DNA from: Psychromonas aquimarina ATCC BAA-1526 | Lineage (GTDB): Bacteria > Pseudomonadota > Gammaproteobacteria > Enterobacterales > Psychromonadaceae | Length of the DNA stretch: 64,000 bases | Direction of reading: 5' to 3' | NCBI RefSeq assembly: GCF_000428725.1 | Contig: NZ_KE386793.1 | Span: 1 to 64,000 of the forward strand | In this document: positions 1 to 64,000 of the stretch, piece after piece | How the letters are laid out: the number at the start of each line of letters is the position of its first letter | Position numbering within the stretch: the first letter of the stretch is position 1 | Position numbers and translations under genes: made by a program | Notes under the pieces: generated by a model | Seen by the model: the letters and a program-made list of their open reading frames with translations, nothing else | Database searches by the model: none | Told to the model about the DNA's origin: nothing

Positions 1-3000
1 AACTATGAAAATCTGGTTACTACAGACACATCTACGGTGACGATTTCAGATACAACAAGCTATGTAACCGTCAGCTTAGAGGCAACTCGTTTTGTTAGTG
101 AAGGCGGCAGTATCACTTATACGGCTACATTAACTCATCCTGCAGACACTAACAGTCCTGTAACAGTTTACTTAGACATTAAGGATGAACATGGTCAGCC
201 TGTGACTATTAGCATAGCAGCCGGAGAAACAACCGGTACGGTTGCTGTTGCGGCGCCAAGTGATGATGTTTACCAGGACAGCAGTATTGTCTCTGCATCC
301 ATTACAGATGCTGTGGGCGGTAACTTTGAATATATCATTGATGATAGAACTCCTAAGATAACATTTGTTGGTGATACACAAGATACAACTACAGCCACAT
401 TAAGTGTGGATCAAACTGCCATTGATGAAGACGGTGCGTCATTAATTTATACCGTTACATTAAACAATGCTGCAGCCGAAGACATGACCGTGACTTTAAG
501 CAATGGTGCTACGGTATTTATTGCAAAAGATGCCTTTGCCGGCAGCAGTGCTCCGGTGGCGGTTGCCGCAGACTCGGATATTTATAAAGAAGCTGATACA
601 CAAATTGATGTAAGCATTACCGATGTTACAGCAAACAGTTTTGAAGCGCTGGATACCACAACTAACGGCAGTGTCAGTACTACGGTTAGCGACAGTATCG
701 ATGTTGTTTCAGCTGTTATTGAAGGTCCGGCTGAGGCTGTTCTTGAAGGTGAAAATGTTGAATTTACCGTTAAGTTAGTTGATGAAAACGGCCTGCCTAT
801 TACTGTTACGCAGGCAACTGAAATTACGGTGAGCTTTACTAACGGTACTGCTGAAAACGGTGATTATTCTGCCACTACGCAGACAGTGACTATTCAGCCC
901 GGCAGCAGCAGTGCAGTGGTGACTGTAGCAACCAATGTCGATGCGGATCATAACAATGAGACATTTACGGCTAATATTGACTCAGTTCAGGATCGTAATG
1001 AATTTGAATCAATTGTTGTCGGTCAGCAAAACAGTGCACAAGCCGCTATAGAAGAAGCCCCGCTTAGTGAAAGCAGCAGTATCACAATGAACGAAGATGC
1101 TGTTTACACCTATAAACAAGCTGATTTTAATTTTACCGATGTTGATGGTGATGCTTTAACTGCTATAAGAATTGAATCACTGCCGGAAATGGGAGATCTT
1201 TACTACAACGGAATTATCGTTACGGCGGCAGGGCTGGAGATAGACGCTGCCAATATCGGACTTCTTACATTTAAACCGGATGCTGATGATTCCGGTTCAG
1301 ATCAGTATAGTGATAACGGCGCGGATAAAGCAGGTGTTGGTGAACAGCATACTGACTATGCAAACTTTACCTTCAGTGTAAAAACAGATGATTACTGGAG
1401 CTCAAATACAGCTACTACAACTATCGATGTCAATGCAGTTGCTGATGAACCTACATTGAGTGTGACAAGTGAATCAACTGTAATAAGCCAGTCAATAACC
1501 GTTGATAATGTTACAGATACAACGAGCGGCTTTAATGTTTCTGCATTTAATGGTGACGGCTCATTATCAACCATTAGTTCAAATAACTGGCCAGGCGGCT
1601 TTGGTGTTACCGGTGCAGCTTCCGGTGCAGACAGTGAGTTAGGCGGTGCCGAAAAACTTGTTGTAACTTTTGATAATGATATTTCTTCTGTAGACGTTGC
1701 ATTTGCATGGAAAGCTCCGGGAGAAAATGCCTTTTATACATTTTATAAAGATGGTGTTGTGGTCGGCACAGGCACAAGTGTCGGCGGGAGTGATGGTGTT
1801 GATCCTGCTGTTACACTTAAGCCTGACAATGGTGCGCAGTTTGATCAAGTAGTATTTAGTGCTCCTCGTTCAGGTGATGATTATCTTATTAACTCAATAA
1901 CCTATGACAAAGCCGTTATTGAGACAGGACCAATTGTTATAGATGAAGAGGATTCTGTCGCACTTAATATAGATGCAGTTTTAACGGATACGGACGGCTC
2001 TGAAACATTAGCTGTTGTATTAAATGATATCCCTGTCGGCTTTACACTCAGCGACGGTACTCATTCATTTACAGCAGATGCTTCTACTACAAGTATTGAT
2101 ATCAGCGACTGGAGTCTAGATAACTTAACACTGCAGACAACTAATATCGCAGCGACAACTAGTTATATATTAAATGTTGTTGCTACCGCGACAGAGTATT
2201 CAAACAATGATTCAAGTTCAAAATCATTTCCGATTGAACTTACTGTCAATAATATTGAAGTGCCGACGGCTCCTACTATCAGCGCTGCAGAAACGAGTAC
2301 TGTGTCTGAAGAAGGATTGGCGGCATTAGGTGCAATAGCTGACAGCAGCGGCAGCAGTGATACAACAAATGCAGTTGTCAGTAATGGACAGTTCAGTGTT
2401 GCAGATGTTAATGGTGATACCTTAACTGTTACATTAAATACTCCGGCAGGAACTTATACTTCCGGCGGAGATAATATTTCCTGGACGCTTTCAAATTCAA
2501 ATCATACATTAACCGGCAGCACGGCAAACGGTGAGGTGTTAAAAGTAGAAATAAATGACGACGGCTCATACACTACTACTTTATTGGGGTCAATTGATCA
2601 TACTGATGCGACAACTGAAGACACGCTTGCACTTGCTATTGGTGTAACCGTTTCTGACGGCAGTTTAAGTTCTCAATCCACATTGAATGTTGTCATTGAA
2701 GATGATTCTGTACAGGTAGCTGACTCTACAAATAATATTCACCTTCAAGCTGTTAATACCAATGTACAGCTTGTTTTAGATTTTTCGGGGTCAATGAGAG
2801 GGGCTGCTTTAGACATAATGAAAGAAGCAGTGTCTAATATGTTAAGTGAATATGACAGCTTAGGAAATGTAAAAGTTAATATTGTCACCTTCTCTTCAAG
2901 TGCAGACACACATGTAAATGGATGGATGAGTGTTGCTGATGCCAAAAGCTATGTAGATGGATTGACAGATTCCAATATGGGAGGTTCGACAAATTACGAT

Positions 3001-5103
3001 GCTGCATTATTAGAAACGATGGATAGTTTTGGTGCAGGCGGTAGTATTGTAAATGCACAAAATGTATCGTACTTTTTAACTGACGGGGCGCCCTCTGGAT
3101 CAAGCGGTATTCAATCCGGCGAAGAAGCTACCTGGGTTAACTTCTTAAATACAAACAATATTAATTCATTCTCTTTTGCTATGGGCAGTGGTGCTTCGCA
3201 GAGCAATATAGACCCTATTGCATATGACGGTTCTGCTTCACCATCATCAAATACCGAAGGGGTAGTTGTTGCAAATATTAGTGAACTTCCTCCAATATTA
3301 CGGGATACGGTGAATGGTGAAAATTTAGGTCAACTGACTCAGGGCAGTGTTGGTAATATTGGTGATGCTGTTGGTTTTGGTGCTGATGGAAACGGTTATA
3401 TTGAAACTATATCTATTGACGGAGCAACCTATACCTATAATGCAGCACAGAACACAATATCAACTGTAGGTACGAATAATGCTTCGTTCGATAGTGCCAG
3501 CCATATATTAACGATTGAAACAGCACTTGACGGTAAATTTGCAGTTAATATGCTTGATGGAACATATGAATATACTGCTTCAGGAAAACAAACAACATCA
3601 GATGAAAAGATAACATATACAGCAGTGGATGCTGACGGTGACTCCGACAGGGCAGTGTTAACTATTGATATTCTACCGGCAGCCGCTGCACCTGATCCTG
3701 TCTATTCACCGGATGCCGATGTCATTAAAACTTACCAGAATACACCTTATGATGGTATATCTACCGGTAATGGAAATGATATTTTGACTATTAGTAAAAG
3801 TATTACACGAGATATTAGCACTAGCGACGGCAATGATACTATTTCTGCAGGTGGTCACATATACAATGGTGCCGTAATAAATATGGGCGCCGGGAACGAC
3901 ACCTTAAATATTCAAAAATCCATGTCCTCAGATGTATATATAAAGGGGGCCGGTACTATTGATATGGGCAGCGGGGAAGATACGATAGTTTTTGCACAGG
4001 CGAGTTCATCAGAGTTCACTTATTCAATTGATAATAGTGGAGTCTTGCATATTGAGCACAAGACTAATTCAAGAATTTCATTATACGTTGAAAATGTTGA
4101 ACATATCTATTTTGGCGGAGATAACAAAACTTTTGATGTTGGTACTGCTCCAGTTCAACAAGGTGTATTTATTGACGGCATAGTTTCAGGTTTAAGCTAT
4201 AAAACATCATCTGGTATGACAGGTCTTACTGGTGAAAACGGCGAGTTTAACTATTTAGCCGGTGATACTGTTACCTTTACTATTGGTAATATTGTACTTG
4301 GTTCTATGGATACTGCTCATATGCAGGATGAACAACTTTTCTTACAGGATTTAGCAAACGTAGCAAGAACAGATGTTAATGATGAGTATGTTGAAAATAT
4401 GGCAGTACTTCTTCAGTCACTCGATGCTGATGGCGATGCTTATAATGGTATTGTTATTACCCAGGCGATGAGAGATGCCTTTTCTGACAATGATTTTGAC
4501 TTAGCCACTATATCTGAACAGGATTTAGTAACTATCATTGAACAGACGGGACATACGGCACTTAGTGAAGATGCCGCTATGGAGCATGTTCAAGATATGC
4601 TTGAACTGCATGCCGGCATGGACGGCGCTGAGTTTGACCAGCGTGTGCTTGATGATTCTCTTAGCATAGATAACGATACTCTTATTGCCGGTTCTGATAA
4701 TGATTATCTTATTGGTGAAACAGGAGCAGATACTTTTGTCTGGTTAGACGATGATATAGATGGTGGAACTGATCATATTCAAGATTTTAATATCTCCGAA
4801 GGTGACAAACTAGATCTCAGCGATCTGCTTCATGTCAAACTGGGTGATACGCTTGATGATTATCTAAACTTTTCCTCTGATGGTACTAACACTACTATTG
4901 ATGTTTTTGTGGATGGTGATGCAGCTGATGCTGGTGCCGCTAGTCAGACGATTGTTCTTGATGGTGTTGATTTAGGCAGTAATGATGTATCGATCATCAA
5001 TAACCTGTTTGATAATAACAATAGTGGTCCTCTGATTATTAGTGATGTTGCCGTTGATGAAGTGACACATATGATCACCGAAATTCCGGATGATCATACT
5101 TAA
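1..5103 (+). CDS. Giant type I secreted RTX-like adhesin (LapA/BpfA-like), C-terminal part
   Basis: The frame is open from base 1, so the start lies upstream; 1700 residues are visible. The first ~340 residues are tandem Ig-like/Calx-beta-like modules rich in Thr, Val, Asp and Ser. A cadherin-like segment follows (about 355-485). A von Willebrand A domain holds the MIDAS motif D927-F-S929-G-S931 and a later FLTDG. Degenerate RTX nonapeptides (GNGND, SDGND, GAGND, GSGED) lie around residues 1255-1325, then a module starting GVFIDGIVSGLSY near 1388. The last ~140 residues carry GSDNDYLIGETGADTF and an acidic tail typical of type I secretion signals. Family knowledge: such adhesins are held at the outer membrane by an N-terminal plug and released by LapG. 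That N-terminus is not in the window. The downstream lap-type genes support the assignment. Confidence 0.93.
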   Translation, partial: NYENLVTTDTSTVTISDTTSYVTVSLEATRFVSEGGSITYTATLTHPADTNSPVTVYLDIKDEHGQPVTISIAAGETTGTVAVAAPSDDVYQDSSIVSASITDAVGGNFEYIIDDRTPKITFVGDTQDTTTATLSVDQTAIDEDGASLIYTVTLNNAAAEDMTVTLSNGATVFIAKDAFAGSSAPVAVAADSDIYKEADTQIDVSITDVTANSFEALDTTTNGSVSTTVSDSIDVVSAVIEGPAEAVLEGENVEFTVKLVDENGLPITVTQATEITVSFTNGTAENGDYSATTQTVTIQPGSSSAVVTVATNVDADHNNETFTANIDSVQDRNEFESIVVGQQNSAQAAIEEAPLSESSSITMNEDAVYTYKQADFNFTDVDGDALTAIRIESLPEMGDLYYNGIIVTAAGLEIDAANIGLLTFKPDADDSGSDQYSDNGADKAGVGEQHTDYANFTFSVKTDDYWSSNTATTTIDVNAVADEPTLSVTSESTVISQSITVDNVTDTTSGFNVSAFNGDGSLSTISSNNWPGGFGVTGAASGADSELGGAEKLVVTFDNDISSVDVAFAWKAPGENAFYTFYKDGVVVGTGTSVGGSDGVDPAVTLKPDNGAQFDQVVFSAPRSGDDYLINSITYDKAVIETGPIVIDEEDSVALNIDAVLTDTDGSETLAVVLNDIPVGFTLSDGTHSFTADASTTSIDISDWSLDNLTLQTTNIAATTSYILNVVATATEYSNNDSSSKSFPIELTVNNIEVPTAPTISAAETSTVSEEGLAALGAIADSSGSSDTTNAVVSNGQFSVADVNGDTLTVTLNTPAGTYTSGGDNISWTLSNSNHTLTGSTANGEVLKVEINDDGSYTTTLLGSIDHTDATTEDTLALAIGVTVSDGSLSSQSTLNVVIEDDSVQVADSTNNIHLQAVNTNVQLVLDFSGSMRGAALDIMKEAVSNMLSEYDSLGNVKVNIVTFSSSADTHVNGWMSVADAKSYVDGLTDSNMGGSTNYDAALLETMDSFGAGGSIVNAQNVSYFLTDGAPSGSSGIQSGEEATWVNFLNTNNINSFSFAMGSGASQSNIDPIAYDGSASPSSNTEGVVVANISELPPILRDTVNGENLGQLTQGSVGNIGDAVGFGADGNGYIETISIDGATYTYNAAQNTISTVGTNNASFDSASHILTIETALDGKFAVNMLDGTYEYTASGKQTTSDEKITYTAVDADGDSDRAVLTIDILPAAAAPDPVYSPDADVIKTYQNTPYDGISTGNGNDILTISKSITRDISTSDGNDTISAGGHIYNGAVINMGAGNDTLNIQKSMSSDVYIKGAGTIDMGSGEDTIVFAQASSSEFTYSIDNSGVLHIEHKTNSRISLYVENVEHIYFGGDNKTFDVGTAPVQQGVFIDGIVSGLSYKTSSGMTGLTGENGEFNYLAGDTVTFTIGNIVLGSMDTAHMQDEQLFLQDLANVARTDVNDEYVENMAVLLQSLDADGDAYNGIVITQAMRDAFSDNDFDLATISEQDLVTIIEQTGHTALSEDAAMEHVQDMLELHAGMDGAEFDQRVLDDSLSIDNDTLIAGSDNDYLIGETGADTFVWLDDDIDGGTDHIQDFNISEGDKLDLSDLLHVKLGDTLDDYLNFSSDGTNTTIDVFVDGDAADAGAASQTIVLDGVDLGSNDVSIINNLFDNNNSGPLIISDVAVDEVTHMITEIPDDHT

Positions 5104-5122
5104 CACCTTAATTTTAAGCCTT

Positions 5123-5155
5123 AAAAAGAGCAGCCCAAGCGGCTGCTCTTTTTGT
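5123..5155 (+). terminator. Rho-independent terminator after the adhesin gene
   Basis: A perfect 13-bp stem (AAAAAGAGCAGCC at 5123-5135 with GGCTGCTCTTTTT at 5141-5153) has a 5-nt loop and ends in a T run. It separates the adhesin transcript from the secretion operon, so the two are probably transcribed independently. Confidence 0.9.
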
Positions 5156-5289
5156 TGTACAGCGGCTAATTAACACTTTTTATTATTTATTAAGCTTGTA
5201 TGCCCCCATAATTGCTATGAGGTTATACACTTATAGCGTCTTCATAACATATTCATTTATTTCGAAATTTTTCTGAGAGTATTTTTTAA

Positions 5290-7467
5290 ATGCAGTCTTC
5301 ATCTTCAACACAAGAAAAACAGTGGACGATTAATGCCTCACAGCGAGTCAGTGATGACCCGCTTCTTGATTGTTTAGTTCTGCTTAGTGAACACTTCGGT
5401 AATCCGTGTTCGGCCGAGGCATTAGCCGCGGGACTACCCCTTTCCGGCAGCAGCCTTTCTCCTGAACTGCTGCCGCAGGCCGCCGCCCGTGCTGGACTGA
5501 GCGCAAAACTAAGCCGTAAAAGTCTTAATAATATCCCGGCTATGCTTCTGCCCTGTATATTGATGCTCAAAGATCAAAAAGCCTGCGTACTGCAGGAACT
5601 TGATATTAAAGCTAATAAAGCAATTATTTCATTACCAGAAACCGGCGGGGAAGAGTCGCTTAGTATTGAAGAGTTAGAGTCCGTTTATGTGGGCTACCTG
5701 TTTTTAATTAAACAGAAATATCATGGTGATCGTGATTTTGATGTGCATATCGCTGATACCAAAAAGCACTGGTTATGGGACACTATCCGCGAATCTGCGC
5801 CTATCTATCGTGATGTTATTATCGCCTCAATATTAGTTAATATATTTGCACTTGTTTCGCCTCTGTTTGTTATGAATATATACGATAAGGTTGTGCCTAA
5901 TCTGGCTTTTGAAACATTATGGGTATTAGCGATAGGCGGCTCGGTTGCTTATATTTTTGATCTGGTTTTGAAACAGCTTCGCAGTTATCTAATTGATGTT
6001 GCGGGGAAAAAAGTTGATATTCAGGTCTCCTCAAAACTGTTTGCTAAGATTGTCGGTATTCCACTAGAGAAACGTGCACCAAGTGTCGGCGGTATGGCAC
6101 GTCAGTTAGGTGAGTTTGACAGCATTCGGGAGTTTTTATCCTCAGCGACGATTACCGCATTAGTTGATCTGCCTTTTTCTATCCTGTTTATGTTTATTAT
6201 CTATCTGGTTGCCGGTGATCTGGCGGTATTCTCTGTGGTCGCAACTCTGCTGATCCTTGGTTACACCCTGATTATGCAGCCGAAATTACGCATTGCGATT
6301 GAAGAAAGTAATAAATTTTCAGGATTACGCCACGGCCATCTGATTGAGAGTTTAACTGCACTTGAGTCGATTAAAGCCAACGGTGCGGAAGGGGTTATTC
6401 AGAACTCCTGGCAGCAGATGTTAGGTCATACTTCCAACTGGCAGTTAAAAACGAAAATGATCACTAACTCTGTCTCAAATGTATCCAGCTTTATTGTGCA
6501 GTTCGCTGTTATTGCTGTCATTGTATTAGGTGTCTACCGTGTGTCAGAGGGATTGATATCCATGGGCGGAATTATCGCCGCGGTTATGTTATCTAGCCGT
6601 GCTATCGGGCCGATGGCTAAGGTGGCTGCGTTAATGACGCGTTATAACCAGACGGTAAGCTCATTAAGGCAGCTGGACGGTATTATGGAGCAGGAGGGCG
6701 AGTTTGAAAATAAAGGCCATCTTGCCAGCCGCTTGAAATTAGAAGGTAATATAATTATTGAGCACGTTAGTTTTAATTACCCGGAAATAGAAAAGCCGGC
6801 GTTATATCCGCTGTCATTGAAGGTTAAACCTGGTGAAAAAATTGCCATTATAGGGCGTAACGGCTCAGGCAAAAGTACTCTGGCTAAGGTGATGCTCGGA
6901 CTGTTTCAGCCTTCGCTCGGCAGCATTCGTTATGACGGATTACATCAGGGGCAGATACATCCCAGTGATTTACGTCGTAACTTTGGTTATCTGCCGCAGG
7001 ATATCGTGCTTTTCCATGGGTCGATTAAAGACAATATTTTATTCGGCACCAGACAGGTAACAGAATATCAGTTAATTCGAGCAGTGCAGCTTTCCGGCGT
7101 TAGTATGTTTACCGATCTTGAATCTGAAGGCTTAGATCTGCAGGTTGGTGAAGGCGGTAAATCTTTATCCCGCGGACAGCGTCAGGCTGTTGCATTAGCC
7201 CGTGCTATTTTAAATGATCCGCAGGTTCTATTACTGGATGAACCGACGGCCAGTTTAGACGCGCGTGCTGAAAAACAGTTTATTAATTCCATGTCACAAA
7301 CGGTGCAGAATAGAACTATGTTTTTAATAACTCACAAGATGCACCTTCTACAGCTCGTGGATCGAATCATAGTGCTTGATAAAGGGCATTTAGTTGCAGA
7401 TGGACCCAAGGATATTATTCTCGACAAACTTAAAAAGGGTTTATTAGCCTCTGGAGCTAAAGTATGA
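5290..7467 (+). CDS. lapB: Type I secretion ABC transporter for the adhesin (LapB-like)
   Basis: Inner-membrane exporter that uses ATP to drive the adhesin through the type I channel. At 725 residues it has the usual three-part layout: an N-terminal C39-peptidase-like domain (about 1-135), a six-helix ABC membrane domain (about 160-440) and a nucleotide-binding domain. The last shows Walker A (IGRNGSGKST), signature LSRGQRQ and Walker B (VLLLDEPTAS). In relatives such as HlyB the peptidase-like domain is non-catalytic and binds substrate; I assume the same here. It opens a run of six genes (lapB, lapC, lapE, OmpA-like, lapG, lapD) with mostly 4-bp overlaps. The start ATG is the first in frame after the upstream terminator. 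Confidence 0.93.
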   Translation: MQSSSSTQEKQWTINASQRVSDDPLLDCLVLLSEHFGNPCSAEALAAGLPLSGSSLSPELLPQAAARAGLSAKLSRKSLNNIPAMLLPCILMLKDQKACVLQELDIKANKAIISLPETGGEESLSIEELESVYVGYLFLIKQKYHGDRDFDVHIADTKKHWLWDTIRESAPIYRDVIIASILVNIFALVSPLFVMNIYDKVVPNLAFETLWVLAIGGSVAYIFDLVLKQLRSYLIDVAGKKVDIQVSSKLFAKIVGIPLEKRAPSVGGMARQLGEFDSIREFLSSATITALVDLPFSILFMFIIYLVAGDLAVFSVVATLLILGYTLIMQPKLRIAIEESNKFSGLRHGHLIESLTALESIKANGAEGVIQNSWQQMLGHTSNWQLKTKMITNSVSNVSSFIVQFAVIAVIVLGVYRVSEGLISMGGIIAAVMLSSRAIGPMAKVAALMTRYNQTVSSLRQLDGIMEQEGEFENKGHLASRLKLEGNIIIEHVSFNYPEIEKPALYPLSLKVKPGEKIAIIGRNGSGKSTLAKVMLGLFQPSLGSIRYDGLHQGQIHPSDLRRNFGYLPQDIVLFHGSIKDNILFGTRQVTEYQLIRAVQLSGVSMFTDLESEGLDLQVGEGGKSLSRGQRQAVALARAILNDPQVLLLDEPTASLDARAEKQFINSMSQTVQNRTMFLITHKMHLLQLVDRIIVLDKGHLVADGPKDIILDKLKKGLLASGAKV

Positions 7468-8837
7468 AAATAACTAAAGAAGATCTGGAAATGGCCGACG
7501 ATGTGTACGGTGCTATTTTAACTCAGACACCCAGCGTGCACCGCTTAACTATCTGGTCATTAGCGGCTTTAGTTACCTGCTTTATTGTCTGGGCATATTA
7601 TGCTGAGCTGGATCGGGTTACTCGAGGTGAAGGAAAGGTCATTCCCTCTACTCAGATTCAGGTTATCCAAAGTCTGGACGGCGGTATTTTACAAGAGCTG
7701 TATGTTAAAGAGGGCATGCAGGTAAAAAAAGGCCAGTCATTAGCACGTATTGATGATACGCGTTTCCGCTCTGATATGGCGCAGCAGAATAAAGAGGTTG
7801 ATTCCCTGCGTTCTGACATTATCCGTTTACGTGCAGAGCTCAGCAGCATATTAGTTGCGGACGTAGCAGACTGGCAGCGGCAGATAAAGATCAACAAAGA
7901 GTCACTTAATTTTCCGGCAGATTTAAAAGAAACAGCGCAAAAATTAGTATTACGGCAGCAAGATGAATATAATGGCCGCCTTAATAATCTAGAGAACCAA
8001 GTTGCAATACAGGGACAACAGATTAAGCAGCGCCAGCAGGAGGTAAAAGAGTTAAATTCTAAAATAATAACCCTGCAGACAAGCCTGAAACTGGCAAATC
8101 GGGAGTTAAAGTTAACACGTCCTCTGGCGGTAAAAAATATTGTTCCTGAGGTCGAACTGCTTAAGTTAGAGCGTTCAGTTAACGATATTAAAGGTGAACT
8201 AACCGCGCTGCAGTTATTAAAACCTAAACTTAACTCTGCTTTTGATGAAGCAGTTTTAAAACGCCGTGAAGCGGTACTTAATTATCGAACCGATGCGCGT
8301 GCACAGCTGAATGAACTGCAGTCGAAATTTTCTCGAATTACAGAAGCACAGGTTGGTGTTAAAGATAAAGTAACTAAAGCGCTGATTACTTCACCTGTGG
8401 TCGGCACGATTAAAACCGTGCATATAACTACCTTAGGCGGTGTTGTACAGCCTGGGCAGGTACTGCTGGAGATAGTACCAACCGATGATAAATTATTAAT
8501 TGAAGCTAAAATAATACCTAAAGATATTGCTTTTATTCATCTTGGACTGCCGGCAATGGTAAAAATTACCGCTTATGATTTCACCCGATACGGCGGGCTT
8601 GAAGGTGTTGTTGAACATATCAGTGCTGATACAACGCAGGATGAAGAGGGTAACAGTTTTTATATTATTAGAGTAAGAACCAACGAATCAAGCATGCACA
8701 GTAAAGATAAGGAGAATATGCCGATTATTCCCGGAATGATGACATCTGTTGATGTGATGATCAGCAAAAGAACTGTGCTTGAATATATTTTGAATCCGAT
8801 TTTAAGAGCAAAAGAGATGGCGCTCAGAGAACATTAA
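7464..8837 (+). CDS. lapC: Type I secretion membrane-fusion protein (LapC/HlyD-like)
   Basis: Periplasmic adaptor that links the ABC transporter to the TolC-like outer-membrane channel. The 457 residues show a single N-terminal membrane helix (about 28-47, WSLAALVTCFIVWAYY), a lipoyl/barrel-sandwich half (GEGKVIPSTQIQVIQSLDGG), long coiled-coil hairpins rich in Gln, Glu and Lys (about 90-290), then the second lipoyl half and the beta-barrel domain (ALITSPVVGTIK onward). Its ATG overlaps the lapB stop by 4 bp, which suggests translational coupling. Length and order match HlyD-family proteins of LapA-type systems. Confidence 0.93.
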   Translation: MKITKEDLEMADDVYGAILTQTPSVHRLTIWSLAALVTCFIVWAYYAELDRVTRGEGKVIPSTQIQVIQSLDGGILQELYVKEGMQVKKGQSLARIDDTRFRSDMAQQNKEVDSLRSDIIRLRAELSSILVADVADWQRQIKINKESLNFPADLKETAQKLVLRQQDEYNGRLNNLENQVAIQGQQIKQRQQEVKELNSKIITLQTSLKLANRELKLTRPLAVKNIVPEVELLKLERSVNDIKGELTALQLLKPKLNSAFDEAVLKRREAVLNYRTDARAQLNELQSKFSRITEAQVGVKDKVTKALITSPVVGTIKTVHITTLGGVVQPGQVLLEIVPTDDKLLIEAKIIPKDIAFIHLGLPAMVKITAYDFTRYGGLEGVVEHISADTTQDEEGNSFYIIRVRTNESSMHSKDKENMPIIPGMMTSVDVMISKRTVLEYILNPILRAKEMALREH

Positions 8838-8870
8838 AATCGAATTTTTTAACCAAGAAATGGAGTGAAA

Positions 8871-10259
8871 ATGAAGCCCTTAAATTTTAAAACGGCTCAA
8901 AAATGCGCAGTAGGAATATTGTGCTCCGCAGTAATGTGGCCGGCCGCTGTTAACAGTCAGTCTCTGGAACAAGCGGTTGCTTTTTCATTGGACACTCATC
9001 CGGAACTGCGGGCTGCTTATACACGTTTTAAAGTGAAAGAAAAGCAGGTTGAGCAGGCAGAAGCCGGTTATTTACCGACGGTTGATCTGACCGGGGGTTA
9101 TGGTTATGAATACACTGATAGTCCTGGTACGCGTCGTAAAGGTGATGATAATACCGAAAGCATGATGCGTCGTGAGCTCGGTGTCAGCCTTAATCAGAGT
9201 CTTTTCAGCGGTTTTCATACCAGCAGCGAAGTTAAGCGGACTAGTTATGCAACAAGTGCTGAACAGTGGCGTTTACATGCGCTTGCAGAAGATTTAGCGT
9301 TAGAAATCAGTAAAGTTTATGTGGATCTGATTAAAGCTGAAAAGCTAGTGGCTCTTTCTGAAAAAAATCTTGCTTCTCATGAGGAGATTTACCAGCAGAT
9401 TAAAGAACGTACGGATTCGGGGATTGGAAGTCGAGCTGATTTGTCACAGATAAACGGCCGTCTTGCAAAAGCACAGTCAAATTTAATTGCCGCAAAAAAT
9501 AACTATCTGGACAGCAAAACTAAGTTCTACCGTGTTGTAGATCAGAAGCCTGATAATTTAGTAATTCCATATCCTGATTCTAACTTCCTGCCGGAAAGTA
9601 GAGAAGCCGGGTTGGAAATGGCGCTGGCAAACCACCCGGTTATTAAATCTGCGGGTAATGATATTCAGTCATCAATTGCTCAGTATGATGCAGCTAAGTC
9701 AAACTATTACCCGAAAGTATCACTGCAGCTTAATGCCAACTTTAATGATAATCTTGACGGCGAAGACGGCAGTGGTACACCGGATGTCGGCGGTGAAAAT
9801 AATGATGTAGTTGCTATGGTGCGTTTTTCTTATAACATTTTTGCCGGTGGTAAAGATGAAGCCTATGCAAAAGAAACCGCTTATAAAATGAGTGAAGCCA
9901 AAGAGCTTAACCGCGGGGTTCACCGCCAGGTTAAGGAAGGTTTTATTCTTTCCTGGGATGCTTTTGAACAGCTCAATCTGCAGAAAAAATATATCAAAAT
10001 GCACGTTATTGCATCAAAAGATACACAGTCAGATTATCAGCAGCAGTTTAAAATAGGTCAGCGTAGTTTATTAGATCTGTTAGATACGGAAAATGAACTG
10101 TTCCAGGCAAGAAGAGACTTTTTAGATGCTGAGTTTACAGAAATAACCGCACAATACCGTATTATGCATTCCATGGGACTGCTGCTCACAGCCCTGAGAG
10201 TGACCCGCCCGGAGGCGTGGCAGGGAGAAGAGCAATTTGAAGGAGGAGTTTCACAATGA
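8871..10259 (+). CDS. lapE: TolC-like outer-membrane channel of the adhesin secretion system (LapE/AggA-like)
   Basis: Outer-membrane factor completing the type I exporter. The product has a signal peptide (hydrophobic stretch ending near WPAAVNSQS) and two OEP repeats of amphipathic helices (about 25-220 and 240-440). I chose ATG 8871 because GGAG lies 5 nt upstream; a GTG two codons earlier (8865) overlaps that ribosome site. TolC-type trimers form a beta-barrel and a periplasmic alpha-tunnel. The gene follows lapC by 33 bp and its stop overlaps the next gene by 4 bp. Confidence 0.92.
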   Translation: MKPLNFKTAQKCAVGILCSAVMWPAAVNSQSLEQAVAFSLDTHPELRAAYTRFKVKEKQVEQAEAGYLPTVDLTGGYGYEYTDSPGTRRKGDDNTESMMRRELGVSLNQSLFSGFHTSSEVKRTSYATSAEQWRLHALAEDLALEISKVYVDLIKAEKLVALSEKNLASHEEIYQQIKERTDSGIGSRADLSQINGRLAKAQSNLIAAKNNYLDSKTKFYRVVDQKPDNLVIPYPDSNFLPESREAGLEMALANHPVIKSAGNDIQSSIAQYDAAKSNYYPKVSLQLNANFNDNLDGEDGSGTPDVGGENNDVVAMVRFSYNIFAGGKDEAYAKETAYKMSEAKELNRGVHRQVKEGFILSWDAFEQLNLQKKYIKMHVIASKDTQSDYQQQFKIGQRSLLDLLDTENELFQARRDFLDAEFTEITAQYRIMHSMGLLLTALRVTRPEAWQGEEQFEGGVSQ

Positions 10260-10861
10260 GAGTTTTAGTGAGTATTTTTGCAGCCCTGTTTGTTTCCGCC
10301 TGCTCGGTGCAGGTTGTTGAGATGTCGCCGGAGCCGACAGCACAGGTCTTTGATTTAAAGGATATTGAAGGTGACGGTGTTATTAATGCAAGAGATGAAT
10401 GCCCAGATACATTCAGCGGGGCGCAGGTTAATAATTCCGGCTGCGGTGCTGAATTAGTTGAAAAAGTACGACGCAAATTATTAGTTAATTTTGCAACAAA
10501 TTCTTATATTGTCGCTCCCGAGTTTTTCCCGGAAATTGAAGCACTAGCAGACTTTATGAATAACTATCCTTCAACCAATGTAACCATCGAAGGCCATACA
10601 AGTATTCGCGGCAGCCGTAAGCTGAATATGAAACTTTCACAAAACCGTGCCCAGGCAATTAAAGACATACTGGTCAGTAAATTTGCCATTGATGAAGATC
10701 GAGTGGAAGCAGTGGGTTATGGATTTGACCGTCTGTTATTAGAAGGTAATGATGATTATATTCATGCTCGTAACCGTCGAATTGTTGCTGAAATCAGCAG
10801 TGAAAAATCGATGAAAGATATGAAATGGACAATTTACAGTGTTGATCAGCTGGCTGAGTGA
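10256..10861 (+). CDS. OmpA-family lipoprotein of the adhesin operon
   Basis: A 201-residue envelope protein. The N-terminus is a lipoprotein signal with lipobox VSAC at residues 13-16. One thrombospondin type 3-like calcium motif (DGVINARDECPDT) follows, then a C-terminal OmpA-like peptidoglycan-binding domain with TIEGHTSIRGSRKLNMKLSQ, and DRVEAVGYGFDRLL near the end. It probably tethers the outer membrane to the wall close to the secretion channel. Relatives of the Shewanella bpf operon carry a similar OmpA gene between the channel and the protease, so position agrees with family knowledge. Overlaps on both sides place it in the operon; its exact role in adhesion is not visible from sequence. 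Confidence 0.88.
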   Translation: MRVLVSIFAALFVSACSVQVVEMSPEPTAQVFDLKDIEGDGVINARDECPDTFSGAQVNNSGCGAELVEKVRRKLLVNFATNSYIVAPEFFPEIEALADFMNNYPSTNVTIEGHTSIRGSRKLNMKLSQNRAQAIKDILVSKFAIDEDRVEAVGYGFDRLLLEGNDDYIHARNRRIVAEISSEKSMKDMKWTIYSVDQLAE

Positions 10862-11568
10862 TCCTGCGCTTTATGAACTGTAAAAGCAGAAAAATTATTT
10901 TAACTTTGTTAACCACCTTAATACTGTTTTTAGGTGGTTCTCTGCTTTATGTGCATGCCCAGTCAATGATTAATAATCAGAAGATAATAAACGCCCTGAT
11001 CCGAAATTATGGTGAACGGGCAGGAAAAAGAGGTCAGGCCTGGTTAAATATAATGGCGCAGTATCAGGAAAGCAGTGAAGCAGAAAAACTATTTAAAGTG
11101 AATAATTTTTTTAATATGCTGTTTTTTATTGATGATATTAAATTATGGGGTGAAAAAAATTACTGGGCCACACCGGTTGAGTTTATCGGTGTTAACGGCG
11201 GAGACTGTGAAGATTTTGCTATCGCTAAATATTTTACCCTGCTTGAGCTGGGAGTGCCGGATGAAAAAATGCGTATTACTATGGTAAAGGCGGTGACGCT
11301 TAATCAATACCATATGGTTTTAGCGTATTATAAGACCCCCGGCTCTGTTCCTACCATTTTAGATAATATAGACGGCATTATTAAACCTGCAACACAGCGC
11401 AAAGATCTCATTCCTATATACAGCTTTAACGGTAAGCAGCTCTGGTTAAATAAAGAAAAAGGCCAGGGTGTTGTTGCAGGTAAATCAGAGCGTCTGGAAC
11501 GCTGGACTAATTTGAATCAACGAATGGGTGTATCAAATATGAAACAACCCAAGTTGAGAATGGAGTAA
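10858..11568 (+). CDS. lapG: Periplasmic adhesin-releasing cysteine protease (LapG/BpfG-like)
   Basis: Transglutaminase-like cysteine proteinase that clips the N-terminal retention module of LapA-type adhesins to free cells from surfaces. The catalytic triad is visible: C117 in NGGDCEDF, H152 in NQYHMVL and D169 in TILDN. The Asp/Glu flanking C117 match the calcium-binding residues known in LapG. One N-terminal hydrophobic helix (about 13-34) serves as signal or anchor. The start is GTG 10858, overlapping the previous stop; ATG 10873 (MNCKSRK) is an alternative that leaves the export signal intact. The neighbouring lapD would sequester it when c-di-GMP is high. Confidence 0.93.
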   Translation: MILRFMNCKSRKIILTLLTTLILFLGGSLLYVHAQSMINNQKIINALIRNYGERAGKRGQAWLNIMAQYQESSEAEKLFKVNNFFNMLFFIDDIKLWGEKNYWATPVEFIGVNGGDCEDFAIAKYFTLLELGVPDEKMRITMVKAVTLNQYHMVLAYYKTPGSVPTILDNIDGIIKPATQRKDLIPIYSFNGKQLWLNKEKGQGVVAGKSERLERWTNLNQRMGVSNMKQPKLRME

Positions 11569-11575
11569 CATATTT

Positions 11576-13507
11576 ATGACCTTGTTTAATCAGATAAACT
11601 CATTATTGTTCGGACTGTTTTTACTGGTTATGTCCAGTCTGCTTTATTTTCAGTTTACTGAAACCAAAGACTTTATGGTTAATCAGATGGAATCCGATCT
11701 GAATAATGCCAGCACATCCTTAAGTTTAATGCTTAAACCGCATTTAGAAACGGGTGATATGGCTACAGCGGAAACTTTAGTTAATGTAATCTTTGAGGGA
11801 GGCTTTTACCGTAAAGTAAGTCTTACCTGGCTGGCAGATCAGCAGGAGCAGGTCTGGGAAAACCCGATTATTATTTCCGATGTACCGCAATGGTTCACTG
11901 ATTTAGACCTTTTTTATGTGCAGTCAAAAGAAACTATGATCACCTCCGGATGGCTGCAGTTAGCAACACTGAAAATAGAATCAAACCCGGCAATCGGCTA
12001 CCGGGAACTGTGGCGGATAATGAATGATACTGCGATGATTCTTTCGGCCCTTTTTCTTATCTCAATTTTGCTGCTGCACGTTCGTTTAAAAGCGATTTTA
12101 AAACCTTTACACGAAGTGGCGGTACATGCGCGCGAGATTGCTGAGCGTAAATTTCATCCGGATATGGCGCTGCCTAAAACCACTGAATTAAGTGATGTTG
12201 TCGGTGCGATTAACTCTATGTCGCGCCAGTTGAAGCTGGTTTTCGGCGCGCTTGATAATGAAGTTAGTACCTTAAAACATGACAAGTTCTTTGATGCTGT
12301 TTCAGAGCTTCCAAACCGTCAGTATCTGGTCGGACAGTTAAACAGCTGGCTGGCGGGGCCCGGCTTCGGCGGCCTTTTACTCGCCAAACTCGACTGGCTG
12401 GAAGATATTCACAGTAAATATGGTTTTCAGGTGCGCGATGAAACCATCCGGGTACTGGCAAATCAGATGCAGCAGACGCTGCCTCAACATGAAGAATGTA
12501 TTATTGCGCGTATTTCTAACACAGAGTTTGTCTTCCTGGTAACCAAAGGTGAGCACGAGCAGATTACTGAGTATCTGCAGTCTCTAATCCGTCTGATTAA
12601 TCAGGAGATGTTAAAAGCAGGCTGTGAGCCGAACCGGGATTTTGCAATCGGTGTTACTGAGCGGACGCCTAAAGTCACCCGTGCCGAGCTGCTGTCGCAG
12701 GCAGACAATGCGCTGCAGAATGCAATATCGCAGAATAAAGTCAGCAGCTGGTTCCATGTTAATGAACAGCAGGAGTTCAGCCGTGAAGAGTGGCGTACTC
12801 GTCTGACCAATGCTATCAGTAATAATCAGTTCCTGTTCCAGTGGCAGCCTGTTCAGCTTACTGAAAGCGGCGCGGTGATGCAGCGTGAAATTTACTGTCG
12901 TCTGCAGATTGATAATGAAATTGTTAAAGCCGGTGAATTTATGCCTTATATCGAACGTTTATCATTAGGTAAACAGCTTGACTGCTGCCTGCTTGAGTCG
13001 ATAGTTGCGCAGAATATTCTTAATCTTCACAGTGAACCTGTAGCGGTTAATCTGGCACGTGAAAGTTTAACTGATCCTGAATTCCATACCTGGTTAGCTT
13101 CATATCTGCAGCAGCTTGCTTCTCCAGAGTTAGTCCATTTTGAAATTCCGGAATCAGGTATTACCGGCAACCTGCAGGCAAGCATTGAGCTCTGTGAAAT
13201 TATTAAACAGGGTGGTGCTAAGTTTGGTGTAGATAACTGCGGTCGTCAGATGGGCTCATTAAATTACCTGCAGGTGCTGAAACCACATTATATCAAGCTG
13301 GATCTTTCATTGTCTGCTTATGACCATGAAGAGCATGAGGAGAATCAGCAGAATCTGGAACTTTGTCGTGCACTGGTTAATATTGCCCGCGGCTTAGAGA
13401 TTCAGGTAATTATTACCGGTATCGAAGATCAGGAGCATCTGGCTGCGGTGAAACCGCTTAGAACTGACGGTTACCAGGGTTATATTGCACCACCCGTCGA
13501 TATTTAA
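11576..13507 (+). CDS. lapD: c-di-GMP receptor controlling the adhesin protease (LapD/BpfD-like)
   Basis: Inner-membrane inside-out signalling receptor of 643 residues. It has TM1 (about 5-24), a periplasmic LapD/MoxY-type domain, TM2 (about 155-172), a HAMP segment, a GGDEF-like domain and an EAL-like domain. Both enzymatic signatures are degenerate: the GGDEF position reads NTEF (near residue 313) and the EAL position reads EIY (near 437). This fits a protein that binds c-di-GMP but neither makes nor degrades it. Known LapD proteins sequester LapG through the periplasmic domain when c-di-GMP is bound. It is the last gene of the operon, followed by a terminator. Confidence 0.93.
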   Translation: MTLFNQINSLLFGLFLLVMSSLLYFQFTETKDFMVNQMESDLNNASTSLSLMLKPHLETGDMATAETLVNVIFEGGFYRKVSLTWLADQQEQVWENPIIISDVPQWFTDLDLFYVQSKETMITSGWLQLATLKIESNPAIGYRELWRIMNDTAMILSALFLISILLLHVRLKAILKPLHEVAVHAREIAERKFHPDMALPKTTELSDVVGAINSMSRQLKLVFGALDNEVSTLKHDKFFDAVSELPNRQYLVGQLNSWLAGPGFGGLLLAKLDWLEDIHSKYGFQVRDETIRVLANQMQQTLPQHEECIIARISNTEFVFLVTKGEHEQITEYLQSLIRLINQEMLKAGCEPNRDFAIGVTERTPKVTRAELLSQADNALQNAISQNKVSSWFHVNEQQEFSREEWRTRLTNAISNNQFLFQWQPVQLTESGAVMQREIYCRLQIDNEIVKAGEFMPYIERLSLGKQLDCCLLESIVAQNILNLHSEPVAVNLARESLTDPEFHTWLASYLQQLASPELVHFEIPESGITGNLQASIELCEIIKQGGAKFGVDNCGRQMGSLNYLQVLKPHYIKLDLSLSAYDHEEHEENQQNLELCRALVNIARGLEIQVIITGIEDQEHLAAVKPLRTDGYQGYIAPPVDI

Positions 13508-13579
13508 GTGCCGCTTAGAAAGTAAGTGGTTACTTTTTAATGCACCTGAATTCTTAGAAGAGCTGATTAATTATAAAAA

Positions 13580-13624
13580 TCGATACAGGAAATGCTTAGT
13601 TTAAGCTTTCTGTATCGTTTTTTA
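13580..13624 (+). terminator. Rho-independent terminator after lapD
   Basis: CGATACAG (13581-13588) pairs with CTGTATCG (13610-13617); the intervening bases extend the stem imperfectly and a run of T follows. It ends the lapB-lapD transcript. Confidence 0.85.
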
Positions 13625-13743
13625 CTGTTATTCCCGCCTGCTGCTGCTCTGTTATTTTTCCTGCGTAATACTTGATCACTTCATTGATTCCTTTGGTATA
13701 ATTTATTTTTCTATTTTGTTTATATTCCCTTAAAGGTGATTTG

Positions 13744-14298
13744 ATGAGTGATAATACTGAAGTTAATTACGGCCCTTTAGCTGGTTTAATTGGAGTCTGG
13801 TCAGGTAATAAAGGAACAGATTTAGCGCCTGAGCCGGACGGCACCGAGACTAATGAATATTATGAAACGATTACTTTTACTGAGGCCGGAGATGTTTCTA
13901 ATGCAGAAGAGCAGGTGATCAGTGCTGTTCATTATATGCAGAAGGTGCAGCGCATCAGTAATGATAAAGTTATTCATCAGGAAACAGGTTACTGGATGTG
14001 GGAGCAGGACAGCAATCAGGTTATGCACTCATTAACTATTCCGCGCGGCATGGCTGTTCTGGCCGGCGGCAGCTTTAAAGAAGCAGAAAATATTACCTTT
14101 GATGTGCAGGCCAGTATCGACTCGAAGGACTGGCAGCTGGTTCAGTCACCCTTTATGCGTGAAAAAGCGAAACTGAAAGAGTATGTACAGCAGCTTATTT
14201 TAGGTGAAAACAGTTTATCTTATACGCAGACAATGGTACTGGATATCTACGGTAGAGTGTTTGACCATACGGATCAAAATACATTACAGCGTCAGTAA
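13744..14298 (+). CDS. Heme-binding-like beta-barrel protein (nitrobindin/FABP-like family)
   Basis: A 184-residue cytosolic protein with no signal peptide. The N-terminal LAGLIGVWSGNKGTD resembles the glycine/tryptophan motif that opens nitrobindin/THAP4-like heme-binding barrels, and alternating beta-rich segments follow to the end. Members of that superfamily bind heme or small hydrophobic ligands; the ligand here is unknown and I did not identify the axial histidine with certainty. The start is ATG 13744, preceded by AAGGTG; a TTG directly before it is less likely. It is a single-gene unit between two terminators. Confidence 0.7.
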   Translation: MSDNTEVNYGPLAGLIGVWSGNKGTDLAPEPDGTETNEYYETITFTEAGDVSNAEEQVISAVHYMQKVQRISNDKVIHQETGYWMWEQDSNQVMHSLTIPRGMAVLAGGSFKEAENITFDVQASIDSKDWQLVQSPFMREKAKLKEYVQQLILGENSLSYTQTMVLDIYGRVFDHTDQNTLQRQ

Positions 14299-14319
14299 CT
14301 CTGGTTTAACCTTTTAAAT

Positions 14320-14358
14320 AAAAAGCCTGCTGTGAAATAAAATCACAGCAGGCTTTTT
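14320..14358. terminator. Bidirectional terminator between convergent genes
   Basis: A perfect 16-bp stem (AAAAAGCCTGCTGTGA with its complement at 14343-14358) has A and T runs on either side. It can stop both the plus-strand beta-barrel gene and the minus-strand dehydrogenase gene. Confidence 0.9.
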
Positions 14359-14363
14359 AGTGA

Positions 14364-15515
14364 TTACAGTGCCGTTTCTAAAATAGCGCGTGCTTTGATC
14401 AGATCATTTTTGCCGTGTTCACCTAATGCAGTCATACCATGTGCTTTCAGGCTGTTGAGTAGGACTTCAATTGAGTTGATATCCAGATCAACTTCGCTCA
14501 GAGTTGTTGGAACACCCATTGACTGGAAAAATGCAATTGTGCGGCTGATCGCCTGTTCAATGCGCTCCTCGACTGAACCTTCAGTAATACCGAAAATACG
14601 CTGTGCATATTGTAATAATTTAGCTTCTTTTTCAACGCGGCAGACGTCCATCACCGCAGGTAATATAATGCTTAGACTGCGCGCATGATCGATTCCGTAA
14701 TTGCCGGTAAGTTCATGGCCTATCATATGCGATGTCCAGTCGTTAGGAACACCTGCGCCGATTAAACCGTTTAATGCCTGCGTTGCACTCCACATTATAT
14801 TTGCGCGTACTTCTAAATCGTCAGGTGTTCTAAGTACTTTCGGACCTTCTTCAATCAGGTTCAGTAATAAGGCTTCAGCAAAGCGGTCTTGAACTTTAGC
14901 ATTAACCGGATAAGTCAGATACTGTTCCATGACATGCACAAAGGCATCCACAACACCATTTGCACTTTGGCGAGCAGACAAACTCAGGGTGGTTGTCGGA
15001 TCTAAAACGGCAAAAGCGGGGCGCACTAGCGGAGAGCCGAATCCGAGTTTATCAGCATCGCGCGTGATCACTGCTCCGCCGTTACTTTCAGAGCCGGTTG
15101 CCGGCAGCGTTAAAACAGATCCCAGCGGCAGAGCCGTATCCACCGGTGCGTATTTACTGACAATATCCCAGGGATCGTTACCTTTGAAGCAGGCCGCCGC
15201 CGCGATAAATTTTGTGCCGTCAATAACAGAGCCGCCGCCGACGGCCAGCAGATAATCAAAGCCTTCGTTTTTAATTTTTTCAACAGCTTTCATCAAGGTA
15301 TCGTATTTGGGATTAGGCTCAATGCCGGAAAACTCATCCCAGTCATGATCTGTTAATGCCGTTTTTACTTGATCATAAACACCATTATTTTTAATGGAGC
15401 CGCCGCCGTAAAGCACTAATACTTTTTTATTCTGCGGAATTTCTGAAGCAACTGCGCTGATCTGGCCTTCACCAAAATGAATACGGGTATTGTTATAAAA
15501 GGTAAAATTGTTCAT
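14364..15515 (-). CDS. yqhD: Iron-type alcohol dehydrogenase / NADPH-dependent aldehyde reductase (YqhD-like)
   Basis: Group III metal-dependent alcohol dehydrogenase of 383 residues, the usual length. The nucleotide-binding half shows LVLYGGGSIKNNG and AVGGGSVIDGTK. Metal ligands lie in NGVVDAFVHVMEQ (Asp and His), MIGHELTG and GIDHARSL. YqhD-type enzymes reduce short aldehydes such as those from lipid peroxidation, methylglyoxal or fermentation, with NADPH. The symbol is given by resemblance; butanol dehydrogenase homologues are nearly indistinguishable. It stands alone, with a ~340-bp upstream gap that must hold its promoter. Confidence 0.88.
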   Translation of the reverse strand: MNNFTFYNNTRIHFGEGQISAVASEIPQNKKVLVLYGGGSIKNNGVYDQVKTALTDHDWDEFSGIEPNPKYDTLMKAVEKIKNEGFDYLLAVGGGSVIDGTKFIAAAACFKGNDPWDIVSKYAPVDTALPLGSVLTLPATGSESNGGAVITRDADKLGFGSPLVRPAFAVLDPTTTLSLSARQSANGVVDAFVHVMEQYLTYPVNAKVQDRFAEALLLNLIEEGPKVLRTPDDLEVRANIMWSATQALNGLIGAGVPNDWTSHMIGHELTGNYGIDHARSLSIILPAVMDVCRVEKEAKLLQYAQRIFGITEGSVEERIEQAISRTIAFFQSMGVPTTLSEVDLDINSIEVLLNSLKAHGMTALGEHGKNDLIKARAILETAL

Positions 15516-15859
15516 GGAGATCTCCAGTTATTGAGAATGTAATGCCAGCCGTATTGATTTTGAGGCTGTATATATTTGCTCTGCTGGAAACTAGAAAAAC
15601 AGAAAAAGAAACCGTTCCTAACAGGCTGAATATTATTATTACATTAAAGCATGTTTCTATGATAAATCATCGACTTTAGCTGCACTGCTGTTACAAATTA
15701 GCGATCCGTGAAACATTTATTAGCAGAAAAGGCAGTAGTAAAAGATGACAGATTTGTGGAGAGTAGTTTATCGACAGTGAAAGTAGTGTAGGAAGTATAA
15801 GCATTGATAAGCAAACCACTTGAAGAAATATCTGCAAGTGGTTTGAGCATACTGGTTAT
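15516..15859. other. Intergenic region upstream of yqhD and downstream of the porin gene
   Basis: No convincing gene. It contains an inverted repeat, AAACCACTTG at 15814-15823 with CAAGTGGTTT at 15836-15845, that could terminate the minus-strand porin transcript, although no strong U tract follows. The right-hand AT-rich part next to 15515 presumably carries the yqhD promoter; I could not fix -10/-35 boxes. Confidence 0.5.
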
Positions 15860-16603
15860 TTATAAAGAAATATTAATACCCAGGCGGACAGCATAATCAT
15901 TTTTATGCTCGCCGCTGTCATCAACATAGGTCTGATCAACTGAAACCAGCTCCATATAAGGTGTCCAGCCATCTTTCATTTTTTTACTGACCACAATGGT
16001 GTGCTCCCAGTAATCATCACGACCGGTTCCCTGATCTACGCCGTCTTGGAAACGATAACGCGGATTATACATAAGCCCCCAGTCAGCGATACTTTTTGCT
16101 ACCCAGATATCAAACTGATGAGATGAATCGCGTGTTGTACCGGAGCCGTCCAGGTACGTTTTGCCGTTAGCATCATTTGAGTAGTTAAAACGGTAACGGG
16201 CGCTGAAATCAATGCCGTTAGCAAAGGTTGTACCTGTTTTTACATAGGGGCGGTAGTCTGTACGGTCTTTTGTGGTGACCACAACTAATGCTGGTGCTAC
16301 ATACCAGTCTTCTGACACGTTAAACTGATATCTGCCTTCAAACTCCTGTGCGCTGCCGATTAAGCCGTTTTTTTCATCATCGGCTGCATCATTACCTGAA
16401 AAATAGCTGTCACCATGATTTTGAGCAGCTTCAGCACTGAAATAAAATCCGTTGTTAAAAGTGTGCATGAATTTCACGCGGCTGTCTTTATTTTCGGAGG
16501 TGGTATTGTAACCAAAACGTACATCAAGGTTGGTTTGACCTGCGGCTGCCGGCAGGCTTAGAAGTGCACTCAGAGCAGCGCATCCAGCTGTTTTTAGTTT
16601 CAT
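15860..16603 (-). CDS. KdgM-family small outer-membrane porin
   Basis: A 247-residue outer-membrane beta-barrel with a clean signal peptide (cleavage near AAAGQTN). Alternating beta-strands rich in Tyr, Asp and Asn end in a C-terminal aromatic/hydrophobic strand (DYAVRLGINISL). Family knowledge: KdgM-type porins are 12-stranded channels for acidic oligosaccharides such as oligogalacturonates. Here the nearby PTS and mannosidase suggest it admits a negatively charged glycoside such as mannosylglycerate; that substrate is inference. It lies downstream of the RpiR gene on the same strand, with its own 217-bp promoter region that carries the motif shared with the PTS operon. Confidence 0.83.
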   Translation of the reverse strand: MKLKTAGCAALSALLSLPAAAGQTNLDVRFGYNTTSENKDSRVKFMHTFNNGFYFSAEAAQNHGDSYFSGNDAADDEKNGLIGSAQEFEGRYQFNVSEDWYVAPALVVVTTKDRTDYRPYVKTGTTFANGIDFSARYRFNYSNDANGKTYLDGSGTTRDSSHQFDIWVAKSIADWGLMYNPRYRFQDGVDQGTGRDDYWEHTIVVSKKMKDGWTPYMELVSVDQTYVDDSGEHKNDYAVRLGINISL

Positions 16604-16716
16604 TGTTTCTACCCTTGTAAATAATCATCTTAGTCAGTTCAAGTGAACCGTTTTATTTGTCGCGAGGATTATAGGAAAGGCAAAATAGTTATTAAAAGGT
16701 ATCGTAGAACATTCGC

Positions 16717-16729
16717 TGTATGGTGATAC
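16717..16729 (-). promoter_or_regulatory. Candidate operator shared with the PTS operon (copy 1)
   Basis: Read on the minus strand this is GTATCACCATACA, identical to 17599-17611 on the plus strand. It lies about 115-125 bp upstream of the porin ATG, in the same orientation relative to its gene as the other copy is to the PTS gene. The neighbouring RpiR-type protein is the obvious candidate binder; this is inference. Confidence 0.55.
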
Positions 16730-16820
16730 TAGTGTGCACTGTGTCTATAAATACAGCTTAAAAACTTGCGGCTGCGTCTTCTCTGTGCTGATAACAATGG
16801 TGCATAGTGAGGCTCCTATA

Positions 16821-17480
16821 TTAGCGCCTCAATATATGCTCGCCGATCTGATCGACGATTTCCAGAATATCGATCTGGCTTTCCCGCCCGTACACTGAAG
16901 TGCCGTCAATCTGGCGGGTTAAATCAATGTTTAGACGGCTGATTTTACTAAGTGTTGAGTTTTGATGAGAGACAGAAATCACGGTCATCTCTTTACGTTT
17001 GGCATTGTGAGTCATATCAATAACTGCATCGGTTTCACCTGATTTGCTGATCACCAGCAGCGTGCCTTTATTGGCGCTGCTGAGCTGATGAATATCCGTG
17101 ATCACCAGATGCGGAATATTAGCCAGAGAAAGAAAGCGTGACAGGTAATTTACGCTGACCAGCGAAGCGCCGCGGGAGTATAAATAAACAACCTGTGCCG
17201 ATTTTAGTGCCTGTGCAGTTTTAATTATTTTTTCTTCACTGCCTTCTTGAGCTGTCAGCGGTTCCACCTGCCGCTGTGTTTCATTAATTAAATCACCCGC
17301 TAGTTTATAGCGAAGCTCAGTGTAGCTGCTGTAGCCCATTTTTTTACAGACGCGGTTAACGGATGTTGTTGTGGTTAGTGACTTAGCCGCCACCTGTTTT
17401 GCTGAAATATCAGTTAAATCTGATGCATGGCTGATAATAAACTCATAAATATGACGTTCGGTGCCTTTAAAGGTATTCAT
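16821..17480 (-). CDS. RpiR-family transcriptional regulator (HTH plus SIS domain)
   Basis: A 219-residue regulator. The N-terminal RpiR helix-turn-helix (about 1-75) includes ISAKQVAAKSLTTTTSVNRV, and the SIS sugar-phosphate-binding domain (about 85-205) shows YLYSRGASLVSVNYLSRF and LVISKSGETDAVID. It is somewhat shorter than the ~280 residues common in the family. RpiR proteins sense phosphosugars made by PTS uptake. It sits between the porin gene and the divergent PTS-mannosidase operon, so it probably controls both. Note that E. coli MngR is a GntR-type regulator, so the control protein differs here. Confidence 0.88.
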   Translation of the reverse strand: MNTFKGTERHIYEFIISHASDLTDISAKQVAAKSLTTTTSVNRVCKKMGYSSYTELRYKLAGDLINETQRQVEPLTAQEGSEEKIIKTAQALKSAQVVYLYSRGASLVSVNYLSRFLSLANIPHLVITDIHQLSSANKGTLLVISKSGETDAVIDMTHNAKRKEMTVISVSHQNSTLSKISRLNIDLTRQIDGTSVYGRESQIDILEIVDQIGEHILRR

Positions 17481-17598
17481 TTAGTGTTTTTTTATCCTGA
17501 TTAAGAGACGAATATTAAGCGGTATTTATTACTGCAATGCTACGATCAAGATCATTAAAAGAAAGATTTAAAATCTCGGCGGCCTCAGAATGCGCCGC

Positions 17599-17622
17599 GT
17601 ATCACCATACACTTAATGTATG
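17599..17622 (+). promoter_or_regulatory. Candidate operator upstream of the PTS operon (copy 2)
   Basis: GTATCACCATACA (17599-17611) is the exact 13-mer also present upstream of the porin. Here it runs into a palindrome, CATACA-N5-TGTATG. The porin copy keeps the left arm and AATGT but loses part of the right arm. Located ~80 bp before the EIIBC start in the divergent promoter region. Confidence 0.55.
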
Positions 17623-17688
17623 AGGAAACGATTCCCATCGGCATATTTCATTTTATACTGCACTTAATTAAAGCAGGGGAACTGAAAT

Positions 17689-19089
17689 ATGACTAAGAAA
17701 AAACTGGTGGCTGTAACAGCCTGCCCGACGGGTATTGCACATACATTTATGGCGGCCAAAAAAATAAAAAGCTGGGCGGAAAAGCACGGTTTTGATGTAA
17801 AAGTTGAAACGCAGGGCAGTGACGGCGTAAAAAACAGGCTGACGGCAAATGATATTGCATCAGCTGATGCTGTAGTGCTGGCAATTGATGTGCCTATTAT
17901 GGAAATGGAGCGTTTCGATAACAGCAAACCGCTGAAGGTGCGTACTCAGGAACTGATTAAACGCGCTGAAGAGCTGCTGCCGGCCGCTATGAAACAGGGT
18001 AAGGATAAGTCCGAAGCCGCGGCAGTTTACGAAGAGGAACGTTCTGCATATCAAGTGTTTATCGGGCACATTATGACAGGTATCAGTTATATGCTGCCGG
18101 TTGTTGTACTGGGCGGGCTGCTGATGGCTGTTGCTAAAATAACCGGTGAGTTTATCGATATCGGCGGAACTCCCTTTGAAACGCTCGACCGCTTAGGTTT
18201 TATGACTATTAAGTTTATGTATCCGATATTTGCCGGATATCTTGCTTATTCGATTGCCGGCAAACCCGCACTGGTACCGGCCTTTATCGGCGGAGTGATG
18301 TCCGACGAAGTATATAAACGCTTTTTTGGTATTGAAACCTGGGCACCCTCGGGTTTCTTCGGGGCGATTGCAATCGGCTTTCTGGTTGGTTATTTAGTAC
18401 GCTATCTCAATGATACCATTAAAGTGAAAACCGAGCTGACCACCCTGAAAACAATGCTCTTAGTACCCCTGGTCAGCGGCGTGGTGATGGTAATGACCAT
18501 GGAATATGTTATTAATCCTTTTTTCGGTGCGCTTAACCACAGCATGATCACCTTATTCACTGAAGCGGGTAATGCCGGACGAGGCGTGTACTCAATGGTG
18601 ATTGCCGCTGGTACAGCATTTGATCTGGGCGGGCCGGTTAATAAAGCCGCCGGTTCGGTAGCGCTCGGTCTTAACGGAATGAGTGATTCCTTTGACCTGA
18701 TAGCACGTGAATTAGGCATTGTTATTCCGCCGATAGGTGTCGGTTTAGCCGCCATGCTTGACGGGCGTTTTCGTCCCCGTGTATTCAGCAGTGAAGAGCA
18801 GACTGTAGGTAAAACATCACTGCTGCTTGGTTTAATCGGTATTTCTGAAGGTGCGATTCCGTTTATTCTTAAAAATCCTAAGATGATCCCGATTATGATT
18901 CTTGGTGCGATTCTCGGCACGCAGGCTGCTGTTCTGATGGGAGTTATGCAGAGTTTACCATTACCTGCGGTATGGGGCTGGTTCCTCTCTTCAGATCCGG
19001 TCAGTTATACCCTGTCGGTTATTATCGGCTCCAGCTTTATTGCACTTGCACTGCTGTACTGCACTAAACCTGCTTCTACTCAAGCCTAA
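17689..19089 (+). CDS. Fructose-family PTS permease EIIBC (MngA-like)
   Basis: Imports and phosphorylates a sugar. The EIIB domain (about 1-100) carries the phosphorylated cysteine C12 in VTACPTGIAHT. The EIIC domain (about 120-460) has about eight to ten membrane helices, with GPVNKAAG and IGISEGAIPF motifs of the fructose/mannosylglycerate class. E. coli MngA is a fused EIIABC; here EIIA is a separate gene at the end of the operon (23498). The adjacent MngB-like mannosidase suggests the substrate is 2-O-alpha-mannosyl-D-glycerate. A good ribosome site (AGGGGAA) precedes the ATG. Confidence 0.88.
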   Translation: MTKKKLVAVTACPTGIAHTFMAAKKIKSWAEKHGFDVKVETQGSDGVKNRLTANDIASADAVVLAIDVPIMEMERFDNSKPLKVRTQELIKRAEELLPAAMKQGKDKSEAAAVYEEERSAYQVFIGHIMTGISYMLPVVVLGGLLMAVAKITGEFIDIGGTPFETLDRLGFMTIKFMYPIFAGYLAYSIAGKPALVPAFIGGVMSDEVYKRFFGIETWAPSGFFGAIAIGFLVGYLVRYLNDTIKVKTELTTLKTMLLVPLVSGVVMVMTMEYVINPFFGALNHSMITLFTEAGNAGRGVYSMVIAAGTAFDLGGPVNKAAGSVALGLNGMSDSFDLIARELGIVIPPIGVGLAAMLDGRFRPRVFSSEEQTVGKTSLLLGLIGISEGAIPFILKNPKMIPIMILGAILGTQAAVLMGVMQSLPLPAVWGWFLSSDPVSYTLSVIIGSSFIALALLYCTKPASTQA

Positions 19090-19160
19090 TATTACTAATG
19101 CTCTCTGGACTGCTGTTAATACAGTCCAGAGAACTTATCAGAAATCAAAGAGAAATTAAT

Positions 19161-21797
19161 ATGACAAAAATTCATGTTATCCCGCATACTCACTGGGATC
19201 GCGAGTGGTATTTTACGCAGCAGGACAGTGATGTACTGGCCGCTTATAACTTCACTAAAGTGATTGAAACACTGGAAAAGCAGGTCGACTACAGCTGTTA
19301 TCATTTAGACGGTCAGTCTGCAATTGTTGAAGATTATCTGAAAATACTGCCGCATATGCGTGAACGTATGGCGAAACTTGTTAAGGATAAACGCCTGTTT
19401 ATCGGTCCCTGGTATACGCAGACTGATACTTTTAATGTTGCCGGCGAATCGATTATCCGTAACCTTAAATACGGAATGCATATTGCGGAGGAAATGGGAC
19501 ACTGCATGATGGTGGGTTATCTGCCGGATACCTTTGGTCATAACGCACAAATGCCGACTTTGTTTCAGGGATTCGGCATCGATAATATCGTTTTCTGGCG
19601 CGGCATTGATTATGACACTCAGGTTAAGCGCTCGAATTTCTTCTGGCAGTCTCCGGGCGGAGACCAGATTACGGCTTATAACCTGGTTTACGGTTACGGT
19701 GCGGCAAAGAATATAACCGCGCAAGCGAGTCACCTTGATAACAAGATTTTTCCAATGGTGGAAAAAATAAAAGCCCTGTCCGGGTTAGATGAAGTGTTAA
19801 TTCCCAGCGGCGGCGATCAGGTCAATATTGATCCCGCGCTCCCGGAAACGCTGCGCCAAGCCACGCAGCGCAGTCCGCAGGAGGATCTCTACTGTATCTC
19901 TTCAATGGAAGATTATGTTGATTATCTGCACCGCAGCTGCGGCAGTTTTGAAACCTATCAGGGGGAGTTCAAGGCGCCGCGTTATACACGGATCCATAAA
20001 ACCATCGGCTCTGTGCGTTACGATATTAAAAAGCTTAACTTTGAAATAGAGCAGTTTTTACTGAAAAAGCTGGAAGTGGTTAGTGCTGTTGCTAAAGCTC
20101 ATAATATTGAGGTGCATACCGAGCTTCTTGATATCGCCTGGAAGAAAATCATTGAATGTCATGCACATGACAGTATCGGCGGGTGTAACAGTGACGCTAC
20201 CAATGCGGATATTGTTCATCGTTTAAAACAGGCTGAAGAGATCTGTCTGGGATTATATAACCTGATCGTAAAAAACATTGCGGCACAGGTATGTGATGAA
20301 AATGAACTGATGATCTTCAATAACCGTCTTACTCCTTTTAACGGCATTGTTGATGCTGTTGTTTTTAGTAAACATGATGCGGTTGAAATTCATCATCAGG
20401 GAAACAGGTTAGATTCAGAGCTGGTCAGCCGGGAAAAACTTGACGGCGGTAAGATAATTGAAACAACTAAAAACGGCGAGAAAGAGGTTGATGTTCCTGC
20501 CTATTATCGTTTTACCTTAAAAGTGCGGGTCGCAGAATTACCGGCAATGGGTTACAGCACTTATCAGGTTGTTAAGGCTGATACGAAGACGCAGATAGAA
20601 AAAGACAGCAGCACTGAAATTGAAAATAACTATCTTACTTTATGCATAGAAAACGGCCGCCTGGTAGTGATTGAAAAGCACACAGGCCGCGAGATTAAAA
20701 ACCTAATTCGTTTTGAAAACCAGGCGGACGATGGTGACTCCTACGATTTCTCACCATTAGCCGGTGATACACCTCTGTATTCTGATACCTTTGAATTATT
20801 AGAAACTCAGAAAGGTGAACTTTGCCAGCAGATGAAGCTGCGCTGCAGCATGTCTGTGCCGGCGGATCTGCAGCAGCGCCGTTCAGGGCAGAACAGTACT
20901 CTTATTTCCTTTGTTGTTACATTAACATTAACAGCGGAACAGCAGAATCTGCAGCTTGATATCAGCACCTGTAATCAGGTTAAAGATCACCGCGTGCGTG
21001 TGCTGATTAATTCCGATATCTGCACTGAAAAATCTATCAGTACTTTGCCTTTTGCTTTAATGGAGCATGCCGTGGCACCGGATATTGCAGGCTGGCAGGC
21101 AGATTATCGTGAATGTCCTATTGATATCGAAACAACAGAAGGTGCCGCTGCACTTGCCCAGCCGGGGCGCGCCCTGCTGCTTAACGGCCGGGGATTAAAA
21201 GAGTTCCAGGTTCTTAAAGGTGCAGATGCGGATCAGATTGCCTTCACTCTGTTTAAATCAACGGGTGTGCTCGGTAAAGATGACTTGTTATGGCGTCCAG
21301 GACGAGCTTCGGGTATTAATAATACCGTGGTTCATACGCCCGATGCGCAGCTGCAGCAGACTATGCAGTTCAGCTTTGCGCTTGCCTTAACAGAAGAAGC
21401 TTCTCATCAGACAATTAGAGAGCTGGAAATTGAGTATCTGAATCAGCCGTTTTGTTATCAGAAACAAAGCCTTAATAGTTTTGAAAACCGTTTAGAGCGT
21501 TTTCAGGTGTCTTTTGAAAAAAGGCAGATGGCAAAATCTTTCAGCTTATTTTCAGTGCAGCAGGCACTGCAGTTATCCAGTATTTCGCACTCATTTTATC
21601 ATAAAGATGTGCTGTTATTACGTTTATACAACCCGGGCAATGAAGCGGTGCTGCTGGATATGAGGCAGTTTGACCATTTTGCCGAGGTAAGTATTGTTAA
21701 TTATCGTGAGCAGGTTATTGACAATGCAGACGCGCAGGTCGCACCGAATAATACGATTGATCTGCGTTTAGTGATTAAAGGGCAGTGTCATGTTTAA
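19161..21797 (+). CDS. mngB: GH38 alpha-mannosidase, MngB-like (phospho-mannosylglycerate hydrolase)
   Basis: In E. coli, MngB hydrolyses 2-O-(6-phospho-alpha-mannosyl)-glycerate, the product of PTS import, to mannose-6-phosphate and glycerate. The 878-residue product begins with the GH38 metal-site motif PHTHWDREW (H11, D13) and has the nucleophile region GYLPDTFGHNAQ (D123). The C-terminal half is the beta-sandwich part. The start is ATG 19161, not the longer frame from 19098, because homology begins exactly there and AGAGAA precedes it. It lies 71 bp after the permease gene and overlaps the next gene by 8 bp. No signal peptide, consistent with a cytosolic phosphosugar substrate. Confidence 0.88.
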   Translation: MTKIHVIPHTHWDREWYFTQQDSDVLAAYNFTKVIETLEKQVDYSCYHLDGQSAIVEDYLKILPHMRERMAKLVKDKRLFIGPWYTQTDTFNVAGESIIRNLKYGMHIAEEMGHCMMVGYLPDTFGHNAQMPTLFQGFGIDNIVFWRGIDYDTQVKRSNFFWQSPGGDQITAYNLVYGYGAAKNITAQASHLDNKIFPMVEKIKALSGLDEVLIPSGGDQVNIDPALPETLRQATQRSPQEDLYCISSMEDYVDYLHRSCGSFETYQGEFKAPRYTRIHKTIGSVRYDIKKLNFEIEQFLLKKLEVVSAVAKAHNIEVHTELLDIAWKKIIECHAHDSIGGCNSDATNADIVHRLKQAEEICLGLYNLIVKNIAAQVCDENELMIFNNRLTPFNGIVDAVVFSKHDAVEIHHQGNRLDSELVSREKLDGGKIIETTKNGEKEVDVPAYYRFTLKVRVAELPAMGYSTYQVVKADTKTQIEKDSSTEIENNYLTLCIENGRLVVIEKHTGREIKNLIRFENQADDGDSYDFSPLAGDTPLYSDTFELLETQKGELCQQMKLRCSMSVPADLQQRRSGQNSTLISFVVTLTLTAEQQNLQLDISTCNQVKDHRVRVLINSDICTEKSISTLPFALMEHAVAPDIAGWQADYRECPIDIETTEGAAALAQPGRALLLNGRGLKEFQVLKGADADQIAFTLFKSTGVLGKDDLLWRPGRASGINNTVVHTPDAQLQQTMQFSFALALTEEASHQTIRELEIEYLNQPFCYQKQSLNSFENRLERFQVSFEKRQMAKSFSLFSVQQALQLSSISHSFYHKDVLLLRLYNPGNEAVLLDMRQFDHFAEVSIVNYREQVIDNADAQVAPNNTIDLRLVIKGQCHV

Positions 21798-23484
21798 AAA
21801 TCAAATCAGAGAGAAAGTAACACTCCTTTATGGTCAGGAGCAGGCCGGACAGATTTGTGAATCCATCTTGACCTTAGTCGAAAAATGGCAGGGGAAAACA
21901 CCTGCTTATCAACCCTGGGTGGATCAGACAAGCAGTTACCTGATCACCTATGGCGACAGTATTTCACAGCAGGGACAAGCTCCGTTAGCGACGCTGAAAA
22001 CTTTTGCTGATAAACATCTTAAAGGCGTGCTTAGCAATATTCATATTCTGCCGATGTTTCCATACACCTCAGATGACGGCTTCAGCGTAGTGGATTACCG
22101 CGCAGTAGACAGTGATCTGGGGGACTGGAGTGATCTAAATGCGCTTGCTGAAAACTTTGATCTGATGTACGACTGCGTGATTAACCATATCTCTCAAAGC
22201 AGTGACTGGTTTCAGGGCTATTTAACGGGAGAAGAGGCTTATCAGGATTACTTTATTGTCAGCGATCCTGCTTTAGATCATTCAAGTGTTACCCGGCCGC
22301 GCGCTTTTCCGGTTTTAACGCCTTTTCAAAAAGCAGACGGTGAAACGGTACATATCTGGACTACCTTTTCACCGGATCAGATTGATATCAATTTTAAAAG
22401 TCCAAAAGTCCTGCTGGAAAGTATTGATATTCTGCTTATGTATGCGGCCAACGGCGGCCGTTCGATCCGTCTTGATGCGATAGGTTTTATCTGGAAAGTA
22501 CTCGGCAGCAGCTGTATTCACCTGCCGCAGACCCATGAAATTATTAAATTATGGCGGATTATTTTAGATCACACGGCTAAAGGCTGCCTGCTGATCACGG
22601 AAACCAATGTGCCGCATCAGGAAAATATATCCTATTTCGGCAATGCAGATGAAGCGCATATGGTTTACCAGTTTCCACTGCCGCCTTTGACCCTGCATGC
22701 TTTTTTAAGTCAGGACAGCCGGGTATTAACTAAATGGGCAGAAGGGTTGACGCTTGAGGCTGCTGCTAATTTACAAGCAGCTTCAAAGACCACCTATTTT
22801 AACTTTTTAGCCAGTCATGACGGCATTGGAGTGCGCCCGACAGAAGGTATTTTAAAGGATAGTGACCGCAGTATGATGTGCCGGGAAGTAGAGCGCAAAG
22901 GCGGACGGGTTAACTACAAAAATAACAGTGACGGTTCGCAGTCACCCTACGAGTTAAATATTAACTATTTAAGCGCACTTACTGAGCCTGCTGACAGCAC
23001 GCAGCAGAAAGCCGCTAAGTTTCTGGCTGCTCAGTCGCTGCTGCTGTCGTTTATCGGTGTGCCGGCGGTTTATTATCACAGTCTGTTAGGCAGTGAAAAT
23101 GATATTCAGGGTATGCAGGAGTCAGGGATAAACCGGCGCATCAATCGGGAGAAACTTGATTTATCAGTACTTGAAACTGAGCTGATGGAGGAGGGCAGTT
23201 TACGAAATATTATCTGTACTGAGCTGACACGTCTGCTGCGGATAAGAAGCTCACAGGCCGCGTTCTCCCCGCAGTCAAAACAGCAGGTATTGAATCTTTC
23301 CTGCGGATTGTTTGCGCTTATTCGCGGAGAGGACGAAGATACTGTCACATATGTGATGAATTTAACGGAACAGCCGCAGCAGGCCAGCCTGCTTTACAGC
23401 GGTTATGATCTGGTCAGCGGCAGGAAACTAAACTCTGAATTTACACTCGAAGCCTACCAGTTTGTCTGGTTAAAGCATCATTAA
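21790..23484 (+). CDS. GH13_18 glycoside phosphorylase (sucrose/glucosylglycerate phosphorylase-like)
   Basis: Retaining alpha-amylase-fold enzyme of 564 residues. The catalytic trio is visible: Asp near 229 in SIRLDAIGF, Glu near 271 in LITETNV and Asp near 343 in LASHDGIGV. ILPMFPYTSDDGFSVVDY and NRRINREKLD are typical of the sucrose-phosphorylase subfamily. Members phosphorolyse sucrose, sucrose 6'-phosphate or 2-O-glucosylglycerate. Because the operon handles mannosylglycerate-type substrates, I favour glucosylglycerate or a phosphorylated form, so the locus could take up both osmolytes. This specificity is inference; sequence alone does not separate the activities. It overlaps mngB by 8 bp. 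Confidence 0.85.
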   Translation: MFKNQIREKVTLLYGQEQAGQICESILTLVEKWQGKTPAYQPWVDQTSSYLITYGDSISQQGQAPLATLKTFADKHLKGVLSNIHILPMFPYTSDDGFSVVDYRAVDSDLGDWSDLNALAENFDLMYDCVINHISQSSDWFQGYLTGEEAYQDYFIVSDPALDHSSVTRPRAFPVLTPFQKADGETVHIWTTFSPDQIDINFKSPKVLLESIDILLMYAANGGRSIRLDAIGFIWKVLGSSCIHLPQTHEIIKLWRIILDHTAKGCLLITETNVPHQENISYFGNADEAHMVYQFPLPPLTLHAFLSQDSRVLTKWAEGLTLEAAANLQAASKTTYFNFLASHDGIGVRPTEGILKDSDRSMMCREVERKGGRVNYKNNSDGSQSPYELNINYLSALTEPADSTQQKAAKFLAAQSLLLSFIGVPAVYYHSLLGSENDIQGMQESGINRRINREKLDLSVLETELMEEGSLRNIICTELTRLLRIRSSQAAFSPQSKQQVLNLSCGLFALIRGEDEDTVTYVMNLTEQPQQASLLYSGYDLVSGRKLNSEFTLEAYQFVWLKHH

Positions 23485-23497
23485 GAAGGGCATAAAA

Positions 23498-24100
23498 ATG
23501 AAATTATCTGAATTAACTACACCTGATCTGATCATGCTTGATGCTCAGTTCAGCAGCCGCATTGAAGCAATTGAAGCTTTAACGGATAAGCTGACAGAGT
23601 CTGGAAAACTAAGCGATAAACAGCAGTTTCTTGATGCTGTTATGAAGCGTGAAGAGGAAGGCCCAACAGCGCTTGGTGAATATCTGGCAGTGCCGCATGG
23701 TAAATCTGAAGCGGTTAAGGAGCCTGTTTTTGCCTGTGCACTGCTGAAAAGTGAGCTGCCGTGGCAGGGACTAGACGGTGATGAACCCGTTAATATGGTT
23801 TTTTTATTAGCCATACCGCCTGCACAAGCCGGTTCAACGCATATGGCATTGTTGACAACTCTGACCTCGTCATTAGTTGATGATGATTTTCGAGAACGCC
23901 TTTTAGAAAGTAAAAATGCCGGGCAGATAATGGCGCTGTTTGCCGGTGATGAGGAGGAGCAGGACAACAGTGGAAACGGCGAAATAGAGTCAGCTGTGCA
24001 GAATGAAGAGCTGCAGGCTGCGGACCTGAGTAATACAGCTTATCCGGTATTCATTTTAGGCGGTTTAGCATTAGTTGTTATGATGTTCTTCATGCTTTAG
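23498..24100 (+). CDS. PTS EIIA, fructose/mannitol type, with a C-terminal membrane helix
   Basis: Phosphocarrier that passes phosphate from HPr to the EIIB domain of the operon's permease. Residues 1-150 form an EIIA(Fru) domain with the phosphorylated histidine H67 in EYLAVPHGKS. An acidic, Gln/Glu-rich linker follows (about 150-175). The protein ends in a predicted membrane helix (YPVFILGGLALVVMMFFML, about 181-199). Free-standing EIIA proteins of this family are normally soluble and about 150 residues long, so the tail is unusual and may keep EIIA beside the membrane permease. Last gene of the operon, 13 bp after the phosphorylase gene. Confidence 0.87.
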   Translation: MKLSELTTPDLIMLDAQFSSRIEAIEALTDKLTESGKLSDKQQFLDAVMKREEEGPTALGEYLAVPHGKSEAVKEPVFACALLKSELPWQGLDGDEPVNMVFLLAIPPAQAGSTHMALLTTLTSSLVDDDFRERLLESKNAGQIMALFAGDEEEQDNSGNGEIESAVQNEELQAADLSNTAYPVFILGGLALVVMMFFML

Positions 24101-24435
24101 ACACTGTTTACCTTAGCGGTACTGATATAAAACGGCCGCTTATGTCTGCATTTTTGGTGCACGGCATAAGCTGCTTTACTGATTATGAATAGGCATGCTT
24201 CCAGGAAATACATTCGTAACTATCTGATTTAACTTTCTTGTCTAATAACCCGTCCTGCTGTTTCCTGTATTTTATCACTGGCCTGTTTTCCTAGGCCGCA
24301 TTTATCAATTTATTATTTTGTTTTAAACATCCATAACTCATCAGCCGAGTTAATTTTTAGTCTATTATGATGTTTAGATAGTTAAGGTATATAAGCTGTT
24401 ATACGTAGATGCTTTCAAGGTTTGGAGGTACTAAT
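24101..24435. other. Intergenic region after the PTS operon
   Basis: No gene seen. A hairpin pairs GCTTATG (about 24138-24144) with CATAAGC (about 24166-24172); lacking a clear T run it is only a possible operon terminator. The remainder is AT-rich and presumably holds the promoter of the next gene. Confidence 0.45.
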
Positions 24436-25506
24436 ATGATCCGCAGCACTAAGCAGTTCGAAAAAGATGCTTACCGGGGCATCGGACACGTCAAAAGCAA
24501 AGAATTAAAAGATGTTATCAAGAAGCTGGGGCTGCATCACAGCAGGAGCGCTGTATGCTCTGCCCTGAGTAATCACCTGTTGATTGATCTGCGCGATTCA
24601 GTGATCAACTGGTCTATAAAACACCCCAAAGAGTTTGCTTCCCGCCACGGAGCAGAGCTGGCGCATGAAGTGATGGCAGAACTTGCTTCGAGCAGTGCAG
24701 AGCACCTCAAGCTTCTGGACGGGGATATCCTTTTCCGCTGGGTTCCCCGCGGTATCGAGCAGCGGGGAGCGCTGCAGTCTACTATTTCCGGTGCCCAGGC
24801 AGTTCAGGATTTCAGGCACCGCCAGCTCCTCAACAAAAAGGTTAATATACAGGTTTCTGCTATGGTCCTGCAGCATGTGGGTATCTACAGCAGCGGGCTT
24901 GTTATTGAGATTGGTGCTATGGGTTTGATGAGAAATCCAGTGCACGAAAGGGAACATTATGACCTGGTTCTACGCAGCAGGGAGTATGGCCGACATATTG
25001 CATTAACTGCAAAATCAGCCCTGTGCGGGCCTCGCTATTACAAAGTTGATCATCGTTGTAAATATCCCGTATGGGATCTGGCCTCAGTGGCTGTTATAGC
25101 GCATGCAGGAGCACCGTTACTGGTCCGGGAGCAGATTAATCTGCAGTTAGATGATCGCCGCCACCGGCAGGAGAGACAGAGTTATGTTCTGCAGCAGCGG
25201 GTAGTCTGCTCCCACTTCGTGAATGCCGTTCTGTACGCTTCCGTCAGGCCGCAGGGAACGCTGGCTGCCGCAACGGAGCATGCCTATGACGAAATATTCA
25301 AAATCGGGCCGGCTCAGATGTGGAGGGAGTTTATGCTTAAACAAGGGCTCTGGGCTCAGCTCGGTGCTGCTTTTGTCGGTCTTCAACATAAGGGCAGTCT
25401 CGACCGGAATATAGATCCCCGTACGCTGGGGGTAGGTCTAAAAATGCCTGCGGTTCCTAAAAAAGGAGATCGTCCGCCGTTACCAGGCTCACCGTTGTAT
25501 CAGTAG
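24436..25506 (+). CDS. Uncharacterised protein with a YiiX-like (permuted NlpC/P60) papain-like core
   Basis: I do not recognise a named family for the whole 356-residue protein. The pattern DGDILF (95-100), then LQHVGIYSSGLVIEI with H147 and E158, then VVCSHFVNAVLYAS with C258, matches the order Gly-Asp, His, Glu, Cys of permuted papain-like YiiX/LRAT proteins (peptidase or acyltransferase fold). The N-terminal 90 residues look helical, and the C-terminus ends in a Pro-rich tail (PKKGDRPPLPGSPLYQ). There is no signal peptide or membrane helix. ATG 24436 is chosen because GGAGGT lies 6 nt upstream; an in-frame ATG at 24409 lacks this. It is a single gene with its own terminator; the many Arg/His residues and apparently higher G+C suggest acquisition. 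Function unknown. Confidence 0.6.
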   Translation: MIRSTKQFEKDAYRGIGHVKSKELKDVIKKLGLHHSRSAVCSALSNHLLIDLRDSVINWSIKHPKEFASRHGAELAHEVMAELASSSAEHLKLLDGDILFRWVPRGIEQRGALQSTISGAQAVQDFRHRQLLNKKVNIQVSAMVLQHVGIYSSGLVIEIGAMGLMRNPVHEREHYDLVLRSREYGRHIALTAKSALCGPRYYKVDHRCKYPVWDLASVAVIAHAGAPLLVREQINLQLDDRRHRQERQSYVLQQRVVCSHFVNAVLYASVRPQGTLAAATEHAYDEIFKIGPAQMWREFMLKQGLWAQLGAAFVGLQHKGSLDRNIDPRTLGVGLKMPAVPKKGDRPPLPGSPLYQ

Positions 25507-25540
25507 GGATAAATAGATCAGCTTATAGCGTAATAAAGAA

Positions 25541-25590
25541 AAAGGCAGGACAGATTTGCGCAGCCTTATATGTCCTGCCTTTATGTTTTT
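25541..25590 (+). terminator. Rho-independent terminator
   Basis: AAAGGCAGGACA (25541-25552) pairs perfectly with TGTCCTGCCTTT (25571-25582), followed by a T-rich stretch. Ends the papain-like gene. Confidence 0.82.
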
Positions 25591-25738
25591 TAGATGTTCA
25601 GCTGCCGGTGTTTATTCGTCTCTGCAAGCTATCTTTAACTACTTGTTTTGTAATATACTTTTATCTGGCTCTCATTTCGTTGTAAATTGATAATTTTTAT
25701 GTCCTATGCTAACTGCAACATTTAAAGGATTATTTGTC

Positions 25739-27139
25739 GTGTCAATTCCAAATAATAACAATGCAAATAGATTACTCAAAAATGCTCTCTGCTTTTATCT
25801 GTTTTCTGCATCAAGCTCTCTTTATGCACAGGAAAATAATAGTGAAGTGGAGCCTTATCAAATCAAACCGAGTAATTCTGCATGGGAAGAAAAACAGATA
25901 GCTCCGAGCTTTTATAACAACCCCTATAAAGTGTCACTGTTTAATGCTCAGAATGGAGAAGATTCAGAACGTTTACTTTCGCAGACCTATTCGATATTTG
26001 GATATGGTTTTGCTGTGATCGGCGCGTTAGCTTTAATGCCGGAATCGATAACAAACTGGGATGATTCGAGCCGCGACAAAAATTTAGCTTCCAAATGGTT
26101 TGAGAATGTCAAAGCGGGTCCTGTGTGGGATCGTGATGACTGGTATATTAATGTTGTCGGCCACGGATATTTTGGCGGGGTATATTACCAGACAGCGCGT
26201 AAGTCAGGATATCGTCAGTGGGATGCATTTATATACTCATTTATGATGTCTACATTTTACTGGGAATACGGCATCGAAGCATTTGCCGAAGTCCCGTCTA
26301 TTCAAGATTTAGTCGTTACCCCTGTTCTTGGCTGGGCTTACGGGGAATGGGCTTTTAATACCGAAAAAGAAATCTGGGCTAACGGCGGTACGGTGTTAGG
26401 TTCGGAAGTGTTAGGCAATACATCACTATTTTTACTTGATCCGGTTGATTCTCTTGGGCGTAACTTCAATTACATGGTCGGTCAGGATATTATTAAAGCA
26501 GGTACGGGGTATTTTACTTTTCAGCAGGTAAAATCACCCTATGGGGAAACTGTCGATAATCAGGTGGGTTTTACTGTTCGTTATATGTACGGCTCAGGAG
26601 ACAGTAAAGCGCAGCCGGGTATCAGTGGTAAAAACAGAGAAAGCTCCCTCTATAATAACAGTCCTGCCGATCCGGTTGATACCGGTATTATCGGTTTTAG
26701 TGCTGGTGGTGTCTATGTAAATCCCGACAGCAGCTGGGGGGTAACGGATGATTATGGCTATCAGTGGTCGCTGGGTTTATATTTCACGAGAAGTTTTTCC
26801 ACACGTTTAAGCTACAGCACGGCAGATTTAAAAGATATACAAAGCGATCAAACCGTTAAGTATGAAAATTATAGTTTAGATATGCAGTATTACCTATATG
26901 CTGAATCAGATCTGAGACCCTTTCTTAAAGCGGGTTTTGGTGAAACCATGTTTGATGAAGATCGAGATGATAAAACTTTCCAAGTTAATGCCGGCTTAGG
27001 TCTGCACTATAAATTAGATAACAACTGGGCTGTTGAGGCCGCCTGGTCTAACTATTACAGCACCAGCACTAATACCAGAGAAAGTCAGGTAAGCACTTCA
27101 ATTATATACCGTTTCGGCAGAGGAGAGTGGTCTTTATAA
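25739..27139 (+). CDS. DUF3943-type outer-membrane-associated protein
   Basis: A 466-residue exported protein. The N-terminal hydrophobic stretch ending near SLYAQEN looks like a signal peptide. The central part (about 115-235), with WYINVVGHGYFGGVYYQTAR, FYWEYGIEAF and a motif ending GEWAF, fits the DUF3943 family. The C-terminal ~170 residues resemble an outer-membrane beta-barrel ending in an amphipathic strand (STSIIYRFGRGEWSL). I place the start at GTG 25739, 8 nt after AAAGGAT; an in-frame ATG at 25706 has no ribosome site. The biochemical role is unknown. Single-gene unit. Confidence 0.7.
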   Translation: MSIPNNNNANRLLKNALCFYLFSASSSLYAQENNSEVEPYQIKPSNSAWEEKQIAPSFYNNPYKVSLFNAQNGEDSERLLSQTYSIFGYGFAVIGALALMPESITNWDDSSRDKNLASKWFENVKAGPVWDRDDWYINVVGHGYFGGVYYQTARKSGYRQWDAFIYSFMMSTFYWEYGIEAFAEVPSIQDLVVTPVLGWAYGEWAFNTEKEIWANGGTVLGSEVLGNTSLFLLDPVDSLGRNFNYMVGQDIIKAGTGYFTFQQVKSPYGETVDNQVGFTVRYMYGSGDSKAQPGISGKNRESSLYNNSPADPVDTGIIGFSAGGVYVNPDSSWGVTDDYGYQWSLGLYFTRSFSTRLSYSTADLKDIQSDQTVKYENYSLDMQYYLYAESDLRPFLKAGFGETMFDEDRDDKTFQVNAGLGLHYKLDNNWAVEAAWSNYYSTSTNTRESQVSTSIIYRFGRGEWSL

Positions 27140-27528
27140 AGTACACCAGGAACTGCTCTGCATCCCCTGGAAAGCAGATTTTCTGCTTGATGCTGTTAAT
27201 TAGTTTAAATATTATATGGGAATATCTGCGCTTTAGTTTTGAATTTTGAGTTGTTGAGTTATCTATCCGAGCACGAATTTATACTCCGATAAGCTTAAAA
27301 GAGCGCCAAGTTATTTTTGGGGCGGGATAATAGCGGATTTTAGGGCAATAAAACAATAACCAAATGACTGTTTATTGACAAAAAACACAAACTTTGCAGA
27401 TATTCTTTGTAAAATAAGTACATACCGTTGTATGGTTCGTATTATTTGCTTCTCAAATCATTTAAGTCGATTACTTTAAGTTAGATGCTTAAATGAGGAG
27501 AAGTCTGATTATCTGTTATAAGTAAATT
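27140..27528. other. Intergenic region with a candidate promoter
   Basis: 389 bp without a gene. The left part has a small hairpin (AAGCAG-ATTTT-CTGCTT near 27173). The right part carries TTGACA (27375-27380), 17 nt, then AGATAT, a plausible sigma-70 promoter for the next gene, and a perfect short palindrome CATAC-CGTT-GTATG (27421-27434) that could be an operator. Confidence 0.5.
27375..27403 (+). promoter_or_regulatory. Candidate sigma-70 promoter
   Basis: A consensus -35 (TTGACA) stands 17 nt before AGATAT/GATATT. It lies 126 bp upstream of the ATG at 27529. The palindrome at 27421-27434 falls just downstream of the expected start site, a normal place for a repressor site. Confidence 0.5.
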
Positions 27529-28167
27529 ATGAATATTTCTCAGAAAGAAAAAAAGCTGTTTGAAGCCTGGTCATTTGACCGAAATGAGTTTGTTTTAGAT
27601 GGTGTGGTAGATGAAGATAAATTTGCACAATTAACCCCCTCCATATGTTTTGTCCTAAAAGATGCAAACGGTAAAAAAGATGACTGCCGGGATTTACGGA
27701 GCTTTCTCAAAGAAGGCGCGGGAGAACCGCTCTGGGATAATATTTCCAGATGGACACATGCGATTCGTCACCTCCAGGATGATATTGAATGGTCAAAATA
27801 CCAGTCGATAAGTAAAGAGTTCCGTATTAACGAATTAAATTATATTGCCGCATTTAACCTCAAGAAGTCCTCCGGTGCAGCTGCCGCTCACAACTCAAAT
27901 AATGTGCTTGAGCAGAGCAGACAGCTTATTAAGGAACAGTTTGAACTGTATTCTGCTGATATCACTGTCTGCTGCGGTACCGGCGGACAGCTAAAGTGGG
28001 CTCTTGGTCTTGAAAATACGCCATGGCAGGTGACCAGCAGAGGAGTTCAGTTTCTGGAATACAGCTCAGGCAAGTTTATAGTCTCTTTTTTACATCCGGC
28101 CACACGGATTAAAGACAGCTTCCTGCATTATGCGCTGCTGGATGCTGTACGAGAAATTTACCTGTAG
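27529..28167 (+). CDS. Uracil-DNA-glycosylase-superfamily-like hypothetical protein
   Basis: A 212-residue soluble protein. The early segment SICFVLKDANG, the mid segment ITVCCGTGGQ and the late SFLHPATR resemble motif positions of UDG-like domains, where a loop near strand 1 and a late HPS-like motif form the active site. The usual catalytic signature is not clear, so DNA repair activity is not established. It could be a divergent nucleic-acid or nucleotide-binding protein. It has its own predicted promoter and is convergent with the solute-binding gene. Recognition is weak. Confidence 0.5.
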   Translation: MNISQKEKKLFEAWSFDRNEFVLDGVVDEDKFAQLTPSICFVLKDANGKKDDCRDLRSFLKEGAGEPLWDNISRWTHAIRHLQDDIEWSKYQSISKEFRINELNYIAAFNLKKSSGAAAAHNSNNVLEQSRQLIKEQFELYSADITVCCGTGGQLKWALGLENTPWQVTSRGVQFLEYSSGKFIVSFLHPATRIKDSFLHYALLDAVREIYL

Positions 28168-28237
28168 CAGACTTTCTGTCACAAGTTTACTTAGGGTATA
28201 AAAGGCCTGCTGCATTTTAGTGTGCAGCTGGCCGGCA

Positions 28238-28272
28238 GTTCACTGACCGGTTTTCTGAACCGGTCAGTGAAC
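28238..28272. repeat. Perfect 15-bp inverted repeat between convergent genes
   Basis: GTTCACTGACCGGTT (28238-28252), loop TTCTG, then its exact complement (28258-28272). It probably acts as a transcription barrier for both strands, although no T run follows either arm. Confidence 0.7.
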
Positions 28273-28291
28273 TTCTGCGTCTCATCCTCCC

Positions 28292-29032
28292 TTACTTTAG
28301 ATATTTTTTCTTTATCTGTTCGTACCTGCCGTTTTTTTTCATCTTGATCAGGGCAGTTGTAAATTTTTCCACTAACTGATCAGATGTTGTCGAACTAAAA
28401 GCCGCGTACAGATCTGAAGATATTTCATCCAGAAAATAGGCTTTTTCAAGTAGAGATATATCAAGTCCGTCTACGTTTGCCTGGTAGGCTAAAACAATCT
28501 CATTAGAAAATGGAAGCAGATCAATCCGGCCGGCAAACAGCTTGCGGATATTCTGAATATCTTTGGGAACAACTTGAATATTTTTAAATCCTGCTGCGAT
28601 AAGATAATGGTGTTTCATGTCCATATTAGTGACACCGATTGTGTATTTTTTCGCATCATCAAGGCTTTGAATAACAATGTCTTTTCTGGACTTTAATTTC
28701 CAGAAATTTACGTCATTGGGCACAATTTTACCTATCCATTTAAACTGTTTTTCTCGTTCAGGAGTTCTTAACAGGTTGTAGATGAGCACATTTTTTTCTT
28801 TTAATGCACTCTGATAAGCCCTGGCCCATGGATACATGAAAATTTCTATGCTGACAGCAGCTGTTTCCGCCATTTCACTGACAATTTCCGTGGACATTCC
28901 AACAATCTTACCGTTTTGAATCATCTGAAAAGGGGGGAAATCTGTTGTTACGGCTTTTACCTGCTGCGCATTCCCTGAAGCGGCAGACACTCCAGTCAGT
29001 AAAATAAATAATATGCCTTTCAGTACTGTCAT
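28292..29032 (-). CDS. Periplasmic solute-binding protein, family 3-like
   Basis: A 246-residue exported protein. The signal peptide ends near ASGNAQQ. The mature part begins KAVTTDFPPFQM and includes GKIVGMSTEIVSEM and YPWARAYQSALKEK, which place it with amino-acid-type extracellular binding proteins. No permease or ATPase lies next to it, so it may serve signalling or a distant transporter. A second member with the same PWARA motif lies at 40893. Its translation start region (GGAGCGGATAACAAAATG on the minus strand) is copied several times upstream in a 45-bp tandem array. Confidence 0.82.
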   Translation of the reverse strand: MTVLKGILFILLTGVSAASGNAQQVKAVTTDFPPFQMIQNGKIVGMSTEIVSEMAETAAVSIEIFMYPWARAYQSALKEKNVLIYNLLRTPEREKQFKWIGKIVPNDVNFWKLKSRKDIVIQSLDDAKKYTIGVTNMDMKHHYLIAAGFKNIQVVPKDIQNIRKLFAGRIDLLPFSNEIVLAYQANVDGLDISLLEKAYFLDEISSDLYAAFSSTTSDQLVEKFTTALIKMKKNGRYEQIKKKYLK

Positions 29033-29265
29033 TTTGTTATCCGCTCCAGATTCATAGTGCTGTCATTTTGTTATCCGTTCCAGATAATATTTCTCCTCAC
29101 AGTACTGTCATTTTGTTATTTGCTCCAGATAATAATTCTCCTCACAGTGCCGCCATTTTATTATCTGCTCCAGATAATATTCCTCCTCACAATGCCGCCA
29201 TTATGTTACCGACTCCAGATAATGTTCCTCCTCACAAGTATTGCTGTTTTATTATCCGTTCCAGG
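29022..29265 (-). repeat. 45-bp tandem array repeating the gene's own ribosome site and start codon
   Basis: Full units are 29056-29100, 29101-29145, 29146-29190 and 29191-29235, with decayed edges at 29022-29055 (the real gene start) and 29236-29265. On the minus strand each full unit carries GTGAGGAG, then CTGGA-C/G, then ATG and three more codons, followed by TGA formed across the unit junction. Thus four mini-cistrons (M-A-A-L, M-A-A-L, M-T-V-L, M-T-A-L) precede the real start M-T-V-L-K-G. The two plus-strand frames through the array are artefacts of the repeat. Units differ by several substitutions, so the array is not very recent. Confidence 0.9.
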
Positions 29266-29325
29266 CGGTATATAGATCCGCATAGAAATAAACATGCAGT
29301 CGTAGTGGACTTTCTTCTGTTTTGA

Positions 29326-29792
29326 AAATTATGGAGCCGGTGGGGTAAAAACGCAATTATCTAAGCAGCTGCGCTGAAGAGGGCCCTGTTTAGCAGCCTG
29401 ATAATCGTTTGTTTGCACTGCGGTGTAACTGTGATTTTATAGGTTCATAATGGTGTGATTTTTAATGCTGAAGTATTTTCCATGTAATAAACAGTAAGAT
29501 AGCTGTTTTATTTTCTAAAAGTCAAATAATTATGATCAGGATCACAAGTAATAATAAGCGCTGCAAATAAAGCTAAGTTAATTATTTTTATGATGCTATA
29601 AATCAAACTTATAAGTGTTTGAATATTGACCGGCCTGATTTTTATAGTGCTGTTTTATAAGCAGATACGAATGTCTTATGCAGAAGAAAATAAAACTCTG
29701 CAGGCGTTGAATTTATAACCCCCGGCAGGTACTAGCCTGGTGGGAAATATTGGAACATGCCGCACCGGCATACAAAATAAGGAAATACTCTG
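29326..29792. other. Intergenic region upstream of the chitinase gene
   Basis: 467 bp, AT-rich, no credible gene on either strand. It contains a CRP-like site (29531-29546) and precedes a ribosome site AAGGAAA at about 29779. It must hold the promoters of both the divergent solute-binding gene and the chitinase. Confidence 0.55.
29531..29546 (+). promoter_or_regulatory. CRP-like binding site
   Basis: TATGA-TCAGGA-TCACA matches the CRP pattern TGTGA-N6-TCACA with one mismatch. Position, ~250 bp upstream of the chitinase start, allows catabolite control, which is common for chitin genes. Not tested. Confidence 0.45.
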
Positions 29793-31490
29793 ATGTTTAA
29801 ACGAACCCTTCTGTCGACATTGATAGGCTGCAGTATTGCAGCCAGCAGCTTTGCCATGAGCCCGCAGCCTGATCCGGACAACCCTGCGGGTTACATTGTT
29901 TCTAGTGTTGAAATAAAAGCGGCAGAAGACGCCAAAACTCCTAACCCTATGTACGATGTCTGGGCCAAGGCGCTGCAGACGCGTGCTAATAGTCTTGTTG
30001 AAGCCATTGAACCAGGCGCCGCCGCTAATCCTGAAAACGTTAAACGTGTCGAACGGGTATTTCCGCAAAGTGAATGGGATTTTCTGACTCAGATGGCTGC
30101 GCCGGAATATACCTATACCCGTTTTTTACGTGCCATCGGCAAGTTCCCGGCATTTTGTGGTGAATATAGCGACGGACGTGACTCTGATGCTATTTGTAAG
30201 CAGTCAATTGTGACCGCATTTGCGCATTTCTCACAGGAGACTGGCGGTCATATTGCTAAAGACAATATTTCTGATAACCCGCAGGCCCTTGAAGAATGGC
30301 AGCAGGCTCTAGTGCACGTACGTGAAATGGGCTGGTCTGAAGGCCAGGCCGGTTACACCACTGGATGCGGACAGGATGACTGGCAGAATGCACGCTGGCC
30401 CTGTGCTGCCGGGCAGGGATACTTCGGCCGCGGTGCTAAGCAGCTGTCTTATCATTTTAACTACGGCGCTTTTTCTGAAGTGATGTTTGACGGTGATGCT
30501 ACAGTACTGCTGGATAATCCAGGGCTGGTTGCAGATTCCTGGCTGAACCTGGCTTCTGCTGTGTGGTTCTTCCTGACACCTCAGGCGCCGAAACCTGCAA
30601 TGCTGCATGTGATTGACCGTACCTGGACGCCTTCACAGCGTGAGATCGATGCCGGTATAGGTTATGGTTTCGGTACAACAATCAATGTGATTAACGGCGG
30701 TATCGAATGTGGTGAGCAGAATAAAACTAAAGGCCAGCCGGTTAACCGTATCCGTTACTGGGAAGGCTTATCTGAACATTATCAGATTCCTATTAAGTCC
30801 GATGAGAAAAATACCTGCTGGCAGCAGACACCCTATGGAAGCATAAATCTCAACGGCGCGACAGATGTACTGTACACCAACTGGGATGGTAACTGGAAAT
30901 ATTACGCAGACCGTCCGGAAGGCCAGTCATTTGAGTGTGAACTGGTTGGTTTTCAAACTGCCTACTCTGCGCTGGTCCCGGGGGATTATGAGAAATGTGT
31001 AACTAATTTCTACGGCTCGCATGCCAACTGGCCGCAGGTACGTGTTGTCGATGATCTGGTGATCCCTGATCCGGATGATCCTGATAACGGCTCAGGCGGA
31101 TGGGATGCCGGTAAAGTTTATCTAGCCGGTGACCAGGCCTCTTACAAAGGAGCTACATATGAAGCTCAGTGGTGGAGTCAGGGTAACCAGCCGGATCTAG
31201 GTGGTCCCTGGAAGCTGGCTGCAGGAACACCTGAACCAGCTCCGGAGCCTACACCCGATCCAATACCTGAGCCGACTCCTGACCCTACGCCGGATCCAAC
31301 ACCTGAGCCTACGCCAGAACCGGATCCTGTACCATCTGATTTTATTCAGTGGCAGGCAGGTGTAACCATAGCTGTTGATGGTGATAAAGTGACACATAAC
31401 GGCAAATGTTTTATTGCTAAAAATAATCCGGGCATCTGGGAGTCACCAACCGCCTCTAACTGGTTCTGGGATGAGATTTCATGTTCATAA
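29793..31490 (+). CDS. Secreted GH19 chitinase with two C-terminal chitin-binding modules
   Basis: Hydrolyses beta-1,4 chitin chains with inversion. The 565-residue precursor has a signal peptide (cleavage near SSFAMSP). The GH19 domain (about 60-410) shows AFAHFSQETGGH (catalytic Glu), GQGYFGRGAKQLSYHFNYG and NVINGGIECG. A ChiC-type carbohydrate-binding module (WDAGKVYLAGDQASYKG..., about 430-470) follows, then a Pro/Thr/Glu/Asp repeat linker (PEPTPDP, about 475-508) and a second CBM5/12-like module with paired cysteines to the end. This is a modular extracellular enzyme for particulate chitin. Alone between its own promoter and terminator. Confidence 0.93.
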   Translation: MFKRTLLSTLIGCSIAASSFAMSPQPDPDNPAGYIVSSVEIKAAEDAKTPNPMYDVWAKALQTRANSLVEAIEPGAAANPENVKRVERVFPQSEWDFLTQMAAPEYTYTRFLRAIGKFPAFCGEYSDGRDSDAICKQSIVTAFAHFSQETGGHIAKDNISDNPQALEEWQQALVHVREMGWSEGQAGYTTGCGQDDWQNARWPCAAGQGYFGRGAKQLSYHFNYGAFSEVMFDGDATVLLDNPGLVADSWLNLASAVWFFLTPQAPKPAMLHVIDRTWTPSQREIDAGIGYGFGTTINVINGGIECGEQNKTKGQPVNRIRYWEGLSEHYQIPIKSDEKNTCWQQTPYGSINLNGATDVLYTNWDGNWKYYADRPEGQSFECELVGFQTAYSALVPGDYEKCVTNFYGSHANWPQVRVVDDLVIPDPDDPDNGSGGWDAGKVYLAGDQASYKGATYEAQWWSQGNQPDLGGPWKLAAGTPEPAPEPTPDPIPEPTPDPTPDPTPEPTPEPDPVPSDFIQWQAGVTIAVDGDKVTHNGKCFIAKNNPGIWESPTASNWFWDEISCS

Positions 31491-31506
31491 CCGGGTGGTA
31501 AGATGC

Positions 31507-31561
31507 GCATAACAGTTATTGCCTGCAGCACGGGGGAACGCTGCAGCTAGTGCTGTTATGC
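31507..31561. repeat. Long nested hairpin downstream of the chitinase gene
   Basis: Outer arms GCATAACAG (31507-31515) and CTGTTATGC (31553-31561) enclose inner arms CTGCAGC (31523-31529) and GCTGCAG (31540-31546). It lies between the chitinase stop and the T-rich terminator and may stabilise the 3' end of the message. Confidence 0.6.
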
Positions 31562-31614
31562 ATAAACGGGCAATAGTGAAACTGGGCTGTTGTCCGGCGA
31601 ACTCTTTGTGAATG

Positions 31615-31647
31615 AAAATCCGTCTTGTAAACAGACGGATTTTTTTA
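31615..31647 (+). terminator. Rho-independent terminator after the chitinase gene
   Basis: AATCCGTCT (31617-31625) pairs with AGACGGATT (31633-31641), followed by a run of T. The ~300-bp gap to rhlE holds nothing else except the nested hairpin and the rhlE promoter region. Confidence 0.88.
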
Positions 31648-31792
31648 TCATCTGTATTTTTAAAGATGCAGATACCTTGTCTTATTTATTCTGCTGCAGC
31701 TGTTCCTTCGTGATAGAATGCCCGCCCATATTTTTCTGTTACTGCCTCCAGCCTTAACAGTGTGTTTATTTATTATAACTCTGAGACAGCAA

Positions 31793-33022
31793 ATGCCATT
31801 TTCCAAGCTTGGATTAAGCGATCCGATTGCAAAAGCTGTAGCCGAACAAGGCTACCAGACCCCTACGCCGATTCAAGAAAAGGCGATTCCGGTTATCTTA
31901 GCGGGTAAAGACCTTATTGCCGCCGCGCAGACCGGCACCGGTAAAACGGCAAGTTTTGTACTGCCGATATTACAAAACCTTATTGATGCACCAGTGCTGC
32001 GCGCCAAGCGGATCCGTGCACTTATTCTTACTCCTACCCGGGAATTAGCAATACAGGTTGAGGCTAATATTGCCCAGTACGGTAAACATCTAAACCTTAC
32101 TTCGATGGCTATGTACGGCGGTGTTGACTCGGAGCCGCAGAAAGAGCGCCTGATAGAAGGAGTTGATATTCTGGTTGCAACCCCCGGCAGACTGCTGGAT
32201 ATGTATACCCGTAGAGCGCTGCATTTTGATGAGCTGCAGATACTGGTACTGGATGAAGCCGATAGAATGCTGGATATGGGGTTTATCAACGATATTAATA
32301 AAATTGTGGAACGCCTGCCGGAGAAAAGACAGAACCTGCTGTTTTCTGCCACGCTTTCTGATCAAGTGCGTTTTTTAGCTAGAACGGCGATTGATAATGC
32401 GGTTGAAATTGCGATTCAGCCGGACAGCACAACAACCCCGAAGATAGAGCAGTGGCTGATCACGGTTGATAAAGATACTAAATCTGCACTGCTGAGTTTT
32501 TTGATTACAGAAAACAAGTGGGAGCAGGCGCTTATTTTTATTGAAACTAAGCGCGGCGCGGCTAAGCTGGTCAGTCAGCTGGAAAAACGCGGCATTAAAG
32601 CAGAAGCCATTCACAGCGGCCGCAGTCAGGCTGTGCGTGCGCAGCTGTTAGAAGATTTTAAAACGGGTGAGCTTAAGTTTATGGTGGCGACGGGCATTGC
32701 CGCTCGCGGTATTGATATTGACTCCCTTACCCGTGTGGTGAACTACGATCTGCCCGATGAAGCCGATGATTATGTTCACCGCATTGGCCGTACCGGCCGT
32801 GCAGGAGCTGCCGGCGAAGCGGTTTCCTTTGTGTCACGAGATGACTTTAGAAATCTCTGTGCTATCGAAAAACGTCTTGGTGAGTTTATTACCCGCAAAG
32901 AGATTGAAGGTTTTCAGCCCAGATTAGAAGTGCCTGCTTCTGATGCTGCTCATGCGCCTAAAAAAGGCAAGTCATCAAACCGCCGCAACACACGCAGAAA
33001 GCCGCCTAAAAGCCGTTCTTAA
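31793..33022 (+). CDS. rhlE: DEAD-box ATP-dependent RNA helicase RhlE
   Basis: Unwinds RNA structures in ribosome assembly and RNA turnover. The 409-residue product starts MPFSKLGLSDPI, the usual RhlE beginning. It has a Q motif (GYQTPTPIQEKAIP), motif I AQTGTGKT, motif II DEAD, motif III SAT, and motif VI HRIGRTGRAG; a basic C-terminal tail (KKGKSSNRRNTRRKPPKSRS) probably binds RNA. An upstream in-frame ATG at 31718 would add 25 hydrophobic residues with no homology, so I use 31793. It faces the his operon, with a shared terminator. Confidence 0.92.
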   Translation: MPFSKLGLSDPIAKAVAEQGYQTPTPIQEKAIPVILAGKDLIAAAQTGTGKTASFVLPILQNLIDAPVLRAKRIRALILTPTRELAIQVEANIAQYGKHLNLTSMAMYGGVDSEPQKERLIEGVDILVATPGRLLDMYTRRALHFDELQILVLDEADRMLDMGFINDINKIVERLPEKRQNLLFSATLSDQVRFLARTAIDNAVEIAIQPDSTTTPKIEQWLITVDKDTKSALLSFLITENKWEQALIFIETKRGAAKLVSQLEKRGIKAEAIHSGRSQAVRAQLLEDFKTGELKFMVATGIAARGIDIDSLTRVVNYDLPDEADDYVHRIGRTGRAGAAGEAVSFVSRDDFRNLCAIEKRLGEFITRKEIEGFQPRLEVPASDAAHAPKKGKSSNRRNTRRKPPKSRS

Positions 33023-33035
33023 CAAATTTTACTAT

Positions 33036-33066
33036 AAAAAAGGTGAGCAAAATGCTCACCTTTTTT
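33036..33066. terminator. Bidirectional terminator between rhlE and the his operon
   Basis: A perfect 14-bp stem (AAAAAAGGTGAGCA with TGCTCACCTTTTTT) closes on an AAA loop; A and T runs serve both directions. Confidence 0.93.
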
Positions 33067-33091
33067 CTGTCTGGAAAATAGAAACAATAGT

Positions 33092-33721
33092 TTATTTACT
33101 ATGACGTTCCTGCAGTTTAGCTGCGATATCTGCCAGGGTCAGGCCTTCATTGTGCAGTAATACGGTCAGGTGATATAACAAGTCTGCACTTTCACAGGTC
33201 AGTTCGTCCATATCTTTAGCCATAGCCGCCAGTGCTACTTCTACGCCTTCTTCACCCACTTTTTGTGAGATTCGTTTAGTGCCGCGAGCATATAAGCTTG
33301 CTGTATAGCTGCTTTGTGGATCCGCACCTTTACGTCCGGCGATTACCTGTTCAAGGTCGGCAATAAAAGTTAATGCCGGCTGCTGTTCACCTTTAAAGCA
33401 GCTTTCTGTGCCTAAATGACAGGTAGGACCAACAGGCTCAACAATTGCCAGCAGGGTATCATTATCGCAGTCGGTGCTGATTTCAAGTACGTTTAAGAAG
33501 TTGCCGGACTCTTCACCTTTACACCATAAACGCTGTTTAGTACGACTGAAAAAAGTCATTTTACCGGACTCAAGTGTGGCCGCCAGTGACTCCTGGTTTA
33601 CATAACCGAGCATTAACACTTTACCTGAGGTGCGGTTCTGCACAACAACCGGCATCAGGTTATCAACTTTTGCCCAGTCTAAGCTGTTAAGCTGCTCTTT
33701 ATTCATTAATGTCTGACTCAT
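33092..33721 (-). CDS. hisI: HisIE, bifunctional phosphoribosyl-AMP cyclohydrolase / phosphoribosyl-ATP pyrophosphatase
   Basis: Catalyses steps 2 and 3 of histidine synthesis. The N-terminal HisI domain (about 1-115) shows DCDNDTLL and [12 protein letters not shown], with the zinc and catalytic residues. The C-terminal HisE domain (about 118-205) shows [22 protein letters not shown]. The 209-residue length matches gammaproteobacterial fusions. Last gene of the operon; its start overlaps hisF by 4 bp. Confidence 0.96.
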
Positions 33722-34491
33722 AATCTAATCTCTACCTGTTGTGTTTTAAGGTAAGCTTTGAGCTCGCCAATATTAATTATCTGCTTGTGGAATACACTGG
33801 CAGCCAGTGCGCCGTCAACATCTGCTCTGTTAAATACATCAGCAAAATGCTCCATTTCACCCGCACCGCCGGAGGCGATCAAAGGTACATTACAAACAGC
33901 ACGCGCCCGGCTTAACTGCTCGACATCGTAACCGCAGCGGACACCGTCCTGGTTCATCACATTAAGTACGATTTCACCTGCGCCGCGCGACTGTACTTCC
34001 TGGATCCAGTCAAAGGTGTTCCATTTGGTGGTGCGTGTTGAATTTTCGCAGCCGGTAAACTGTTTTACCTGGTGCTGTCCGGTCTCTTTATCAAAGTAGG
34101 AGTCGATACCGATAACAATACACTGCACGCCGAATTTTTCACTAAGGCGGTTAATCAGGCTGGGATCTGCAAGAGCAGGACTGTTGATTGATACTTTATC
34201 GGCGCCGAATTCTAAAATACGGCGCGCGTCTTCCTCTGTTTTTATGCCGCCGGCAACACAGAAGGGAATATCAATCACTTCTGCAACACGGCTTACCCAG
34301 CTTTTATCAACTACCCGGGAGTCAGAGCTTGCGGTGATATCATAAAAAACCAGTTCGTCAGCGCCTTCTTCGGCGTAGCGTTTTGCCAGCGGCACAATAT
34401 CACCGATAATTTCGTGGTTACGAAACTGTACACCCTTGACGACCTGACCATCCTTGACATCAAGGCAGGGAATTATGCGTTTTGCTAGCAT
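33718..34491 (-). CDS. hisF: HisF, cyclase subunit of imidazole glycerol phosphate synthase
   Basis: With HisH, converts PRFAR and glutamine-derived ammonia to imidazole glycerol phosphate and AICAR. The (beta/alpha)8 protein of 257 residues starts [16 protein letters not shown], with the catalytic Asp in CLDVKDG and the second in GIDSYF. A degenerate copy of the first 16 codons lies just upstream, overlapping the hisA end (34533-34580), so the present start is the downstream of two similar starts. Only this one is in frame with the full protein. Confidence 0.96.
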
Positions 34492-34532
34492 GGAGTATTC
34501 CCCTTAACGTTATTGACGTATTCCATAGCAGA

Positions 34533-35896
<1,364 letters not shown>

Positions 35897-35900
<4 letters not shown>

Positions 35901-36967
35901 AAAACACCTTTACTCGAAGGTAGGTCAGTACCTACAATTTGAATACTTTGACGCAGTGTACGGCCGAATGTTTTAAATAAACCTTCCACCATATGGTGGG
36001 CATTACCGTTTTCAACTTCCAGGTGCAGTGTTGCGCCCATTGACTGTGCAAGCGAGTAGAAGAAATGTTCAACCATCTCCGTTGACATGGTGCCCACTAA
36101 TTCGCGCGGGAAGTCCGCTTTAAATTTAAGGTAGGGACGGCCGGAAAGATCCAGTGTACAGCTGGCTTTGGTTTCATCCATAGGCAGCACAAAACCGAAG
36201 CGGCCGATACCGCGTTTGTCACCAAGCGCTTTATTTAATGCTTCGCCAAGTGCCAGGGCAGTATCTTCAACACTGTGGTGATCATCAATATGCAGGTCGC
36301 CTTTAACAGAAACATTCATCTGGAAGCCGCCGTGGGTGGCAATCTGATCTAACATATGATCAAAGAAACCCATGCCGGTATCGATATTGTTTTCGCCCGT
36401 GGTATCTAAATCAACGCACACATTAATATCGGTTTCTTTGGTAGTACGGGTAACCGAGGCAATGCGTCCTTTCGTGGTCAGCTGTTTAACAATCTGCTTC
36501 CAGCCGAGTGTTTCTTTATTGTAGAGAATACCGCTGATACCCATATTATCAGCAAGACCGATATCCGTATGACGGTCGCCGATGACATAGGACTCGGCAA
36601 AGTCGATACGTCCTGATTTCAGGTACTCGCTGACCATGCCTAAATGCGGTTTACGGCAGCTGCAGTTGTCTTCCTGGAAATGCGGGCAGAGCAGGGTAGC
36701 TTCAAATTTCACGCCCTGTGAGGAAAAGATCTCCATCATTTTATTCTGTGGTATATCGAAGTCTGACTGCGGGTAGCTGTCTGTACCTAAACCATCCTGG
36801 TTGGATACGATAACCAGAATATATCCGGCATCCTGCAGCGTTAATAAGCTGGGAATAACGTCCGTTTCAAATTTTAATTTTTCTAAACTGTCCACCTGTT
36901 TATCACTGATCGGCTCATCAATTAAGGTTCCGTCACGGTCGATGAATAGAAATTTTTGTTTACTCAT
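35897..36967 (-). CDS. hisB: HisB, bifunctional histidinol-phosphatase / imidazoleglycerol-phosphate dehydratase
   Basis: Steps 6 and 8 of the pathway in one 356-residue protein. The N-terminal HAD phosphatase (about 1-165) has [10 protein letters not shown] and the zinc-binding [14 protein letters not shown]. The C-terminal dehydratase (about 168-356) has the metal motifs [14 protein letters not shown] and [10 protein letters not shown] and the late [11 protein letters not shown]. This fusion is characteristic of gammaproteobacteria. Confidence 0.96.
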
Positions 36968-36977
36968 TAGTTGTTCC

Positions 36978-38048
36978 CTACAGTGAATTTAAAGTGGTTA
37001 AAGTTGATTCCATTTCAGCTTTTGAGCCGATGGTGATGCGAATGCAGTTTTCTAAACGAGGTTTGCCGGCAAAGTCGCGCATAATAATGCCGTCTTCGGC
37101 AAATGCCTGAAAGACTTTTGCAGAGTCTGCAAAACGTACCAGCAGATAATTACCGGTTGCCGGAAATACTTCTGTTACGCAGGGCAGTTTGTGCATCTGT
37201 TCTTTGAGCAGTGCGCGGTTGTTATTTAATATTGCCACACGCTCACGCATGATTTTTAAACCCTCTTCCGATAAAGCCTGCGCTGCGATCTGCGCAATCG
37301 GATCCGGTACCGGATAGGGCGCAATCACTTTTGAGAGCATTTCAATAACACTTGCCTGTGCCAGGGTGAAGCCGCAGCGGATTGACGCTAAAGCAAAGGC
37401 TTTGGACAGGGTTCGGGTGATAACCAGATTTTCATGCTGAGCAATTAAACCGGTCTGGCTGAGTTCCGGGCAGAATTCAATATAGGCTTCATCGGCAACA
37501 ATTAATGCTTTACCTTTGGCCGCCTGCAGCAGTTCAGCTAACTTTTGTTTGTCGAGCATATTACCGGTGGGGTTGTTAGGCGCGCATAAGAAAACAATTT
37601 TAACTCGGCTGCCTTCTCTGTTTACCGCTCTACTTACTGCCTGATAATCAACATCAAAGTTACTGTCAAGAGCTGCTTCCTCAATTGCCACGCCGCAGGT
37701 TTCCGCACTGATTGCATACATGCCGTAGGTAGGCGGGCAGATTAAGATGCTGTCTAAAGCAGGCTCACAAAAAGTACGGATTAGAATTTCAATGCTTTCA
37801 TCAGCACCGCGCGTGCTCAGTATCTGGCTGCTGTCCAGGCCGGCATATTGTGCGTAAGCATTGATTAAGGCCGGAGGCTGAAATTCCGGATAACGGTTGA
37901 GGCTGCTTGAGTCGAGCTGGTATTCATTACAATCAGGGGACTCGTTGGCATTCAGCCAGACTTCACCCGTTCCGCCGATACGACGAGCAGAAAGATAAGG
38001 GGTTAATGCTTGCACCGTTTCCCGGGCGAGGTGTTTGATATCACTCAT
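36978..38048 (-). CDS. hisC: HisC, histidinol-phosphate aminotransferase
   Basis: PLP-dependent fold-type I aminotransferase, step 7. The 356 residues show [24 protein letters not shown] and the PLP lysine in [16 protein letters not shown]. The gene lies 10 bp upstream of hisB on the minus strand; the 76-bp gap to hisD carries a hairpin. Confidence 0.96.
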
Positions 38049-38074
38049 GTCTTTCTATTTCCCTAGCTTGAATG

Positions 38075-38110
38075 CGGGGCGCAGGTTTTAGCCTGCTTAC
38101 AAACGCCCCG
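38075..38110. repeat. Hairpin in the hisD-hisC gap
   Basis: CGGGGCG (38075-38081) pairs with CGCCCCG (38104-38110), and inside it CAGG (38082-38085) pairs with CCTG (38092-38095). It sits between hisD and hisC in an operon that otherwise has almost no gaps, and could modulate message stability or reduce read-through. No T tract, so not a normal terminator. Confidence 0.6.
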
Positions 38111-38124
38111 TTTATAGTCTGTTT

Positions 38125-39426
38125 TTACTTATTCAATTTGTCCATGCGGATAGTGACCGCGCGTTTATGTGCAGTTAAGCCTTCGGCGTCTGCAAGGCAG
38201 GTGACCGTCGGTGCCAAACGGCGCAGTCCGTCAGCACTGAGTTCCTGTACTGTGTAACGCTTACTAAAGTCTGCTAAGCCTAAACTTGAATAGGTCTTTG
38301 TATAACCGTAAGTAGGCAGCACATGGTTGGTACCGCTGGCGTAGTCACCAACCGATTCCGGCGTCCAGGCACCTAAGAAAATAGAACCGGCGTTTTTCAG
38401 CTGCGGCTGCAGGGCACGCGGATCTTTAGTCTGAACAATGAGATGTTCAGGTGCATAGCGGTTGGAAATTTCCACTGCCTGATTAATATCTTCACAAACA
38501 ATGCTTACGCTGTGCGCCAGTGCTTTTTCTGCGATTTCACGGCGCTCTAAAACAGCCAGCTGCTTACCGATTTCAAGTGCAGTCTGCTCGGCAACCTGCT
38601 GACTTGGTGTTACTAAAATGGACTGTGAATCATGACCGTGCTCTGCCTGTGATAAAAGGTCGGCGGCAATAAATGCCGGATCTGCATCTTGATCGGCAAT
38701 CACTAATACTTCCGACGGACCGGCCGGCATATCAATGGCTGCACCGGCAAAATCATTGCTGACCTGACGTTTCGCTTCGGTTACAAAGGAGTTGCCCGGG
38801 CCGAATATTTTATCAACTGCGCCGATTGTTTCAGTACCGTAAGCCAGGGCTGCAACAGCCTGCGCGCCTCCAACTGTGTAGATTTCATTGACGCCGCATA
38901 GTGAGGCTGCAAATAAAATTTCATCGGCAAGCGGCGGCGGTGAACATAAAACGATACGCGAACAGCCGGCAATCTGCGCTGGTGCGCCGGTCATAATAAC
39001 AGTTGAAGGAAGCGGCGCACTGCCGCCGGGAATATACAGACCGACAGACTCAATCGCTTGAGTATGCATTTCACAAACAACGCCGGGCATAGTTTCAACT
39101 GTGATAACTTCCTGAACCTGTGCTGTATGAAATTTAACAACCTGGTTATAAGCGGTTGTGATCGCTTCTTTGATTTCATCACCTAAGCGGGCACCTGCCT
39201 GCTTAATATCCTGATCTGTTATGGTGAAAGTTTCACCTTCTAACTTATCAAAACGTTTAGTGTAATCAAGCAGGGCTTTATCACCGTCACTGCGGATGGC
39301 GGATATGATTTCAGCTACTGTATTAGTCAGCGCTGAAGAATCTGCCATAGCAGGGCGGGCAAGCAGTGAAACCTGCTGCTCATTTGATAAACCTGACCAG
39401 TTAACCGTCTGCATTCCTGACTGCAT
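38125..39426 (-). CDS. hisD: HisD, histidinol dehydrogenase
   Basis: Zinc enzyme that oxidises L-histidinol to histidine with two NAD. The 433 residues show VGLYIPGGSAPLPS, DMPAGPSEVLVIAD, the metal/catalytic LLSQAEHGHDSQS and APEHLIVQ, and GTNHVLPT near the end. ATG 39426 follows hisG by 2 bp; ATG 39414 (MQTVNWSGL) is an alternative start. Confidence 0.96.
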   Translation of the reverse strand: MQSGMQTVNWSGLSNEQQVSLLARPAMADSSALTNTVAEIISAIRSDGDKALLDYTKRFDKLEGETFTITDQDIKQAGARLGDEIKEAITTAYNQVVKFHTAQVQEVITVETMPGVVCEMHTQAIESVGLYIPGGSAPLPSTVIMTGAPAQIAGCSRIVLCSPPPLADEILFAASLCGVNEIYTVGGAQAVAALAYGTETIGAVDKIFGPGNSFVTEAKRQVSNDFAGAAIDMPAGPSEVLVIADQDADPAFIAADLLSQAEHGHDSQSILVTPSQQVAEQTALEIGKQLAVLERREIAEKALAHSVSIVCEDINQAVEISNRYAPEHLIVQTKDPRALQPQLKNAGSIFLGAWTPESVGDYASGTNHVLPTYGYTKTYSSLGLADFSKRYTVQELSADGLRRLAPTVTCLADAEGLTAHKRAVTIRMDKLNK

Positions 39427-39428
39427 AA

Positions 39429-40325
39429 TTACTCCATCATTTTTTCAATTGGTAAAACTAAAATAGAGTTCGCGCCCAGCTCTTTAAGCTGCTCCATTGT
39501 TTCCCAGAAAAGGTTTTCTTTGCTGACCACATGCAGGGCAACATGATCTGTACTGCCTGCTAATGCCATAACGGTCGGACGGTCAGATCCCGGCAGCAGA
39601 TCGGTAATTGCGTCAAGGTTTTCTTTCGGTGCGTTAAGCATAATGTATTTAGATTCTTTAGCTGTCTGCACGCCGTCAATACGTGTTAAAAGTCGGTTCA
39701 CTAAATCTTGTTTATCATCTGACAGGGCTTCATTACGCTGCATTAATACAGCGGTTGAGCGGTAGATAACTTCTACTTCTTTCAGACCGTTTGCTTCAAG
39801 CGTCGCACCCGTGGAAACAAGATCACAAATAGCATCGGCAAGACCGGCACGCGGTGCAACTTCAACAGAGCCGGTAAGCATACAAGAGGTGTAAGGAACC
39901 TTTGCTTCTTCCATAAAACGTTTCAGAATATGAATATAAGTTGTTGCAATGCGCAGGTTAGCAAGAGACTCAACACCTTGATAATCAAAGTCATTATCTA
40001 CTGCAATTGAAAAACGGCAGCCGCCGAAAGCAAGTTCTTTAACAACTTTATGGGCAGTCGCTTCACCGGCAGCCGCACGCATCATGCTCTCTTCTTCAAG
40101 GACGTTCTGACCGATAAAACCAAGGTCAACCACACCGTCCATTACTAAACCCGGGATATCATCATCGCGCACGCGCAGGATGTCGATGGGCATATTTTCA
40201 CTGTGGGCAATTAAACGCTGGGTGTTTAAATTTACTTTAATACCGCAGGCTTTTAACAGTTTAACCGTATCATCACTTAAACGGCCTTTCTTTTGTATCG
40301 CAATTCTTAAACGTTGTTCTGGCAT
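39429..40325 (-). CDS. hisG: HisG, ATP phosphoribosyltransferase (long form)
   Basis: First committed, feedback-inhibited step of histidine synthesis. The 298-residue long form has a catalytic part with [26 protein letters not shown] and the PRPP loop [19 protein letters not shown], and the C-terminal regulatory ACT-like domain (about 225-298) that binds histidine. The start is ATG 40325 (MPEQRLRIA); the longer open frame to 40397 runs through the attenuator hairpin and is not translated. An AAGGAAAAT ribosome site precedes. Confidence 0.95.
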
Positions 40326-40349
40326 TATATTTTCCTTGTCGTAAAAACT

Positions 40350-40386
40350 AAAAAACCCCCGGGAGGTGAGCCTTCCGAGGGTTAAA
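40350..40386 (-). terminator. his operon attenuator
   Basis: On the minus strand AACCCTCGG (complement of 40375-40383) pairs with CCGGGGGTT (complement of 40354-40362) and is followed by TTTTTT. It lies between the leader peptide and hisG, the normal position for the his attenuator. The stretch 40387-40444 would form the alternative antiterminator when ribosomes stall on the His codons. Confidence 0.88.
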
Positions 40387-40444
40387 TTTTGTGCCAACCA
40401 CTGGAAGAATATACAACATCTCCCAAGAATAAAATCCTGAAAGA

Positions 40445-40495
40445 TTAGGTGATATGATGGTGGTGATGTAGTGCTTTCAGGGTAACTTTTTTCAT
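40445..40495 (-). CDS. hisL: his operon leader peptide
   Basis: A 16-residue frame on the minus strand: [16 protein letters not shown] then TAA. Five consecutive His codons just before the attenuator match the design of enteric hisL, which has seven. Ribosome stalling at these codons when charged tRNA-His is scarce would prevent the terminator. The peptide itself has no known function beyond this. Confidence 0.92.
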
Positions 40496-40613
40496 GGTTT
40501 GCTAATTCTCTAAAAATTTAAGTGTTTGTAGACTATCAATGTTGTTCTTAAAAGTGAACTGTTATTTGCACAAAATCCGAGTAAATGATGGAATATTTAT
40601 GCACATTTACTGA

Positions 40614-40784
40614 TTATTCACTCGTTAGACTTTCATTGTGCTGCTCTGGAGCCGTTTCCAGGGCTTCTAATCTGGCGCGTTCCGCTTTAGAAATATACTT
40701 AGGTTTCTGACTAGGATTTTTTTTGGCATTCATCTGTTTAACACGTTTTTTTAGAATACTGTTTATTTTTTTCTTGCGGTTCAT
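40614..40784 (-). CDS. DUF2986-type small basic protein
   Basis: A 56-residue, lysine/arginine-rich protein starting MNRKKKINSILKKRVKQ and containing NPSQKPKYISKAERARLE, which I recognise as DUF2986, common in Shewanella and Vibrio relatives. No function is known; charge suggests nucleic-acid or ribosome contact. The start is ATG 40784 with AGGAAAAG upstream; a longer frame to 40841 adds residues without homology. Confidence 0.75.
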   Translation of the reverse strand: MNRKKKINSILKKRVKQMNAKKNPSQKPKYISKAERARLEALETAPEQHNESLTSE

Positions 40785-40892
40785 GGATCTTTTCCTAGCT
40801 GAATATAATACCAGCATTGTAAAGAACTGGGCGGCAAACACAAGTCAAAGCATTTTCAGAACTGCCTTTGCTGAATTCTCCGCTGGTTTTTT

Positions 40893-41693
40893 TCAGCGGC
40901 TGGCTGATTCGGATATTTCGGTATGATGCGGGTATAATTCGACTGACTGTTCGAGGTAAGCATTAATTATATGCTCATAACTTCCGTCAAGTTTCATCTC
41001 TCTCAGGGTTATATCAAATTTATCACGCAGATCAGTTAAATTACGTTTTTTAGAAAATGCAATATAACTGGGTACACTCTGCAGCGAGGGTTTTAGTTCA
41101 CGAATATCAACCAGCTGATTCATTTTTCTGGCAATATCATAGGCGCCGTATTTATTGCTGATGATAACCGGCACACGATCCGCCAGCAGCTTTCTCATAT
41201 TCTGCTCACCGCTGTTGCTTAACTGCAGTTTGGTTATTATCCCGTCTTTTACCGCCTGATCCCAGGTTGTGCCGTAACTGACACTGTTTACACCGCCGAT
41301 GGTATAGTTGGAAAGACTTGCCAGGTTACCGTCATATTTTATTGTAGAGTCGGATCTGACAAACAGGGAAATGGTCTGCGGCATCAGTATTTCCCGGGAG
41401 AAATCGGCAAACTGTTCTCGAACCGGATTTTTAAAGGCGGTAAAAACGGCATCAGCCTGACCCTCTTCAATATACCTGATGGCTCTTGCCCAGGGTAATA
41501 TCTTGATATTAATCGGCACATCTAAGCGTTTAAAGACCTCTTCAATAATATCAACAACAATGCCTTTAACCTCCCCCTCTGATTCACCTCGGTATTCATA
41601 GGGGGGATACTGCAGAGTCACCAGCTCTATTGTTTGTGCTAAACATGTTGATGAAATAAAAAAAGAAAGCACCAGATAAAAAATTTTTGACAC
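40893..41693 (-). CDS. Periplasmic solute-binding protein, family 3-like
   Basis: A 266-residue exported protein. The signal peptide ends near STCLAQT. The mature part has LVTLQYPPYEYRG, VKGIVVDIIEEVFKRL, ILPWARAIRYIEEGQADAVF and GGVNSVSYGTTWDQ, typical of polar amino acid-like binding proteins. No transporter genes are adjacent; it may act as a sensor input or with a distant permease. It resembles the protein at 28292 in layout and in the PWARA motif. Confidence 0.82.
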   Translation of the reverse strand: MSKIFYLVLSFFISSTCLAQTIELVTLQYPPYEYRGESEGEVKGIVVDIIEEVFKRLDVPINIKILPWARAIRYIEEGQADAVFTAFKNPVREQFADFSREILMPQTISLFVRSDSTIKYDGNLASLSNYTIGGVNSVSYGTTWDQAVKDGIITKLQLSNSGEQNMRKLLADRVPVIISNKYGAYDIARKMNQLVDIRELKPSLQSVPSYIAFSKKRNLTDLRDKFDITLREMKLDGSYEHIINAYLEQSVELYPHHTEISESASR

Positions 41694-41781
41694 ACAGAAT
41701 CCTTTTGCATTGTTTACTTATTAAAGATAGTCCAGCCGCAGTATCCGTGCTGGAAGCGCCTTCGTCCTGAGTGCGCCTTTC

Positions 41782-41801
41782 TTCTTAACCCTTTCTTAAC
41801 C
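41782..41801 (+). promoter_or_regulatory. 11-bp spaced direct repeat upstream of the efflux operon
   Basis: TTCTTAACC occurs at 41782-41790 and 41793-41801, one helical turn apart, about 45 bp before the first efflux gene. OmpR/PhoB-type response regulators typically bind such head-to-tail repeats, and this operon encodes one (47575). Autoregulation through this site is inference. Confidence 0.5.
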
Positions 41802-41845
41802 TGTTGTTGTATATGCTTGTCCCATATTTCTTAGGAGACAAAAAT

Positions 41846-43213
41846 ATGCTTTTTTATTGTCAGTTTGGCCGTCTTTTTACTGTATTACTGCTTCTCTCTA
41901 TTAGCGGGTGCAGTGTAATCGGCGAACAAGACTACCAATACTCAGTTGAAAATTCACCTGCAAATTATCAAAAATGGCGGCATCAGCAGAATGAAACCGT
42001 TCAGGTTAGTCTGTTAACTGACTTGATTGCGATTGATGAACTTAATGATCTGGTTTTACTGGCCATGGATAAAAATCCAAGCCTGCAGCAGACAGCCGCC
42101 GCACTGCAGATAAGCTATGCACAGCGAGGCATTGCCGCTAGTGAACGCATCCCGCATCTGTCTGCCGGCTTGAATGCAGACAACAAAAAGGATAGTGATA
42201 CGACTTACAGTGCGGATCTGACGGTCAGCTGGGAAATCGATCTGTGGCAGAAAATCAGTGACAGTGTCAGCGCCGCTGAGATGGATATTAAAAGCTCGGA
42301 AATGACCTACCAAAGTGCCCGGGACGTGCTGGCCGCTAATGTTATGCGCAGCTGGCTGCAGATTAATCTCTCTCAGCAGCTGCTGGAAATTGAAAAGCAG
42401 CGCCTGACTGCGCTGGAAAATAATGAAATATCCATTGTCGAGCGTTATCGAGCCGGACTTGGTGAACTGGAAGAGCTGGACAGTGCCCGCAGCAGCAGTG
42501 CTAAAACCCGGGCGGCATTAGTGGATTATGCAGAGCAGCTGGCACAAAAACAGCGCTCCCTGCAGCTGCTGTTAGGACAAAATCCGCAGTCCGATAATAT
42601 CCAGATCAGTGCTGAATTCCCCGCGGTATCAGCGCCGCTGACTAACCTGCCGGAGCAGGATTTAGGGCGTCGTCCGGATCTGCAGAGTGCTTATTATAAT
42701 ATTCTCGCTAATCAGTACCGCACAGATATAGCCTACAAAGCACTGCTGCCTTCGATCAGTTTATCAGCCTCTCTTTCATCACTTGCCGCCGCGCCAAGCG
42801 ATGTCTTATTCGGCAGCGGGGCCTGGAGTCTTCTCGGTCAGTTGACTGCGCCGCTGTTTCAAGGCGGCAAATTACGCTCAGAAATTGAAATTGCACAACT
42901 AAGCGCAGAGCAAAGTTACTGGCTGTATCAGGAGACACTGCTTAATGCGGTTAATGAGGTAGAAAATGCACTTGGACAGGAGCTCTCTCTGACCCGTCAG
43001 CAGGAGCATCTCAATGAAGCATTAAGCAGTGCACAAACTAATTTTGCTAATTATCAGGTGAAATACCGCCAGGGGCTGGTGGATATTCTTGATTTATTAG
43101 CGGTTCAGCAGCAGACCTTTGATCTGCAGTCGCAGCTGATTGAAGTTACTTATCTTCAGCTTAATAACCGTATCGACTTAGGTCTTGCACTGGGTTTAGG
43201 AGTTTCATCATGA
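41846..43213 (+). CDS. Outer-membrane efflux lipoprotein (OprM/NodT-type)
   Basis: Outer-membrane channel of a tripartite RND pump. The 455-residue precursor has a lipoprotein signal with lipobox SISGC. Two OEP helical repeats (about 60-250 and 265-445) include LGRRPDLQSAYYNILA and the late YRQGLVDILDLLAVQQQ. I start at ATG 41846 because AGGAGA lies 8 nt before; the longer frame from 41804 precedes the ribosome site. It overlaps the adaptor gene by 4 bp. Confidence 0.9.
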   Translation: MLFYCQFGRLFTVLLLLSISGCSVIGEQDYQYSVENSPANYQKWRHQQNETVQVSLLTDLIAIDELNDLVLLAMDKNPSLQQTAAALQISYAQRGIAASERIPHLSAGLNADNKKDSDTTYSADLTVSWEIDLWQKISDSVSAAEMDIKSSEMTYQSARDVLAANVMRSWLQINLSQQLLEIEKQRLTALENNEISIVERYRAGLGELEELDSARSSSAKTRAALVDYAEQLAQKQRSLQLLLGQNPQSDNIQISAEFPAVSAPLTNLPEQDLGRRPDLQSAYYNILANQYRTDIAYKALLPSISLSASLSSLAAAPSDVLFGSGAWSLLGQLTAPLFQGGKLRSEIEIAQLSAEQSYWLYQETLLNAVNEVENALGQELSLTRQQEHLNEALSSAQTNFANYQVKYRQGLVDILDLLAVQQQTFDLQSQLIEVTYLQLNNRIDLGLALGLGVSS

Positions 43214-44391
43214 AATTTAATAGTTTAACAGCCGCTGTCACACTGGTTTCTGCAGCAGGTATCTTCACAGCCGCCGCTTATAACGGTATGCAGATCGATG
43301 CAAATAATGAGCTGATTAATCAGCATAGCGCGGAGGTAATGATCAGCTACCCGGATGTTGCGGTTATTAATGTTGTTAAAGATAATTATCAGGCGCAGAT
43401 CAAAGGTTATGGTGAAGTTAAAGCCCGTTATCAGTTAACCTTGAGCAGTGAGGTCAGCGGGAGGGTTGAGTTTCTTGATGAAAAATTCGAGTCGGGCCAG
43501 CTGTTTGACAAAAATGCCGAGTTAGTCAGATTAAATGCAGTCAGTTATCAGCAGGCAGCTGCCGGTGCGCAGGCCGCTGTTGCGGACGCAGAATATGCTT
43601 TTTTAGAAGAACAGCGTCAGAGTCAGCAGGCAAAATTAGAGTGGCGCCGTTCCGGCATGCAAGGCGAACCGGACTCCCCGTTAGTATTACGGGAGCCGCA
43701 GCTGGCGGCGGCGCAGGCAAATCTCAACAATGCTCGGCGTCAGTTAGAGAAAGCGCAGTCAGATCTGGACAAAACCACAATTGCAGCCCCCTTTGATGCG
43801 CTGGTTATTACCCGTGATGTGCAGCCCGGCAGTTATCTGCAGGCCGGTAATACAGTGGCGACTTTATACAGTACAGATCGTGTTGAAATAACAGTCCCTT
43901 TATCTAACCAGCAGTGGCAGAACCTGCCGCCGAGTGCTGCTTTAAAAAATAAAAAGCGGCCGGTTAAGCTGAGTAACAGTGAGGGTACCAGCAGATGGAC
44001 TGGTTATGTTGACCGGGTTGAAAAACACCTGGACAGCAGCAGCCGGCAGCGTTCTCTAGTGGTGGTGGTTGAAAAACCTTTTACGCAGAGCGAGCCTCTT
44101 TTTCCGGGTACATTTGTTGAAGCACAGGTGCAGGGAGATGAGCTCAATGATCTGTGGAAAGTACCGGCTTCGGCGGTTTCACAGAATGGTTATGTCTGGT
44201 ATATCTCAGAAACTAATAATCTGGCTCGTTTTAAAGCAGAAAAAGTATTTGAGCTGGCCGACGCCGCTTATATCAAACCAATGGGGGGGCTGGACAGTGC
44301 GCAGATAGTGGTGCGCCCGCTTAACAGTTATGTGCAGGGCATGACCGTTACTCCTAAAGTGGAAAACGGACTTGAGGAGGCCGCATCATGA
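43210..44391 (+). CDS. RND efflux periplasmic adaptor (membrane-fusion protein)
   Basis: A 393-residue adaptor joining pump and channel. An N-terminal membrane/signal segment (about 5-25) comes first. The lipoyl domain halves are at GYGEVKARYQLTLSSEVSG and ATIAAPFDALVI-like text near 195; between them lies a coiled-coil hairpin (about 110-190). The beta-barrel and membrane-proximal domains follow. Overlaps of 4 bp with both neighbours indicate coupled translation. Substrate not inferable. Confidence 0.9.
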   Translation: MKFNSLTAAVTLVSAAGIFTAAAYNGMQIDANNELINQHSAEVMISYPDVAVINVVKDNYQAQIKGYGEVKARYQLTLSSEVSGRVEFLDEKFESGQLFDKNAELVRLNAVSYQQAAAGAQAAVADAEYAFLEEQRQSQQAKLEWRRSGMQGEPDSPLVLREPQLAAAQANLNNARRQLEKAQSDLDKTTIAAPFDALVITRDVQPGSYLQAGNTVATLYSTDRVEITVPLSNQQWQNLPPSAALKNKKRPVKLSNSEGTSRWTGYVDRVEKHLDSSSRQRSLVVVVEKPFTQSEPLFPGTFVEAQVQGDELNDLWKVPASAVSQNGYVWYISETNNLARFKAEKVFELADAAYIKPMGGLDSAQIVVRPLNSYVQGMTVTPKVENGLEEAAS

Positions 44392-47300
44392 GCAGAGATA
44401 TGCAGAAATCTACCTCGTCAGGCGAACTGGGAAGTAATCCCTTAAGCAGCATCATAGGCTGGTTTGCGCAAAACTCCGTGGCGGCAAACTTGTTATTAGT
44501 CAGTGTAATTATACTCGGGGTAATGTCGTTAAACTCGCTGCGTAAAGAGGCCTTTCCAAGTATGGAACCGGATATGATTACGGTTTCGGTTAATTATGAC
44601 AGTGGTGATGCGAAGCAGGCGGAAGAGGGCATCGCGATTAAAATAGAGGATGCTCTGGAAACGGTTGCCGGTATTAAACGCATTACTTCAACCTCTAATG
44701 TCAGCGGCAGTACAGTTAAAATTGAAAAACAGAGTGATTATTCACTGCAGCTTTTATTAAGTGATGTGAAGACCAAAGTGGATGCTGTTTATAACTTTCC
44801 CGCTGATGCTGAAAAACCGGTTATTGAAAAAGCGCAGCGTCAGGATCATGCTTTATGGGTACAGTTATACGGTAATGCAGACCGGGCGACGCTGCAGAGT
44901 TTAGCCGAAAAGCTTAAGTCGGACCTGCTGGCAAAATCGGGAATACGCGATCTTGCTATTAAAGCAAAAGCCGAGCCGATGATTTCCGTTGAAGTTGATG
45001 AAAGCAAACTGCAGGCTTACGGTTTAACTATCAGTGATATTTCCAGTGTGATTAATGCTGAGTCTTCCACCCCGCTGACGACCAGTTTACGAAACGGCGA
45101 TAAAGTGATGCGCCTTAAAGCTTCCAGACAAGCTTACCGGCTGACTGAATTTTCGCAGATCCCTCTGCTGACTACATCCGCAGGTTCGATAATCAGGCTT
45201 GGTGATGTAGCAGAAGTCGAAGATACCTTTGCCGATGATACTTACCTGCTGTCCCGCTATAACCAGCAGAACGGCATGGCGATTGAAATTGTGATGGATG
45301 AGTATGGCGATGTAACCGAGATCGTCGAACAGGCTGAACAGGTTGTTGACGACTGGCATCAGCGCGGTTTATTACCTGATAATGTCGAACTGGAAACCTG
45401 GTACGACAAAAGTACGCTGATTAAAGAGCGCCTGTCACTGTTGACCAGCAATGCATTAACGGGGATCACTTTTGTTTTTATTGTACTGGCGTTATTTCTT
45501 AATTTTCGCGTTGCTTTCTGGGTAGCGGCCGGTCTGCCTTTTGTCTTTTTCGGCACCCTGTACTTTATGCAGGATACGTTTACCGGATTAACCCTTAATG
45601 AGATGACCACCTTCGGGTTTATTATGGCGCTGGGCATTGTTGTTGACGATGCCGTGGTGGTTGGAGAGAGTATTTACAGCACGCGCAGGTCTTATGGAGA
45701 TACTGTTGAAAATACCATTAAAGGCACCATGAAAGTTGCTGTGCCGACCATTTTTGGTGTGCTGACCACGGTGGCCGCATTTATGGCGTTAACTAATGTA
45801 TCGGGAAATATGGGCAAGATATATGCGCAGTTTGCAGCTATAGTGACTATCTGCCTGCTGTTGTCCGTGGTTGAATCAAAGCTGATTCTGCCTTCTCATT
45901 TGGCGCACCTTAATACCCGTCGCGAAGTGACTGGCGGTTTTGCCGGATTATGGGCGCGCATTCAGCACGGCGCAGACAGCGGTCTGCAGTGGTTTAATCT
46001 TTATATTTACCGCAATATTATTGAATGGGCATTAAAACTGCGTTATGCGGTGATCTTCGTTTTTGTTGCGCTGTTTATGTTAGTGGCGGCAATGCCGATG
46101 ACCGGAGCTGTGCGAGTGGCTTTTTTCCCGGATCTGCCGGGAGATGTGATTACGGCTGAATTATCCATGCAGGATGATGCCAGTTTTGGTCAGACGAACA
46201 GCAACTTACTGTGGTTAGAAAAAACAGCGCGTCAGGCGGATCAGATTCTAAGTGAAAAAAACGGTGCGCAGGAAAGTCAGATCAGCAGTCTGCAGGTGAT
46301 TGCTGAGCAGGACAGCAGCGGTACACTGCTGGTCGAAATAACCTCGGACTCAGTGTATTCGTCAACGGATTTTGCCGCTCAGTGGAAGTCGCTTTCCGGC
46401 TCTCCGGAGGGTGTTAAAAAACTCAAGTTCCTCTCGAGTATGCATATGGTGGATAATTTCAAAGTTGAAATAAAAGCCTGGGATGAAACAACGGTTAAAG
46501 CCGCCGCTGAGCAGTTTAAAGCTGTTTTACAAAAAACAGCGGGTGTCAGCGCTATTGACGATAATCTTAATCCCGGACAGCCGCAGATTCGATTTACCGT
46601 GACAGAGCAGGGACGAAGTTTAGGTATGGATACAGCAACCCTGTCACGGCAGCTGCTGCAGTCCTTCGGTGGTGAAATTGTGCAGCGTTATCAGCGAGAT
46701 AAAGACGAAGTTAAAGTACGGGTGCGTTATCCGGATAATCAGCGTCAGACCATGGCAGATATTGTGCAGGCCCGGGTACGAACTGCAGAGGGAACCTTAG
46801 TACCGCTGACTGCCGTTGCCGATATCAGCACCGAGTATCAGCAGGATGAAATTACCCGTATCGATAACCAGCGCTCTGTGTATATAACGGCAGCCGTGGA
46901 TAAATCAGTTCTTTCATCAAATGAATTAGTCACTAATCTGCGCCAGGGGCTGCTGCCTGATCTGCTTAAACAGTTTCCAGATATCAGTGTGCATTTTGCC
47001 GGGGAAGCCGAGCAGCAGGAAGAAACCACTGAGTCGATGCTTAATATGTTTATTGCCGCCTTGCTGATTATTTATGTGCTGCTTGCTGTGCCCCTGAAAT
47101 CCTATGTGCAGCCGGTGCTTATTATGCTGGCTATCCCTTTTGGTATTGTCGGGGCGATATTAGGCCACTGGCTGAATGATTTAACCATCAGTATTTTATC
47201 CTTAAACGGTATACTGGCATTAAGCGGGGTGGTTGTGAACGACAGTCTGCTGCTGGTTTCACGTTTTAATGAACTGATTAAAAAACCGGGTATAGAGGTG

Positions 47301-47597
47301 CGGGAAGCGGTTATTGAAGCCTGCTCCGGGCGTCTGCGTGCAGTACTGCTGACTTCCATTACAACTTTTGCCGGTCTTGCTCCTTTATTGAGTGAAACAT
47401 CAATGCAGGCGCAGTTTTTAATTCCGGCTGCCGCATCGTTAGCCTACGGCATTTTATTTGCGACCCTGATTACTTTAATATTAATACCGGCATTATTATT
47501 TATTCACTGTGAAATCAAAAGATTACTGGCTAAACTCGTTACTAAAAACAGGCTGACTCATGGAGAATTAATGCATGTTAAAACTGATATTGGTTGA
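44388..47597 (+). CDS. RND-family efflux pump, inner-membrane transporter
   Basis: Proton-driven transporter of 1069 residues with the AcrB-like duplicated layout: TM1 near 30, a large periplasmic loop, TM2-6 (about 340-500), TM7 near 560, a second loop, TM8-12 (about 875-1045). The proton-relay pair is visible in TM4 as GIVVDDAVVVGES. It belongs to the acriflavin-type (HAE) class; the substrate could be drugs, dyes or detergents. The stop codon lies 20 bp inside the next gene, so pump and response regulator are translationally linked. Confidence 0.92.
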   Translation: MSRDMQKSTSSGELGSNPLSSIIGWFAQNSVAANLLLVSVIILGVMSLNSLRKEAFPSMEPDMITVSVNYDSGDAKQAEEGIAIKIEDALETVAGIKRITSTSNVSGSTVKIEKQSDYSLQLLLSDVKTKVDAVYNFPADAEKPVIEKAQRQDHALWVQLYGNADRATLQSLAEKLKSDLLAKSGIRDLAIKAKAEPMISVEVDESKLQAYGLTISDISSVINAESSTPLTTSLRNGDKVMRLKASRQAYRLTEFSQIPLLTTSAGSIIRLGDVAEVEDTFADDTYLLSRYNQQNGMAIEIVMDEYGDVTEIVEQAEQVVDDWHQRGLLPDNVELETWYDKSTLIKERLSLLTSNALTGITFVFIVLALFLNFRVAFWVAAGLPFVFFGTLYFMQDTFTGLTLNEMTTFGFIMALGIVVDDAVVVGESIYSTRRSYGDTVENTIKGTMKVAVPTIFGVLTTVAAFMALTNVSGNMGKIYAQFAAIVTICLLLSVVESKLILPSHLAHLNTRREVTGGFAGLWARIQHGADSGLQWFNLYIYRNIIEWALKLRYAVIFVFVALFMLVAAMPMTGAVRVAFFPDLPGDVITAELSMQDDASFGQTNSNLLWLEKTARQADQILSEKNGAQESQISSLQVIAEQDSSGTLLVEITSDSVYSSTDFAAQWKSLSGSPEGVKKLKFLSSMHMVDNFKVEIKAWDETTVKAAAEQFKAVLQKTAGVSAIDDNLNPGQPQIRFTVTEQGRSLGMDTATLSRQLLQSFGGEIVQRYQRDKDEVKVRVRYPDNQRQTMADIVQARVRTAEGTLVPLTAVADISTEYQQDEITRIDNQRSVYITAAVDKSVLSSNELVTNLRQGLLPDLLKQFPDISVHFAGEAEQQEETTESMLNMFIAALLIIYVLLAVPLKSYVQPVLIMLAIPFGIVGAILGHWLNDLTISILSLNGILALSGVVVNDSLLLVSRFNELIKKPGIEVREAVIEACSGRLRAVLLTSITTFAGLAPLLSETSMQAQFLIPAAASLAYGILFATLITLILIPALLFIHCEIKRLLAKLVTKNRLTHGELMHVKTDIG

Positions 47598-48246
47598 AGA
47601 TGATATTGATTTAGCGGCGGCAGTTATTGACTACCTGGAGTTAGAGGGGATGCAGTGCGATTACGTCTCAAACGGACCGGCCGGGTTAAACCTGATTGAA
47701 CAGAATGACTATCAGGCTGTTATTCTGGATCTCAATCTTCCGAAAATGGATGGTTTAACTATCTGCACTAAGATGCGCGAGCAGGGTATTGATACTCCTG
47801 TATTAATGCTGACGGCAAGAGACAGCCTGCAGGATAAGCTCCTGGGGTTTGATGCCGGTGCGGATGACTATCTGGTTAAACCCTTTGCCATGGCGGAATT
47901 AATTGCGCGTATTCAGGTACTGGCCGGGCGCCGCAGCGGGCAGGTCCGCTGTTTGAAAGTAGCGGATCTGCAGTTAAATTTACAGGAAAAGCTGGCATAT
48001 CGAAATGAATGCCCGCTTAAGCTGTCACCAACCGCATTGAAAATATTAGAAGTGTTAATGCGTGAAAGTCCGAATCCGGTATCGCGCGAGAAACTGATGC
48101 ACAATGTCTGGGGAGACCAGCCGCCGGACAGCAACAGTTTAAAAGTACATATTTATAATCTGCGTAAACAGCTTGATGGTAATGCCAATAAAGTTTTACT
48201 GCATACAGTCAGCGGTTATGGTTTTGCGCTGAAAGCAGACAAGTAA
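47575..48246 (+). CDS. OmpR/PhoB-family response regulator
   Basis: DNA-binding output of a two-component system. The 223 residues have a receiver domain with acidic pocket E8-D9-D10, phospho-acceptor D52 in VILDLNLP, T80 and K102, and a C-terminal winged helix (about 125-220). It overlaps the pump gene by 23 bp; GGAGA precedes the ATG. It likely controls the efflux operon through the 11-bp direct repeat at 41782-41801. Confidence 0.92.
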   Translation: MLKLILVEDDIDLAAAVIDYLELEGMQCDYVSNGPAGLNLIEQNDYQAVILDLNLPKMDGLTICTKMREQGIDTPVLMLTARDSLQDKLLGFDAGADDYLVKPFAMAELIARIQVLAGRRSGQVRCLKVADLQLNLQEKLAYRNECPLKLSPTALKILEVLMRESPNPVSREKLMHNVWGDQPPDSNSLKVHIYNLRKQLDGNANKVLLHTVSGYGFALKADK

Positions 48247-48294
48247 ATGAATTATGATCCTAAGCGGCATTTATTACCTTAAAATGAGAGTGTT

Positions 48295-49584
48295 ATGAAA
48301 ATAAGACCAAGTTTGCGATTATACTTTCTGGCGGGGCTGCTGGCTTTAGGCTCTGTGATGGCACTGACATTTTCTGCATTAACTGTCCGCTACTATATTG
48401 AGGGCATGGATTCAGGACTGAGCGGTACTATGCTTCAGGTTGCAGATGCAGACGGTGTCAGCGATGGTTTTCCAGTTACACTACTGGATTTTCAAATAGC
48501 CAGCCGCTGGCAGGACGTGCCTGCACAGATTAAAAAGCGTTTCCCGTCTCCTCCGAATGAACTTTATCAGCTAAAAAAATCGGCCGGTGAGCACAACTTA
48601 TTATCCGTGCCTGAGGAGGTTTATTTTGTTTCCTTAATGGCTAATAAGCTCGGGGAAAAACGTTATGTTACAAAAATACTAACGGATCTTCCGCCGCCTC
48701 ATCTGCAGGAGCAGAGCTTTTCTCATTTTTTCTGGATTTTTGTTTTTGCTGTTAGTGCTATTTTGATATTTGCGCTTTTGGTTTTATTAATTATGCGTTT
48801 TGTCGCGGCTCCCGTTGAGGCGCTACGCGACTGGGCAAAGTCATTAAATGAAAGTAATTTAAAAAATACACCACCGGATTTCAATTATAACGAACTTAAT
48901 TCTTTAGCCGCTATTATTCGTAACAGTTTAAATTCCGTGCATCACAGCCTGGAACGGGAACACCAGTTTCTGCGTAATGCCAGCCATGAACTGCGCACGC
49001 CGATTGCGGTGATCCGCAGCAATGTCGAGCTGCTGCAGAAGCTTAATGAAAAACAGCCTGCCAGTGACAAGCATCAGCAGGTTACCGCACGGATTGAGCG
49101 TGCGGCTTTAAATATGGGGGATCTGACCGAAACCCTGTTATGGTTAAGCCGTGACAATGAACCGCCGCCGGCACTGCAGACTGTAAAGCTTAATCAGCTT
49201 ATCGAGCAGCTTGTTGAAGAGTTAAACTATCTGCTCCAGGGAAAAGCGGTTACTGTGAAACTTGACTGTGCCGAATTTTCAACTGAACTGCCGCTGACAG
49301 TCTGCCGTATCGTTCTTGCTAATCTTATTCGTAATGCTTTTCAGCATACACAGAACGGCAGTGTTTCTATTCAGCAGATCCGGGAGCTGGTGTGTATCCG
49401 TAATATTAATGCCGATTGCAGTGCTGCCGACAGCGCCAATGATGAACTGGGTTTCGGCCTTGGTCTTAAACTGACAGATAAACTGGTAAAGCAGTTTCAC
49501 TGGCCTTATCACAGACAGATTGAAACGTCCGGACATTTAGTTGAAGTGCTTTTCTCAGCTGCGCAGAATAAGCAGAAAAAATAA
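48295..49584 (+). CDS. Sensor histidine kinase of the efflux operon
   Basis: Membrane kinase of 429 residues. TM1 (about 8-30), a periplasmic sensor domain (about 32-140) and TM2 (about 147-170) are followed by a HisKA dimerisation domain with phospho-acceptor H231 in NASHELRTP and an HATPase domain with N-box NLIRNAFQHTQNG and G2-box GFGLGLKLTDKL. The G1 box is short and lacks a clear DxGxG, as in some short sensor kinases. It follows its regulator by 48 bp. Confidence 0.9.
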   Translation: MKIRPSLRLYFLAGLLALGSVMALTFSALTVRYYIEGMDSGLSGTMLQVADADGVSDGFPVTLLDFQIASRWQDVPAQIKKRFPSPPNELYQLKKSAGEHNLLSVPEEVYFVSLMANKLGEKRYVTKILTDLPPPHLQEQSFSHFFWIFVFAVSAILIFALLVLLIMRFVAAPVEALRDWAKSLNESNLKNTPPDFNYNELNSLAAIIRNSLNSVHHSLEREHQFLRNASHELRTPIAVIRSNVELLQKLNEKQPASDKHQQVTARIERAALNMGDLTETLLWLSRDNEPPPALQTVKLNQLIEQLVEELNYLLQGKAVTVKLDCAEFSTELPLTVCRIVLANLIRNAFQHTQNGSVSIQQIRELVCIRNINADCSAADSANDELGFGLGLKLTDKLVKQFHWPYHRQIETSGHLVEVLFSAAQNKQKK

Positions 49585-49594
49585 GCGCAGCTGC

Positions 49595-50155
49595 TTAACC
49601 GCCGGGTTTCAGCAGCAGCGGCAGTAAATCCTTAATCACTTTTTTATATGACTCTGTATCAGAGTGCATAACGTTACCCCAGTTAAGATAACAGTTAAAA
49701 ACCTGCGCTCGGCTTTCCTGTTCGCTCTCTGCAAAACCGGCATCAGCAAAAGCCTGTTTAATAACGGTCATGCGCCGTATGTGCATCTTGTCAAATACGA
49801 TAAGAGCGGCTGGATCATGGCTGGCCCAGGCGCGGATCGCCAGCTCATATTTTGCCAGCTGCTGTCCGATAACGGTATCTGCTATCGCCTGCAGGCGCTG
49901 TCCTGCGTCGAGTATCAACAGTTCTGGACTGTCCGTCAGCACCGTATTGAACTCTGAAACCCAGTATTCAAGCATATGATCGAGCAGATCCTGGCGGTCT
50001 TTAAAATGCCAGTAAAAACTGGTTTTAGCGACACCCACCGTACGTGATAAGCTGCCGATGGTGAGTTTGTCCACTCCTTGAGTTGTCAGCATCTTCAACC
50101 CTGCTTCAAGCCATTCATTTTTTGAAAAACGCTGCCGTTTAATTTTATTGGTCAT
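49595..50155 (-). CDS. TetR-family transcriptional regulator
   Basis: A 186-residue repressor-type protein. The N-terminal helix-turn-helix (about 10-55) shows LTIGSLSRTVGVAKTSFYWHFKDRQDLL; the C-terminal helical part (about 60-180) binds an unknown ligand. It is convergent with the kinase gene (10 bp apart) and divergent from the cytochrome-FKBP-dehalogenase operon. Two palindromes in the divergent region are likely operators, so it probably represses itself and/or that operon in response to a substrate, perhaps an organohalide; that ligand is inference. Confidence 0.9.
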   Translation of the reverse strand: MTNKIKRQRFSKNEWLEAGLKMLTTQGVDKLTIGSLSRTVGVAKTSFYWHFKDRQDLLDHMLEYWVSEFNTVLTDSPELLILDAGQRLQAIADTVIGQQLAKYELAIRAWASHDPAALIVFDKMHIRRMTVIKQAFADAGFAESEQESRAQVFNCYLNWGNVMHSDTESYKKVIKDLLPLLLKPGG

Positions 50156-50244
50156 GCTGTTCCTAATTTCACCTGTTTATTTTTGATCTAAATCAATAGG
50201 TTGTTTGAAATATAAGCAAAATGCTATATTTTATCACCCTGCAT

Positions 50245-50301
50245 ATGTACTAGCTAGTACATGCGGTTTAGTATAGCTCTAATATATGTACCGCGCGGTA
50301 C
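50245..50301. promoter_or_regulatory. Pair of GTAC-N6-GTAC palindromes, candidate TetR operators
   Basis: ATGTACTAGCTAGTACAT (50245-50262) is a perfect 18-bp palindrome and GTACCGCGCGGTAC (50288-50301) a perfect 14-bp one. Their centres are 41 bp apart, close to four helical turns. Both lie in the divergent region between the TetR gene and the cytochrome gene, where a TetR protein normally binds. Confidence 0.75.
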
Positions 50302-50439
50302 TTGGTTCGTCTGGTAAGCGAATAAATCTATTATCTCTAATTAGCGGACGCTTGTTAAGCCTGCAGTCCTATATCTATGAAGATATATATGAAACTGAAC
50401 GTCTTGCCTCTTGAAGCATGTAGTCAGGGAATTTTTACA

Positions 50440-50952
50440 ATGAAAAAGACAATAATAACTTTTGCACTGCTCAGCAGCGCTTTGTGCAGTGCCGGTGCTG
50501 CGAATAAAATGCCGGATCCGTATTCACAGCCGCAGCCGGCTGCCGCGGCCCGTCAGGGAGTTCATCGTTTAATGGGCGCAACCCTGATGGATGCAGGGGC
50601 TATTGCCTCCGGGCAGAAAAAATGGAACGGATTTACTCTGCTTAATCGTGTTGATGCACTGGAGCAGATCTCGCAGATGTATAACGATTTCTTTTTTGTG
50701 CCCGGCTCATTTGCAGACAGTAATACGCGTGATGATCTGCTGCAGCGAAAAACTGAATTTCAGGAACTTTCTGCCGATTTGAAACTGGCCGCTTTCAGCC
50801 TGCGCATGGCTGCTCGTAATCATGAATCTGATGTAGCAATGAAAGCCTTCGGCACAACCATTCAAGCCTGTAATGCCTGTCACCGTAGTTTTATGAAACC
50901 CGGTACAGAAGTAATTTTACCTTTGCCGCCGACGCCGTCCGGGCACAAATAA
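50440..50952 (+). CDS. Class II c-type cytochrome (cytochrome c'/c-556-like)
   Basis: A 170-residue exported monoheme protein. The signal peptide (MKKTIITFALLSSALCSAGA) is followed by a helical domain with the single heme motif CNACH near the C-terminus, as in four-helix cytochrome c'/c-556 proteins, and a Pro-rich tail. I use ATG 50440 because the signal peptide starts there and CAGGGA precedes; a longer frame from 50377 has an implausible N-terminus. As first gene of the dehalogenase operon it may carry electrons to the enzyme in the periplasm, or bind a small ligand as c' proteins do. Both roles are inference. Confidence 0.8.
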   Translation: MKKTIITFALLSSALCSAGAANKMPDPYSQPQPAAAARQGVHRLMGATLMDAGAIASGQKKWNGFTLLNRVDALEQISQMYNDFFFVPGSFADSNTRDDLLQRKTEFQELSADLKLAAFSLRMAARNHESDVAMKAFGTTIQACNACHRSFMKPGTEVILPLPPTPSGHK

Positions 50953-50968
50953 TACGAGGTTAAATAAT

Positions 50969-51595
50969 ATGACAGAAATAAGACCCGCACTTGAGTCAGA
51001 TGAACACAAAGTCAGTTACAGCATGGGCTGGCAGTTTGGTTACCATCTGCTCAGCCATAACTTTGACGGCCTGGATCTGGATGTAACCATTGCCGGTATG
51101 CTGGACTGCTTCACTGCAAAAAAAGCACCGATTACCGACCAGCAGGTTGAAAGTGCATTTAAAACCATCGTCGGCCGTGTAGAAGCGCAGCGCCAGAAAG
51201 AAGCCGCTAGACAGGCTGGGCGCAGTCAGGCCTTTATGTCAGAAAATGCCCTGAAACCCGGAATTATCATGACCGACAGCGGCCTGCAGTACAAGGTGGT
51301 TGAAATGGGCAAGGGGCGCCGAGCCGGTGTGGTAGATAACGTCATTGTTCATTATCACGGCATGCTGATCAACGGTGATGTTTTCGACAGTTCTATTGAA
51401 CGCGGCGAAGCAGCTGAATTTCCAATTCAGGGAGTGATTCCGGGATGGACCGAAGTACTGCAGCTGATGCCTCAGGGCTCTAAATGGAGGGTATATGTAC
51501 CTGCAGAACTGGCTTATGGTCAAGCGGGCAAAGCACCGCAGATTCCAGGAAATGCCGCCTTGATCTTTGATCTCGAATTAATTGAAGTTGTGTGA
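50969..51595 (+). CDS. FKBP-type peptidyl-prolyl isomerase (FklB/Mip-like, no signal peptide)
   Basis: A 208-residue folding helper. The N-terminal helical dimerisation domain (about 1-80, YSMGWQFGYHLL) resembles FklB/Mip proteins. The FKBP domain (about 95-207) shows VHYHGMLINGDVFDSS, VIPGWTEVLQLMPQGSKW and ELAYGQAG. With no signal it should be cytosolic. Dehalogenases carry corrinoid and two iron-sulfur clusters and must fold before Tat export; other organohalide respirers use a trigger-factor-like isomerase (PceT) for this. By position, 16 bp after the cytochrome and 38 bp before the dehalogenase, I infer an analogous chaperone role. Confidence 0.88.
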   Translation: MTEIRPALESDEHKVSYSMGWQFGYHLLSHNFDGLDLDVTIAGMLDCFTAKKAPITDQQVESAFKTIVGRVEAQRQKEAARQAGRSQAFMSENALKPGIIMTDSGLQYKVVEMGKGRRAGVVDNVIVHYHGMLINGDVFDSSIERGEAAEFPIQGVIPGWTEVLQLMPQGSKWRVYVPAELAYGQAGKAPQIPGNAALIFDLELIEVV

Positions 51596-51633
51596 TTCAG
51601 GCGTGCAGATTGTAAAAGAAGGAATGAAAAATC

Positions 51634-53100
51634 ATGAAAAATCAAGTTGAAAACCAGCAGGAATTAGAAGCTGATGATGAACTGCCGAATATGTCACGCC
51701 GCAGTTTTTTTAAGAGAACTGCGGCGGCCGGCGGCGCCGCCATTTTAGGCGGGGGCGCAGTATTAGGGGCTTCTAAAGCTTCTCTGCAGGGCTCGCTGAA
51801 TACTCCGGGAATTATTGTTGACGAAAATTTCAAAGCGAAAGATCAGCGCGATGTGATGTTATGTCATGCAACCAGTTATCACCTGTCGCAGGTTAGAAAC
51901 CCTGAGCGCGGTGAGCAGTATGCGCGTCTGCATAAAAAGGACTTTAACTTTAACCGGGCGCTGCAGACATTTGAAAACCGCGACCATTTTGATAATAACA
52001 AACCTGGTTACGGTCAGGCGGACCGTGCCATCGGGCATGCCGCCTGGTACCCTCTGGTGGTGGCTAAATCCCGTGCGGCGGCTTTTACCCAGCCGAATAC
52101 GCCGATGCACAGCTGGAGCCAGGCGGATGTGCATGAAGAGCAGTTTGACTGGGGAAGCGGTAAACGTGCTGCTGATATGATCCGCTCGACGGGGCGTTTG
52201 TTTGGTGCGGTACGTGTGGGGATCGCGAAGTTTGACAAGCGTTTTGTCTATGATCCGCTTTATGATGTTGTTGAAGAGCGTACTTTGTCATGGGAAAAAG
52301 ACTTTCCCTTTAAACCAAAATCCGTGATTGTGATTGCCACACCTATGGACTACGACAATGTTGCTACTGCACCGTCCTGGACTGCCGAAGGTGCGACCGG
52401 TAACGGTTATAGTGATATGAGCAAAATTGCCTGTCAGATAGCTAAGTTTATCCGCGGCTGCGGCTACAATGCCGTGGGGGCTGGTAACGATCTGGCCAGC
52501 TCGGTGGCCTATGCAATTCAGGCTGGTCTTGGTGAAGGCGGGCGTAATGGTTCTGTGATTGTTCCGGGCATGGGGCCGCGTGTTCGTCTTTGTAAGGTAT
52601 TCACTAATATCGATTTCGACGATGCTTATGATCAACCGCGGACCTGGGGGATCACCGAGTTTTGTAAAAGCTGTAAGAAATGTGCCGATGCCTGTCCTTC
52701 CGGTGCAATCAGTCAGGATGATGATACCAGTTTCGCACCAACCTATGAGTTCAGCGATGAGCCCGATTACACCTGGAATAATCATATAGGTATTAAGAAG
52801 TTTTATTCAGATGCGAAGAAGTGTTTTAACTTCTGGATGGATAATGATACTTCCTGCCTGAACTGTGTTGCCAGCTGTACCTTTAACGAACCGGATTTCT
52901 GGCATCATTGGATGATTATGGCTGTTAACCCTTATATGCCCAAATTTGTGCATAGTCTGATGGCGGAAGGGCACCCGGCATTTGGTTACGGTGGTCAAAG
53001 CCGCAATCCGATTCCAGCTAAGGTCGAGAAGTTCTGGGTATCCGGTGAAGATATGCGTACTAATACTTCAATGAAAAATAATATCGGCACAGCCGGATAA
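51634..53100 (+). CDS. rdhA: Tat-exported reductive dehalogenase catalytic subunit (RdhA-like)
   Basis: Corrinoid and iron-sulfur enzyme that removes halogens from organic compounds with electrons from the respiratory chain. The 488-residue precursor starts with a Tat signal: SRRSFFK (twin Arg 22-23) and a Gly/Ala-rich hydrophobic stretch. The core contains RGCGYNAVGAGNDLASSVAYA and GLGEGGRNGSVIVPGMGPRVRLCKVFTN (split here as two adjoining blocks), the typical RdhA lead-in. Two cluster motifs follow: C344-x2-C347-x2-C350-x3-C354-P and C397-x10-C408-x2-C411-x3-C415. The related QueG lacks a Tat signal. The membrane anchor gene follows 15 bp later. The substrate is unknown. Confidence 0.9.
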   Translation: MKNQVENQQELEADDELPNMSRRSFFKRTAAAGGAAILGGGAVLGASKASLQGSLNTPGIIVDENFKAKDQRDVMLCHATSYHLSQVRNPERGEQYARLHKKDFNFNRALQTFENRDHFDNNKPGYGQADRAIGHAAWYPLVVAKSRAAAFTQPNTPMHSWSQADVHEEQFDWGSGKRAADMIRSTGRLFGAVRVGIAKFDKRFVYDPLYDVVEERTLSWEKDFPFKPKSVIVIATPMDYDNVATAPSWTAEGATGNGYSDMSKIACQIAKFIRGCGYNAVGAGNDLASSVAYAIQAGLGEGGRNGSVIVPGMGPRVRLCKVFTNIDFDDAYDQPRTWGITEFCKSCKKCADACPSGAISQDDDTSFAPTYEFSDEPDYTWNNHIGIKKFYSDAKKCFNFWMDNDTSCLNCVASCTFNEPDFWHHWMIMAVNPYMPKFVHSLMAEGHPAFGYGGQSRNPIPAKVEKFWVSGEDMRTNTSMKNNIGTAG

Positions 53101-53115
53101 CTGAGGAGAAAGGTA

Positions 53116-53427
53116 ATGGAAGCATTACAATGGTTTTCACTGGGAATTATCAGTATGTTAGCAATTAACGTGATGGTTTATGTGCATCGGGTTATTGATC
53201 TTAAATGGTATACACTGCCGCTGCTTCTGGGCGGGGTGGTGGATATTTTAGTTGGTGTCGCCTGGTGCTGGTCTTCATTTCTAGAAGGTTATCCGCAGTC
53301 TGGTGCTATGGGCTTATCGTTGTTCAGCGGATCCGGCTTAGTCGTGATCATTCTGACCTGGCGTCATCTGGTTGCACCGGGGCTTAATATACCCATGATA
53401 CTTCAAGATGCAAAGTCAGCAAGGTAA
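53116..53427 (+). CDS. rdhB: Small membrane protein, likely RdhB-type anchor
   Basis: A 103-residue protein with three predicted membrane helices (about 4-24, 35-57 and 66-88) and a strong ribosome site (GAGGAGAAAGG). RdhB proteins are short three-helix anchors that hold RdhA at the outer face of the cytoplasmic membrane. Sequence conservation in that family is low, so the call rests on size, topology and position immediately after rdhA. Confidence 0.75.
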   Translation: MEALQWFSLGIISMLAINVMVYVHRVIDLKWYTLPLLLGGVVDILVGVAWCWSSFLEGYPQSGAMGLSLFSGSGLVVIILTWRHLVAPGLNIPMILQDAKSAR

Positions 53428-53458
53428 ATTGTGCCGAGATGTTAGGCATAAAATTGAA

Positions 53459-53650
53459 GTATAGTCATTCTACATAGAGATTTTATAACAACGCAGATTG
53501 GCGTAAGTTGCCTTGCCCTACGGGGCGTTAGCTCGAAAACCAGCCCTGCGTTGCAACAATCGAAAAGTGAATAACAATTACCTCATATTGCGCCTTGCTC
53601 TGGTATCCGAGCTAACGCCTGACAAAGCATCTTGAGGTAACATGGGTATA
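53459..53650. repeat. Dispersed ~190-bp repeat element of marine gammaproteobacteria type
   Basis: A non-coding block from about GTATAGTCATTC to CATGGGTATA. It contains inverted GGCGTTAGCTCG (53524-53535) and CGAGCTAACGCC (53608-53619), plus ATTACCTCA and TGAGGTAA arms. I recall very similar sequences (CGTTAGCTCGAAAACCAGC, TGGTATCCGAGCTAACGC) as interspersed chromosomal repeats in Shewanella- and Pseudoalteromonas-like genomes; that comparison is from memory. Limits are approximate. Confidence 0.6.
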
Positions 53651-53674
53651 AATCTCAATCTATTTAATCTTATC

Positions 53675-53700
53675 AGGCCGGTTAACTACCGGCCTTTTCT
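53675..53700 (+). terminator. Rho-independent terminator after the dehalogenase operon
   Basis: AGGCCGG (53675-53681) pairs with CCGGCCT (53689-53695), extended by GT/AC next to the loop, and is followed by TTTTCT. It lies beyond the dispersed repeat and ends the rdh transcript. Confidence 0.82.
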
Positions 53701-53814
53701 ATCTTCTCTATTTTTCTGCGTAGATTTGTATTTTCATTTTGCATGTTCTGCTTATTAAGCATAAGCTGTCTGCGCAAGTTATAATTGTTCATGTGTTTGT
53801 AATTTAAGGAAATA

Positions 53815-54195
53815 ATGATGATAGATTTTGAAAATTCCGCATTTTTTAAGTTAAAGCCGATAGATAACAGTAAAGCAAGAGATGACTTCAACAAGTTCCT
53901 TATTGATGGTGAAGAAATATTTGCTGCATTTAAAACAATTCGTGACCAGGTGATTTTTACCAATAAGCGGATTATTGCCGCTAATGTGCAGGGAATTACC
54001 GGCTCTAGAATTGATTATACCTCTATTCCTTTTAATAAAATTCAGACTTTTTCTATCGAAACATCGGGCTCTTTAGATTTAGATTGTGAAATACAAATTT
54101 ATGTCAGTGCGGTCGGCAAGGTGACTTTTGAGATAAAAGGGGAATTTGATATTGTGACCTTTAACCGTTTGATCAGTACTTATGTACTCACCTGA
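53815..54195 (+). CDS. Bacterial PH-domain protein
   Basis: A 126-residue single-domain protein. The beta-rich pattern, with FLIDGEEIFAAFKTIRDQVIFTNKRII and SIPFNKIQTFSIETSG, fits the bacterial PH-like (bPH_1) family. Such proteins occur as soluble single domains of unclear role, often linked to stress or envelope functions. Two adjacent ATGs (53815 and 53818) follow AAGGAAATA; either could serve. It lies 15 bp before the HD gene and may be co-transcribed. Confidence 0.8.
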   Translation: MMIDFENSAFFKLKPIDNSKARDDFNKFLIDGEEIFAAFKTIRDQVIFTNKRIIAANVQGITGSRIDYTSIPFNKIQTFSIETSGSLDLDCEIQIYVSAVGKVTFEIKGEFDIVTFNRLISTYVLT

Positions 54196-54210
54196 TAAAG
54201 GGAAAAATTT

Positions 54211-54849
54211 TTGAACAAATTAGAGCAGCTGCTGGCGGCTTTTATCCGGGCGGAAATGAAAACGGATTTAGCGCATGATTTTGAGCATGTATTAAGAGTT
54301 GTAAAAACGGCAAAGGAGTTGTGTCGACGCGAGAATGCGCAGCCTGAAGTCGTTATTCCTGCCGCCTGGCTGCATGACTGTTTTTCATTTGCAAAAGATC
54401 ATCCGGATCGTCGTAACGGCTCAAAATATGCGGCTGATAAAGCAGTTGAGTTCTTACGCAGTATTGCTTATCCAGAGCAGTATTTTGAAGCTGTCCACCA
54501 CGCCGTCGCAGCGCATAGTTTCAGCGCGAATATTAAACCCTTAACCATAGAAGCACAGATAGTCCAGGATGCAGATCGTCTTGATGCGTTAGGCGCTGTC
54601 GGTATAAGCCGCTGTATCCAGGTTAGTGCGGCTCTGCACAGGCCGCTCTACCGGGCTGAAGATCCTTTCTGCAGTTCACGTGAACCCGATGATGCGCACT
54701 ATACGATTGATCATTTTTATAAAAAACTGCTGCTGATTGCCGCTAGCGTTAATACTGAATCAGCAAAAGTTGAAGCTGCTGAAAGAACCTTGTTTATGCA
54801 GGATTTCCTAAAGCAGTTAAATCAGGAAATTTCTCCCGTTGACGATTAG
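54211..54849 (+). CDS. HD-domain phosphohydrolase (YedJ-like)
   Basis: A 212-residue metal-dependent hydrolase. The H...HD...D motif is complete: LAHDFEHVLRV, AAWLHDCF and VQDADRLDALGAVG. Members of this group act on nucleotides or small phosphate esters; the true substrate is unknown. The start is TTG 54211 with AAAGGG upstream; no better ATG exists before the conserved part. Second gene after the PH-domain gene. Confidence 0.87.
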   Translation: MNKLEQLLAAFIRAEMKTDLAHDFEHVLRVVKTAKELCRRENAQPEVVIPAAWLHDCFSFAKDHPDRRNGSKYAADKAVEFLRSIAYPEQYFEAVHHAVAAHSFSANIKPLTIEAQIVQDADRLDALGAVGISRCIQVSAALHRPLYRAEDPFCSSREPDDAHYTIDHFYKKLLLIAASVNTESAKVEAAERTLFMQDFLKQLNQEISPVDD

Positions 54850-55220
54850 GCGAACATCACGCCGGCGCCCGCTATTGCAGAGGTTGTTTAGGTATATACT
54901 TAACTATAGAGGGGGAAATTTTAGCGTCTGAATTCCGGCTTATTTGTTATGAGATGAACTTAAAGTCAAAATGATTTATTAAGGAATTGTGCAGGGTGCC
55001 GATAAGTTAATTAGAAGCAGTTTTAATTATCATAGCAATTCCATTAATTAGGTGATCTATTTAAGCGTAGGAAAAATGGATGAAAGCAAGGCATTGATTG
55101 CAGTAACTAGTGCTTTAATTACAAAATCAAGAACGAAGCTAGCATTCATTTTAACCAGCATAAATGAATAAAAAATTACTGGGTTTGCTATTAACACTCG
55201 ATAGAGTTACGGGAGGATAA
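54850..55220. other. Intergenic region with no recognised content
   Basis: 371 bp, AT-rich with scattered stops in all frames. I see no RNA gene, terminator or clear repeat. The right end holds GGGAGGATAAATG, the ribosome site of the next gene. Confidence 0.5.
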
Positions 55221-55457
55221 ATGAGCCAGCATCTGATTACGCAGTTTATCAATCGTACTTATACATTTAAGCCCTTGAATGATGCTAAAATCGCCAATCA
55301 TAAGCTTAAAAAGTATCAGGCCTCCAACCGGAAAAATAATGTTTCCCCGGAGGATATTGAAGAAAGTACCCATATTCTGCAGAAAATTAAAGTCCGCGCG
55401 AAGCAGACTGAGAATGAAAAGGATGAAGTAGAGTCACATATTGATGTCACCGTCTAA
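55221..55457 (+). CDS. Small charged hypothetical protein
   Basis: A 78-residue protein with the strong ribosome site GGGAGG 4 nt before ATG, which supports real translation. It is highly charged (Lys/Glu/Asn), predicted mostly helical, and has no signal or membrane segment. No family recognised. It ends 4 bp before the convergent ygbA stop. Confidence 0.65.
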   Translation: MSQHLITQFINRTYTFKPLNDAKIANHKLKKYQASNRKNNVSPEDIEESTHILQKIKVRAKQTENEKDEVESHIDVTV

Positions 55458-55461
55458 TTCC

Positions 55462-55863
55462 TTAAGATTTTTCTCTGCCCTCTGATTTTCGCAAGTGGCG
55501 ATTGGAAGACTTACTTGCGTAACTTTCCGGGACCGGGGCTTTTTCTGCTAATAAATGTTTTACGGCCAAAACAGGATGCCTTAATAACATACGTGGTCCC
55601 GCGTAGCGCATAATCTTTCCTGCCTGTTCACGCTGCTCTTTTTTATAGCAGTGAATCGGACATTTATTGCAGGTTGGTTTGTTTTGACCATAGGGGCAGC
55701 GGTCTAATTTTTCATTAGCATAATCGATAAACTCCCGGCAGTCAGCGCAGGGAGCGGATTCTTTTGAGCTGTTATGATGAGCCCGGCAGTAGATCTTAAC
55801 CATCGCTTTGATGGTTTTGAATTCAATGCCTAATTTGGCCGGCAGAAAATGCTGTTTCCCCAT
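55462..55863 (-). CDS. ygbA: YgbA-family protein (nitrous-oxide-stimulated promoter type)
   Basis: A 133-residue protein rich in cysteines: CADCREFIDYANEKLDRCPYG, then KPTCNKCPIHCYKKEQREQ, then MRYAGPRMLLRHPVLAVKHL, all characteristic of YgbA. In E. coli ygbA is repressed by NsrR and induced by nitric oxide; the molecular function is uncertain but metal or iron-sulfur binding is likely. I start at ATG 55863 with AAGAGA upstream; a longer frame to 55974 adds 37 residues without homology. Divergent from yoaA. Confidence 0.85.
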   Translation of the reverse strand: MGKQHFLPAKLGIEFKTIKAMVKIYCRAHHNSSKESAPCADCREFIDYANEKLDRCPYGQNKPTCNKCPIHCYKKEQREQAGKIMRYAGPRMLLRHPVLAVKHLLAEKAPVPESYASKSSNRHLRKSEGREKS

Positions 55864-56023
55864 ATTTATTAATCTCTTATTAGTGTTTTGTAAATATAGC
55901 TGAGATGTTTGCCTATGGAGTTGTGATCCACCTGGTAATTCACGTAGAATACAGTGAATTATTGTTATATCCAAGTTCTCAAGTTATGCTGCTGTTCACT
56001 TCCAACCCAAAGAGTTTACCGCT

Positions 56024-57946
56024 TTGATATCATCTTTTTTTTCATCTTCCGGTGCGTTAAGTAAAAGACTGCCTCATTTTATTGCCCGTGATGCTCAGGT
56101 TGAAATGGCCGAGGCTGTTGCTGACACCATTAAAAGTAAACAGCAGTTAGTAGTTGAAGCGGAAACCGGTACGGGTAAAACCTTTGCTTATTTAGCGCCG
56201 GCGTTATTATCTTTTGATAAAGCTGTCTCGCCTAAAATCATTATCTCCACGGGTAGTAAAGCCCTGCAGGAACAGCTGTTTGTCAAAGACTTACCGCTGC
56301 TGGTGGAAGCCGCCGACTTTAGCGGTTCAGTGACTCTGCTGAAAGGCCGCGGCAACTACCTGTGTAATGAGCGTTTGAACCGTTTTATGTTAGAGAGCAA
56401 ACATAAAGACAAAGCGCTGCAGATTGAGCTGGTGAAAATTAAAAACTGGTCTTTATCCACTAAAACAGGTGATATCGCCGAGATAGATGACCTTGCAGAA
56501 GACGCATTTATCATCCCTGCTATTACCAGCAGCAATGACAACTGTTTGGGACGCGAGTGTCCGAGCTTTGATGACTGCTTTATTGTTAAAGCCCGTAAAA
56601 AAGCGATGGAATCAGATCTGGTGGTCATTAACCATCACCTGTTTTTTGCTGATTTAGCGGTAAAAGAGACGGGCTTCGGCGAACTGATGCCGGAAGCGGG
56701 TGTGTATATTTTTGACGAGGCTCATCAGCTGCCCGATATTGCCAGCGTTTATTTTGGTGAGTCTCTTTCCAGCCGTCAGCTTACTGAGCTTGCCAAAGAA
56801 ATTGATTTTGTTTACCGCACTGAACTTCGTGAGGCTAAACAGATGGCTAAAGCAGCTGAGCAGTTACGCTTAACGGTTTTAGATTTTCGCCTGGCTTTTG
56901 CTATGGATAAAGGTACCGGAAGCTGGCGTGATAAATCTCGTGAGCGGGTGATGCAGCTGCATGTACAGCGTCTGCAGCAGGTAATGTCCTTCTTAACTGA
57001 AGTGATTACCGATCGTCTGGGCAAAAGTGAAGTATTAGATCACTGCTTTGAACGATTAACACAGTTTACTCTGTTATTTAAAAAACTAAACAGTGTTAAT
57101 GAAACAGGCTTCAGTTACTGGTTTGACTGCACTAAGCAGCATTTTTCATTAAATATTACCCCGCTCAGCGTAGCCGACCGTTTCCAGGTAGAGTGTCAAA
57201 AAAAGGAAGCAAGCTGGATTTTTACATCGGCAACCTTGTCGGTAAAAGGGCAGTTTGACCATTTTACCCAGTTGTTAGGTTTACAAAACAGCCGCTGTCT
57301 ACAGTTAAACAGCCCCTTTGATTATGCTAAGCAGACCTTATTTGTTGTGCCTCGATTAATACCTGAGCCGGGTACTCCCGGTCTTGCAGATAAGTTGATA
57401 GAGGAGCTTGCGCCGGTTATCCGCGCCGGTAAAGGGCGCTGTTTCTTTTTATGTACCAGTCATGCCATGATGAATCAGCTGGCTGCCGGTTTCAGACAGG
57501 TATTAACCTTTCCGGTGTTACTGCAGGGTGAGAAAAGTAAACAGGCTTTACTCGATGAGTTTGTCAGCCATGGTAATGCATTGCTGGTGGCAACGGGCAG
57601 CTTCTGGGAAGGGGTAGATGTACGCGGGCAGGTTTTATCCTGTGTTATTATTGATAAAATTCCATTCAGCTCACCCGATGAGCCTTTATTAAAAGCACGT
57701 ATGGAAGATGCGCAGCTTAAAGGTAAAGATCCTTTTGCTGAGGTGCAGCTGCCGCAGGCGGTGATCACTTTTAAGCAGGGGGTCGGTCGACTGATCCGGG
57801 CGGAGCAGGATAAAGGTGTGCTGATCGTTTGTGATACACGTCTGGTCACCCGTAAATATGGTAATTTATTCTTGAATAGTTTACCTTGCATGCCGCGGAC
57901 AAGATCTCTGGATAATGCGATAGCGTTTTTGAAAAATATTGATTAG
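56024..57946 (+). CDS. yoaA: YoaA, iron-sulfur DNA helicase (DinG/XPD-like)
   Basis: Superfamily 2 5'-3' helicase involved in DNA damage tolerance. The 640 residues show Walker A AETGTGKTF, four cluster cysteines (NYLC near 112, then DNCLGRECPSFDDCF near 167-178), motif II DEAH and late motifs SFWEGVDVRG and QGVGRLIR. The start is TTG 56024 with AAAGAG 8 nt upstream; no ATG precedes the conserved part. Known partner in E. coli is HolC. It precedes tsaB, as in E. coli. Confidence 0.92.
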   Translation: MISSFFSSSGALSKRLPHFIARDAQVEMAEAVADTIKSKQQLVVEAETGTGKTFAYLAPALLSFDKAVSPKIIISTGSKALQEQLFVKDLPLLVEAADFSGSVTLLKGRGNYLCNERLNRFMLESKHKDKALQIELVKIKNWSLSTKTGDIAEIDDLAEDAFIIPAITSSNDNCLGRECPSFDDCFIVKARKKAMESDLVVINHHLFFADLAVKETGFGELMPEAGVYIFDEAHQLPDIASVYFGESLSSRQLTELAKEIDFVYRTELREAKQMAKAAEQLRLTVLDFRLAFAMDKGTGSWRDKSRERVMQLHVQRLQQVMSFLTEVITDRLGKSEVLDHCFERLTQFTLLFKKLNSVNETGFSYWFDCTKQHFSLNITPLSVADRFQVECQKKEASWIFTSATLSVKGQFDHFTQLLGLQNSRCLQLNSPFDYAKQTLFVVPRLIPEPGTPGLADKLIEELAPVIRAGKGRCFFLCTSHAMMNQLAAGFRQVLTFPVLLQGEKSKQALLDEFVSHGNALLVATGSFWEGVDVRGQVLSCVIIDKIPFSSPDEPLLKARMEDAQLKGKDPFAEVQLPQAVITFKQGVGRLIRAEQDKGVLIVCDTRLVTRKYGNLFLNSLPCMPRTRSLDNAIAFLKNID

Positions 57947-58016
57947 TTTACCCAGCATGGCTTATGTAAAGTCATGCACTCGAGTGCTCGATAATGCGAT
58001 AGAGTTTTTGAAAAAT
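57910..58016 (+). repeat. Direct duplication of the yoaA 3' end
   Basis: GATAATGCGATAGCGTTTTT plus GAAAAAT at 57911-57937 (the last yoaA codons) recurs as GATAATGCGATAGAGTTTTT plus GAAAAAT at 57990-58016, 79 bp later, with one mismatch in 27. The second copy lies in the gap before tsaB and is untranslated. Confidence 0.85.
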
Positions 58017-58051
58017 TACAGAATAAATATTAAGAAATATACAGGCCAAAT

Positions 58052-58768
58052 ATGTCTAATAAGTTAAATGTTTTATGTGTTGATACCTCAACGGAAGCGT
58101 GTTCAGTTGCAGTACTTTGCCAAAACGAAGAAAAGCAGCAGGTAATTAATGATTCTTTTATGCTTGCGCCTCGCGAGCATACCAAAAAAATATTACCGAC
58201 GGTTGAGCAGGTACTGCAGCAGGCCGGGTTAACACTGCCTGAAATTGATGTACTGGCTTACGGCCGCGGGCCGGGCAGTTTTACCGGTGTAAGAATTGGC
58301 ATCAGTATTGCACAAGGTTTAGCATTCGCTATAGAAAAAAAGATGGTTGGCGTATCAACATTACAGGCAATGGCGCAACAGGCCTTTAAAACACAGCAGG
58401 CTGCGGATGTATACGCTGCTATTGATGCACGAATGGGTGAGGTTTATTTTGCACATTACCTGCTTAAAGATGAGTTGATGGTAGTGGTAAACGAAGAGAT
58501 TGTGATTAAACCTGCCGATTTATTGGCGCTTGAATTAGATGCAGCTGCTGATTCTGTTCTGGTCGGTTCCGGCTGGGCTGCTTATCCAGAATTAGCGGCC
58601 TATTTTAAAAATGCGTTAAAACTGGACATCGAATTTCCAAGTGCAAAATATATGCTCGATGAAGTTGTGAGTTGCGTAGAAAAATCACAGGCAGTTTTGC
58701 CGGAATTAGCGGCGCCGGTTTATTTACGTGATAAAGTGACCTGGAAAAAATTACCAGGAAGAGAGTAG
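58052..58768 (+). CDS. tsaB: TsaB, tRNA threonylcarbamoyladenosine synthesis scaffold protein
   Basis: Partner of TsaD/TsaE in making t6A37 of ANN-decoding tRNAs. The 238-residue ASKHA-fold protein starts LNVLCVDTSTEACSVAV and has AYGRGPGSFTGVRIGISIAQGLA and AAIDARMGEVYFAHY. It is the pseudo-enzyme of the pair and lacks the metal-binding histidines of TsaD. Its position after yoaA is conserved in gammaproteobacteria. Confidence 0.94.
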   Translation: MSNKLNVLCVDTSTEACSVAVLCQNEEKQQVINDSFMLAPREHTKKILPTVEQVLQQAGLTLPEIDVLAYGRGPGSFTGVRIGISIAQGLAFAIEKKMVGVSTLQAMAQQAFKTQQAADVYAAIDARMGEVYFAHYLLKDELMVVVNEEIVIKPADLLALELDAAADSVLVGSGWAAYPELAAYFKNALKLDIEFPSAKYMLDEVVSCVEKSQAVLPELAAPVYLRDKVTWKKLPGRE

Positions 58769-58805
58769 TTAACTATTTTCTTTTATTTAGTGGTTTGGAT
58801 TATTA

Positions 58806-59105
58806 ATGGCAATACAAAATAATACATCTTTTGTAACAAGACCGGTTAATACGGGGAAAACGGCGAATGTCAAAAATTCGCCGCAGACCAGTGTCAGCGA
58901 GCTTGCACCCGTTACTAAAAAAGCCAAATCTGCTGAGTTTTCGATGATTCTTTCTGAAAAACAGCAGGACTCACTTCATAAAACACTTGGATACGATCAG
59001 CCCGGTTTTAAGCAGAGAGGCGCTGTAGATGCCTATCAGCAGGTTGCAGTACAAGAGCAGCGTGAAGCGATAATGAGCAGTATGAGTTTTCATTTCGTTG
59101 TTTAA
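58806..59105 (+). CDS. Uncharacterised 99-residue protein
   Basis: The N-terminal half is disordered and rich in Thr, Asn and Lys. The C-terminal half (FSMILSEKQQDSLHKTLGYDQ, then RGAVDAYQQVAVQEQREAIMSSMSFHFVV) looks structured and is likely the conserved part. No signal or membrane helix, no family recognised. Between tsaB and the exported protein gene, 37 and 49 bp from them, so possibly co-transcribed with tsaB. Confidence 0.65.
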   Translation: MAIQNNTSFVTRPVNTGKTANVKNSPQTSVSELAPVTKKAKSAEFSMILSEKQQDSLHKTLGYDQPGFKQRGAVDAYQQVAVQEQREAIMSSMSFHFVV

Positions 59106-59154
59106 TCTTTCCGTTTAATTTATTCCTTTATAGTTTATTTTATAGGCCTATTGC

Positions 59155-59943
59155 ATGTTTCGTATTGTTTCTTTTATCGGTTTATTATTATTCAGCTTAA
59201 CGGCTGTCAGCCATTCCTATTCAATTGATTTGACAGAAAAACAGGCTGACGCATTAGGTCAGTTAATCTGGAAAAATGAAGGTCAGCAGAAACTGCAGCA
59301 CCTTACTTCCTGGAACCGTGATGAAGACTTCCCATCTCTTGGATTAGGACACTTTATCTGGTATCCCACTGAACAGAAAGGTCCGTTCAAAGAACAGTTT
59401 CCGGAGTTATTAGCTTTCTTTGAAAAGAACGGAGTAACTCTGCCGCAGTGGCTGGCTGAAACTAAACTTGCTCCCTGGAAAAGCCGCGAACAGTTTTATC
59501 AGGAATTTGATCAACAGCAGTTGAGCAGTTTACGAACCTTTTTAAGTCAACATATAGAACTGCAGGTTAAATTTATTATTTTACGTCTGGAAGCCGCTAT
59601 TCCGCATATTATCCACAGCAGCACAACAGCACAGAAAAAGATTGTTAAGGAACATATCAAACGCATGACCGCTACACCGGAAGGTGTTTTTTCCATGCTT
59701 GATTACGTCAATTTTAAAGGTGAAGGTTTATCTAAAAAAGAACGTTATCAGGGACATGGCTGGGGATTAAAGCAGGTACTGCTTAATATGCCCGTTGAAT
59801 ATGATAATGCTTTATATGCATTCGGCATGTCAGCCGATGAAGTATTAACCAGGCGGGTAAAAAATGCACCGAAAAAGGAGTTCCGCTGGTTAAAAGGCTG
59901 GCGGGCTCGTGTGTATGGTTATCAGAAAATTGTTGTGCAGTAG
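59155..59943 (+). CDS. Exported protein with lysozyme-like motif pattern, unknown function
   Basis: A 262-residue secreted protein with a signal peptide (about 1-20, cleavage near AVSHSYS). LIWKNEGQQKLQHL, TSWNRDEDFPSLGLGHFIWYP and the later GHGWGLKQVLLNMP form a conserved-looking set. A glutamate, then an acidic residue, then GLGHF recalls the layout of lysozyme-like active sites, so a peptidoglycan enzyme is possible. I do not recognise a named family and do not claim activity. Confidence 0.6.
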   Translation: MFRIVSFIGLLLFSLTAVSHSYSIDLTEKQADALGQLIWKNEGQQKLQHLTSWNRDEDFPSLGLGHFIWYPTEQKGPFKEQFPELLAFFEKNGVTLPQWLAETKLAPWKSREQFYQEFDQQQLSSLRTFLSQHIELQVKFIILRLEAAIPHIIHSSTTAQKKIVKEHIKRMTATPEGVFSMLDYVNFKGEGLSKKERYQGHGWGLKQVLLNMPVEYDNALYAFGMSADEVLTRRVKNAPKKEFRWLKGWRARVYGYQKIVVQ

Positions 59944-60085
59944 TGCTGTGCTGCAAATTTAACGGCTAAGATCTTATTTGTAATAGGGATTAATTAATTT
60001 ATTTAGCTATTTATAGTTCACGTTTAGCAGATAAACGGTACAATACGGCAAATTAATTGTTTACTTTACTCAAAAGGTCTCTGTT

Positions 60086-61096
60086 ATGCTTTATAGAATT
60101 ATGCGCCACTTTTTATTCATGCTAAATCCTGAAAAAGCACATGATCTTTCCATAAAAAATCTGAAATTAACCCACGGTACTATCTTAGATCTTTTATATC
60201 GCCAGAAAGTACAGCAGCGTCCGGTTAATGTGATGGGCCTGACTTTTCCTAATTCAGTAGGGTTAGCTGCCGGCCTTGATAAAAACGGTGAATGTATCGA
60301 TGCATTTGGTGCGATGGGATTCGGACATATTGAAATCGGCACCGTGACACCGGTTGCTCAGCCGGGTAATGAATCCCCGCGTGTCTTTCGTGTTTTAGAA
60401 TCAGAGGGCATTATCAACCGTATGGGTTTTAATAACCACGGTGTTGATGAGTTAATCGCTAATGTTAAAGACAGCAATTTCAAAGGTGTTATCGGTATTA
60501 ATATCGGTAAAAACTTTTCAACACCCGTTGAACAAGGTAAAAATGACTACCTGCTTTGTATGGATAAAGTTTATCAGCACGCCGGATACATTGCGGTAAA
60601 TATTTCTTCACCAAATACTCCCGGACTGCGTTCACTGCAGTACGGCGAAGCGCTTGATGAGTTATTAGATGCATTAAAAACTCGTCAGAAAGAACTGCAC
60701 GAAAAACACGGCAAGTATGTGCCGCTGGCATTAAAAGTCGCTCCGGATTTAAGTGATGATGAGATTGAGTCAATTGCAGAATCACTGCTTAAATATAAAA
60801 TCGACGGTTTGATTGCAACCAATACCACACTGGATCGTGAAATGGTTAAAGGTATGTCGCATGCCGGAGAAGCGGGCGGGCTGAGCGGTCGTCCTCTACA
60901 GAGTAAAAGCACCCTAGTTATTGCTAAATTTGCGTCCCGTCTACAGGGAGAAATTCCAATTATTGGTGTCGGCGGTATTGACGGGGTTATAGCCGCCAAA
61001 GAAAAAATTAATGCCGGTGCAAGCCTGGTTCAGATCTATTCTGGTTTTATCTACCATGGTCCGCAGCTGGTTAAGAAAATCGTGAACAATATCTGA
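60086..61096 (+). CDS. pyrD: PyrD, dihydroorotate dehydrogenase (quinone, class 2)
   Basis: Oxidises dihydroorotate to orotate in pyrimidine synthesis, passing electrons from FMN to quinone at the inner membrane. The 336 residues have the N-terminal amphipathic membrane-binding helices of class 2 ([17 protein letters not shown]). [30 protein letters not shown], the catalytic serine loop [14 protein letters not shown] and the FMN-phosphate site GVGGIDG follow. The next gene is zapC, as in E. coli. Confidence 0.95.
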
Positions 61097-61119
61097 TCAA
61101 GCGCGAAGCAGGATTTAAT

Positions 61120-61692
61120 ATGACCAAAACCGGTCTGATGACGGACTTTAGCCCTAAAGCCAACTGGCAGTGGCAGTTCGATACAGAAAGAGAAAAATTG
61201 ATGCTGAATATGGGCGATTATTCTATTGATATCGTCTATAAAGCGAATATGCTTGCTTTTCATTCCGCAGATCCGGTTTTTTTTACCATTGAAGATGTTG
61301 CCAATTATATTGAACTTTTTGACAGCATCTCATTAAGTGACTTCCCGCCGCAAATATCGTGTACAATTATTGTTCATATTTTAGCGGTGGGACTATTCCA
61401 TAAACCGCTTATGCCCAAAAGCTGGTTATTTAAATCACTTAACAGCGGCACTCAGGAAGTGAATAAAGGTGACCGGGTAACATTAACTTCCTCGCGGACG
61501 GATCAGACTGGTGATTATCTAGTTCTGGAAAATAGTGATGATTTTGTTTTATGTATGTTAGTGGGGGATTCCCATGCCCTGACTGCAAGTAAATCCCTGC
61601 AGCAGTTCCAGATTGTAAAAGTAACTCGGGATAAAATATGCCTGCCCGAAGTCGAAACTGAAAACAACTGGAACTCTTACCAGATTTTTTAA
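61120..61692 (+). CDS. zapC: ZapC, FtsZ-ring-associated cell division protein
   Basis: Cytosolic protein that promotes lateral bundling of FtsZ filaments. The 190 residues include SPKANWQWQFDTEREKLML near the N-terminus and PLMPKSWLFKSLNSG in the middle, both matching ZapC (formerly DUF1379), with an SH3-like C-terminal part (KGDRVTLTSSRTDQ...). Position 23 bp after pyrD equals the E. coli arrangement and supports the call. Confidence 0.88.
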   Translation: MTKTGLMTDFSPKANWQWQFDTEREKLMLNMGDYSIDIVYKANMLAFHSADPVFFTIEDVANYIELFDSISLSDFPPQISCTIIVHILAVGLFHKPLMPKSWLFKSLNSGTQEVNKGDRVTLTSSRTDQTGDYLVLENSDDFVLCMLVGDSHALTASKSLQQFQIVKVTRDKICLPEVETENNWNSYQIF

Positions 61693-61943
61693 CCCCTCTT
61701 GTTTTGATGTTAGCCTGATCCCACTTTACCTCCTCATACTGTTAATATTTGGTTAAATTTCATGTGAATAAATATTCCAGAAAACCTTGTTATATTGATT
61801 TTTTGTTCTGCTTTTTTAGCGTTTTACGCAAGCTTTGACTTTTAATTCGTGAAACATTGGTAAATTTAATTTTCAGCGACTATTGAATTCATTTCTTAAA
61901 GTGATTATAAATAACTATCTTTTCAAAAAATTGTAGGTTCTAA

Positions 61944-63341
61944 ATGAGTACGGATACACATGTTTCAAACCGATGGTCGAGTCGATACGCGTACATTTTA
62001 GCAGCAACGGGAGCTGCGGTAGGGTTAGGTAATATCTGGAAATTTCCATATATTATGGGGGAAAACGGCGGTGGTGCATTCGTTTTTGTTTATCTGATAT
62101 GTGTCTTATTAATTGGTATTCCAGTCATGATGGCAGAGGTAGTGATTGGTAAACGAGGCCGCTCTACGCCTGCTAATGCTGTTGCTCATGTGGCAACGGA
62201 AGCCGGGCATTCGTCACACTGGTCAATTATCGGTACCATGGGCGTATTAGCCGGTTTCTTAATTTTAAGTTTCTATATTGTTATTGCCGGCTGGGCCGCC
62301 GCTTATGTCTTTTACGCCGGCAGCGGCGAATTCAGCTCAGCAGCCGCTGATCCAGCAACAAATGCAGAAGCAATTGGTACTTTGTTCGGCAATTTAGTAA
62401 GCAGTGTTCCGCAGCTGCTTGTCTGGACAACACTTACTATGACAGCCGTTATCTATGTGATATCAAAAGGTGTTAAAGGCGGTCTGGAAACAGCCGTCAC
62501 ATATTTAATGCCGGCATTATTAGTACTGCTTGTGGCTATTATGACCTACTCTGCCGTTGTAGGTGATTTTGCGGCCGCTTTTTCATTCATGTTTGATATT
62601 GACTTCTCTAAGCTGACCATTGAAGGTGTATTAGTGGCGCTTGGCCATGCATTTTTCACCCTTAGCTTAGCGTCAGGTATCATGATGGTATACGGTGCCT
62701 ACCTGCCTGACGGCGTATCGATTGCAAAAACCTCTATTATGATTGCGATTGCCGATACTATGGTTGCTTTAATTGCCGGCCTAGCGATTTACCCGATTGT
62801 ATTTGCCCATGGTTTAGAGCCGAGTGCCGGTCCGGGACTATTATTCCAGTCGCTTCCAATTGCCTTCGGCTCAATGCCGATGGGTGATGTCGTCGGTACA
62901 GTATTCTTTGTTATGATTGTGTTTGCCGCCTTTACTTCAGCAATTGCACTGCTTGAAGCGACTGCTGCTTATCTTGAAGAACGACAGGGGATGCCTCGTG
63001 TTAAAGCCGCGATTACAGCTGGTATTGCTATCTGGATCTGCAGTCTTGGTACGGTATTTTCTTTAGCAGGCACAGAGTGGGCGCAAATTAACTTTGGCTT
63101 TATGGGCAGCAATATATTTGACATGCTGGATTATCTGACTGCCAATATTTTAATGCCTCTTGGTGGCTTATTAATTTCAGTCTTTGTCGGCTGGATAATG
63201 AAAACCGAAGTGATCAAAGAAGAGTTCAATCTTGCACAGTGGCAGTTTACAACTGTAATGGTACTGCTTCGCTGGGTTGCGCCGCTGGGTATTCTGTTCG
63301 TATTTGCTAACTCAGTTGGTTTATTAGATGTTATTAAATAA
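61944..63341 (+). CDS. SNF-family sodium-dependent symporter
   Basis: Sodium-coupled uptake of an amino acid or amine (LeuT fold). The 465 residues begin with the classic TM1 signature SRYAYILAATGAAVGLGNIWKF followed by PYIMGENGGGAF. About eleven to twelve membrane helices follow, with ALGHAFFTLSLASGIMMVYGAY (TM6 substrate/ion region) and FAAFTSAIALLEA (TM8, Na2 site). The sequence does not reveal the substrate. The last ~50 bases plus the terminator are duplicated 154 bp downstream. Confidence 0.92.
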   Translation: MSTDTHVSNRWSSRYAYILAATGAAVGLGNIWKFPYIMGENGGGAFVFVYLICVLLIGIPVMMAEVVIGKRGRSTPANAVAHVATEAGHSSHWSIIGTMGVLAGFLILSFYIVIAGWAAAYVFYAGSGEFSSAAADPATNAEAIGTLFGNLVSSVPQLLVWTTLTMTAVIYVISKGVKGGLETAVTYLMPALLVLLVAIMTYSAVVGDFAAAFSFMFDIDFSKLTIEGVLVALGHAFFTLSLASGIMMVYGAYLPDGVSIAKTSIMIAIADTMVALIAGLAIYPIVFAHGLEPSAGPGLLFQSLPIAFGSMPMGDVVGTVFFVMIVFAAFTSAIALLEATAAYLEERQGMPRVKAAITAGIAIWICSLGTVFSLAGTEWAQINFGFMGSNIFDMLDYLTANILMPLGGLLISVFVGWIMKTEVIKEEFNLAQWQFTTVMVLLRWVAPLGILFVFANSVGLLDVIK

Positions 63342-63358
63342 CCTGCCGAGTTTTTAAT

Positions 63359-63395
63359 ATAAAAACCGTTTAGGTAAAACTAAGCGGTTTTTTTA
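63359..63395 (+). terminator. Rho-independent terminator of the symporter gene
   Basis: ACCGTTTAG pairs with CTAAGCGGT (one G-U), followed by seven T. A second copy of the same terminator stands at 63513-63549. Confidence 0.88.
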
Positions 63396-63512
63396 TGCCT
63401 GCTGGCAAGTGCTCTACCGGGCTACCGTATTAGCCGAACCCGGTATTCTGTTCGTATTTGCTAACTCAGTTGGTTTATTAGATGTTATTAAATAACCAGC
63501 CGAGTATTTAAT

Positions 63513-63549
63513 ATAAAAACCGTTTAGGTAAAACTAAGCGGTTTTTTTA
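63513..63549 (+). terminator. Duplicated second terminator
   Basis: Same stem-loop and T run as at 63359-63395, produced by the 3'-end duplication. It would act as a back-up stop for symporter transcription. Confidence 0.85.
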
Positions 63550-63554
63550 TGTCT

Positions 63555-63786
63555 ACTGATAAATTTTTCTGAGTAGTTAATTTAGATGTTTTTTCGAATA
63601 ATTTAATTCAAACAGAAATTCATAACTTTTTATTGCTGTTTAATGGCGCTTTAAGGTGTCTGTGGCGTGTTGTTTTTGTTTTGTCGATACGCGTGTTGGG
63701 TTTGTGGTTTTTGTTGTTTAGAGCGGCTTGTGTTGGTTTTGTGTTTTTTACTGCTGAAATGGAATTTACACTACTGCAGAGGGCAG
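63555..63786. other. Intergenic region with a strongly G+T-rich strand
   Basis: No credible gene; an open frame at 63633-63863 has low-complexity composition and runs over the terminator and the rlmG end. In 63661-63750 I count 11 A or C among 90 bases, so the plus strand is about 88% G+T. Meaning unknown. Confidence 0.5.
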
Positions 63787-63812
63787 AAAAGCAGCTTAGA
63801 AAGCTGCTTTTT
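63787..63812. terminator. Rho-independent terminator of rlmG (minus strand)
   Basis: A perfect 11-bp stem, AAAAGCAGCTT (63787-63797) with AAGCTGCTTTT (63801-63811), and a T run on both sides. It lies just beyond the rlmG stop. Confidence 0.85.
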
Positions 63813-63839
63813 CAATTTTATCGTTCAGTCAGCAGACAA

Positions 63840-64000
63840 TTAGTCCATTTTTACTGCACGTAAAATAACGAATTTTTTGTTCTCTGTTACTAATTCACAG
63901 TTACCAAAAATACGCTCTAATTTATCCTGATAATCAAGATGACGGTTACCGACAATAACTAATTCACCATTACCTGCTAAACAGAAGTGTGCATCATTAA
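63840..64000 (-). CDS. rlmG: RlmG, 23S rRNA guanine-N2 methyltransferase, C-terminal end
   Basis: Only the last ~53 codons are in the window, reading toward the stop TAA at 63840-63842. The peptide includes [20 protein letters not shown], then [20 protein letters not shown] and [18 protein letters not shown]...[11 protein letters not shown] matches the C-terminus of the RlmG/RsmC class of rRNA methyltransferases, with RlmG the better fit. The catalytic NPPF motif lies outside the window. I derived this frame directly from the bases. Confidence 0.75.

What the first reader, a model, noticed from the sequence alone, without database searches (positions are those of the whole stretch)
49595..53700. 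Compact candidate organohalide-respiration operon with its own regulator, cytochrome and chaperone
Seen: TetR gene, two palindromes, class II cytochrome c, FKBP isomerase, Tat-signal RdhA with two complete cluster motifs, and a three-helix anchor, with gaps of 15-40 bp and a shared terminator. Family knowledge: RdhA needs corrinoid, folding help before Tat export, and a membrane electron donor. Inference: the FKBP replaces the trigger-factor-like PceT, and the cytochrome is the periplasmic electron donor, an arrangement I do not know from Dehalococcoides or Desulfitobacterium. Marine algae make many brominated compounds, a plausible substrate.
Basis: partly seen in the sequence, partly recalled or inferred. 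Interest (0 to 1): 0.8.

Follow-up and report, generated by a model that had tools for sequence, protein, structure and literature searches.

The report
Dehalogenase operon within a corrinoid-uptake regulon
A marine Psychromonas carries a small gene set that probably strips halogens from organic compounds, and one DNA signal appears to tie it to a distant electron-transfer gene and to genes that import the vitamin-B12-type cofactor the enzyme needs.

Summary
Window 49595-53427 holds a divergent TetR gene, a class II cytochrome c, an FKBP isomerase, a respiratory-type RdhA and an RdhB. The same five genes stand in the same order in all 7 orthologous loci seen (two Psychromonas, five Shewanella). 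None of 22 other stretches, holding 26 other rdhA genes, has a match to the cytochrome, FKBP or TetR. RdhA groups away from catabolic enzymes and QueG.

The main new result is the operator. The two palindromes are ATGTAC-N6-GTAC(A/T)T and persist in all 7 loci. The window's genome has only two further places. One precedes its only strong RdhC homologue, fused to a CysJ-like reductase. The other precedes a cobalamin riboswitch and a corrinoid-type uptake operon with CbiZ. P. ossibalaenae repeats this with a different RdhC gene. No CbiC was found in either Psychromonas, so corrinoid is probably imported. This looks like a three-unit regulon, not a self-contained operon. The cytochrome as donor and the FKBP as PceT substitute remain inference; a His at the cytochrome's distal heme position fits electron transfer. 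Regulator binding, sign of control and substrate are untested.

The parts
49595..50155 (-). TetR-family regulator gene, divergent from the operon; proposed to bind the two palindromes
   Evidence: PF00440 36.8 bits; 73-86% identical orthologue in the same place in the other 6 loci
50245..50262 (.). operator 1, ATGTACTAGCTAGTACAT, perfect palindrome
   Evidence: core present in the other 6 loci with changed inner letters; 0 hits of the reversed control pattern in this genome
50286..50303 (.). operator 2, ATGTACCGCGCGGTACTT, 41 bp downstream of operator 1
   Evidence: same as operator 1
50440..50952 (+). class II cytochrome c with signal-like N terminus, one CxxCH, and His at the distal heme position (H63 in numbering from 50377)
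   Evidence: PF01322 59.1 bits; start from 7-sequence alignment; H63 aligns with Phe or Leu of solved cytochromes c' and is invariant in 7 of 7
50969..51595 (+). FKBP-type prolyl isomerase, FklB-like, no signal peptide seen by eye, so probably cytoplasmic
   Evidence: PF00254 and PF01346; PRK11570 187.5 bits, under its cut-off of 198; one of 5 FKBP matches in the genome, next nearest 43% identical
51634..53100 (+). RdhA, reductive dehalogenase catalytic subunit with Tat-like motif and two 4Fe-4S motifs
   Evidence: TIGR02486 185 bits; 8q4h E 9.5e-56; tree; model matches 8q4h at E 4.1e-29; Y259 and R318 invariant in 25 rows
53116..53427 (+). RdhB, presumed three-helix membrane anchor
   Evidence: position, hydrophobicity read from the sequence, 71-98% identity to RdhB of the other 6 loci; no family match
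53675..53695 (+). intrinsic-terminator-like stem-loop after rdhB
   Evidence: 8 pairs, 6 G-C, T-rich tail; 10 such patterns found in the stretch against 4.6 expected

Best explanation
The genes encode a periplasmic, membrane-anchored organohalide reductase (RdhA-RdhB) run as part of a TetR-controlled regulon of at least three transcription units. Shown by sequence: the gene set, its conservation in two genera, the shared operator motif, and the motif's presence before an RdhC gene and before a corrinoid-type uptake operon. Inferred: the neighbouring TetR binds ATGTAC-N6-GTAC(A/T)T and lets go (or activates) when an organohalide or related signal is present. The cell then makes RdhA-RdhB, the cytochrome and the FKBP (window), RdhC (contig C19), and a BtuB-like receptor, ABC transporter, CbiZ, ExbBD and TonB (contig C37, also under a cobalamin riboswitch). 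Because the ring-synthesis gene cbiC was not found, imported and remodelled corrinoid probably supplies the RdhA cofactor. The FKBP, presumably cytoplasmic, helps RdhA fold before Tat export. Electrons reach RdhA from menaquinol at the RdhA/RdhB interface, or through RdhC, with the cytochrome as an extra periplasmic carrier. My estimates: respiratory-type dehalogenase 0.9; regulon over all three units 0.75; FKBP as RdhA folding factor 0.55; cytochrome as electron carrier to or near RdhA 0.5.
For: Same five genes in 7 of 7 orthologous loci, with different flanks in the two genera; six-frame search finds the cytochrome, FKBP and TetR in 7 of 7 of these and in 0 of 22 other stretches with 26 rdhA genes. 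Of 24 Psychromonas genomes, 5 match the cytochrome at all: the two with this RdhA at 92-100% identity, three others at 22-27%. Operator scan of 7 genomes: 22 places, 19 of them at the rdh intergenic region, rdhC or the corrinoid operon; all 11 places that match on both strands are among those 19. Reversed control pattern: 0 hits in 6 of 7 genomes, one per strand in the seventh. RdhC: the C19 gene is 47% identical to an operon RdhC, has both CX3CP motifs, and a site about 90 bp upstream; in P. ossibalaenae a different RdhC beside tetR has two sites upstream of its likely start. RdhC lies within the stretch in 16 of 22 other loci but in only 1 of the 7 set loci, so the operator restores the missing partner. 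Corrinoid operon: RF00174 57.5 and 57.0 bits; CbiZ 175 bits. CbiC: 0 of 2 Psychromonas, 4 of 5 Shewanella. RdhA tree: set-bearing clade of 7, SH-aLRT 100, inside a 20-row clade (100) with the presumed S. sediminis PceA. Cytochrome His63 invariant.
Against: No expression, binding or enzyme data. On count alone the two extra hits are unremarkable: shuffled sequence gives 0.42 symmetric matches per Mb, about 2 per genome of this size; the weight lies in their positions. In the corrinoid operon the site sits 27 bp upstream of a perfect sigma-70-type promoter, not over it, and that promoter's -10 box overlaps the first bases of the riboswitch match, so promoter and sign of control are unclear. In Shewanella no site lies outside the rdh operon (one stray in G878), so the wider regulon is shown only for Psychromonas. 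The BtuB-like receptor (345 of 600 bits), the permease (best model BtuC, 281 of 461) and the ATPase (best model corrinoid ATPase, 261 of 537) are under equivalog cut-offs, and the binding protein fits BtuF poorly (42 of 234). In Sulfurospirillum a tetR gene lies in the dehalogenase region, but the authors saw no indication that it regulates it (PMC7755780, passages). The menaquinone pocket of DhPceA is only partly kept: H425 and Y452 align with its H495 and Y520, but K489 and R499 do not (alignment, numbering worked out by me), and RdhB has one Glu where PceB has the EXE motif.
Confidence: 0.7

Rival explanations
1. Electrons come only from menaquinol through RdhA-RdhB (the PceA2B2 mechanism); the cytochrome is a side component such as an NO or redox sensor or scavenger that protects the cobalt and iron-sulfur centres, and RdhC is needed for maturation or activation.
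For: The solved PceA2B2 complex binds menaquinone at the A/B interface, and its authors question PceC as the link (PMC10624902 passages); the nearest solved relatives of the cytochrome are cytochromes c', gas binders by general knowledge; RdhAB loci without this cytochrome are common.
Against: The distal residue is an invariant His, not the Leu or Phe of the aligned cytochromes c'; only part of the menaquinone pocket is conserved.
Confidence: 0.35
2. The operator belongs to a corrinoid-demand regulator: the TetR senses a corrinoid or its precursor, and the rdh operon is one client among B12-dependent systems.
For: A site precedes a riboswitch-led corrinoid operon, and CbiC was not found in the genome.
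Against: All 11 symmetric sites in 7 genomes lie at rdh operons, rdhC or this corrinoid operon; tetR lies beside the rdh operon in 7 of 7 loci; in Shewanella, 4 of 5 with CbiC, the site stays at the rdh operon apart from one stray.
Confidence: 0.15
3. RdhA is a detoxifying or co-metabolic reductase rather than a respiratory one; in this genome NADPH drives it through the RdhC-CysJ fusion, without energy conservation.
For: The C19 RdhC is fused to a CysJ-like diflavin reductase (TIGR01931 603 bits, under its cut-off of 668); TetR control is typical of detoxification genes (general knowledge).
Against: In P. ossibalaenae the RdhC with the operator is a plain 418-aa protein without that domain; RdhA groups with respiratory-type enzymes.
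Confidence: 0.25
4. The association is accidental: a laterally moved cassette with unrelated neighbours, and operator-like sites elsewhere by chance.
For: 80% RdhA identity between Psychromonas and Shewanella with different flanks suggests lateral transfer; about 2 symmetric sites per genome are expected from shuffled sequence.
Against: Order and operators kept in 7 of 7 loci, and sites before two different RdhC genes; reversed control nearly empty.
Confidence: 0.08

Closest known systems
pceABCT of Desulfitobacterium hafniense TCE1 / Dehalobacter restrictus
   Same: RdhA with Tat-type export, three-helix RdhB, membrane flavoprotein RdhC, dedicated folding factor (PMC10624902 passages)
   Different: Folding factor here is an FKBP, not PceT (trigger-factor-like by recall); a class II cytochrome is added; RdhC is encoded elsewhere; TetR control proposed
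Shewanella sediminis HAW-EB3 rdhA genes, including pceA
   Same: One of five rdhA genes of G857 is the direct orthologue with the full set (L064; RdhA 80%). G857 is taken for this strain from its length, 5,517,674 bp, and recall
   Different: The gene taken for its PceA (L073; match to Ssed_3769 is recall from coordinates) has RdhC-CysJ behind it but no cytochrome or FKBP, and is 42% identical. The 2013 paper on this strain could not be read
RdhABC of other marine gammaproteobacteria
   Same: Nearest RdhA and RdhB relatives outside the clade: six rows at 51-58% RdhA identity
   Different: RdhC behind rdhB in 5 of these 6 loci (L028 cut by the contig end; none found in L077); no cytochrome, FKBP or TetR match in any of the six. 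PMC5928378 (passages) names Vibrio, Photobacterium and Ferrimonas as rich in RdhC
Sulfurospirillum organohalide region
   Same: Dehalogenase, putative quinol dehydrogenase and cobamide genes in one regulated region; a tetR gene present (PMC7755780, passages)
   Different: Controlled by a two-component system; norcobamide is made de novo, not imported
Dehalobacter/Dehalococcoides corrinoid salvage with CbiZ and riboswitches
   Same: CbiZ, corrinoid transporters and a cobalamin riboswitch in an organohalide respirer (PMC4285132, passages); an adenosylcobinamide amidohydrolase gene near rdhA on pDhc6
   Different: The passages seen describe riboswitch control only; I saw no shared operator with rdh genes

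Membership tests
Respiratory reductive dehalogenase (RdhA) | TIGR02486 score over curated cut-off | tested here: met
   185 over 160.35; PF13486 is under its cut-off, 20.0 of 24.3
Respiratory reductive dehalogenase (RdhA) | two 4Fe-4S cluster motifs | tested here: met
Respiratory reductive dehalogenase (RdhA) | active-site Tyr and Arg (Y246 and R305 of SmPceA by recall; Y337 and R396 of DhPceA) | tested here: met
   Y259 and R318 align and are invariant in 25 rows
Respiratory reductive dehalogenase (RdhA) | Tat signal and cognate RdhB | tested here: inconclusive
   SRRSFFKR motif and adjacent RdhB present; Tat profiles under cut-off; RdhB has no family match
Respiratory reductive dehalogenase (RdhA) | groups with respiratory, not catabolic or QueG, sequences | tested here: met
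   (36 rows, SH-aLRT, quick search); structure search ranks 8q4h, then SmPceA, then NpRdhA, then QueG
Respiratory reductive dehalogenase (RdhA) | growth-coupled dehalogenation | not testable with these tools
   needs culture
Cytochrome c' (five-coordinate, gas-binding) | class II fold with C-terminal CxxCH | tested here: met
   PF01322; Foldseek best hits are cytochromes c', on a model of modest confidence, pLDDT 63.7
Cytochrome c' (five-coordinate, gas-binding) | hydrophobic distal residue leaving heme five-coordinate (recall) | tested here: not met
   His63 at the position of Leu16/Phe, invariant in 7 of 7. So: class II cytochrome, not filed as cytochrome c'
FklB (FKBP22) | FKBP_N plus FKBP_C, no signal peptide, PRK11570 cut-off | tested here: inconclusive
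   both domains met; 187.5 of 198 bits; signal peptide judged by eye
RdhC / PceC-like (contig C19 gene) | FMN_bind, Fer4_5, two CX3CP motifs | tested here: met
   FMN_bind 51.7 and Fer4_5 35.8 bits, over cut-off; CX3CP at residues 274 and 365; 47% identical to an operon RdhC. Extra CysJ-like part is not an RdhC feature
BtuB corrinoid receptor (contig C37 gene) | TIGR01779 cut-off | tested here: not met
   345.5 of 599.7. The works-like claim rests on best hit, riboswitch and CbiZ in the same operon

The most novel reading that the evidence does not exclude
A TetR-family organohalide sensor runs a whole organohalide-respiration regulon: terminal reductase, a folding factor, two electron-delivery routes (an atypical His-ligated class II cytochrome, and an NADPH-linked RdhC-CysJ fusion that pushes cytoplasmic electrons across the membrane), and imported corrinoid placed under double control by the sensor and a B12 riboswitch. 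This would be a further kind of regulator for dehalogenase genes and a new electron entry.
Probability: 0.25. Interest if true: 0.8.

Novelty: new variant of a known kind. Interest (0 to 1): 0.62.

Why it matters
How electrons reach RdhA, and what switches organohalide respiration on, are debated. A 2025 paper lists three characterised regulator types (CRP/FNR, two-component, MarR; passage of PMC12090745). Here a candidate TetR, its operator and its targets are predicted to the base, in bacteria with named, cultured relatives. The operator also seems to join dehalogenation to cofactor import in species that probably cannot make the corrin ring, which gives a direct route to the substrate (the TetR ligand).

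Tried and rejected
Rejected: RdhA as a catabolic or QueG-like enzyme. Rejected: RdhC simply absent; it is missing beside the operon but was found on another contig and tied to the regulon by the operator. Dropped: a second promoter (TTAACA/AATATT) next to the corrinoid operator, found in the window's genome but not in P. ossibalaenae. Dropped: my earlier idea that all six inner letters of the corrinoid-operon site differ between the two species. In one orientation the 12 outer letters agree and 3 of 6 inner letters differ, so conservation there is modest support; my note says otherwise, and also gives the site-riboswitch gap as 49 bp (it is 48), and is wrong. Little use: PF13486 search of the genome; order of G734 (1 of 5, itself).

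Limits. Genome searches were samples of the order (394 genomes) and class (369); the Shewanella family search covered 152 held genomes. The 22 other stretches are those I fetched, not all hits, and some end at contig ends. G266 was not in the 7-genome operator scan; its site comes from the local scan of 29 stretches, where shuffles predict about 1.4 one-mismatch hits, so it could be chance. Of the three stray sites only C7 of G207 was looked at (it lies inside an ORF). The tree has 36 rows: 30 of the 33 gammaproteobacterial RdhAs I had (second rdhA of L071 and of L075, and L078, were left out) plus 6 references; it is a quick tree with long branches, and the sister of the set-bearing clade is unresolved (support 60). 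'Catabolic' and 'BhbA' labels of the references are recall. The cytochrome model is of modest confidence and without heme, so His ligation is read from alignment alone. My first neighbourhood scripts kept only the longest ORFs; the six-frame check replaced them for the counts.

Literature: 10 searches of an open-licence library, of which only part was listed in some. The TetR search is weak: 'tetr' also matches tetrachloroethene, and 20 of 96 papers were listed. None of the listed papers that I saw joins FKBP with an rdh operon (3 papers, one seen in passages, two as listing) or describes a Psychromonas rdh operon (4 papers, listing only). The most relevant paper, on S. sediminis, is not held, so an earlier description of this cluster cannot be excluded.
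Full report
What is there. The cytochrome probably starts at 50440, not 50377. RdhA is 488 residues and passes the NCBIfam reductive-dehalogenase cut-off but not the Pfam one. Its best solved relatives are the D. hafniense menaquinol:organohalide oxidoreductase subunit A (E 9.5e-56), S. multivorans PceA (8.2e-36), catabolic NpRdhA (1.1e-13) and QueG (1.1e-6), in that order; the fold search of the model gives the same order.

Is the set more than chance? Orthologous RdhA (79% identity or more) was found in 2 Psychromonas and in 5 of 152 genomes of the family that holds Shewanella (genus names of handles are inferred). In all 7 loci the order is tetR (divergent), cytochrome, FKBP, rdhA, rdhB. 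Identities of the five Shewanella sets to the window's proteins are 79-80% (RdhA), 75-77% (FKBP), 60-64% (cytochrome), 71-74% (RdhB) and 73% (TetR). The flanking genes differ between the two genera. I fetched 22 further stretches with 26 other rdhA genes (11, 15). A six-frame search at E 1e-3 finds the cytochrome, FKBP and TetR in 7 of 7 set loci and in 0 of these 22. Some of the 22 do have unrelated multi-heme CxxCH proteins nearby (L031, L076, L078). One genome, G857, is a single contig of 5,517,674 bases with five rdhA matches, by recall S. sediminis HAW-EB3.

Family tree. With 36 rows and QueG as outgroup, the seven set-bearing RdhAs form one clade (SH-aLRT 100) inside a 13-row clade with RdhABC enzymes (98) and a 20-row gammaproteobacterial clade (100) that includes the enzyme I take for S. 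sediminis PceA. The Comamonas and Nitratireductor enzymes, the four Tat-less ones and QueG lie outside.

The operators. The two palindromes are the same motif, ATGTAC-N6-GTAC(A/T)T, 41-43 bp apart, in 7 of 7 loci (six, the seventh). I scanned 7 genomes for it. It occurs at 22 places; 19 are of three kinds: the rdh intergenic region (14), upstream of rdhC (3), and a corrinoid operon (2). The other three are on C7 and C13 of G207 and C38 of G878; only the first was looked at and lies inside an ORF. All 11 places that match on both strands are among the 19. The reversed pattern gave no hit in 6 of 7 genomes and one per strand in the seventh. Against this, simple shuffling predicts 0.42 symmetric matches per Mb, about two per genome, so positions carry the argument, not the count.

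RdhC. RdhC lies in the stretch in 16 of the 22 other loci, but in only 1 of the 7 set loci, that of P. ossibalaenae. The window's genome has one strong RdhC homologue, on contig C19 (47%, E 2e-119; the next matches are at 2e-4 and 8e-4). It is a 945-aa fusion of FMN_bind and Fer4_5, with two CX3CP motifs, to a CysJ-like diflavin reductase. The operator lies about 90 bp upstream of its start. In P. ossibalaenae the RdhC next to tetR is a different protein without the reductase. Its longest ORF has 466 codons and would include both operators; homology begins near the internal Met at L027 15271, which gives 418 residues and puts the operators 55 and 94 bp upstream. Two different RdhC genes in different places with the same operator is the strongest single argument for a functional regulon. 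A third Psychromonas, G266, has the motif in its GTACTT form about 100 bp upstream of an RdhABC-type rdhA, a hit that could be chance.

Corrinoid. The remaining site, on contig C37, lies 48 bp before an Rfam cobalamin riboswitch (57.5 bits over 31.5). An operon follows: a TonB-dependent receptor whose best model is the B12 receptor, a periplasmic binding protein, a permease and an ATPase whose best models are BtuC and a corrinoid ATPase (all under equivalog cut-offs), then CbiZ (175 bits over 27), ExbB, ExbD and TonB proteins over Pfam cut-offs. P. ossibalaenae has the same arrangement with the same 48 bp. Both have a perfect sigma-70-type promoter 27 bp after the site, whose -10 box overlaps the start of the riboswitch match. 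The two intergenic regions are 88% identical; the 50-column block holding the site is the least conserved (33 of 50), yet the 12 outer letters of the site agree. CbiC, a ring-synthesis enzyme, was not found in either Psychromonas and was found in 4 of 5 Shewanella; the family rang in 7 of 14 control genomes. So the species that probably must import corrinoid are the ones whose uptake operon carries the site. One missing gene is indirect evidence of auxotrophy.

The cytochrome. It is a class II cytochrome whose closest solved relatives are cytochromes c' of Shewanella and Alcaligenes. Its His63 aligns to Phe of the Shewanella proteins and to Leu16 of the Alcaligenes protein; PDB titles name L16 variants. 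By general knowledge that residue covers the distal heme face. His63 is invariant in 7 of 7 orthologues. This points to a six-coordinate electron carrier rather than a gas binder, but no heme was modelled.

The FKBP. It has FKBP_N and FKBP_C domains and no signal peptide that I can see, close to FklB. It is one of five FKBP matches in the genome, the nearest other being 43% identical, so it looks like a dedicated paralogue. A role in folding RdhA before export is reasonable by analogy with PceT (PMC10624902 passage), but untested.

How it probably works. An organohalide or related signal changes TetR binding; the rdh operon, rdhC and corrinoid uptake are expressed together; corrinoid is imported and remodelled by CbiZ; RdhA is folded with FKBP help and exported; RdhA-RdhB takes electrons from menaquinol, from RdhC, or through the cytochrome. 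Only the genes, operators and their positions are shown. Whether TetR represses or activates is open.

Comparison with what is known. The enzyme is an ordinary member of the RdhA family. The added cytochrome and FKBP, the detached RdhC and the operator shared with corrinoid uptake make a variant that I did not find described. That rests on ten searches of an open-licence library and on passages of ten papers; no paper was read whole. The main S. sediminis paper was not readable.

Changes made on checking. One search was added; it confirmed the co-occurrence count and corrected the size of the P. ossibalaenae RdhC.

Noticed in passing
L068 6619-9456 (contig C19 of the window's genome); L073 4365-7274: RdhC-like membrane flavoprotein fused to a CysJ-like diflavin reductase (945 and 969 aa). 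In the presumed S. sediminis genome it lies beside the presumed PceA; in the window's genome it stands without an rdhA.
   Followed up: partly
L028 2338-2355 (G266, a third Psychromonas): The operator motif in its GTACTT form about 100 bp upstream of an rdhA of the RdhABC type without cytochrome or FKBP; the regulator may serve several rdh operons in the genus, or this is chance.
   Followed up: partly
L127 9149-9221 and L128 5832-5904: A perfect consensus sigma-70 promoter (TTGACA-16-TATAAT) in both Psychromonas 27 bp after the operator, its -10 box overlapping the start of the cobalamin riboswitch match.
   Followed up: partly
L031 5132-8385: Upstream of a distant rdhA: a 569-aa protein with a Tat-like start, then a 163-aa protein with four CxxCH motifs; possibly another electron-delivery arrangement for RdhA. 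No family search was run.
   Followed up: no
L032, L033, L034, L069, L070, L071: A second RdhA type in marine gammaproteobacteria with a 366-369 aa protein upstream of rdhA (TPR-like by my reading only) and an AraC-like gene (my reading) in L034, L069, L070 and L071.
   Followed up: no
L070 2951-5585: Genes that by eye look like cobalt-transport components (CbiM-like start) lie close to a pair of rdhA genes in the presumed S. sediminis genome.
   Followed up: no
window 44388-49584: Next to tetR in the window: by eye an RND-type efflux gene and a response regulator/histidine kinase pair, where P. ossibalaenae has rdhC beside tetR.
   Followed up: no
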